Origin: Onchidella celtica
Lineage: Eukaryota > Mollusca > Gastropoda > Systellommatophora > Onchidiidae
DNA length: 64,000 nt
Reading direction: 5' to 3'
Assembly (NCBI GenBank): GCA_963931925.1
Contig: OZ007569.1
Location: forward strand, 10,753,663-10,817,662
Below the pieces are notes generated by a model. That model searched no databases. It was not told the DNA's origin and saw only the letters and a list, made by a program, of their open reading frames with translations. The position numbers and the translations under genes are program-made. Below are positions 1-64,000 of the stretch, one piece after another. The stretch's first letter is position 1; every line of letters begins with the position of its first letter.

Positions 1-12727
<12,727 letters not shown>

Positions 12728-12862
12728 TTTAAGTCAACGCTCATTACTTTCGAATTCAGATACAACAATGAGACACAAGTTCCGCCATCTTAGAAGCGCT
12801 GTCTTCCGATTTCATTGGATCATTCTAGTCACGTGCAAAAACTATCTCCATGGTGATGACAC
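12728..12862 (-). promoter_or_regulatory. LRRC9 promoter / 5' UTR candidate
   Basis: Directly upstream of the LRRC9 start codon, CCGCCATCTT (plus strand 12782-12791) matches the YY1 consensus, which often sits just downstream of a transcription start. A CCAAT box reads on the minus strand near 12815-12820. Around 12843-12858, ATCTCCATGGTGAT is a weak match to the RFX X-box, which would fit a cilium-related gene. These are motif matches only; the transcription start is not known. Confidence 0.45.
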
Positions 12863-13176
12863 ATTTAGTTCTAAAAGTCTCATGATCCTTGTAATTCATT
12901 CATAAAAAATAAAAAGTTGTATTGCTAAACGTAACACAAAATGTTGTTATTTTTTAAGCGATTGTTTATTGGTATATCTGTTTGCTTGAGAAGCTTGTTT
13001 ATATATTTTTAAAAATTCCAGTCCAACAATAATTTTCCGATCAACGATATAAATTTTTCTCCCACTGATATTCATCCCACTCTCACAATTCATTATTTAG
13101 ACTGAATTTGACTTGCGAAATTTTCTCAGAGACCTCAAAAAGATACAAAATTAAAAGGGGGTGTTTCCATTTAGAG

Positions 13177-14272
13177 CTCTATGTGAAATTCGTTGACTTC
13201 GAAAAGGCCTTCGACAGCATCCACAGAGAGAGTATATGGCGCATTCTTCGGCACTATGGGATTCCCAGCAAGCTTGTTGAACTCATCAAAAGCTTTTACA
13301 AGAACTTCAGTTGCAGTGTCGGAAACAGTGATGCATCCTTGAAGTGAAAACTGGTGTACGGCAAGGATGTGTGATATCAACAATTTTGTTTAACCTCGTA
13401 ATCGACTGGATTATGCGGAAAACTACAGAGGATGCACCAAGAGGCATCAGATGGACACTCTTCGACAACTTAGAGGATTTGGACTTTGCGGATGACCTTG
13501 CGCTATTGTCACATAGTCACCAACACATGCAAGATAAGACGCAGAGACTACATAATTTTGGATGCAAAGTAGGCCTTCGGATTAGCCAGAAGAAGACAGA
13601 GATTATGACCCTAAATGTAGACACTCCAGCACCAGTGCAAGTAGATGACAAGAACCTCACCACGACGGACAAATTTAAATACCTTGGTAGCATTATCAGA
13701 CCAGAGGGTGGCACAAAGGAGGACATCCAAAGTAGGCTGGGAAATGCAAGGGCTGTCTTTCAAAGTATGAGCAACATCTGGAAATCGACACAATACGGCA
13801 TCAACACCAAGATCAGACTGTACCAAAGCTGTGTCCTATCCACACTCCTGTATGGATCAGAGTGTTGGCGAATGACAGAAGGTGACCTCGCCAAGTTGTC
13901 TTCCTTCCACACCACATGTCTTCGTAGGATTCTCCGCATCTTTTGGCCAAACAAGATTTCTAATCAGGAACTACTAAGGCGATGCAAGCAAGAAGAAATA
14001 GCCAACATCATCACGAAGAGACGATGGAGATGGCTTGGACACGTGCTGCGAAAGGAAGCAAATTCTATAACCAAAACAGCACCTCAGTGGACACCGGAGG
14101 GACGGCGCAAGCGAGGCAGACCCAAGGCAACCTGGCGGAGAACAATCGAGGCAGAGATGAAATCCTTCAATCACTCATGGGGAACTCTCGCAAAGATGGC
14201 CCAGGACAGACAGGGCTGGAGATCCTTTGTTGCTGCCCTAAGCACCAGTGGGTGCAACAGGAAATAGTAGTA
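13177..14272 (+). pseudogene. 5'-truncated LINE reverse transcriptase with 14-bp target duplication
   Basis: The fragment encodes the RT core (FVDFEKAFDSI, then a frameshift near 13340, TGVRQGCVISTILFNLVIDW, and the catalytic FADDLALL). The C-terminal domain follows (YLGSIIRPEGG, LYGSECWRMT, RRRWRWLGHVLRK, GRRKRGRPKATWRRTI). It stops at about 14267 and ends in a TAGTAG tail rather than poly(A). GTTTCCATTTAGAG stands on both sides (13163-13176 and 14273-14286), an exact 14-bp target-site duplication. The endonuclease and the N-terminal half of the RT are missing, so the copy is dead. The type matches RTE/Nimb-like ORFs; the exact clade is not assigned. Confidence 0.9.
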
Positions 14273-14286
14273 GTTTCCATTTAGAG

Positions 14287-15373
14287 AAGGATTGTATTAT
14301 TATCATAATTGTCAATGTGTGAAGGCGCAGGCGCAAATATCGGGTGGGAAGACATGCTGAGATTGGCTTGTCTAATGAACAGACATTGTCTTGAATAATG
14401 ATGCTATTTTTCATAAATATCTGTTTTATTTCAAATGCATACATACATATTCAATCAGCATCTGAAACCAGCCTGTTTTTATTTAATATTGCACTGAAAG
14501 CTTGATCATTGTGTTCGTGTTTTACTGTTGTTGTGCTTGTAAGTGAGTGTGTGTCTTTATTTGATTTAACTATACCATCTCCTTTTTCTCCTTCAGACCC
14601 CATTTACATAGTAGGCCTAAATAACTTTGGAGCTCGAGTAATTATATATATATATCACTGCAAAGCTAACCACCGCAATGTCCAGAAAAACTGAAATAGT
14701 GCTGGGGGACTACCGTGAGATCGATACTCCAATTAAGTAAATCTTGGGTACTCAGGACGGGATAAAGTCGATCCCACCATTTACAATGCAATCGGTAGCG
14801 TCAAAAATACTTGGATCCAATGGCTTGTGATAATAGAACGTCATAAATTTATTGCATTTTACCTGGACAAGAAACTTCGAACATCTCGGCCGCGATTTCC
14901 AGATTATTGCAGGTTTCTTGGAACAGCGCAGCGATGGGGATTTGCCTCTTATTTGGGAGCCTTCAAACTGTTTCGGTATGTCTCTTTCACAACCTTTTTG
15001 TTTTTTTACACGTTAACAACATGTTGACGGTCCAAGTAAGTGATATACAAACATTTGCCAGGGGAAGCTGACTCAGCATACATAGCGTCCAACTTTGTCA
15101 GTGTCTGAATAAAAACAACGCGGACACACAGAGTGCCACCGATAACTCGATGTATGAATATTCTGAAAGCTAAATTTTGAAATCGACTACGAGAATCATC
15201 ATACCTCCCGGTATTGACGTAAAGCCCACGAGGGGAGGTAAGCACGAAGCAGAGCGCGCGGATATACTGCACTGTTTGTGCTACCGTACTGTACAGAACG
15301 AGACCGTTAGATTGGTTTGGCTACTTGAGAGTTTTTAAACAAAGATCGGACTTGGAAACTGAGAGAGATCATT
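14287..15373. other. Intergenic region / NAA40 upstream sequence
   Basis: This is non-coding sequence between the LINE remnant and the NAA40 start codon. It probably holds the NAA40 promoter and 5' UTR, but no clear core-promoter motif is seen. The frames at 14827-15027 and 15006-15272 overlap each other on opposite strands and show no family features. Confidence 0.4.
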
Positions 15374-18300
15374 ATGGGGGTAAAGTATTTCAGTATCATC
15401 CTCCTCATTTTCAGGTTGTCTTTACTCGAGCTGAGCACTCTTTCATCGTCTCACCTTCATCATCTTGGTCGTGGACTCTTCGACACTGATTTAGAGCTTA
15501 GGTCTAGAGCTCTAACTCGAGATCTAAATTTGTAGCCCAGATCGCGAAATCTTTCCATAGCATTATGCAGAAACCCACGGTAGGGTCGTCATGTGGAGTA
15601 CTTGGTTTATTAGGGGGGAGAGGAGAGGACAGTTTCACATAAATATGTTCCTGATAAGTGATACTTCATTTCAGGAGACCTGCAACTCCTGCATGCTCAA
15701 CAATTGTAATTAGGCCTACTCTATGATACCCCATTTCCTGTTATTATACGTTAGACAGTGCTGTATACATTGGCAGACTCTATTTGCTATCAGAAGCCAG
15801 CTCTTGACAGAGCAACAATGTCCTTTTGGACAGTTTACAAAACAAATTAAACTCAAGCTTTGAAAGTTTGCCATCTGCACCACAGCTTCACAAGGTTGGA
15901 GGGATGGTATCATCTGTTCATCGACATCATCATGTTCATCATATTTTACACTTTGTCTTGGACAGGATTCAGATTACCTTAATTGTGATGAATTTTTATT
16001 TAACATTTAGCAAAGAAACTTCGTTTCCAAATGTTTTTTTTTTTTATAAATCTTAAAACTAAAACAGTAAAAGTAACAATACATCACATGTAGGCCTATA
16101 TTATAGATCCAGCCTTCTCCCCTACATCGGATGTCCCCCTAGGCTCCTGAGCATCATAAAATCCTTCCATGAAGATAGGAATGGCACCAAGGTCTTCAAT
16201 GCCTCAACCACAGATGCCTTTGAGTTTGACGTTCGCAGCGGAATGAAACAGGGCTATGTCCTCGCACCCACCCAGGTTGGAATATTTTTTTGCTGTGCTA
16301 CTGAAGCACACCTTTGGATTTGCTCTGGAAGGTAATACACCACGAACCAGGTGGGATGGAAAGCTTTGGTTCAGTATTTTCACGTTAAAACTAATAAAAG
16401 CAAAGTCCAAAGATTTCTGCGAGATTTTTTCTTCGCAGATGATTGCTACTCGCTCGGACCAAGACCTTCAGTGACACATAAGTCATTTCAGCAATGTTTA
16501 TGGTGACTTTAATCTCACCTCACCATCAGCCTCACAAAAACGCAAGTCATGGGGCAAAATGTGGACCCTCCACTCAACATAAATAAACGACTACAAATTT
16601 GATGTTGTCCACAATTTCATGTGTCTTGGCTCCACCATCTCTGACTCAGTCCCCCTTGAAACTGAGCTGAACAAGCTGCATAGGAAAGGCAGACACTGCA
16701 AGGTTCAGGCGGAAGAAGAGAGTTTGGGATAACAAAAGGCCAGCAGAGAGTGCCAAGATACACGTTTACGAAGCATGTGTCCTCCCTTCTGTATGGCAGT
16801 GAAACCTGCCCTTTATGTGCCCGACAGGAACGAAAAGTCATATGTGTGTCCCCTGATGTATCCTGAGCATCACCTGGCGGGAAGAAGTCAGCAACAAGAT
16901 TGTCTAAGAGATTTGAAATCTCCTGCTCATATACCACTTTGAAACCAGGGGCGCATGCATTGGCTCGGCCACATAGTATTAATGGAGGATGGCAGAATCT
17001 CCAAGGACTTCCTGTAAGGAGTTGGCACAAGGAGAACGCCCAAGAGGTGGACTCCATCTGCGCTACAAGGATGTGTGTAGAGGGACCTGCAGGCCCCATG
17101 CATTGAAATGAAGTCATGGGAAGTCACTGCCTCAGTCAGAATACACTGGAAGCAGTTAGTGAAGCAAGGCCACTCATTATTTTAAGAGATGCTAAGAGTA
17201 TCAGTCCGAGGCAAAGCGGAAGAGAAGAAAGGCTCACAATCAAGCAGACAGACCAGTGTCATGCTTTAGTTGTCCCTTCTGTGGTAAGGACTGTCGCTCC
17301 CAGATAGGCTTGTCCAGCCATGCATGGCACTGCACAACTTGGCAGAGCCATGCAGACATCCAGAGTCTAGTCCCACAGTCTTTCGATACTTACGAATGCC
17401 AACATTTATAAGGCAAAATAATCTTTCAGTATTTAACCCAGAATGCTAACAAAATGCCCTTTTTTTTTCTTCTGATTAATGCTGAGACTCGGGTAATTTC
17501 TGAAATGTTAAAATCAAACTCCAGCATTATATTATTACATGTAATGGGCCTATCCATATGTATATTATATGTGCATATCAACATCTTCCTGTTGATTTTT
17601 ACAGAGAAAGTCATCTTCAAAGGCCAAAGAAAAGAAGTTGAAAAAGAAGGAGGTAAATTTTGATTTTCTCTTTGAGCTAATATTGTGTAATAATGCTTCT
17701 TCTCTAGCTTTTTGCTGGTGTGGTTGAATTTTTCATTTTGAGGGAAATATTTAAATGATGGTTTTAACTGAAGCTGCGGTGGATCACCATATATATAAAC
17801 AGGGGTAATAAGTACATGAGCACGAGCGAGAAAATAGTAAATCACCCTTTTTTTCTGCTCTATGAGCTCTAGGATAAATTACTTGAAAAAACACAGTTGA
17901 TAATCAATATAGCGAGAGAATTGTGTATGGCAAATTGTGGGGGTGGCCACAGCACAGTCATGTAGAGAGTTAGACATGTATTGTGCTTTGTCACTACACA
18001 CTGGCCCTCCTGGTTGTAGCCCATCTAACCATCTCTTGTTTACTCCTAGCATACTTTCTCTCCTTACTTATGTTATTGGCCCTGTGGTGTAAACAGCACA
18101 CTATCACTATATAATGCAGTCAGTGAAAAGTGAAGACTCATCACTCCAAGTGGCAAATTATGGGGCTGGCCCAGTCACACAACAGTGTCACTTCCCCACA
18201 CATGTATTGTGCATTGTCATATCACTACCAATGATGTGCAATAAAAATTGCACCTGAGTGCAGTGGTCATCGCTACTGCATCACCATATGCATTGTGGCA

Positions 18301-21300
18301 CATCTGGTCCTCCTCTTGCTTAGTAGCATGTGTTATCTTTATAAATATATACCAACTTAAACAAGTTCTCTGACCATGTGTTGTGACACCACACTACCCA
18401 CGGCCCCTGTATTGCTATCGTGTACCGTGTGGGCAGTCTGTTCACATTCATTGAATGATACCTCTGCAAGTATATATGCTTCCGATTCTAACTTTTACAT
18501 CTGATTCTGATCGTTTAATTCGATTGAAACATTACTGTTGTCAGCCAAAGGAAAGGAATCAGTATTCATATAAAGACTGAGATCTGATGTCATTTTGATA
18601 TTACATTGAAATGACATGTTAAAGAAGGGAGGCGACTGTGCCAAAAAAGAAAAGGAAAAAAAAAATGGGTATATGTCTTGCCTTGTTATTTGCCATTTTT
18701 ACTGGGGTAGAGAGATCTTGGGTAATGGGCATTTTTAGCAGAACATTGCATCTCGTTATAGCCAAGTTCCACTGTACAAAAAAACACAGGTAAAAAATTG
18801 CGAACAACTTGGACTTTATTTTATTAAACAATATAGTAAGAGCCTAAAGTAGGTCATTATCGGTAACTTAATCTATGTTTGGTGTTAGCAGGACAAAATG
18901 GTTTAATTTTGATATTTTATAAGATTATTCCAGATTATATCACTTTTTTGTTTGTGCACATTTCAGGAAAATGCAAAATTGTCTGCTTTATATGCAAAAG
19001 TAGAAGCAGCCAATAAGGTAAGGTTCTATGTCAGCTTACTCTTAGAAAATGAATGACAAAATACCATTTTGCATAAATTTGTTTGTTGTGTTGCCATATT
19101 TGACTGTTCACTCGAAACGTACAAGTTTCTTACTTCTCTCTACTTGACACTCAAATTCCCTGTACAGTAAACTGCATTGGCTGCTGGCCAGCTAGCCCGA
19201 AAGGAGTAGTTTACGCTATTTTCAACCTCTGATTTGTCATATAAATCTAGTACCAATGTGGTTGATTTAGATATTTAAAAAAAAAATTCATTCAGAGTAT
19301 TGAATTTATGGTGAAAACGTATTGGAGTGGTACTAAAAAAGAAGTCACTGTGCCATAAGCTGGCCCCCAAGAAATTCACTTCACATGTAGCATGTTATTT
19401 ATTTGGGCTCCGCGAAATGGGCGGATGCTTACGAATGGACCAGGACAGGAATACTGGAATAGGCACAATGTACAGGGCTGTTAGAGTTCCGCGGATACGC
19501 GAAAATCCGGGATTGAGAAAGGTCCGGTCATCCGCATTGAAATGTCAGTTTCTTTGCTATCCATCTACAGCCAGGTACATTGTATCGTGAACAGAACTGT
19601 AATCAAGGGATTTTAAAATAACCCGTTCATCTACAAAACAGCAAGAATTTTTCAAGTCAAACGGGGAAGTTGTTTGGTTTTACATACTCATGTCATGAGA
19701 GGAAGTCATCAGCATTGGACAGAAGTCGATCGTGCTTGCGTGAACAGCATTCTGCTAGGCCGAAGTTCAGGGGTTGGCATCATTATCCACTGACAGCCCC
19801 GAATGTAAGCAAAATAAAATTGTTTCGTTTGATGCAAAATATGCATAGTTTCGAATTTCTAAAGTCAGTCTAAATTCAAAATAACTTTTAAAAAAAGGTT
19901 TTTTCTGTAGGATTCCAGAGGAAATTCGCGTGAATTTTGGCATATAGTAATTAAAAAGCTCATCTATGTTTCTTTTAGAATATGAAAGATCACCTGAATT
20001 CAGTGCAGACCTCCCTAGTATTACGGAATTGCCGTAATCATTACAGAAAACGAGGTCCGATTACGGGATTACGAAAATCGTCGGTAAATTACGAATTTTC
20101 GAAAATCGTACAAATTTTCCGATAAATTAGAGAAAAAATTATAATAACGAATATAATTTTACGAATGAATCAAAGGCCGAATGATTCGAGCTGTTTGGTT
20201 GGCTTCCGATCTTTGGGCCTACCGCTTTACTGCGCATGCGTTCATCACTTCATTCACTTGTCTTCTTCCGACTACCCCATGTGAATTTCTCTCCTCATTC
20301 ATTCAATAGGCGTTCGTTACCGTCAGTGCGTCGTACTAATATAATATCGGTGTTTGTAGTAAAAGAGGGGTTCCGTGTTGTAGACTTCGCTTCCGGTTGA
20401 TAGATTTCGTTGAAAATGGCTATGTCCGACTACGGTTCTAAGACGCTCACCCAGCTAAAAGAAGAATGCAGGAAAAGATGCATCAAAATAAGTGGGAAAA
20501 AGGCAGAATTGGTATCGAGGTAAGTAACTTTAATATTTTAAACTAACGAATCTATAATGAATCGGGCATATTTTGCAATATGCCGCTATGCCTATAGATA
20601 CATCTAGCTAGCAGTCGCCAGTAGTAGCAAAATCATGATCTACATCTACATAGATAGATCTAGACTCTAGATCTAGTAATAGTAGTTTTTGTTTACAGTT
20701 TACGATTAAAATCACATATATATATAGATCTAGATCTAGATCTAGAATCTAGATCTAGGTCTAATTACTATTAACTTCCTGCAGTTATCATGAATATAAT
20801 GGTAGACTAGGATCTAGTTCTAGCTGCATGAGATTCAATGGTGAATGAATTCAATGAGTCATAAATTTAGAAAAAGACCTCTGTGTTAATGGGAGGACTT
20901 CTGAATGCATTCCATAGCTCGACAAGTGCATAGGCATTGTCAGATTGATATGTAACGACGTGAGGGTCTAATCAGTTTGTACCATCGAGGCCGTAGGCCG
21001 ATGTTCGTCTGGGCAGTAGTCAGATTGACATATCAGGGAAAGCCGCCGGGGTAACTTATAACTATGTATTATTTTCACTCGGGCTTTGGAACGCATTCGG
21101 AAGTCCTTCCGTGTTAATAAAGGTACTTAAATTTTATCGAAGATATTGTAGTTTTCTAGTCTGAGTGTCAGAAAATGCATATCTAGTAGACAGTGTAACA
21201 AGACATATAAATTGACAAGACCTGTTAAAAATATTACTCTTGAAGTGAACACCATGTTGAACTGTTTTATCTCACATCTATCCACTTGACATTAAACTAA

Positions 21301-24300
21301 AAAGCCAAATCACAAATGCCAAATGATGCTATTGCATTTTCTAAGTTTAAAAAAAAAAAAGTTAAGCCTTTCCTGATTTATTTTCAGGCTCGAGTTCTTT
21401 GACAAATGTCATATAGGGAAAAGCAGTGACCAAAAAGTGGACTATGTTATGGCTGTCCCAAGCAGAAGTTCATACAAAGATATTCACACTGATGTCATTC
21501 TGCCTCCTGTTACTGCAGAATCAGTGAAGGCATACCTGTCAGCCATGCATTTAACAGTAAAACAGAGTGATCGGGAGCTGTATGAGGAGAGACATATTTT
21601 ATTTTTACGTTCATCAGAACTGCTGCCTCCCCTCACATACATTTATGCACAAGTGAGAGCCAGCAAGAAAGTGAAAGTGAGATACTTTGTTGATATTTCA
21701 CTGGGAAAAGTAGGAACCATAGAACAGTGCGAGTGCAGCATTGGCATGGGACCAAATGCTGCATGCAAGCATGTTGTTATGGTCCTCCTAGGCCTGGTTG
21801 ACCATCACAACAAGTTACCGATCATTACGTATGAAACATGTACACAGAGGCTACAAACTTTTCATCAACCCAAGCCACGCACGGGTTCACCAATAAAAGC
21901 AAAAAGTCTCGACGTTAAGGTGAAAATGCATATCGATGATCCAAGGCCACAAGAATGTCAGAACGTCACATCGTATGCTTCACACTTCAGAAATGTCGTC
22001 ATGGCTGACAAAAGTGCCAGCAGCATGCCAATTTTTCAACTGTATGCTCCTGCCAACACCAGAGCAGTGGCCATGGATCACACGTATTCAGCTCTTGGCA
22101 TAGAAGAACACTTTCTGAGGCAGCTGGGACTCATAACCATGAGTGAATCCCAACGCAAGGTAAGTGCTGAGCCTTGAAGTTCACTGTTCAGTTTTGCTAA
22201 ACATTATTGCTGGGCAGTTGAATTATCTCCTTCTGTAACTCCGGATTTCCCCCGTCAGATATAATTTGTGAAAATGGACTAAATGTAGTATCAGAATTTT
22301 CTATTAATATTATTAGGCATTTGACAGATTAAGATTAATTTAAAAATAATCACTGTTCACAAGGTAATTATATGCATGGGTTTGATGAAAAGCCAGTGTT
22401 TCATATGATTTCTACTGAAAATACTGTGATTAGATCAGACCTATGTATGCAGAACTTGATCATAAATTTATGGTAATGGTAAGCAGTTGATGATATAAAT
22501 ATTTATTGTTCAGTAATTTTATTTTCCACACAGACATTAAATATGGCAACTCTGCACCAGGCAGGCTCATCAAAGTGGCTTGCAGAAAGGAGGATAAGGC
22601 TAACTGCATCACAGTTTGGACAGATCTGCAAGGCCAGAGAAAAGAACAAGGTAGGCTTATTATTAATGAACTGCAGTTTATTTTTGTGCATCAGACTTGT
22701 TAAATTACCACCTCAATGAAAACTTTATAAAATTATGTTATCCAAATTTATGAGATCTAATCCATCTTGTTGCCAGTTCATAGGAAAAAAAATAGGTAAG
22801 GTTTCCAATATTTAGTATTAATAGGCCTCTATAAATAACTGTGTCAGTCTTTTAAAAATAACTGATAGCTGACATTGACATGTTAAATTATTGTCTTTTT
22901 TATTTGGAGATTTTGGGAGTATAATTCAGTACTATATAATAAGCTTCATGTTCAACTGATCTCACATCCCACAGTGCTTTTGGCAATATAACACTAACTC
23001 GACTAACAATAATACATGCAGGTTTTTTTTTTTTTTTTTTACTCTTCTAATGACTGCATTTTTATTGTTTTTGCAGCACTTGGATTTAATAATGCCTGTA
23101 ACGTCTCTGTGCACTTACAGTAAAATAAATGGAAGGCTTCATCTTTAAATTTCTTTTACTTTTAGCACCCAAACAACCAACACCAGTTAGGATGCAAGCG
23201 ATTATATGTTTTTTTTGTTTTTTTTTTCCTGGGCTCATGTCCTTTGATCTTTTGTGGATAATCTATCTGAAATAGAGGCTTCAACTGTTCGAACCATTCA
23301 ATTCACACAATTGGCTTGGTAACACAGAAGTCTGCTAATGAGTTTATGCATTTTTGTTTTCATTTTGACAGATTTCACAGGGACTTCTGAATCCTCTGGA
23401 CTTGAGTCATCTGCCTGCAATAGCACATGGGAAGAAATACGAACATGTTGCAATTAAGCAGTTTATGGAACTGACCAGATGCACGGTTGAAAAGTCAGGT
23501 CTACAAGTGCACAAAGTTTTTCCATTCATCGGTGCATCACCAGATGGTTTAATAATTGATAGTGACCATAAAAGCGTTGTAGAGGTTAAGTGTCCCTATG
23601 CAAGTAGGGATAGGAGTATTTGTGCTGAGACAGTGCCCTATCTGAAACAGACCGAACAGGGTCTGGAATTATGTTCTAATCATAATCATTTTTTCCAGAT
23701 TCAAGGACAGATGGCATGCTGTGAAGCAAATAAATGTTATTTTGTCATTTACACCTTGAATGACTTAAAAGTCATTGAAGTGAAAAGAAATGATGAATTT
23801 ATAAAGAAAATGTTGGATGAATTGGTATCCTTCTTCAATGACTACTTCAAAACTTCCCTCTTGGATAAATTTTTATACAAAGACTGTTAGCTTTTAACTT
23901 TTAATATTTCATTTTCTAAAGTGATCTAAATTTTCTTTCACATGAAAATTATGATGTTTGCTTTGCAGAAGTTTAAAAATTGCAGTGATTCTGTACTGTT
24001 TTATTAAACATTTCTGATAAACTTTTACTGTAAACTGTAACAAGTAACACAACATACTGTAAATGATAAAAATTGAAAGTCATGCCATGGTGGTACGTGT
24101 ATTAGAAAAACAGAATTAGCATTTAATATAGTAACATGAAATTTATTTCAGTGCACATGTCTTGTTTGACAGTAATACATTTATTATAATTTCATATGGG
24201 CATAATAACTATACAAATTTTACAATCTTTCAATCTATCTAAGGCAGAAATGTGCCCAGAAATTTATGTGAGATAATGAATAATATGGAACAACAGTACA

Positions 24301-27300
24301 TGTATTACTTTTTTGTGCACCAAGCTCAAGAAAGTTTTTTTCTCTCTCCTGAGAGATCTCTCAATCTACAGAACACACAAGATGCGTTTTGTGACTTACA
24401 ATGACAATTCATTTTTTATTACAGAAATAACTCAGTATCGTTTTTTTTTTAAATTTTACTGTATCAATTTTTTAAAGGGCTGCATATCTTGTTGTAGACT
24501 TTCTAATGCTCCTTTTTGAATTAAAAAGCACAAAGGTGGATTTGATATTTCTTAAGTGTTTGCTTTTACAACTCTCCAAGTATATTTATCATAAATTTAT
24601 GTATTCTCATGGAAGACCTGGTATAGTAATATTGTAATAAAAAGATGGTCGTCATTTTTTTTTTTTTTTGGCCATGATAAAAATAAGTTGCCTTTATGTT
24701 TTGTATTCTATATGTTTAAATATGTTCAATTAATTTAAAATCATTTGGTCTCCCACATCATCAATGCATTTTTCCATTTTTGATCTCAAAGAACAGTGAT
24801 CTTCCAAAGTGGATGACATGTATTTCCATATATAATACAGTGTACATGTAATTATAAATCATTGTCATAAAAATAATAAATAAGAGCAAAATTGTTGTTT
24901 GACAATCTGCAGTACTGGCTGACAAGATTCTGAATAATAGAGGACACTGAAGATGAAACATTAGTTATTTTCAGTTTGCAATCACTAAAGATAAGATAAG
25001 ATATGACTTTATTATCCTGTTTCCAGGAAATTTGTTGTCACAGCATTCAGTAACAGCACAACAGCAAATACTATATCTAAAACCTACAGGTCTTTAAGGC
25101 ACACACGCACATTGCTTAAACAGCCTTACCAACAAGTAAGAACATTGCTCACACACACACAAACACACACACTGTAAGAACAATCCATTAGGAAAAAAAC
25201 TAACAACAGCATACTACATCAGGAAACTCTGCTATTTTGAATTGCGGATGGCAAAAAAGATCGTCTATAGCGCTCTCTGTTCGTTTTTAAATACAGTATA
25301 CGTCCACTTCTTTGGGATCGGACTATCTGATGGAAAGAGTAACACCAGTTATGCAGTATGATTCTAATCTTTTGAAATATGTCATGGTCCAATAGGCCTG
25401 CATTACTATGGCAATGTAGCATAATAATATAGATGTCTCTACATAACATCAGGTTAATTTAATGAGAAACTGGCATCTTTCACCATCTTTAAGCATACTG
25501 TGAAACAACATTGTTTCTGAAATTTGTCAACATCAAACATACAAAAATAATATCAGGGGCAATATTTGTTTCAGTTGCATTTAGTGATGACTTAAGGATT
25601 TTGTATACCTTTACATTACCTATTATCCTTTCAACATGAACGCGTTTGCTTGAAATACATCTATCTTCCGCAACTGCTTCTGGTGTCATTCTGTTTTTCT
25701 TTTTGAAAAAATTCGGCATGTTAATCTTAACATCTTTAGTTCGAAACATGTCTTGGATATTAAAACCTTTGTCAGCCATGATGGAATCCCCTGCCTCTAC
25801 TTTGTCCAATAGACTGCATCTTTCTACAATCTGCCTGTCACTAGCTGCCCCCCCCCCCCCCCCCCATAAGCTTCTGAACATAATGATATTTGCCCCCCCC
25901 CCCTGGCGTTACACCCACTAAGACTTTAACAGTATTCCTATGATTTTATGTAGAAAATGTTGCTCTCTGGGCAGTTGGGTTTGATGGTCTCTGCACTGGT
26001 ATTTCTGTCCCATCAATTATTACTCTTGTGTCAGGATATTTCATCTTGAAATCAAGTGGGCAGTAATGATCAACAATGTATTTGTGAGCCCATGTGTTTA
26101 TTTCTCCCCACTGCTTGGAACAAAATTTAACCCACGTATAACAAATGTTGCGCACAGTAAATTCTGAAAGACAAAACATGTTTGATAATTCTGCATTGCA
26201 ATAATGATGTCTCAGATACACTAGCATAACAAGAAAAGCAGTCTGGGGAACCACAGAATCAATACTTTTCTTTGTAAAGATAGACTTAATATTATTCACA
26301 TTTGGACCTAAAGAATGAAAAACTGTCATGAACCTATCAAAATTGGGTAAGCCAGTGTAATGCAGGCAATCTTTTGGTGAATATCTGATCCTATCAATCG
26401 ACACATAAGGATGCGTAAAAAAATGCTGCTGGTAAATAATTGAATTTAATTCATTTTCATCTTTATCATCTTCATCATAGGGAACTCTCTTTACAGTAAA
26501 TTTTTCTTTGGTCAAATCGACATCACTCTCCTCCTCATTATCACCTTCGTCAAGATCAAGAGAAATGATCTCCCGTGAATTAACTAAAGAAATTGTAGGT
26601 GTATCACAGATGCCTTCACCACCAGATGATATATCTGGTGGTGAAGGCTCAGACATTACAGCATTACAATAAGACATTTCCACAAACTCCGACACAGGAA
26701 TGTCCTCCTCAAGATACACCTTTTCTGCCTCCTGTCTTTCAATTTCCCTTTCTTGTTTGGCAATCTGCTCTTCCTCATCCCGTCTTATCTCTCTCAGGCG
26801 TCGTCTTTGGTCCCTAGGCTCTTCAGTAAGGGCATGAGGCTGAAATATTTGTGGGAAAGAACCCTTCTTTAAAAGTCTGTTTTTTCTCGGTGTTTCTGTG
26901 AAAGTATAAGTATTTTCATATTTAATACATGTAGTATTAAATAATACTACTAAAGGAGTAAAATAGGCCTTTAGAAAGACATTATTTAGTAATATTACTA
27001 CACAACGTGAAATTTGTTCACATCTGATTTCTTCTATGCAAAGAAAAAAAAAAAGGCTTGATATCCCTGGTTTGTATGCAATTATGTATTGTGTAGCCCT
27101 TCCCCTTTTCCACGTACTCAAACATAGCAATTTAGCATACAAATTAGCAGCTGAGTGAGCAAATTATTTTTTCTGTCAATCTTGAGAATCATTTTCAGTA
27201 ACAGGCTAGTGTAAATCTGAGCAAATCGCCAATAGAGCAATCTTCACTACTTTCAAAATCTAAAACCATGTTTTGGTTGTCGTTTGAATACACATTACAA

Positions 27301-30300
27301 TGTTTTTTAGTGACAGCCTACCGAATGACTAAGGTCAGCACCCTAACCTTAAGTGAAAATCACGTGTCAAACACACACACAAATTAATGTCCCTATCACA
27401 TAGAATTCATACACATACAAATTATTTGTTTCATTTTCAGGTTAAAAGGATAAGAGATAGTATAGGATCTGGACTAGATCTGTAGATCTAGGCTCAAGAA
27501 ATGACTAGGTTTGGGGTTGGGGAAAAGGACAGGGTCATAGGTTTAAGGTTGGGAACTGACATGATAGGCAGGCCATACAGAACTCTTCCTGTTTTGGTAA
27601 TGGTATAGACGCAATGCAACTAGATCTAGATATCTAGAACTTGACTAGTCTAGACTAGATCTACATGTCCATGTACTTACTTCTCCATGTTGGTGTCGAT
27701 GAATCCACAAAGTCATCTTCACTAAAGTGTTTTGCACATAAAACAGAACTATGGGTCCAGCTCCATGCCTTTCTTTTCCTGTTGACAAACGCAATCCATT
27801 TTTTCTTGACTTTGTCGTCTTTGGGGAAGCGATATCCACCCTCTGTATGACAGAGAGGTATAACGCAGTAGTTCACCATTTTACCCCAGCAGAACAAATG
27901 GCTACCGAACCCCTCTTTTGCTCGGGCAAATCAGGGGAGATAATTTGAGGTTACGGATGCCTATTCAGTTCTTGAGCTAGAACAGTGAAGTGTCCATTTA
28001 ATCTGCGTGTACCCCTGTGAATTTTTCTTGGATATTTTATTCTATTTTGTGCCTTGTGAACCTATTACTTGGAGATGTGATTTGCTTATTTGTGAGTAGA
28101 TCTAGCCTTTTACACTAAGTCTATCGTACTCGTTTACCTCGTCGATGATGGCAGAACCGACTCCGAAGAAGTTTTTGTTGCATGTTGGTCTCATTACAGA
28201 ATTTTTGTTCAGATTACAGAAAAATTATGAATCCATTACAGAATTTTGAATTCCAAACTAGGGAGGTCTGTCGCTGTCTCACCTGGTTTTGTAAAGTTGA
28301 ATTTCAGCAGTATAGATTCAGCTGCTTTGTTGCACTGCCCCTTTACCAACCTCTTGGGAGAAAATGCTTTGGTGATTTCAGCTGAGATGTTGGTAAGAGA
28401 AGAAAAATTGCTAGTTTTTTTTTACAAATTACAAAAAGCAAATCCTTGACAGAGAGAGCCCAGCTCTTTTTATTTAGGTGGAAACGTGCCGCTGTACTTT
28501 GAAAGAAAAGAAGAGGGACGGGAAGTCAGAGCAAAATGTGAATTTGAGAAGAAAAAAAATGATGGCAACCAAGAAGAACAAATCAGAAAGAAATAAAAAA
28601 CCGTTACTGCAAATACCATTCTCACACCTCTGTGAAAAATAATGGCGGCCTCTGCACAGGTGATGAAGAAGTTGACTTTTTGTTTGCAAATTCGAAGACA
28701 AATAAAAGAAGCTCTTGAAAATGAAATTCGGCCTAAAAAAATTCTCGGCAAAGCATCAAAGCAAAACAGGGTTAGGAAGGAGTTCCGTACTCGAGCGCCA
28801 AAGACCAGAAACTAACTAAAAGAGATGATACATAGCTACCCCGGGGGCTTTCCCTGATATGTCAATCTGACTACTGCCCAGACGAACATCGGCCTACGGC
28901 CTCGATGATACAAACTGACTAGACCCTCACGTCGTTACTTATCAATCTATCAAGTGGCGCTCGAGTAAGGTACTCCTCCCCAGGGTTACACCAGAGCTAG
29001 CAGAAAAACTGAAAAATCATTTACATGGTGATCTCTCACGTAATTAAAATTCAGTTGCTTGAGTAAAATTTATGTGCTCCTATTTCAGGCTGTGGGTTTC
29101 CCCAAACTTAATTAAATATTATTGCTTTCTTTATTATTGCAAAGAAACTTTAATATTTTGGGGCTTTATAGTCATTTTATTCTGTTGGTAAAGATTGTTG
29201 TTGTGTGCTAGATGTGTTAAAATCAATAAAATTTGCAATTTTCTCATATGTGGCATTTTAAAATTTTGACACCATATATATTTTTTTGTTTACATTGTAT
29301 GTATTTTAAATTGATACAGTTGCATGCATTAATTTGTTTTCACTTAGATATAAAAACCAATGCATTACATTTTTCGTTGTGTTCCTGTGGTTATGTCAAA
29401 AGTTGTGAATTTCATTATTTTTACCTTCCCTGCTACATTTTGCAAAATATGGCTTTTTGGGCCATTTTTACATCATTAAAACACAACTTTGTAATGCTTT
29501 TATACCCTTGATAAAAATTGAGTCTATTTTTATTGTTGGGAACTGTTGATGAAGTTGCTTGAATGTGAGTGAGATATTGAAGAAAATATTGATGTACAAA
29601 CTTGGCCTCTCAAGCACTGTGGCAATATGACATAATTCTAAAATTTTTAAAAGGATATAACTTTCTTAAATACATGTATTAAGATCCAGACTTACATTTG
29701 GTACCAACATACTCAGGATAGCAAGTACTTTGCAACTAAAAGTAAGAAAACAGGATATCTTCATATTTAAAAATCAGTTATCTAGTAATAAAAAACAAGT
29801 ACAGGAGGGGGGGGGGGGTGTGTGTTTGTTAAATCCCTCATGGAAATGTTCACCAACATGTCCATCATAATACCAGTTATATTGTGCTAGCTTTTGCAGT
29901 AATCCATTGTTGAACATGATGTTAGGCTAATCCAGGTGTATACTTCATGTCAAGAAGTGTGAATCATGAAAGCTAAGCGGATATAACATTCAGTGACAAT
30001 CATGCCTTTTGCTCAGGTTAAACCATTCCAAGGAAAGCCCATATAGTTGTCAAACAAATGACTACATGTATTTCATAAACATTGCCTTTCTGAAACTAGG
30101 AACATGTTCTGAATAAAGAAAATCATCAATAATTATAATATTGTAAATGTAATGCATAAGGTCTTGACTTCAGTGCATCATAACTATGATTTACAACCAA
30201 GCAGTGGCTTCATTTTCCATAAGAAATTAATATTCATCTTTTTGTTTGTTTTTCCCTAACAGCTTGAAGATCCCTTGGCTGCCTTTCCAGTGTTCAAGAA

Positions 30301-33300
30301 ATATGAAAGAAATGGGTAAAGGTTTTTAGTAAACTGGTCTGAGCCTTTTGTTTGTTTCAAGAGTATTTGCACATTGAAAATATTGTTTTTCATTCAAATT
30401 TGATGAGACTAAAGGAAGCGTAGATTGATTCCTTATTGATAAAATTATTTTGTTAAAGATGAAATTTTAAGAGCCACTTTGTTATATGAAATGTGGACAT
30501 GAGAATTGAATTGCAGAATTTTTTTGATGTGCTTTCTTGGTGGGCCTGGTGTTTTTATCTATTGTCCAAAAATGTCTTGAAATTGAATGTATATGATGTC
30601 TTTTTTGCTCAGGTTGTCAGTAACGCTAGAGACAAAGCGAGTTGGAGACTTGGATGAGAAAACAGTCAACTGGGCATATGAATTGACAAAGTCAAACATG
30701 AAAGATCTGTAAGTCTAAGTGAAATTGTCATTAAGAACACACCACAAACATCTTTACTTTCGTCATTGCAGGCAGGCAGTGATATTTTAGGGGAGAGTCT
30801 TTGCTTTGCTAATCTCTGCCATGGCCTCTGTGTTGATGAACTTATCTGTATTACTGTACTCCGTAAATTTGGACAGGGTGGATGGGGGGTTCTGCAGGAT
30901 GCAGTTACTTGAGTGTTAATATTTCGTATAATTTATAAGCATCTGTTATCATAAAAACTGCACAATACGGTTACATGACTGTAAATTATTAAGTGGAACG
31001 GCCTGTTATTGTGAGATGATTGTGAACATTGATGAAAGTAACATCCCAAGGTTCAGTTAATTATGGTATTAAGAAAGACTGTGTAATTGAACAACTATTC
31101 CAGTGCTGACAGAATAATCTTGAAATCTTTTCCTTGACAATGACATGTCATTATTGTCTTTTTTCATGGCTTGTTTGAGGCATTTATTGCCCCTGTTGCT
31201 GATTTATTTCTTTTAGATATAAATTCCCTATTGTCACATGGTTTTCTGTAAAATCAGGTATGAAATGAGTGAATGGGGTTGGAAGGACAGAGATAAGATG
31301 GAAGAAATGACAGAAGAAAAAGCTTGGTACTTAATAGCAAGGGACCAAGATGGACGACCAGTTGCTTTCAGTCACTTCAGATTTGACATGGAATTGGACA
31401 CAGAAGTCTTATACTGGTAAGGAATCCACAATAGAACTTGCCTTCCATCAGCTGAGGGTATCACTATTACAATACCTGTGTAAGCTTTTACATTCATCAT
31501 ACAGTATCTCATGTATTATATTAACAATGATATTGTGTAAATTTCTAGAATGTCTCTCAAAGTTTGGAGATATTTACATTCATAAAGAAAACTGTACTTT
31601 GCATTTCTTGAAAGTGTTTTGTTATAATGTTTTTCCTATAGTTTTGGTTTTTGGTCTCTTAACATGGAAGACAATAGTATAAGTCAACTTTTAACCCTCA
31701 CTCTGCGAAGGGCGTCAAAAGTCGGCATCGTCTTGCCAAGCATTCACTCTGCACGGGTGGACAAAGTCGGCAAGGTCTAGCTCAAGCTGACCACGCAGCG
31801 CGCAAGCCATATTTTCACACGTCGGATTACTGATCTCTTTGAGACGTAACTACACTGGTCGGAATCACAAAGACTAAGGTTTCAAAGGCCCTCCTGACAC
31901 TATCAGAAGGTGTAACATCGACATGCGAAACTAGCTCAATAAATCTGCGGGAGATCCTCGGCCCGTCCGCGCCAGTCAAGAAAACACACTAAAGATGGGA
32001 CTTTTGAGCGGGCGTATCAAAAGGTTGGGTTTAGTATTTGTATTGGACGAGAAAGAAGAGACAGAACGAAAGCGTGGGTTAGAGGTCTTCATCATATTGT
32101 GTTTGTTAACTTAATGCATGGGTGCCAGACCTCCGGTATATACCGGATTTCCGGTTTCGCTAGATATCCAAAAATAAAATTCGGTTTCGCGGTGTGAAGA
32201 ACTGAAAAACAAAAAAGAACAAAACCTGGTTAAAAGAAAAAAGCGCAAGCGTGCGTTCCGAGACATCGGCCTAATTTGCCCTATTTTTAGCATCTACATT
32301 GTCCGAAGGCGTATCGTCAGCACAGGGCTACAGTCGTGTTCTGGCTGATTCGCAGTTTTAGATCAGACGTTTCACATGCAGCAGCAGCCCTTCATCGCGC
32401 TGAAATAACGCAAACTCGAAAGTGAGCGAAGGGTCACGTATTGTGTCCGGTCAAGACCCGCTTGTTCTGCGTATCGTTTGAGTGGTCGTAGTCTATCATG
32501 TGTTGACTGACTTCGTCCCGTGTGTCAGACCTACGCCAGAATTAATGCATTAGACGCCTGCAGTGGTAGATCTACAAACGCTTATTATCGATTGACGATG
32601 GATGCTTTCGTTTGGAATACCCAGTTGCTTGGTTCCGCGTATACTGTGAATGTGTTGTGCGGACTGATTTGACGTGTTACTACTGTTAGGCAAAAACCTA
32701 GAATCTAGATCAAGGTCAAGCATGCCCCCTACATCTGTACCGATACACGTTGTACGGCTAGCCCACTAATACTCATTGTATTGGATCAACCCGATGACGG
32801 AGGCTTTAGCCTAGTTTACAAAGGAATGTTCTACTTTTTTAGTTTTCCGGCATCAATATCATTGGCATAGCCGGATTTCACTTCTTTCAGTCCAATAAAC
32901 GGTACTTATACTAGCAAGCGTGAGTGAGGGGTAGGTCTGACGCTTCTATTAATAAAAAAGTATTATAACCACGGGGGCCGTAAGCAGTGCGAGTCAAGCA
33001 ACAGCATACTACTAAAGCCTTGTTTTCATGTGTACGGAAACGAAAACGTCAAACCTCCATTAAGTACATGTACATGTAATTCTGTTTCACTACTTGACGG
33101 GTTTTTGACGTTTCCGTTGCTGTTTCCATTTCCGTGCAAAGGAAAACTCAGCTTAGCGGTGTTGAATTGAAAGGGAGACAACAGGATCTATTTTATTGGC
33201 TCAAGACTAGACACAAATAATATTAATAAACACGCACAAAGCAGTAGTTACATGTATTGTCCGTTGTGTGTTTGTGATAGGTTTTATAAATTTATTGCAG

Positions 33301-36300
33301 AAATTTTTCCCACATTCAAAATTAAGTAGGGAATAATATTCATCCTATAGAACAAAAACTGCTGCAGTCACACACATTTTACATGAACAAGGAAGGTTAT
33401 TATAGGTGTGCACAAATACTTAGTAACCGTAGTACATTATTGTGACACAAAAAAGTGTTTTTTTCACTGATATATATAATATTTGAAAATTGCCTTTGTA
33501 TAGCATTGGTATACGCGATTTAGGTGTCATTTAGTTGGTAGGTCTGTTGTTTTATTACTGCGTTGCTCAGTACCCGTAACTTCAGGTTTGGCTGATTTGG
33601 TCAAAGTGATTTTCAGGTTTCAGACAGCTCCGTTGCTGGCACCCATGTTAATGGTAAGTGGCGCGGACGGGGGGAAGACCTTCCAAATCTGCAATATTAT
33701 CTCATTTTCTTACAAGCTGACCATCGTCTAGAGTTGTGTGTATCGAAGAACCAATTAGAAACGCTCTGAAATGACCTTTGCGCCAAATGCCCACATTGGT
33801 TCATTAGTATGTGTCAATCAGGATGAAACCATTTGTTTAGGGCTTGGGGGGGGGGGGGGGGTGTGGCTAGTTATCATGCTTTGTTCTCACGAAAAGTACA
33901 GCTGTTAGTGTCAATTTAGTTTCATAGGTCAGATCATTGGTTACAGACTTACAGACAAAGGTTTCGCTGGTTAATCCATTATTAAGCATGATAAAGCATA
34001 GCAGCGAATGTTTTCATACCAATCAATAAAAACCGAGCCATGTGGACAGCAGTAGTGTGGTCATTGTCTATCGGCAAGGGTCAGTGCGACCCAGGCACGA
34101 TTCTCCGTGAGTAAGGTCACTGACCGGACAGCGGGCTTTGAGTATCGGTTGCATGGTGAGTGTTAAAAATGTTGCCTAAACATTTAGATACTGTTTCACT
34201 GGATATTTTTTTTCTTCCTGCCATCAGTTATGAAATCCAACTTTGTCCAGATGTTCGGAAGAAAGGACTTGGAAAATTCATGATGCAGATTTTGGAACTT
34301 ATGGCCAATAAGTAAGAACTCTCACTTTTCACACTGTTCTCAAGTCTGTTGTGAATGAGAGGGGAAGAGAATTGTGGATGTTGTTCAGACTAAACATTTT
34401 ATGACGTGTTCAAGAGTAATAACTCTTTGTAAATCTGAAAAGCACTAAAGTAAGTGATCAATTGTTTATCTCCTAAATGTGTTGGATATTTAAACGTGAA
34501 CTCAATTAATATTCAAGAAACTTTAAAATGAATGAAGCAGCACAGGAGGGCACGCAGGCATAAAGAATATTTTGCCCAGTTGAGAAAGCTTGTGCTGAGA
34601 TATGAGGCCTGCCACCAAACACTGAATCTGTCACTATGAAAGAACAGCAGGTAAGAAATGTTCTGAACAACAAATTTGTGTCATTTTCAATTTAGATTTC
34701 ATATTATTTGAAGCCATTATCATCAAGCCCAAGTATTCTGAAGAAGGTAAACTTACAAGTGTTTTTAACATGCATTTTCAGCAGATTTTTACAATTTATT
34801 GAAATTTTTCTCCTTGTCCTTATTCTCTAGGTATGAGATGAAAAGTGTCATGTTGACTGTGTTCAAACATAACCAGGCTGCTCATGATTTTTTTGTTGCT
34901 AAGTTGAAGTGAGTATATATTATTGATAATGCAGTAGTCTATCAGTTCATATTAGTCTTTGCACATGTCATGCAAGGCAGATGTTTTTTTCTGTGTCATT
35001 AAGTTTGTCATTTTTTTGCATCTTGCCAGTTTTACAGGGTTTTATGTTGTCTGTTTAAAAGTCATTGCCAGATGACATTGCAGGGAGAAGCATCTTCGCT
35101 TTCAGCAGTGAAAGAAGGGTAAATTTGTTTTATTAAAAGAACTACTGCTGGTGTCATCCTTCCGGTAATTTGAAGCCACCGGGAAGACAAATTGGTTCAG
35201 TGGTGTGAAAGTCCTGTTTGAAAAGAAAGATTTTTTTGTTTTTATTCAAACTGGCTATTTATTGAAGGCAGAAAAGGTGCAAAGCACTACAGTGGCATGG
35301 TGTGAATGTGATCAATGTTTTTATAGATCAATACTAGCCATACAATTGTAGATGTTAATTGTAAATATTGGTGTAATTTTAGAAAGAACAAAACTGAAAG
35401 TTGTGAGACTACTTCAGAGGGTCCATAGCTAGGATGGCATTGTTGATGAATGCACAAAGGTGTAAACAATGTGTCACAAATCCCAGACTGGGAGATGTAA
35501 TAGTTTATGACAGGACGACAATCACGAACAAACACGTTAACACTTAACAAAACAACCCATCAGACTCACACATTTATTAAACATAATTATACATATAATA
35601 GCGCAATTACATACATTATATTATTGAAATGAACTGCCGTACAACGGCCTTATTCTCACACACGCTCTCCCTCGGATCCACAATCCGGTAGTTACTCCTA
35701 AAGGCCTTCGGCCTCAGCCTCTCCCCTCAGGGTCTTAATAGCACATTAATAATTCCATAGCCATCAACATGGCAACAACATAGTATCAGTTCACTAGCCT
35801 ATCAACATGGCAACAATATAGTATCTCATTCACTCTCATATCTACGTCCCTGTCCGTGGCCTGACTGCCACGACTTTATGTGCCTCTACTGTCCTGCACT
35901 GACAGCCTCACTTCTGGCCTATGTGCGGCCTCCGGCCCTATGCTGGCCTATCACTTGTGCTCATCGAGGTGGCTCTTCGGCCCGTCCCCGACACCAGTCA
36001 TTACTGGAAAGACTTTTCCACTAGTCTTCTCGACTGCTCCCTTTCCGCCCGATGGGCTCTTATTCACAGGTCCGCTCCGTCGGACCTTCTAACTTGCAGT
36101 GATAGTTATACAGCGCTTTCGCCTCCTTCAGACCCTCCCACTACTCACAACAGCACGCTTAACTTGCTGTCTACTGTGAGCCCTTCTTACTCTACACCCG
36201 CTCTGTAGCAATCCCCTTAATTGCACTCACTCCACTCGTGACACAATGAACAAATTACCTGGTACTTACATTTTATTGTGTGATGGAGTTAGTAGTTTTA

Positions 36301-36512
36301 TGCTCTGGTTTTTGTCTGCATTGTGAAATAAATTGCTGTGTATTTTCAGATATTCGGTGGATGAGATTTCACCTGAACAAGGCATCTACGATGAGGAAGA
36401 TTACACATACCAGATTCTAAGCAAGCTGACGAAGACGGGGAGAGAGGCAGCAGCTGCTGCAGAAATAGAGCATGGTGCTTGTGCTAAAACTTGCTGTACA
36501 GGGAATCATTGA
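15374..36512 (+). CDS. NAA40: NAA40 (NatD), N-alpha-acetyltransferase 40
   Basis: This is a complete gene of nine coding exons, all phase-consistent: 15374-15379, 17605-17652, 18967-19017, 30263-30315, 30613-30708, 31258-31416, 34228-34311, 34831-34908 and 36350-36512. It encodes 245 residues; the human protein has 237. Exon 1 encodes only Met-Gly, and the N-terminus [13 protein letters not shown] keeps the myristoylation-type glycine and basic patch of NAA40. The GNAT domain shows [36 protein letters not shown] and the acetyl-CoA loop RKKGLG (residues 148-153). The C-terminus keeps a Cys-rich tail ([10 protein letters not shown]). NatD acetylates the N-terminal serine of histones H4 and H2A. 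Intron 3 (11.2 kb) contains the two-gene transposon and a core-MITE. Intron 6 holds a piggyBac-like element and intron 8 a solo LTR. Confidence 0.97.
16100..17370 (+). pseudogene. Heavily decayed LINE reverse-transcriptase remnant
   Basis: Broken plus-strand frames recall a non-LTR retrotransposon [23 protein letters not shown], then [17 protein letters not shown] (the RQGC block) near 16230-16275, LNKLHRKGR near 16665, and a last Cys/His motif [20 protein letters not shown] near 17270-17320, as found at the C-terminus of such ORFs. Frames change several times and no continuous ORF survives. The type differs from the LINE at 13177-14272, because that copy lacks the terminal zinc motif. It lies in NAA40 intron 1. 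Confidence 0.7.
17930..18250. repeat. Diverged local duplication of about 210 bp
   Basis: GGCAAATTGTGGGGGTGGCC (near 17929) and GGCAAATTATGGGGCTGGCC (near 18151) begin two similar blocks; each is followed some 50 bases later by ACATGTATTGTGC. This looks like an old tandem duplication in NAA40 intron 2. No coding content is seen. Confidence 0.45.
20231..20240 (+). promoter_or_regulatory. NRF1-like palindrome upstream of the SAP-SWIM-YqaJ gene
   Basis: TGCGCATGCG lies 175 bp before the ATG at 20416 and is close to the NRF1 binding consensus of animal promoters. It suggests that the transposon carries its own promoter. This is a motif match only. Confidence 0.4.
20416..23890 (+). CDS. SAP-SWIM-YqaJ nuclease-like protein of the transposon
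   Basis: Four phase-consistent exons (20416-20519, 21388-22159, 22534-22650 and 23372-23890) give an open frame of 503 residues. Residues 8-40 form a SAP-type DNA-binding helix pair ([20 protein letters not shown]). Residues 149-163 form a SWIM zinc finger with spacing CxCx9CxH (C149, C151, C161, H163). The C-terminal half is a YqaJ/lambda-exonuclease-like PD-(D/E)xK nuclease: [33 protein letters not shown] (D389), VEVKCP (E402, K404) and [12 protein letters not shown]. All expected catalytic residues are present and no stop or shift interrupts the four exons. The likely role is a DNA-end-processing or accessory protein of the transposon, acting in the nucleus; that role is inferred. The alternative is a host gene derived from such an element. 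Confidence 0.88.
20891..21110 (+). mobile_element. Core-family MITE copy 2 (220 bp)
   Basis: The 8-bp repeat GTGTTAAT flanks the element exactly (20883-20890 and 21111-21118). The ends are inverted repeats of about 30 bp: GGGAGGACTTCTGAATGCAT at the left against GGAAGGACTTCCGAATGCGT at the right. The centre holds the shared core, nearly identical to the one at 12089-12255. It lies in intron 1 of the SAP-SWIM-YqaJ gene, so it entered the transposon after that gene was in place. Confidence 0.88.
24989..25460 (-). mobile_element. LINE 3' end (CR1/Rex1-like)
   Basis: Read on the minus strand, the fragment encodes an RT C-terminal tail ([18 protein letters not shown]). It ends in AATAAAGTCATATC and a TATCTTATCT repeat tail at 24989-25003. 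This tail type is common at CR1/Rex1-like LINE ends. A CA-rich microsatellite lies at about 25148-25175. It lies just beyond the transposase stop codon, inside the larger transposon. Confidence 0.65.
25489..27879 (-). pseudogene. THAP-domain DDE_4-type transposase, disrupted
   Basis: Exon 1 (27879-27681) encodes an N-terminal THAP zinc finger: [11 protein letters not shown], a central W, then [11 protein letters not shown] (C2CH). It splices in phase to 26895, which restores the usual [11 protein letters not shown] end of THAP. Next come a charged coiled-coil linker ([18 protein letters not shown]) and a Harbinger/IS5-like DDE catalytic domain. That domain has [13 protein letters not shown] (first Asp, about 26010), IMADKGF (second Asp, about 25775) and HVERIIGN (Glu, about 25630). 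All three catalytic acids survive. Two lesions break it: an in-frame TAA at 25946-25948, where the family has Tyr, and a one-base frame change before 25881 next to an 11-base G tract (25893-25903). A second G tract of 18 bases (25848-25865) replaces a short Gly-Gly. Frame restored, the protein would be about 530 residues. Either real decay or assembly error in the G tracts could explain the frame change, but not the TAA. Confidence 0.85.
28642..28815 (+). pseudogene. Possible small ORF interrupted by a MITE
   Basis: An ATG in AATAATGGCGGCC context opens a basic reading frame of 57 codons ([20 protein letters not shown]). Its last 13 codons lie inside the core-MITE that begins at 28775. Skipping the 206-bp insert and one copy of its 8-bp duplication would carry the frame on to TAA at 29045-29047, 63 codons in all. 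No family was recognised, and upstream frames (28246-28449) do not join cleanly. It may be a real small exon or chance. Confidence 0.3.
28775..28980 (-). mobile_element. Core-family MITE copy 3 (206 bp)
   Basis: The 8-bp repeat CAGGGTTA flanks it exactly (28767-28774 and 28981-28988). The ends are 26-bp inverted repeats with three mismatches (GGAAGGAGTTCCGTACTCGA against GGGAGGAGTACCTTACTCGA, continuing GCGCCA). The shared core is present in reverse orientation (about 28831-28950). Only the outermost 13 or so bases of the ends resemble copy 2. It lies in NAA40 intron 3, about 500 bp beyond the two-gene transposon. Confidence 0.88.
32115..33647. mobile_element. Element nested in the family A copy
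   Basis: CATGGGTGCCAG (32117-32128) is repeated inverted as CTGGCACCCATG (33636-33647), and TTAA stands at 32111-32114 and 33648-33651. This suggests another TTAA-targeting element of about 1.5 kb. The left repeat is offset from TTAA by two bases. No coding frame was found. About 170 bp between 31945 and 32110 also lacks a match in copy 1. Confidence 0.45.
33015..33153. mobile_element. Small MITE of about 140 bp
   Basis: AGCCTTGTTTTCATGTGTAC at the left pairs with the inverse of the right end (AGCTGAGTTTTCCTTTGCAC on the opposite strand). The similarity runs on through GGAAACG and GTCAAA. It lies within the nested element at 32115-33647. No clear target duplication was found. Confidence 0.5.
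35472..36243 (-). mobile_element. Solo LTR, 772 bp
   Basis: The sequence starts TGTCAC and ends GTGACA, the TG...CA form of an LTR with a 6-bp inverted end. The 5-bp repeat CAATG flanks it exactly (35467-35471 and 36244-36248), as expected for LTR-retrotransposon integration. An AATAAA signal reads on the minus strand near 35572, which suggests minus orientation. Two copies of an ATCAACATGGCAACAA block lie at about 35762 and 35803. No internal retroelement genes adjoin it, so recombination has left a solo LTR in NAA40 intron 8. Confidence 0.82.
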
Positions 36513-39049
36513 TACTTTTATAACAAAAATGTGCTGCCCTGTCTTATCCATGTCAAGTGCTACAATGCAGTTTGGAGGTTTCTGTATAAGGAATAGGAAA
36601 TATTTTATGTAACAGGCAGGCAGCACTTGAAGTGATTCAGCTCATGGAAGGAATATAAAATGTACAAATCATTTAAAAAAAAAACAAAATACTATTTATT
36701 CTTAGGCAATATTCCATAAAATTTAAGGAACTTTTTAAAAAATTTGTTTCTGTTTAATTTCCATGGCATCAGTTTTATATACATGTCCTCAGTCTGTAAT
36801 GTTCATCAGATGTAAAAAAAAAAGAAGTCTTAAAAATTCCAACTTCAAAGCAACGCAGCAGCTAACATTCTATTAATATAATATGTTGTCACTTGATAAT
36901 TAATGCCTTAAAAAATGATGTAAATATATATATATATGTATTTTTTGTCTTGATAGTAAATCAAATGTTTTTTTTTAGTTTGGATTGTTACAAATTTCAT
37001 TGGAAACCTCATGAAGTGATGTTATGAATTTTGTATTCATTGAAAAAATTGTCCATCCTGTGTTGTGAATTGTAGAAAATGGTAATAATAGTATTTCATA
37101 TGGAGATAGATTTTCCTGTCCGAATTCATATGCGCTCAAAAACATTTGTTATGAAATTTTTGGGGATGGCAAAAATCATTTTGTATTATTACTGTTATGT
37201 AACAAGCCGTGGAATTGGTCATAAGTTTGTTTTATTTATTTATGCTATTCTTTCCCTTGAAGAAGCGAAAAAAAAATGGGGTAACGGACTTTTTATGGAT
37301 ATATTGTGTGTGTTTGTGAGAGAGAAATGTTGACTGATGTCTACTTTATGGCAGTGATAGACCAACTGACACCTATGCTAACCTAGTGCATGTGCTTGTA
37401 CTACAGGGAGGGCTGAAGTGATACAGGACCGCAGGGAGAGTGAAAGGAACACCAGAATGCCACTGTCACTTGACCAATCAACAGGCAATAAATACAGGCG
37501 GAGATGGGTTGGGTATTACATGACATGGTGGGATTGGGTGGGCAGTGAGGAAAGTGCTTTCCGGGTAAATGTAAAAAAAAAAAGGAAAGGGGCTGCCATA
37601 TAGTCACACCATGGATCAAGAAGCACATGAGTCACTTGAAGATGTGACTGTGGGGTTTTTTGTGATAAAAAGAAATTGGGAATGTGAAGCTTGTTCACAG
37701 TAGGGATAAATTTCATATCAACTTGTGTAATTTTTGTATCCCTTTGTATTACCGGAAACCCATCAGTTTGTATTTATAATAAGTACATGTAACCAGTCCA
37801 ATTTTGCAATAAGGGTTTTCGTAATTAATGTTTTTGAGTGTCCCTATGAAAGGTCTGGTATTGCCATCCTTGTTCATGACATTGCAGTTATTGCAACTGT
37901 TGTTTTTAAGAAGGTCCATGTTAGTCATTTGTCAATGTCATGCTTAGAAAATCTTTGCTTATGAGTAATCCTTAATGTTTCCGAACTGTGCTGTAGAAAA
38001 TAGGCCTTTTCTTGCGATCATATGAATGGTATGTCGTGCAGTTTTTCATGTTCTTGTTGGTTGTCTTTTTTTTTTCACACTGTGGTACTGTTTCATCCTT
38101 TTCCTTCACTGTTGAACTGGCTGAGATGCTGTCACCAGCATCTTGAATTTGTAATCTCTTACTATGAACTGTCTCTTTGAAGTCTTCCTTTGCTGAATTG
38201 AAATCCTGATAAAGCTGTTGTGTGCAATCATGGCTGATTAGACTGCATGAGCATCATATGATTATTTTTAAGCTTGTGCACTCAAGGTAGCTCATAAAAA
38301 TTATTATTCTTACATTATGCATTATTTGATACAGGAGTAATTCACTTGTGGAGCTTTCAGGAAGGTCACTATATGTAATTTCATATTTTTTTTCTGTTTA
38401 GCAGGAAGACTGAAATTGTAGGCAGTACAGCATCTATGTACATTTGTTCAGCACAAGAAAGGGGTTTATAGTTTTATTCTTGATACATTTCATTTCATCA
38501 GTGTCAGTGTTTGTTTAATTTTATTTGGTCCCACTGATTCACTGTTGTTGATTGTTTCATGTTCATCAGGACCAAAACTAATGGCATGTAATTTATGATC
38601 AGCACACTTTGTTTTAAATAAAAAATTATATGATGGGCCCAAAAGAAAAAAAAACACCCAAATGTTTGATTATAGAACTGATATGAATTAATATGTGTAA
38701 TATCATTTCATAGTCATACCTGCTTCTGTGAAAATTTTTTAGAATGTCCTGCATGTTTTTTTTAATTTTTTTTTTTGAGTTTTAACTGGAAAAAGATGAG
38801 GCAGCTGTGATGAAATATGAATTGACCACATTTATGATTCTGACCCTTGATTTCTTCACTGAAAATGCCAGTCAAAGTGAAAATCTTGCAAATCAAAGCA
38901 ATAAAAATGAAAGTGCTGAATGAAATGGTTGGTTGTAATCTTTGATCTGAAAGTGCTGCATCTTAGAATTTGTGTTCTTTTAAAATTTAAGTTTTGAATT
39001 TTTTTTTTTGTTGAGGGCCACTGTTTTCTCAATATCACTATCATAGATA
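36513..39049. other. NAA40 3' UTR and intergenic sequence
   Basis: AT-rich non-coding sequence follows the NAA40 stop codon. AATAAA polyadenylation signals on the plus strand occur at 37487-37492 and 38617-38622; either could end the transcript. No further gene is visible. Confidence 0.4.
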
Positions 39050-39780
39050 CAGTCCAATCCACTTATCTCGACATGGCTTTTGTCAACATTCTGGGTAACT
39101 TGACACAGTTTTTAAGTTCCTACCTGTTCCTTCTTTAATGCTACTAAATATTTCGAAGTATTATTCCATTCTTTCCTCTAATGTCGACACATTTCTCCCC
39201 TACCAGAGCACAGAAAGTACCGTGCTGCCAAAAACACCTACGCAACTCCCCGTGGACTAAGACCTCTTTATTTCTTTTGCAGTGTGAAGGGTGACACATA
39301 AGCACACGGCAGTTAGTACAGAGTACTGCACACTATTAATTTTTGTATTTTTTTTTACAAACATTTGTGCGCTGTTGACGCTAGGCCATCACCTAGATGT
39401 CTTGGTTAACTGCCTAACTATATGAGGATTGGTATCATTGCTTTTTCTGGAGAGTCGGGTCGTGATTGAAAAGAAAAACACTGCATTTGAATTTGATGTA
39501 CATAGCTACAGCATCTCGCTGATATCAGCAAACATTTGCCACGCAGCTGCTCCGCATAATGGTGTTGTACTTGTAGGAAGGGGTGACGGCATGCCGATAA
39601 TTAGAAGAAACAAGGGGCATAATTGTGTTATTTATTGGACACTTTTACCGTAATGGTGATATTTGATCTCCTCTGCTTATTTTTTGTTCTCTTCCACCAC
39701 TAATCTGTTATTTTGACTCTTATCTTTACGTGGCGCAATTCAGACGGTCCCACTGCTGTCGAGATATTAGGATTGCACTG
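39050..39780. mobile_element. Pogo/Tigger-like MITE family B, copy 1 (731 bp)
   Basis: TA flanks both sides (39048-39049 and 39781-39782). The element starts CAGTCCAATCCACTTATCTC and ends in the near-inverse, GAGATATTAGGATTGCACTG. The interior aligns with 42870-44093 along most of its length (for example TTCCTTCTTTAATGCTACTA and CAGACGGTCCCACTG). No transposase frame is present. Confidence 0.85.
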
Positions 39781-42700
39781 TATTTGATCTTTAGGATAGT
39801 TTTTAAAACATTTGTTGCTTTTTTTTATCCCAGACGCGGCTACACAAAAACTGGGAATAGGCCTACATGTACATGGGAAAAAATTTTCGCCAGGAAAAAC
39901 ACTCAAGCTATACACGATGGCAATGCTTATGCTTCATTCCCATCTCCAAAATTGTTGAGGACTTCTTCAACTTCACTTTACATTTAGTCAGTGTTTAAAT
40001 GTAGAGAAAACTGCTGATACATTTACCACTTCTAGTTACTTGAATATAAATTCAAATCTGAGAAGTGAGTTGATCTTCAGAAAGTCATTTAAACTGAATA
40101 CATGTCAATGTACTATTCAACTATTTCCATCCACTTTTTCTATCATTACACAACACAAGAAAAATCATGGGAGAAGCATTCTTTTATTTTTGCAGGAGGA
40201 AAATGTCAACCCAACCAAAAAATATTTCAGAGCTTGAACACCATAACTTGTCTGTCATATCCAGCATTGGCTCTTGCTCCACTTGTTTTTGGGTGGCCAA
40301 AAATGCATCCAAGGGTGGCCTGACACTGAAAGGACTAAGTTAAGCTAGTTACTTTTGCTTTCAGGAGGTCAGGATATTGTGTGGGAAATGTGACCTGCTG
40401 TAAGTTTGAAAGTACAAAATAAACAAAACCTAATCCTTACACTCATTCAGTTAGTTTTACACTTGGCCCTTTCAATGGATGTCAAGCCAGTGCCTACATG
40501 CAGACATTCTAAAAACTGCTGCTGACAAGTTATTGGCTTCATTGTAACACCATCACCACAGCTTATCAAATATTTTAACAAATTACAAACTGTCCAATTT
40601 ACAGTAATCATTCCACTTTTCATCATGGTGAGCTGATAGTGATATGCTAACCCAACACAATTTCCACTGCTCACAAACTGCCACACAAATGAAGCTGGTT
40701 GAAACAATTTCACCCAAAACCAGAACCAGTATATCACTTTAGAGGATGGAAACAAAACTGACCTCAGTACAAAGTGGACTTTGGTAAAACCATATAGGGC
40801 CTATGGGATAGCCATTGCTGTTCATTCTAGGGAACAAAATAAAACCATAAATTGGGACAGAGAATGCACTCTGAATAGGAACACGCTTGTGTGTCATGTA
40901 ATGTATAATTTATTTTCATCACAGGATTTCTACAGATGTAGTAAATGTCATGACATCAGTACAAAATTGATGCATGTCATGCTTACACTTCCGGGAACAA
41001 TTACTGAATGCTGAAAATGTAGTTGAAAAGGAATCATTATAATTACATGTACATGAATCTTACATAGAGACTGGGAAATGGTGCCCATATTTTTTTTTAA
41101 AAACCGCAGTTGATATGGTAACAAATTTAAGAAGTAGATGCTATTTACAATCAGAAATTCCACTGAAACATTCATGTAACATATTAGTATCTAATATTAC
41201 CAGCCTTCATCACTGATCTTTGTTATTGGATAGTTTGCTATACTCTAAAGCCAAAAGAAAAACTATTCATGTAAAATATGCAGGTGCTGCAATACTGGAT
41301 GTAAAAAGAATACATGTATGATATACAAACAAATATTAACCCTTCCCTGTACACCATGGGCCCAGCAGTTAAAAATTTATATTTCTGAGAATTTTTTCCA
41401 CAAAATTCCAGGTATTCTTCAATCATGTCTTTGACACCTTCCCAAAGATCTGCGGTCTGAGTGAAAGACACCATAAACAGAGTATCCTAATAGATTGTTC
41501 TTTACAAGTGTGGTGTCTACTGGATGTACTGTGAAGGTTAAACTATTTATTATTCTGGATCTGCAACTAAGGCATCCTAAATTCCACCCTTCACAACAGG
41601 AAATAAGCTTCTGGTCTGCTTTCAGTGTATTGTTATGATTCATTACATACACAGTAAAACTTAGCACTGACATTCATACAGTTACGTTCATGCAAAAAAG
41701 AAAAATAGAAAAAAGAAATCCGTCCAAGCACAATCAGCCAGCTGAGTGCAAGCAGAGACTTCCTGAGTATGACAGTTTTGTCCAGGACAATAAAATGCAA
41801 AAATTATAACACACTGTGATGATGCTTTGAAAGTTATTCGCTGCCCACAGCCGGACTTAAAAGAGTCATCCCTTTATATTAGGAATGCAAGTTCGTACAT
41901 TTTCATCAGACCTCTGATTTTTTTGGCCTGAGCGTGAGAGAAGTAAATGAGAATCATTCCATCTACATGTATCTTTGTTCCAGTGTTTTGTTGATCTAGT
42001 ACACTGCAGCCTTGTTATGCAAAAATCCTGCATACAGGTAGTTTCCAATCTGGAGTTTCCTACTTTGAAATGAAAGGCCATTTACATCCTTACTTTTTGA
42101 AACAATATCAATGACAACTTCATACAATATTACATGACAAATTGAATTTCTTCAGTTTCACACAAGGCCAAAGCACTGTTTGATGTCCACACCTGAGACT
42201 GATTACTATAATGTTCTTTGTGATCCCTTTACACAAAAGTAGATAAATTCTCTCTCAATCTGAAAATTAACTGTCGAAGTTGGTTTGAACAACAACAACA
42301 ACAAAATTACACTCACCCTGTGAGTCATGCTGTAACTGACATTCAGAGAAACAATTTTTTATCTTAGAGTATTTTCATAAGCTTCAAATAGCTGAAGTGA
42401 ACAATTATAATTTTTGCCACACCAACGACCACAAAGATAATACTGTTTTTTGACATGAAATACACTTGAGAATGACAGCAAGAAAACACTTCAACAATTT
42501 CATGTTTCACAGAACTACAAACATATCGCAGGTCCAAAAACTGGCTGAAAATCTTTGACAAATTACATCAAATTTTGCATCAGACAATTTACATGGATTT
42601 ATAATGTAGTTTCTTCAAAGATACACCCATATGAATAAAATGTGTTTTAATTTATCAAAAAGATAATAGAAAGGGGGCAAAAAGGCTCTGGAAATGAAAA

Positions 42701-42869
42701 TGCTACTATTCTTAATCTAAAATAGCATGTGCCTCCTGTCATCATGATTTACCTTTCAAATCTGCATAATTACAAGAAGCATATCCTTTTCTGGGAAATA
42801 AGGTCTTTCTCCCCCCCCCCCCCTCCCCCCAAACCAACCATCCCAGAAATATAAACCCCCTCCATCACA

Positions 42870-44093
42870 TAGTCCAATCCACTTATCTCGACACAATTTT
42901 TAAGTCCCAACCTGTTCCTTCTTTAATGCTACTAAATATTTCCCCATAACTCAACGTGTTATTCCATTCTTTCCTCTTATATCGACATATTTCTCACCGA
43001 CCAGAGCACAAGTGCACTAGATGAAGGCCTACTACTGTGTTACCAAAAATGCCCACGCAACTCCCTGCATATAAATATATGACCTTGTTATTTCTTTTTG
43101 CGGTGCTGGCGGGGAGGGTTAGGAGAGGGGGTGTGTGGACACAGAGGATGACCCTTGGCTTCAGCAAACGCGAGTTTGGAGTATGCATGGCAGTAAAAGT
43201 GCAGAGTACTACAGAGTATTTTTTTTTTCCCACAAACCATTCGTGCACCGTCGACCTAGATCTCTTGGTTAACTGCCGTACTGTGAATGTATTGGTATCA
43301 TCATTTCTTCTGAAGAAACGGGCAGGTCGAGGTTAAAAAGAAATAGTAAAACACTGCGCATTTGATGTAAAGCTACAGCTACAGCATTTCTCCGATATCG
43401 GGAAATCTTTGCCATGCAACTACTCCACACAACAATGTTATTGGAGGAACGGGTGACAGTATGTCGATAATTAAAAGAAAAGGGGACATATTTGCATTAT
43501 TACTGGACACTTTCCCCATAGGCTAGGTATATTTGGGCCGAATACAGCCTAAATAGCGCAAAACCCCCGTTCTGGGTTATTTGGGCTGATAATGCGAGTT
43601 TGCACTGTTCTGGCGTGTTTTTTTTTGTTTTTTTTGAAACACAGAATTTGTGTCCGTGCAGTATTTCCTAAAGGTAGCGTCAATTACCACTGCATTGTGG
43701 TGGCCATTGACGGTTCATCGATCGCCAATGGCTACCCCAGCCCCTTTTCGCCTGATGAGTCAATCTGACTACCACCCATTGATACAAACTGACTAGACCC
43801 TCATGCCCCCAGGTCCATCTGACCATTCCAATGCACACTTAAATCGACAATGGACACATTTAATGGGTGACAATTGGCACTCCCTTGCCTAAAATATCTT
43901 CAGCCCAAATAGCACAGCACCAGGTTGTATAGGCCGTATTCGGCCTAAATATACACTTCCTTCCCCATAATGGTGATATCTTGATCTCCCCCGTTGTTTT
44001 TTTTTCCCACCACTAATCTGCTTATTTCGGCTTTCTCTTTACTTGACACAAGTCAGACGGTCCCACTGATGTCGGTATATTAGGATTGCACTG
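42870..44093. mobile_element. Pogo/Tigger-like MITE family B, copy 2, interrupted
   Basis: It has the same ends as copy 1 (AGTCCAATCCACTTATCTCG at the left, GGATTGCACTG followed by TA at the right). The first base and left TA are altered. Its interior aligns with 39050-39780, except for a 440-bp insertion at 43521-43960. Confidence 0.83.
43521..43960 (-). mobile_element. Core-family MITE copy 4, nested (440 bp)
   Basis: TTCCCCATA stands on both sides (43512-43520 and 43961-43969), a 9-bp target duplication inside the family B element. The ends are 30-bp inverted repeats with about 24 matches, holding GTATATTT(G/A)GGCCGAATAC. The middle (about 43726-43803) carries the shared core in reverse, with the 30-bp hairpin part deleted. 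The host element has only one TTCCCCATA-like site at this point, so the insertion is clear. Confidence 0.82.
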
Positions 44094-44849
44094 TATAGAC
44101 ATATTGTGAATGGTTCAGTAATAAAATTTTTTTTAGAAATTTCCTCTATATTTATAAATATTTATTACTTCTAAATATAGAACTCCTAAATATTTCATGG
44201 AAGGAAAGGAAATCGAATGGTATGGTGATGAAAGACACCAACACAGAGTGATCACTAATAAAAAACAGAAGACAATTGCAGTTCATGGGACACCTGAATC
44301 GACACAAAGGTCTTGAACACCTTGCTCTAACTGGAAAAATAGAGGACAAAAAAAAAAAGCAGAGATAGACAAAAAAATAACATACTTAGAGAGTTTGAAC
44401 AGATGGGCGACAGGGAAAAACCAGGACAATATGGGCTTTTTGAGAGCATCCGAGCGAAGGAATGAGTGGCAAACCATGATCATCGATATCTGTTCCAGAT
44501 CCGGCATTTGAAGAAGAAGACGAGGAGTACTTCTAATTAACAAGTAACTCATCATTTAAATAGCAATAGGTAATGCCCTCAAATATATGGTATGTAAATA
44601 AAAAATATGAACCTTCAGATTAATCTAATTGTTAAATATTCATGCTCTTTGTGAACAAAGATCTTTTTTGCTTTAACATTCTACAATTCTACAGAAAATG
44701 CTTTTGTGGAGATTACGTAAGAATGCAAACACAACAACTGACATACAGATCTATAAAATGTAATACATGTAGTTTAGAAAAAAAAAAAGGTCTAAAGTAT
44801 GCATGTTACCCAATGATCATTGTTTGTCATCTACACTGTGCATGCCTTT

Positions 44850-45039
44850 CATTAAAATTGGAGAGGACAGTATTTCCAAATGGCTATCATGTATACAGTA
44901 CATGTGTTACTCAGTCATCATAATCCAAATTTGTACCAAAATGTCATTAAAATTGGAGAGGACAGTATTTCCAAATGGCTATCATGTATACAGTACATGT
45001 GTTACTCAGTCATCATAATCCAAATTTGTACCAAAATGT
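44850..45039. repeat. Tandem duplication, 2 x 95 bp
   Basis: The block beginning CATTAAAATTGGAGAGGACA occurs at 44850 and 44945 and appears identical over the full 95 bp unit. Such identity points to a very recent duplication or to an assembly artefact. Confidence 0.9.
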
Positions 45040-47332
45040 CAGCACTTTCAAAAGTTTAACATCTTGAGGTATGCCCAATAGGGAACTGAACTGACAGTAA
45101 TATGAAACAACTCATACACATGTACAACGTATGTTAAACTGTTGGAAGTCAATGTTTTGGACACCCATAAAGATGGTAAAAGCAAAGATAATGTAATGTC
45201 CACTGTAAACTGAGCTATGATGTGCACTTAGCAACCTAAGACACTCCAGCATTTGAAACAAAAACTCTGCCTCAGCATTTTCCATATTGCAATTACTAAA
45301 AAAAAAAATAGGCTGTCTTTGTTAATGTTAATTGTGATCATTACTTACTTGATATTGCTGTTTACCCAAATTCACTGATTGCTCAATTCAGGAGAAAAAA
45401 AACAATTTAAAATATGAATTCAGCAGTGGTGCAATAGGTGCAAGTTTATTTTTTAAAAATATCCTGACTAAAAAAAAAATGTCATGCCCACAATTATTTG
45501 GCAGTATAGCTCCCAGGCTGTGAGAAAGCTATGGCAATTAAGAAAAACTACAAAGGCAGTGCAGACTGTCCATAGCAAGTCAACAGAGCCATGCATAACA
45601 AGTACAGATTTGAAAAATCTACAACCAAGCAAGAAAATAAGCTAATTAGCATCAACAAGAAATCAGCTTTTCAATTTACCCATGATACTTTCCACTTTAA
45701 GACCATAAGACAAGACCACAGGTTACAAATTGCAATGCCCTGATGTAGACTCTACATAACAATAACACCACTGTTGCATGAATTAAATAAACAAAAATGA
45801 AAAGCTTTACTACACTCTCATACATGTATACATAACTTCCCCTCAGATAAGAGCTTTTAGGTGTGTCTGCATCAATCTGCTTACCATTCACATGGCATCT
45901 CTTTAGTTCACAAATGCCACATCTACATACACTGTCTCAAATGCAGGATTATAATATTATGCAATTGTAGATCATAATAAGAAAAAATCTTCAACCATCA
46001 TCAAAGTAACTAAATACAATAAGATATGTCAGTGTCAGTACAACATAAAGGCAAGATAGCCAAACAATGTGTTTCCAAACTGGGCTTGCTGTGCTAAACT
46101 ACAGAAAATGATAACATTTTTCTGATATAAAAACATTGCAAACAAGCAACAAAGACAAATAACGCATTGCATGCATGCACTTCTGCTTTTGACAGAGGAT
46201 AAATGCAATTAATATATCATATACAAGGAAACATTTCTTTTTATTTTCTCCATCTCAATTTCCCTATATAGTAGAAAACGATCTCATTTGGTGAACAACT
46301 ACATCAGAATACTTGAAAAATGCTGTATTTTCAACACTGAGGGCGGAGTAAGGTGGTGGCCATATCAGAACCACACAAACATATTACAAAATTCTGGCAG
46401 AACGTTCCTGAAATTATTACTGAATTGGTCACTGACAAAGCAAAGTTTTATGTACAAAGAAATGCAATCAGAAATAGTCCATAAAGGATAAAAGCACCCA
46501 CAATTACCCCAATTACGTTTACAGCTTAAGATTCTAACCTCTGAGTATAATTAGTTTCCAACAGTTCATGAATCTGAGTCCTCCAGGTAATTTGTATGGG
46601 AATTGTTAATCAAAAGCCTGGCTTGCACACACTTATATCCTTAAAAAATCAAACGTGAACATTTTCACAATATTTCAGAATTCCCAATCAATGGTAGTGC
46701 AATGCAACAAATCTTAAAACATTTTCTGATTAATAAACCGAGTGGAACGTAGCACCACCCACAATGGGCACAAAGTCAATACTGTGTCATTCAAACCACG
46801 TGAGCAGGAAAAAACACACTAGCAGTAAAAAAATCACAGAATGAAAAAGTACCCACATCCAAATAACCAACCTGGCACATTGGATTACTTACATAAAACC
46901 CCAATATAATACAGCATATCATTATGCAACAAATGGCAATACCACTCTGTAAGATAGTTCTTAAATCTGAGGTTCTTCACGGAGCAACTCACACAATTCA
47001 ATTTCCCAAACTAAAACAACAAAATTCAAAGTAAAACCATTAGTTATAAACACCTGTGTTGGCACTACAGTTACCAAAGTTTCATGTAGGATGTCATTAA
47101 ACCAAACCAGATGGGGAATGGCAAGTCACACACATTTCAAAACAACTGGTTATCATTTTTAAAAAGAAATGGGCAAAAGATTACATCAGGATAACTATCA
47201 TTTAAGCAGATATTTTTCTGTCCAATAATACACAGATCAGAAAAGGAAATACATTATCAATCAATTTTGAGGAATTGTGAAAACACGCAACAAGTCAGCA
47301 GTACTCTTTGAAGAAACAACTGGGGTTTCTCA
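45040..47332 (-). other. ADSS 3' UTR and intergenic sequence
   Basis: This AT-rich stretch follows the ADSS stop codon on the minus strand. The minus-strand signal AATAAA at 46240-46245 is a possible polyadenylation site, giving a 3' UTR of about 1.1 kb. No other gene or clear repeat was recognised. Confidence 0.35.
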
Positions 47333-50300
47333 CTATGGAATGGGGATAATAGAGTCACGGTCCTTGCCAACGCCAACCCACTTCACTGTAGAGTAATGGG
47401 AAATAGTAATTGTGGTTATTATCATCATTATTGTTAATATTCAGTAACATGGGGCTCCTTTACGTAACACAAACTGAGTTGTGTGTGCTTTTCAGACAAA
47501 AGTATTTTTGTATTGCTGATACCTGAATAGAATTTGTTCCAAACCTATTTTTGAAAAAGGAAACCAAAAGCAAAAGAACAACAAAAATTGGGTCTTGAGG
47601 TCTAAAATGAGATACACATTCTGTGATCAAGTAATGAGACATTTATAATTCTTTCTAATTTCAGGCAAGACCAAAGCACTGCTTGAATATGGGGGTGTGC
47701 ATGAGAAAATCCACAATAAGTCGGCAACATGACATTTTGAGTTCTGTACATAATTATAATAAAGGGCCAGACATTTCTGATAAATTGAAGTCAGTGACTC
47801 CCCCTAAAACAAGATTTTGAGAAAACGGCATTTAAGTGGGTCCTCGTCCCGGGAGGTGGAAACAGGACAAAGTAGGGGATTGCTGGGTTCGGGCGAAGTA
47901 CGGTGTGACCTTGTGTCACTTAGGCGCTACGCTAGCCGTGAAGGCCATCCCGGGTCACCCCGAAACGTCGCTGGCTAACGGCTCTGGTGAAATCCTGGCA
48001 GCGGGGGATGGATGAGGACGAAAGGCGACCGAAGAATCTTTGGGCACGGCTTTTGTCTCTCGTGGTTGCGGGCAGAGGATTCCGTTTTTGGAACAATGGC
48101 CGGGACCAATGCACAGTATGTGCACTGCGCTTTCAGAAGGCAATGGCAGACCACTGGAAGTATTTCTTGCCAAAAGCTACAATGAAAAGCACTCCACCAA
48201 ATGATCTGCAAAATTTGGCAGACAAATGAATGGCCAACAGACTGGAAGCTACAAGAATTCGTCATGCTATACAAAAGCGGCAATGTCAAAGACTGTGGAA
48301 ATTATAGAACCATCGCCCTCATCAGTCACACCAGCAAAATCCTGCTCATCATCATACTCAACAGAATGAAATCAAAGGTAGAAGAGGAACTATCAGAATG
48401 TCAAGCTGGTTACAGGACCAACAGAGGAACCGCTGACATGCTCTTCATACTACAAATAATGATTGAACAGATAAGAAGCAATGGAAATGAAGCCTTCATC
48501 ACGTTCATAGACTACAGCAAAGCGTTCGACAGCGTTAGGCACCATCACCTGTTCGATATAATGATTAAGATGGGATTCCCGAAACACCTTGTGACCCTCA
48601 TCGCTGCACTATACCACGAACAAAAGGCAACGATTAGATGGAACAATGAGAACTGTCCATATTTCAACATCGAGAAAGGAGTCAGACAGGGTTGCATACT
48701 TTCACCTCATCTTTTCAATATTTATACTGAGCAGATCATGAGAAACGCAGACATAGAAGATATGGGAATAAAGATCGGAGGCCGAAACATCATAAACCTT
48801 CGCTACGCTGATGACACAGCTCTTATGTCAGATAACATCACCAGCATGAAAAGAGTGTTGCACAGAGTGGATGAAGCGGGCAAGACAGCAGGCCTACACC
48901 TAAATGCTAAGAAAACGAAAGTCATGCATACTGGAACAGGGCACCATGAACACCAGGAGATACTAGTAAACAAAACAGCACTAGAAAAAGTGACTGATTT
49001 CAAATACCTAGGATCACATAAATCGCAAGATGGAAGCTGCTCAAAGGACATAAAAACAAGGATAGGAATGGCAAAACACAAAATGGTTCAACTAAACAAC
49101 ATTTGGAAGGATAGAGGCACACCAACGGACCTCAAAGTGAACATACTTAAGTGCTTGATCTGGCCAGTCCTACTATATGGTTGTGAAGCCTGGACACTCA
49201 AAAAGGCAGACATAACAAGATTGGAGGCAGCTGAAATGTGGCTTTACAGAAGGCTACTCAGAATAAGTTGGACAGAAAGGAGAACAAATACAAGCATCTT
49301 AGAACAGCTTGGCACCACCAGAAGAATAACACCTGAAATAAATAAAAGAAGACTTGCATACATCGGCCACGTGGCCCGAAACAAAAGCACGGCCCTTATG
49401 ATATCAATCCTTCAAGGAAAGACAGAAACAAAGAGAAAACAAGGAAGACCACCCATTACATATCACGATAACATCAAGAAAGTCAGCCAGCTGGAAATAA
49501 GTGAACTAACTAGGAAAGCTAAGGACAGGATTGGGTGGAGGAGATTTTGTCGTGACATCCACTGTAGCAGCTAACATCGATGACGATGAAGCCGACAGGT
49601 GAGGTGAGCTAATTGACCAAGTATTATTGGAGTGATTGTTGTTAGGAGATCGTAGTCTAATTACAAAGTCGTTATAGATATCATAGTGAGTAGTGTTCAC
49701 TGCTCATCTACAGTTTACCCTGTAACATGCCACGGTCCCCTAAACAACAGCCAAGTTGGAAGTTTGTGACGGACCCATATTTTCACTTCAAAACCGTTTT
49801 TCTCAAAATCAGCTTTGCCGACTTATGCCGGGTTTTCTCATGCACACTCCCATATTGATGTTCAAGGCTGACACTGACAATTACTTTCTTTATTCCATTT
49901 CAAATTGTACTAATTTGCATAAACTGTTTATATGGTTTAGTTTTCGATTCTAGTCGATTATACACATGCATCCATAACAAATGGGATATGATTTCATGAT
50001 ATTAAAGATTACATTATGCATGTTGTCCATATTTATCCTCATTGTCCGAGTTCAAAATTTCTTTGAGAGGTATTTTTTACATGGAAATTGCGAGTTTTAA
50101 AAATGCCATAACAGATAATCACCTACCACGAAGATGTGACTGACAACTTACCAGGAACTCCTATATGGGATTCAATAGTACGGACATAATGTTGAGCATT
50201 GGCGGGCAATTCAGAGAATGTCCTGGCTTTTTCTGAGGATTGTTTCCATCCAGGCAAAGTCAAATATTCAACCTGTACTTTCTGGAGATCATCATCCGAT

Positions 50301-53300
50301 GCTGAAAATGAAAGTTTAATGAAACTGTACCTACTTGCAAGGGGTTTTATTAGCATCATTAGCTGAATATTAAGGGTGGTAAATCTTTTAATTTTATGCC
50401 AAAGCAACATTAAATGTGCAAGGTCTTACATTCTTAGTTTTTCCAGGCCTAAAATCTTTCCCTCACCCTGCGAAGGGCATCGAAATACGGCATCGACTTT
50501 CCATGCATTCACTCTGCACCGGTGTAGCAATACGGCTAGGTCAAGCTGATCACGCAGGCTGTATTTTCACGTGTCGGGTCACTGTCCTCTTTGAGACGTA
50601 GCTACCGTCTTATTGTTCACTGTGTCTCTTCTAAATCAAAGACATTGTGACAAGGACATGTCAATCAGTGAACCACTGGTCGGAATCACAAAGACTAAGC
50701 TTTCAAAGGCTCTCCCCACACTATCAAAAGGTGTAACATCAACATGGTATCATAAGTCAGATCGTTGGTTAGACTTACAAAGATTTTGCTGGTTAATTCA
50801 TTATCAAGAGTGATAAGGCATAGCAGCGAATGTTTTCATACCGATCAAATACAAACCGAACCATGTGGAAAGCAGTAGTGTGGTCATCGTACATCAGCAA
50901 GGGTCAGTGTGACCCAGATAAGATTCTCCACGAGTAAGGTCACCGACCGGACAGCAGGTTTTAAGCCGAGTCGTGCAGGGTGAGGGTTAAAATGTTTTTT
51001 TGAAGCCATGGAGAATTCCTGAGCCACTCCTGGGTTAATCCACTATTTCTGGGATTTTTACTTGAATTTTTGAAATTCCAAAAATTCCCGGAATTCTAAG
51101 TCTGTGTAGGAACTCTGTATATAAATTCAGATGACAAAGAAATAGTTTGATCATTGCTGGCCACTGGTAATTCAGTACATAACTCTGAAACCTGTCATTT
51201 TTGCACCAGATTTTCTTGCCTACTCTTCTTTCGCTCATGCAGTTTTACCTGGAAAAGTATTAATGCGCTGACCATTGAGCTTGTAGGCCACACCCACTTT
51301 TATCTCATCAAACGCATCAAGGATATCCAGCTTGGTCACAGCTAAACTGTTGACAGAAAACAAATTACAAATGTGAATCCTGTACAAGAAAACAGTAGAT
51401 TTCTGTGAAACCCATCATCTTTGCAAATACCCCACTCCCTTCTTTTCACTACTATCAGGGCCCTGTTGTGTTCCTATGCTCATTTGAAATCTTTTCTTTC
51501 CTGACCGGTGACTTTTGAAATTCTTTCGTGTCTTGCTTTTGGGTGAGTGATAAAAGATAATATTAACTCTTTCATGTTTAACCCGACCTTTAAATATGGC
51601 CCGCGATTTGTTCAACCCGGCCGACCAGTGTCTCCCAGTTTTGTATACAATTTTGAGAGGAAGAACAGTGCATGAATGGCTATAAATAGTAAATGATATC
51701 ACCAGGTAATCTTCAGATGCCCACTGACCCAGTTTGAACCGTAAAGCGTGGGCCTACAAGTAATGTATTGTATTACACATGGTCATCCAACAGGCCTGTT
51801 CCTCCCTCTAAGCCAACATCATGTATTGGTCAGCACATTTGTAGTACATAATACATGCATGTACTAGCATGATGCCTTTGTGTGGGTAGTATTGTTTGCT
51901 TGTATAACAAACGGGATGGGATGCGATAGTGTGTTATATGTGTATTGTCCGTCTGTCTCAGTGGTGGTGTCGCACATACCCGTTCACAAAACCAACAAGC
52001 AGATTTCGGCATTCTGATGAAAATAGGTTCATCTTTTAGTTCATTCATTTCTCAATAAGAATGTCAAAATTCATTATCATAGGGGGCCACAATTTCCAAT
52101 TTAGTGATGGCATGCAACAGCAGTGGCCATAGTGCTGAAAAATGTAAACAAATCAGGGCAGTTGCGTAGCCAGGAAGTTGGCCATTAGAGTGCTTCATAA
52201 GTACCCAGTATAGAAACATGAAAGGGTTAACCTATCTGAAATTCATATTTCATAATTATTGTGACTTAAGTCTTTCCCTACGGGCCAGCATTCCACATCT
52301 GGACGGAGCACCTCCTGGGGTTATACGCCATACTGTACAGTCCATTTGTAAACAAAGATCGCCTTACTACACAATAGCTGTCCAAACTATACACTTATCG
52401 CACACGTGGTGTTGCTGGACACGCTAGGACAAAGGAAGCTTTATCAAGAATTCTATTTTTAAGGTTCAACATCACGGTATGTTAATTTCCAATACACTGG
52501 TCAAGGAATACCTTTACGTCACAATGCAAGCTGTGCTGTACCGGCTGCCACTAGGGAAAGAGTTAAGAAACTTTTTCTAAACCATCTTGAATCTTTTGCA
52601 CAATAAAATACTCGATATTTAAATTGACTTACCCAGTGAACCCATTAATCATATTGGAGTATTTCAGCATAGCCAAATCCAACCAGCCACAACGTCTTGG
52701 TCTACCTGTTGTCACACCAAACTCCCCTCCTCTCTGCTGTAGCAATTCTCCATCTTTCTGATGAAAAATAATCACACATTTATATAAGCCATGCCTTACT
52801 ATTTATTTCAGTGGCTATGTACTCATGAGATTTTTCTGAAATGTTAATATTTCACCTCCACTGTCAAAATATTTATAGGACTGCCCACCTTTTCATGGAT
52901 TATTTCATGAACCCACTTTTAATTGGTATTCTAAAAAAGAAAATAATCATTATCAATGATTCAGCAATGAATGCAACCAAATTTCAGATTCATGTGCAGA
53001 AGTGAATAAAGTTTATTTTTAACCCTCGTCCCGCGTTGAGTGAACACGTCCACGTAACGCTCTGTGCGGGGATAGTCAGCCGATCGTTTGCGTGTTGCTG
53101 ATAACCTTGGCGGTCGGGTCAATCGGGTCGTTGTGAACACCTGTATCGCATATACTTCAGGACGCAATAACAACAATAGTGGTGGATAAATCGTAAGTGA
53201 CCCCTATAATATTTGGATAAAGTACTTGTGATGATATGCAGTAGGTTTTATTGTGAAATGGAAGGCCCAAATCAAGAATTTTCTGCTTTTACATGCCGTT

Positions 53301-56300
53301 TAACACACGTTTTATCATTTTCCCAAGACCTCTGCGCTTTTTCTGTCCCTCAGGTGAACAAATTATTTTTTTAAGCCATTCGCTTCATTTACTAACCAAA
53401 TGTATCGTGACATTGCCTTCTCCCTCCTCTACTATGTAAAGCTTCCACGTACTATGATGTTAGTTTTAGCGAGAGATTTAATTTCCAGTTCCAGGTTGTA
53501 GAGCACAGTCATACATGTACTGAAAAGCGGTTTAACCAAAGGAACACAACATCTCTCTAATTACCACATCAAATAAAGACGACCAACAACATAGTTGGTC
53601 ATTTTCTCCCAGTTTTCCATGATGAAAAACCTACTGACAGACGCCCTTATGCAGCATGCCCTAATATTACATCCGAATTCATAATTACAGACGTAGAACG
53701 GCGTCTCAAATACGCACATGGCCCCTTTCTTCTCATTTCACATGTAGACGACAACCAGCATCAAAGTAAAAGTTTCCCCAAGAATTTCCCCAGTTCGAAC
53801 TTCAGACCGTCAGTACTATTACACGAGTATGACAAATAGTTGCATCGTAATAAACGTAATCGGACGATACCATTTTGTTAGATATAGTAGAGGTGACAGG
53901 ATAGATAAACACGTGAAAATAGTGTGAAAAAAAAAAACGTGAAAAAAAAACAACAAAAAACAACGACAGCCTTGGCAACCGAATACACAGAGCGCGAGGC
54001 GCACCGTTGCTATACAAAAATGTGGCCTCCCGCAGGACCCGCGGTAAAGCGTGTCGGACAAAATAATGGCGTCCCGTGTCTCGCGTGGAGGCCAATATAG
54101 TGGCCTCCCGCAGGACTAGGGTTAATTTCCACCAAGAACTGAGTGACATATTCTTCTTGTTCTGCGCATGAACGGCCTTAAAAAAAAAACAACAAATAAT
54201 AAACTTTCATGCCACAAACTGTACAAATAATAAAAGCCTGGAAATATTATACAGAAATATGTAAAAGATAAAGAAAAATTAACCAGAGATATCTGCAATA
54301 AAGTCACATGTAATACCACTATTCAGCAAACAATATAGCTACCTAGCACACTCAGGGTAGTCTATGACAACAATCATTAGAAATTTTCTAGCTGTGTAGG
54401 AGCTGCAACTGATACCAATTTGAAAGGCCAAGTTTCACTGAAGGCATTTAAAAGTCTTGTGGCCTATCTGCAGCCATTAATAATAATTACGAAATGTGAC
54501 TGCTCGGGATGTGATCAACACAACTGGCCAGTGGTAAGGCAACTGAACAGCACAACTTTCAATTAAAGTTGTCAGTAAATTAAAATCAATTTAAAGGACA
54601 CTTCAACTTTTAAAAGGTCTGATTAAAAACTTGCTTCAAAGTGAGAACTGTGGTACTCAGAAGGCTTACAATACCATTTATGTTCAAAACACTGATGCAA
54701 CACCTTACAGTGAAAAATAGGAAAATCCAAAACAGAAACTACCTGCAAACCTAGTTGTGCAAAATATGTGCTGTGAATTAAGTTCAACATACACTGGAAA
54801 AAAGAAAACTGGAATTCTAAGGCCCAAAATAAGAAAACAGATACACATAACATCCTTGTTACAATTATAATTTATTTGAAAATGAGTTTACCATTCTTAC
54901 CATTCCTCCTTTTCACCTAGAGATTGTGAAAGTGTGTATTTTGAAATGTTAACGCACAAAGACATTCTAAATGTGGCATACATAATGCTGATGGTACTTA
55001 CATCTTTCAGTTCTGTAGGGAATCCCCCCGAGCCTACACGGGTGAGATAGGCTTTCACAACCCCAATGACTTCACCCACAACATGTGGGGGAATGCCCAG
55101 ACCTGTACACACACCCCCAACGGAACAGTTGGAAGATGTCACATAAGGATAGAGGCCTGGATTTGAGGAGAAACATAATACTAAGCATTAAAATATCGGC
55201 TTGCCCAAGTACATCATCATCTCAAATAACATACAGTAAGACTGCTTTATAAAATGACTATGAATTAATTAACTAATTCCTATATTTTTCTTAATCATCT
55301 ATTCTTCCTTTTGTCTGATTTAAAAGAAAAAAAGTTACCTTCTGTAAAATGATGATGTTGAATGAAAATCTGAAAGAAGCTAAATTCAGACTTTACCTCC
55401 TGCTACACTACAATCACCAACTAACCAAAATCAATGTCCAGTATGGTGGACTGGGCACATTCCACCAGGATATTCTTGTTTTCCAAGATGGCAGTATGCA
55501 GGTAGCTCACTGTCTCCTTCACTAATGGTCTGATACGCTCACTCAAACCCTGGGGAATGAAAAGACCGCCTACAGTTTGATTTATCATCTCGGGCATGCA
55601 AAAATGGATAGAGTGTGAATTTATCAGGTGAAAATGAAAATTACCGGAGGCGCCACCGAAATTTTGAAATTCTCAAAAGGGAGGACTTTTCACCAGTCTC
55701 CTAAGTAATCTTGCATCAAGCCTTGTTGCCAGTCACCAAATGCCTGCCTCCATATCTCAGTGTCTTTGTCCCCAAAGACTCTTTATTGAACTGAAATGAC
55801 CTGCTCATTGCAATTTAGCACACAATATAATATGTAATTGCAGGCATTTTTGTTTTTTGTTTGTTTTTTTTTGTGTGTGTTTCATTTCACTGAACATTTT
55901 TCATCTCCATATCTATTGCATTGCGCCCGAGTTTCAATCTGTCACCTTTACCACTGTTGCTTCAGGACAAACAATTCTGCAGAAACTTGACAACGCATTT
56001 CTGACTATGAAGTGTTGTCACTGACATGAATATACCAGGGCAAAAGTGTGGTAAACTTAGCCAGCGCGCTAGACTGTATAAAAGGATTAAGACACACTGT
56101 GAGAGAAAACAATGGACCTTTTTCATAGAATTAATCTGTACTCCACTGTCTGAGAGGAAATTTCAATGAGAAAAATTTATTTACAAAAAAAAACAAAAAA
56201 ACCAACCCAAAACACTCAACTCCTCCACCAACAATCAGTGGCATTATCAGTAAGTTTCTTACCTTGTAAAGTTCCAACTCCTTCACAACATCCACCTCTA

Positions 56301-59300
56301 ACTCAGGAAACATCTGCTTTAAGTGTTCTGCCAGATGTTTGAACCTGTGAATAATTTTTCACCATTTTTCATACTGTAACCTAAGGCAATGTTACAAACA
56401 TTTACTCCCATCAAACTCACAAATATTTCAGACTGAAACTTTGGAAATTCAAAGCACATAATAAAACTGAATTGCATCCACCGTAAAATTATAAAACATT
56501 TGTTCTCATACACCATGCAATTTTCATATTTTTTTTTTTTCACCATGCAGTTATGGGATGGGCATTCACAGGTTAAAAAAAAAAAAAGGAAAAACAAAAA
56601 AAAAAGAAAAGTAATCTGATCATACTTTTGTCTAATGTTTTTTCTAATGTGGCACAAAAACCGGAAGAGTGCGGGGGTGGAGGGGAGTAAAAAGTTCTCA
56701 TTTTCCAATGCAAAAAAAAAAAAACGAAGAAGAAGAAAGTGATAAATGGTCCCTAACTCAAGATGCCAGACAATGAGCCAAAAGTTACTGAATACTGATT
56801 TGAGACTGTCTTTACTGATGTTTTCTTAAAATAACAAAATAACACAGTCCAGCCTGCAATCACAGTCACTTCTCTGTATGTGAACAATATGTTCACTATC
56901 ATAATTTAGCGAATAGCAATACTGCTGTTATCAACAAGATGTCCCATCATGCCCAAACTCAAGCTTCTGTTAATCAGAAACATAATACATGTAAAATTAA
57001 TACACAAAAGAAATGCATTGTTTCTTTCATGATGTGGCAAGCTTTTCATGTGATGATAATATGGACATACTATATGTAGGTGTGTGCATTAGAAAGAAGA
57101 GGTGAAGAAAATCAATAAAACAATGTCTTTTGCCAAAAAGATTTATCACTACAGTTACTACTACAGTGTTCACCACAAATAATAAATAACACCAAAGAAT
57201 ATAGAAAGATGCAACTGAATTCTAAATTATGCGCTCTTTGTTTGGGGCTGCCAGTCAATAGCAAAATTTCTGTGTCTGGCCCCTTTCCAAGAAATAACTA
57301 CGTAAACTGAAATCAAATTTTTTAAAAGATAGCTTCTTTAAAGATTCGATGTCAGCACCTGCAATAACTTCCTGCTGGGAAAAAAAGATTACCAAAAACA
57401 TTAACCAATTTTGTAGCAGGTGCACTACTTTTAATTAATTCAATTAATTAAAACCCCGTAAAATGTTCTTAAACTCCCCACCTGTCTCAATTTAACTAAT
57501 TAGGGAAAAAGTCCTATTTTTATAAAAATTCCAGTAATAATGTAATTAGTTAAATGATATTCCTAATGTATGTGTGAAAGTTGCACAAGTTTTGGGAAAG
57601 CTTATGGTTATAATACCATTTGGTTACCAGTCACATAGTATTTTGCTCCACTTTATATTGTACAAATTTCTACTGCTTTTCCCCCCCATGTCCTAGAAGG
57701 ATTTACTCATCCTCCCCTCCCAATCCTCTCTTTCCTCATCTTTCAAAACTCTCTCCTTGTGACCCCATCCATATTTATGCACTGACTTTTCTCCATGTAC
57801 ATCACATACTTAATTGGATCTCTGATTCATTTCTCTTTCCATGACAGCTCAGAAGTATTTCCTTCCTCATCCATCCCATACCTTCCACAATCTATAATTT
57901 CTTTCTCAACTTTGCACTAACTGTGAAAGTGCAAACTTCATCAATACTTGGGGGTGTGATGGTGGCAGTGGTTTCTTTACTATCATTGCTTCAAATGTTC
58001 TTGTCAAAGAAAACAAACCACTGTGACAAAATGTACCACAATTTCCTACATTTACCCAGTCCTCATGTGACAGGTGTCCAAAATCTGAATGAAGGTATTA
58101 GCATTATGTGTCTGTCCTACCAGTGTGTCCTTGCAATAATGGAAACTGTGCAGGAATGATGTGGAGCAAGCAGACTAGACAATCTAACTAAATTAAATAT
58201 CTTTCTTTGGCAAACCTTTTTTTTCCCTCAGCTTTAAGCAGGCTGGACTGTGTCTCAAAATTCAACACTCTTTATGATAGCATGCCACATTTTTGTCTTT
58301 GACATTTAAATATTGGTTTTCATAACTCAAGGGGATTTCAAAGAAGAAACAGAATTGTATATTTTGGTATGACTGTAAACATTCTTCAGGACAAATTTTT
58401 CTGAGTGTACACAAAGAGAGCAACCAATTGCATGCCTATTGAGCTTTCAGGGACTCAGTACATTTCCAGTCTCCTTTTAGCAAACAAAGGAAAGGACATA
58501 ACAAGCCCAAGCCTGTTTTATCACCTCTAACATGTTTTCTTTACAGATGTTGACTTTTAATAAAGGAGTTTACCAACTGTTTTGATTTGTTTTTGTTTCT
58601 TTCAACGATCCAGAGAAGTAAATAGATTCTCATGACTTTTAACACCCACAAACTGTTAAAAGTTGGCACAACCTCTCATTGTTATTTATTTGCATTTACA
58701 ATTATAAAAATCAATTTTGACCACAAGAAGTGGTTAACACTGGCTCCATGACTGTTCAATTCCAATCTTAGAAATATGAATGGGAAAAGAATATACTGAC
58801 ACAATAGCCTGCATGGCAATCTATGCAAATTAGCTACTGATCAGCTGTGGTATTGAATCCAGTCAATGAATAACTGTTTTTTAAATAAGTTTCGTGCTGG
58901 GTGTTACAATAAAGAAATGTCTTATTACACCAGAACACAAAACATTGAGGCAAAAAATAATTCTTTTGGTTCTTGATGTGCCCTTCCTCAATTCATATCT
59001 TTTTTCTAAAGCTTTTATTTTACATACAACTGGCTGAAATGAAAACAGTACCTTGGATATAACTTCAACTTTGGGCTTATGAATTGTACACACATTATTT
59101 ATTCGCAAAAAGAGTAAGTCACTGTCTTACTTTTCTGAGAACTTGTTGAAATCTCCAATGAGATCAGATATCCGCAAACCGTTCCTGGTAGCCTGTATAA
59201 GAGGTCTTAGTTAGAAAAAAACTAACACAGTCAACTGAAAAGGTACATCTATCTGTTCCAAAAAATTCTATCCACAAACAATCGTCATTGTGATAATAGA

Positions 59301-60868
59301 AATCAAAACAGTAAAGTGAAATGATAATATGGCAAGGGTTCAATTGTTTTTCTTTAAATATTGGATGTTAGCAAAGCGCAACTTGTAGTAAGTCAAAATG
59401 ACATGAAAAATTTTGTGGCACAGTTAACATATTTGGCGTGATGTAGCAAATTTTCATGACTTTATCAAACTTGACATCTATATATATATATATATATATG
59501 CACTCACATTATTGAAACTAAACTATAATTTCGTTATTTTTAAAGACCTGGTAATAATATAAGTAAATAATAGTAAAAGTCCTGTGCTCACCTTTGAAGA
59601 ATACGTAGGGCCAATTCCTTTCTTTGTAGTGCCAATCCTGTTCAAGACATACAATAAAACTTCAAAGACTGAAATCATATAATGATTAAACAAACACATC
59701 TATTGACAGAAAAATCTTATAAACAGTCATGTGTTTACTGATGCAAATAAAAAAGGAATATATTCTCGGGGAAAAAAGTGAGCTCCTGAAGTCACTGAAT
59801 CGTTTAATTAATCATAATTCAAGAAAATGAACAAGACCACACTTACAACTTCTGCCCTCGCCCTGATTCTTGCATTCCATCAACTTGCTGATGCATATCA
59901 AACACTGAAATAAAACAAATGTAGACTTTAAAAACAATACTAAAGTCAACTAAGCTAACTACTGTTCAGTAATATACAAACAAGGGTGTAATTTACCCTC
60001 AGAATCAATAAATGGACAGAATTTTAGCTCTTTTCGAGACACCCTTTTAAGACTCTTATGGCACTCTGGCAATCCAATGTTCAAAATCCTGGTTAAAACC
60101 ATTACAATCAGGGTGTTATCATCTGTTATGAATTACATGTATTTTGTGGTTGTGTATTGCCTTTGGCTTTTCCTAAAGCCCACATTTACCTTGCTGGAAA
60201 CTTGCAGAAATCCAAACCCTGATTCAAACTCACTATGAAAAGCCTTGCCTGCTATTACTACTAGCGAAGGCTCTGAACAGTAGAAAATTGTTCCAATTCA
60301 GCCATCTCAGGCAGCACTGTTACTTACCTAAATGTGCACGGTCAGATATGACAAGGCGTTCTTCCAAATTGTCAATTTTGTTATGCTCAATTTCCTTGAG
60401 CAGTTCCGGCAAATGTATAACAACTCCATTACCTGAAATACAACATGACACTGGTTTACTTCCACGAAGAGTATTAAGAGTTACAGTGGTATTTGGTATA
60501 CAGAAATCTGCAGCATCAATACCAGAAGTTGTATTGGGAGCATTTGGCATCATTACAAGAGCAATTCAGCATGGGTGACTCTCTCATTTACAAAGAAAAA
60601 AAAAAATCAATTTAAGTTGTGCAGTTTCCAAACTGTTTAGGCTCATCTACAACAGTATATAAAAAAGCATCTAGACATTTGGTGAAGAAGAAATCCAGAA
60701 TAACTTAACTTGAGCCAATTCCATCCCTACAGCAAATTAAAAAGACAGATAACTGAACACATTACCAATAACTCCCTTGCAGGATGGGTAGATCACTCCA
60801 CTGGGCAGAAGGTGAAAGGCGTAGTGCTTGTCGTGGACATGGACTGAATGGCCAGCATTATTTCCACC
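47333..60868 (-). CDS. ADSS: Adenylosuccinate synthetase (3' twelve coding exons; 5' exon outside)
   Basis: Twelve phase-consistent minus-strand exons: 60868-60766, 60432-60328, 59904-59847, 59637-59592, 59192-59131, 56344-56263, 55549-55426, 55156-55002, 52757-52633, 51346-51249, 50301-50152 and 47385-47333. They encode 386 residues plus stop; the animal enzyme has about 456, so about 65-70 N-terminal residues with the GDEGKGK P-loop lie beyond 60868. The enzyme joins IMP and aspartate with GTP to make adenylosuccinate in AMP synthesis, in the cytosol. Visible motifs are GGNNAGH (catalytic His), the switch loop [29 protein letters not shown], the aspartate loop [20 protein letters not shown]-type AVTKLDILD, and the C-terminal [10 protein letters not shown]. 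One oddity: the usual EGAN before LLDIDFG reads ECAQ. Introns hold four TTAA elements and a LINE-carrying MITE. Confidence 0.97.
47686..49856. mobile_element. MITE copy 2 of the 1119-1661 family, carrying a LINE
   Basis: The ends match each other inverted over more than 30 bp (AATATGGG(G/A)GTGTGCATGAG...CATAAGTCGGCAA) and match copy 1 at 1119-1661. The outer halves (47686 to about 47840, and about 49603 to 49856) align with copy 1, but here the inner GTTAGGAGA module occurs once. A LINE fragment fills the middle. It lies in the last ADSS intron. Confidence 0.82.
47841..49602 (+). pseudogene. LINE reverse-transcriptase fragment inside the MITE
   Basis: A 457-codon open frame (48201-49574) holds the RT domain: [52 protein letters not shown] and catalytic YADDTALM. 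The C-terminal part follows ([59 protein letters not shown]). The catalytic Asp pair is intact, but the endonuclease half is missing and the 5' sequence (47841-48200) is out of frame. It replaced 17-18 bases that copy 1 of the MITE still has. It ends near GATGACGATGAAG rather than poly(A). Confidence 0.88.
50460..50986. mobile_element. piggyBac-like family A copy 3 (internally deleted)
   Basis: The ends are perfect 12-bp inverted repeats (CCCTCACCCTGC...GCAGGGTGAGGG). TTAA follows on the right (50987-50990), while the left TTAA has decayed to CTTT. It aligns with 8732-9530 but lacks about 270 bp of the middle. It lies in the ADSS intron between 51249 and 50301. Confidence 0.83.
51567..52226. 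mobile_element. TTAA-flanked piggyBac-like MITE, family C (660 bp)
   Basis: TTAA stands at 51563-51566 and 52227-52230. The ends are CTCTTTCATGTTT and its inverse AAACATGAAAGGG (12 of 13 matching). The interior is unlike family A. No transposase frame was found. It lies in the ADSS intron between 52633 and 51346. Confidence 0.78.
52270..52562. mobile_element. TTAA-flanked piggyBac-like MITE, family D (293 bp)
   Basis: TTAA stands at 52266-52269 and 52563-52566. The ends are GTCTTTCCCTACGGGCCAGC and the inverse of CTCTTTCCCTAGTGGCAGCC. It starts only about 40 bp from the end of the family C element. Confidence 0.76.
53023..54121. mobile_element. TTAA-flanked piggyBac-like element, family E (1.1 kb)
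   Basis: TTAA stands at 53019-53022 and 54122-54125. The ends are CCCTCGTCCCGCG and the near-inverse CGCAGGACTAGGG. Near the right end TGGCCTCCCGCAGGAC occurs twice (about 54021 and 54101). No transposase frame is present; the frames at 53802-54149 are not coding. It lies in the ADSS intron between 55002 and 52757. Confidence 0.75.
56345..59130. other. ADSS intron, no feature seen
   Basis: This 2.8-kb intron contains AT-rich sequence and A-rich homopolymers around 56530-56730. No inverted-repeat element or coding frame with family features was seen. Confidence 0.4.
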
Positions 60869-62386
60869 CTGTCAAAAAATAAACAACAAAAAACTGAAAG
60901 CTATATAGACAATAGTAACTGTTTTCCTCTCATTCACTCAAGTAGACCCACAAGTTCTCAACAACCAAGATCACCAAGGAAAAACCTCACTCTTTAGAGC
61001 TGCATTATATGCACATGCTTTTTTTTTATCCAGTCATATCAAACCCAACACACAAAATGGAAGGCTGCTAAGACCAAATCGATTTGGAAATTCTCCCTCT
61101 TACCTGTCTATCAGATGAAGAGCCTAACCTTTGGATGCTGAAATGTTGCTTCCTGCTAATATCAGTGACAGAGAAAGCATATGAAGTAGCAGTTTTTCAT
61201 TCTGCACAGATTTAAGTACAATCCTTAATATGGCATGTGTTCCATGCCATGGACCAGTTCCAATCCATTTTCGTTTCTTGTGTCCTTTAATGAGATTTTC
61301 AATACTGGTGGCACCTCAAGGTCAACCAAAAGGTATGATCAACAAATTTATCATTTGACCCTGTACTGCTTCAAGCACTTTAGGGTAAATATTATATAAT
61401 TTATTCTGCCTTTTTCTGCAATATTAACAACAGGAGGAGGGTGGAGGCTGCTTGTGTTTATTAAAGCTACATGGCCAATACCATTCTCAAATTGGGATTT
61501 GCACTTTTTTTGGTCTTCTTACTAGCGTACTAGTATGTACTGAATTGTGCTGTTTCCTGTCAAATCACTTGGTGGATGCATGATCATTCCCTCGGTTTAA
61601 GTTTTTGATTTCTACCTGCACAACTGTCATCAAATCTTATAAAATCATTCCATTCAAAATTCCCATTCCCAACTATTACTCTTACTGTGATACAGTGATC
61701 ACACTGTTGTAGGATTGTAATAAATTGTAATTGCTCTTCTAGGCGAACACATATATATTGAAGTGTCCCGGATCTATTTCAGAAAATCTTAAAATGGACC
61801 TCTACAAGAATTGTCTCAAGAATCAAGGCTGTGTGATTAAGAAAATTAAGGTATGCTTTTTTTTATTTTAAATATAGCTAGTAAGAACAATGAACAGATT
61901 ACTACTTGGCGGTATTAGTGGCAGTAATTGTTAGCATTATTTTTAATTATTTTGTAGTTGCATTGGGAGAATGGGATTGTGATTATCTTTTTTTCTTTAT
62001 ATGGAATTGTGATTTTGTATACTGAAAACTTGATGAATGATGACAGACACAAACTAAGCATATATGATATGTGAAATAAATCTCTAAGACTAGCACGTTC
62101 TTTACACTGCAATCAAATCAGCATTTCGGGCACAAACGAGGAAGGTACTTCCATTTGAGATACACAGCTGGATCAATTCAAGGACATGACTTTGAGAGTG
62201 TCCCTGCATAAGCTCCTTGCCGTATGCCCCAAATAGAAATCCAACCAAAATGTTCATATTTTTATCTGATGGTATAATCACCTGGCAGTAGAAAATTTGC
62301 CAGATAGCAAGATAGGACTAGGCTGCTGGTAACCATATTAATTCAATATGTTCTAAATGGGAAGACTTTCTTATAGAAATACAATA
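60869..62386. other. Presumed ADSS intron 5' of the first visible exon
   Basis: The exon with the GDEGKGK P-loop was searched for on the minus strand from here to the window edge and not found, so this is probably intron. No other gene is evident. Confidence 0.4.
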
Positions 62387-62781
62387 CAGTGGAGCCCACA
62401 TAATCTGAAGTCATCGGAAAATGGATTTCACTTCAATTTACCAGTTTGATTTACCTCTGAGCAGAGAAATAGCCACTAATATTATACTGTTTGACCCATA
62501 CCATACATGTAATTTATGTAATACATGTAGACATGAATGAGGAAGGCTTGACAGCGTGTTTGTGGAAATTGGTTTTTACAGGGTTGGCAAATCAGTAGAT
62601 ACACTGAGGATGAGCACCCTTGATCAGCTTAATTTATCAGAATTTGGTCGGTTCAAACTCAAATTAACGGTTAAATATTTTATAGAGTTAAAGAAAAAAA
62701 AACAACTCATTTCAAAGCACCCTGATTTAGCAGAATTTCAAATTACCAAAGTTCAGTTCTTTTCTTACATGGGCTCCACTG
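62387..62781. mobile_element. TA-flanked MITE, Tigger-like (395 bp)
   Basis: TA flanks both sides (62385-62386 and 62782-62783). The ends are CAGTGGAGCCCACATAA and the near-inverse TTACATGGGCTCCACTG. The reading frame at 62556-62822 lies mostly inside it and is not a gene. Confidence 0.78.
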
Positions 62782-63217
62782 TATTCCAAAGACTACGCTT
62801 GTTCACAGACATCTTCGAATAAGACCAGATATCTCAAATATCTGCAATCTGCACTAAAAAGATCAAAATCTTATTTGCAGATGTGTAACTTATTAAAGTG
62901 GTGCTTGTAAAAGATGTTTCATGTAGGCCTATCCTAACAAATCTGTATACAGTTCAAGGTAGCAGCTTCCTTTTCTATCCAACCAAATCTGCCATTATCT
63001 ATTCCTAGGCAAAGAGATGCTACTTTTGCTAGCCACTTTGCTACCGCAGACTCTATGAAGGAACTCAACCTAAATAAACTTCACAAAATCAAGAAATCTA
63101 TATCTACAAATAAGATCCCCATCTCATTCGCAGATGTCTAAATCTACATTGGAAGTGCAATCTGGCAATACAGGCATGAGACATTAAATTTATTTTATAA
63201 TCGAAAGTCTTTCAAAA

Positions 63218-64000
63218 TCTATACTAATAAAAGAGAAACTTTACGACATTGCGCGCGCCTCTGTCGCTACTCCTCCGTTAATGTTGATTCTATGGCCTTC
63301 AAATTTTACATAGTGCTTAGTATAGTCTGTGGTCGTGTCGCCGGCACATAAAATTTAAATATATTTGAGAAATAACAGAACATTTGTTTCCGTTTTTGTG
63401 TTGTGACACATCAAATTTTCGGCAATTTTTTGTCATCGATTATAGTATTCTGTGCGCAAATTGCTTGAGCGATTACAGTCGCCGATTTTGTTGAATCGCC
63501 TCGCAATATAGCCGATTGTGCTAAACTGCCTCGGAATAGACCCCCAAATTACATGTCTTATCATGAGGACGCAGATCTACATATCTTATCATGAGGACGC
63601 AGATCTACATGTCTTATCATGAGGACGCAGATCTAATGATTTACGTGCACTGTACCTTCAAGAATGCATTTTCTCATAATATTTCATCGACTGAAGTAAT
63701 CTCATGATGTTATACGCCAACGATTACCACCAACTTCCGCCGTCACACATTTTAAAACAGTGCACAACTGTGGTTAAGTTTCAACTTTGTTCTGATTAGT
63801 TTACATCTAGACTAGGTCTATATATCTGTGTTTTAGAATGTGTTTTCAATAGCCTATGCCTACATTCTAGACTAGATCTAGGAAAGGAAAGATTCTGGAT
63901 TAGGTCGGGAGATTGACGCCACAGTACAGGGCCAACGTTTCAAGCGGCAACGATTGTTGTACGTGGGTGGCCATCACACATTTTAACTGTTTAAAGCAGC
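63218..64000 (+). mobile_element. Possible Helitron 5' end (runs off the edge)
   Basis: TCTATACTAATAAAAGAGAA at 63218 resembles the TC-starting 5' ends common in animal Helitrons, and it follows an A as expected for insertion between A and T. The sequence after it is GC-richer than its surroundings. The 3' hairpin and CTRR end lie outside, so the call is tentative. Confidence 0.4.
63551..63634. repeat. Minisatellite, 3 x 28 bp
   Basis: The 28-bp unit beginning ACATGTCTTATCATGAGGAC occurs three times, at 63551, 63579 and 63607. There is one base change in the second unit. Confidence 0.9.

Follow-up and report, generated by a model that had tools for sequence, protein, structure and literature searches.

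The two-gene transposon in the analysed DNA of Onchidella celtica (a stretch of 64,000 nucleotides, referred to here as the window) is an ISL2EU element that sits nested inside a second, hAT6-like element; the nesting, the ends, the target duplication and the empty sites can all be read directly. The account that explains these observations best, and which we consider very likely to be correct, is that ISL2EU inserted in an older hAT6-like element, with the nuclease it encodes probably acting on transposition ends. The initial annotation had described a single 8,265-bp transposon bounded by CAGACCTCCCTAGT, with both genes inside. The repeat itself is real: it lies at 20006-20019 of the plus strand, its exact reverse complement is found at 28257-28270, and the two copies do enclose both genes, which was the strength of that reading. 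As ends of the two-gene element, however, these repeats were ruled out by its other genomic places and by the outer element, which occurs in solo copies that carry the empty site, and we now assign next to no probability to one transposon spanning the whole region.

A genome search gave 41 matches, which came down to 19 places, including the window, after removal of 16 short rows (37 bp, self-inverted) and merging of split rows. Apart from the window, the 18 listed places of the two-gene element all lie within query positions 281-7967, typically 299-7960, and not one of them reaches the 14-bp repeats. Copies whose ends lie elsewhere, which the initial annotation had named as evidence against itself, were thus found. 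The borders common to the copies L010-L022 define an element of 7,655 bp, AGGC...GCCT, at 20308-27962 (no strand assigned), and 11 of these 13 copies show AAT/AGGC and GCCT/ATT (the slash marking the border) at both ends; the exceptions are L017, without the exact left end, and L019, without the right end. The left terminal inverted repeat (TIR), AGGCGTTCGTTACC, occupies 20308-20321 on the plus strand, and the right one, whose reverse complement is AGGCATCCGTAACC, occupies 27949-27962 on the minus strand, with 11 of 14 positions in agreement when counted by eye. A subterminal inverted repeat at 20358-20376 (plus strand; partner at 27904-27922, 89%) was found in further ISL2EU copies too, and is a candidate protein-binding site.

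The outer element, as delimited by genome matches of the joined sequence and by its target-site duplication (TSD), consists of a left part at 20006-20307, beginning with the 14-bp TIR, and a right part at 27963-28270, ending in ACTAGGGAGGTCTG, both on the plus strand. The first two bases of the right part are the second copy of an AT duplicated by the inner insertion; joining 20006-20307 to 27965-28270 therefore gives a non-autonomous element of 608 bp. Nine genomic places matched this sequence over its positions 1-608 with 94-97% identity, and eight of them (L039-L046) were inspected as loci. All eight solo copies are flanked by 6-bp direct duplications, read by eye, and all eight carry the intact empty site CATTCAATTCAG and no genes. 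In the window, the corresponding filled site reads CATTCAAT-element-ATTCAG, and comparison of the empty and filled sites places the AT duplication at 20306-20307 and 27963-27964 (plus strand), that is, a 2-bp TSD in an A/AT/T target. The window's own outer duplication agrees at only 4 of 6 positions (TCAGTG/TCGCTG). Thus, the two layers differ in their duplications, 6 bp in the outer and AT in the inner one, and since the solo 608-bp copies carry the empty site and the gene-bearing copies end inside the 14-bp repeats, we conclude that ISL2EU is nested in the hAT6-like element. The borders of the element are hereby corrected, and its two-layer structure is backed by paralogous empty sites. A location within a host intron, also proposed initially, was not confirmed; the nearest host-like exon noticed lies at 9830-10282 on the minus strand and has no Pfam match.

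The two convergent spliced genes recognized initially are present, and they differ in their state. The gene on the plus strand is predicted from sequence to have four exons, with GT-AG borders at all introns and a frame open throughout its 503 codons for amino acids: 20416-20519 (the ATG and most of SAP), 21388-22159 (the end of SAP and a SWIM-like motif), 22534-22650 (the start of YqaJ) and 23372-23890 (the YqaJ core with SPDG...VEVKC; coding to 23887, then TAG). Of the SAP-SWIM-YqaJ fusion first proposed, SAP (Pfam 6.1e-9, 35.7 bits, cut-off 23.9) and YqaJ (1.7e-16, covering profile positions 1-149 of 150) stand above their cut-offs, whereas the SWIM part is a complete CxCx9CxH motif read by eye, to which the Pfam SWIM profile gave no score. 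Weak matches in PDB were 3syy Exonuclease (E 0.0032), 5yet Uncharacterized protein R354 (0.0045) and 1avq LAMBDA EXONUCLEASE (0.022). Among 14 copies, variable sites number 63 of 1,509 in the nuclease exons versus 108 of 1,492 in the introns, and third codon positions vary only a little more than the first and the second (raw counts 26 versus 20 and 17).

On the minus strand, the THAP-DDE transposase of the initial annotation is confirmed by matches to THAP (5.8e-10) and DDE_Tnp_4 (5.9e-24); HTH_Tnp_4 (2.4e-4) stays under its cut-off. Its first exon, 27681-27879, bears THAP and a GTAAGT donor, and the main exon, 25489-26895, comprises a linker, HTH_Tnp_4 and DDE_Tnp_4; the border of the former and the acceptor of the latter were set by eye. 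In the window copy the frame is interrupted near 25.85-25.95 kb, as read from an alignment of copies that leaves L019 out, and because of this break the window copy would be mobile only with help from another copy. In the 14 copies, open frames on the minus strand reach at most 428 amino acids versus about 468 expected for the main transposase exon, so an intact autonomous copy of the window family was not seen among them. G runs in the copies may hide assembly errors.

Pairing of the two kinds of genes is common in this genome. A scored DDE_Tnp_4 match lies at most 8 kb from 95 of the 150 scored YqaJ matches (chance about 0.3), in convergent orientation in 83 cases; the scored sets were 150 of 226 YqaJ and 150 of 1,393 DDE candidates, and these pairing counts are lower bounds. 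The other 55 YqaJ matches, the window's own copy among them, have no listed DDE partner. The linkage disfavours a standalone nuclease gene. Together with the published ISL2EU gene set, in which a transposase accompanies a YqaJ protein according to the pertinent parts of the 2015 survey (PMC4482050), it also rules out a new or unusual transposase-nuclease pairing, and the nuclease is not the odd partner that it had been taken for.

Across eight aligned nuclease families, with 24-35% identity to the window protein, SPDG and E-x-K are identical, which argues for catalysis being kept in the predicted proteins. Near copies of L001 (L002) and of L007 (L008) were left out of this alignment; L002 has PPDG in place of SPDG and retains the D. 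The accessory modules differ between families. The SWIM-like cysteines are complete in four families (the window protein, L001, L003 and L005) and split, partial or damaged in the four others: in L006 and L049 the two halves fall on different stretches, only one half is present in L007, and a stop damages the motif in L004. The Pfam SWIM profile scores 14.5 bits in L001, with a cut-off of 19.6. SAP was seen in three of the eight families, above the cut-off in the window family and below it in L005 (21.9 bits) and L049 (17.4 bits; cut-off 23.9); searching L001-L008 for SAP by motif found none and missed even the one that Pfam detects in L005. A PHD finger exceeds its cut-off in one family, other than that of the window. 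Thus, the second ISL2EU protein keeps its nuclease residues, and DNA-binding-type modules accompany it in several families of one genome. A limited literature search, which did not include Repbase, found no description of SAP, SWIM-like or PHD modules on a YqaJ transposon nuclease; the pertinent parts of PMC10225492 count YqaJ-domain genes, without a SWIM fusion, and the words SWIM and SAP are absent from the main text of PMC4482050. In a scan of viral contigs, the best segments were at most 31% identical among the relatives listed (80 of 128).

One sister family of the window element, L049, has dozens of near-identical copies, a count which is a lower bound (40 of 105 candidates scored). The same AAT/AGGC and CCT/ATT borders occur at 10 of the 12 ends read. 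At two loci its copies are joined head to tail, and at these joints the right end stops 3 bp short, without the final CCT that solo copies possess; no tandem copies were noticed in the window family. This sister family would offer a practical test system for the role of the nuclease in transposition.

In the mechanism that we propose, ISL2EU (20308-27962) would have been inserted by cut-and-paste into the A/AT/T of an older 608-bp hAT6-like element. The most likely binding sites of the THAP-HTH-DDE transposase are the TIR and the subterminal repeats; it would then excise the element and join it with a stagger of 2 bp. Its convergent neighbour would encode a DNA-binding protein that combines SAP and SWIM-like modules with a YqaJ domain of the lambda-exonuclease type, most likely acting on DNA ends from transposition; for example, the donor break could be resected and repaired from a sister copy, and the number of elements would go up. 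A DNA-end-processing step in transposition, as supposed initially, may be envisaged on this basis. That the nuclease specifically resects the donor break, rather than trimming ends or playing mainly a DNA-binding part, we put at somewhat under an even chance.

Alternatively, the YqaJ protein might mainly bind DNA, replacing the Myb-like protein of Harbinger elements and bringing the transposase to the ends or to the nucleus, with nuclease activity dispensable. It does fill the slot held by Myb/SANT proteins in sister groups of ISL2EU, as sections of PMC4482050 describe them, and the SAP and SWIM-like modules of the window protein, like the PHD finger of another family, would suit such a task; nevertheless, the strict identity of SPDG and E-x-K at such low overall identity speaks against a dispensable nuclease, and we find this explanation unlikely. 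A further alternative, to which we give slightly less credence, is that the nuclease, instead of resecting the donor break, shortens the ends of the excised transposon or processes ends into tandem joints. The missing CCT at the L049 joints would be expected then, but these are two loci only, the window family showed no such arrangement, and such joints could also arise from replication slippage, or from unequal crossing-over with end joining. Our preferred mechanism can be extended to ISL2EU supplying its own end processing, in which a lambda-type exonuclease targeted by SAP and SWIM (and PHD in some families) would resect breaks and drive copy gain, the trimmed head-to-tail arrays at the two sister-family loci being its footprint; in this full form the idea is speculative and probably does not hold.

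As to known systems, the outer element resembles hAT6, the name that the consulted parts of PMC12730594, citing Repbase Reports 2007, use for hAT elements with a 6-bp TSD: its TIR starts with CAG, the 6-bp duplication recurs in 8/8 copies, and a larger relative (L047) shows hAT-type matches. It differs in being a non-autonomous 608-bp element, and the matches of the relative are just below the cut-offs (Dimer_Tnp_hAT 19.3 bits versus 21.4; DUF4371 30.8 versus 32.1); the exact left 14-mer was searched for in this relative and not found. The transposase-nuclease pair has a parallel in KolobokE, where, in the relevant portions of PMC9587614, a DDE transposase accompanies a lambda-exonuclease-like nuclease, and in KolobokP, with a His-Me nuclease downstream of the DDE transposase on the other strand and with tandem arrays. 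Both, however, belong to another transposase superfamily than the window element, and the arrays of KolobokP have long terminal direct repeats in common, none of which were seen here. The assignment of the inner element to ISL2EU, of the PIF/Harbinger-ISL2EU-Spy superfamily, suggested initially from resemblance, is borne out by the sequence features that it shares with the ISL2EU of the 2015 survey, as far as the pertinent parts of PMC4482050 go: an AT duplication in A/AT/T, a transposase with DDE, HTH and THAP, a YqaJ second gene, the function of whose product the survey called unknown, and the TIR. The latter differs slightly in its first base, as ISL2EU TIRs usually start with GG and that of the window with AGG (AGGC), the empty site putting the A inside the element, and at 7.66 kb the window element exceeds the published mean of about 4.84 kb.

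The exact 14-bp inverted repeats reported in the initial annotation do exist, at 20006-20019 and 28257-28270, but they are not the ends of the two-gene element, as had been proposed. When the whole 8,265-bp stretch was used as a query against the same genome (1.14 Gb), 18 other genomic places of the element were found, at 93-98% identity per piece. All align within query positions 281-7967 only, typically 299-7960, and none of the 18 reaches the 14-bp ends. Comparison of copies places the borders in the window at 20308 and 27962. In 11 of the 13 copies read (L010-L022), the left border is AAT|AGGC and the right border GCCT|ATT; the exceptions are L017, without the exact left end, and L019, without the exact right one. 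The terminal inverted repeats (TIRs), AGGCGTTCGTTACC and AGGCATCCGTAACC, match by eye at 11 of 14 positions, and a 19-bp subterminal inverted repeat lies at 20358-20376 and 27904-27922.

The sequence flanking these borders, when joined, amounts to 608 bp, which aligned over its full length with nine genomic places at 94-97%. In all eight solo copies inspected (599-611 bp) the 14-bp repeats form the ends, 6-bp direct duplications are visible by eye on the flanks, and the target CATTCAATTCAG is uninterrupted. The corresponding duplication around the window's outer copy agrees at 4 of 6 positions. The filled site in the window reads CATTCAAT[element]ATTCAG, and its comparison with the empty site demonstrates insertion into A|AT|T with a 2-bp duplication, AT. 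A larger relative of the outer element (L047/L048) contains matches to the hAT C-terminal dimerisation domain and to DUF4371, both slightly under the cut-off. The 608-bp element likewise encodes MMAEPTPKK, with which the protein of the larger relative starts; the exact left 14-mer was looked for in this relative and not found. hAT elements with 6-bp duplications go by the name hAT6 (PMC12730594). Because of the empty sites, the 6-bp duplications and the hAT-like relative, the outer element is best interpreted as non-autonomous and hAT6-like, with the two-gene element having inserted into it later. The larger relative (C13:12327500-12339000) also includes piggyBac-like transposase frames, one of them with a DDE_Tnp_1_7 match (1.5e-62), an apparent further nesting.

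Elsewhere in the window, reverse-transcriptase-like open frames of the non-LTR retrotransposon type were seen by eye at 13332-14264 (+) and 48186-49571 (+). Leucine-rich-repeat-like stretches at 4283, 5292 and 9830-10282 (-) resemble LRRC9; the last of them gave no match to Pfam. The two-gene element may lie within an intron of such a gene.

The gene pair was recovered by Pfam as annotated with respect to THAP-DDE and SAP plus YqaJ, but the transposase frame of the window copy is broken, at about 25.85-25.95 kb. With exon borders predicted from sequence alone, the nuclease gene (+ strand) has four exons with GT-AG borders and codes for 503 aa with no internal stops, including SAP (6.1e-9) and YqaJ (1.7e-16). 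The transposase gene (minus strand), its borders likewise predicted, has a THAP exon (5.8e-10) and a DDE exon, with DDE_Tnp_4 at 5.9e-24 and a sub-threshold HTH_Tnp_4 match (2.4e-4).

Such pairing recurs, and the genome is rich in ISL2EU-like pairs. At least 95 of the 150 scored YqaJ matches have a scored DDE_Tnp_4 match no more than 8 kb away, about 0.3 pairs being expected by chance; at least 83 pairs are convergent and at least 12 divergent (12 YqaJ places, e.g. C10:26257492 and C7:51521435). Scoring covered 150 of the 1,393 DDE candidates, and for this reason even the window's own copy falls among the other 55, which are without a partner among the DDE matches listed.

Eight nuclease sequences were treated as families: that of the window, L001, L003 to L007, and L049, a sister family. 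When aligned, all share SPDG and E-x-K, at identities to the window protein of 24-35%. In L002, which closely resembles L001 and was omitted from the alignment, the first motif is PPDG, with the D retained. A CxC...CxH signature is whole in the window protein, L001, L003 and L005, split between separate stretches in L006 and L049, damaged by a stop in L004, and represented by its CxH half alone in the fetched stretch of L007. The Pfam SWIM model gave this signature a weak score in L001 and none in the window protein. SAP is above the cut-off in the window protein and under it in L005 and L049; in the other families the fetched stretches may end before any exon that codes for SAP, and searching for SAP by motif is too insensitive to demonstrate absence. 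Fused to the YqaJ nuclease are also a C-terminal PHD finger above the Pfam cut-off in L001 and PHD-like cysteines in L004 and L005. A limited literature search found no description of ISL2EU with SAP, SWIM-like or PHD extra domains, and nuclease architecture in ISL2EU-like pairs is worth a survey.

The L049 family combines a 523-aa HTH-DDE frame and a THAP exon (23.3 bits against a cut-off of 23.9) with a second gene of SAP-like/SWIM-like/YqaJ composition. An 801-bp stretch spanning its head-to-tail joint was used as a query. Of the 40 matches scored among 105 candidates, 35 stop at one common base, at 100% rounded identity, and in six solo copies the AAT|AGGC and CCT|ATT borders occur at 10 of 12 ends (exceptions in L061 and L064). 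Three copies stand head-to-tail with a 6,302-bp period at C16:42124000-42132000, identical (100%) across the 1,699 bp compared, and two at C1:24406477-24419170. At both loci the right end is three terminal bases short at the joints, which read TTCT-ATT-AGGC on C16 and TTCT-ATATT-AGGC on C1. End processing could have left these shortened joints, but two loci are too few to decide.

The most likely mechanism would have the THAP protein bind the element ends and the DDE domain perform cutting and joining, while the YqaJ protein, tethered to DNA via SAP and the zinc motif, might resect or trim ends. Among 14 copies, variable sites number 63/1,509 in nuclease exons versus 108/1,492 in introns, and 20, 17 and 26 at codon positions 1, 2 and 3, only a slight third-position excess. 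These counts suggest, without proving it, that the nuclease protein matters at some step. In 8 of the 14 copies neither a stop nor a frameshift interrupts the nuclease exons. For the transposase the counts are 54/942 in the linker and HTH, 13/354 in the DDE half and 10/198 in THAP, and none of the copies has a minus-strand open frame longer than 428 aa, whereas the main exon should give about 468 aa; the G runs of this exon may contain assembly errors. Five of 13 aligned copies (L010-L014) share a 7-bp insertion in that exon, splitting the frame into open frames of 231-232 and 206-319 aa, which suggests a subfamily spread after the insertion arose.

Han et al. 2015 (PMC4482050) recognise ISL2EU elements by three features: duplication of AT in an A|AT|T target, a transposase with DDE, HTH and THAP, and a second, YqaJ-containing protein. 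What the additional genes do was, by their account, not yet known. The window element has all three features, which bears out the resemblance to ISL2EU proposed in the initial annotation; its element type was correct, although its ends were wrong. A small difference is that the published TIRs usually start with GG, whereas those of the window element start with AGG. Judged by these sequence features, the two-gene element is a new, cleanly nested family of the already known ISL2EU type.
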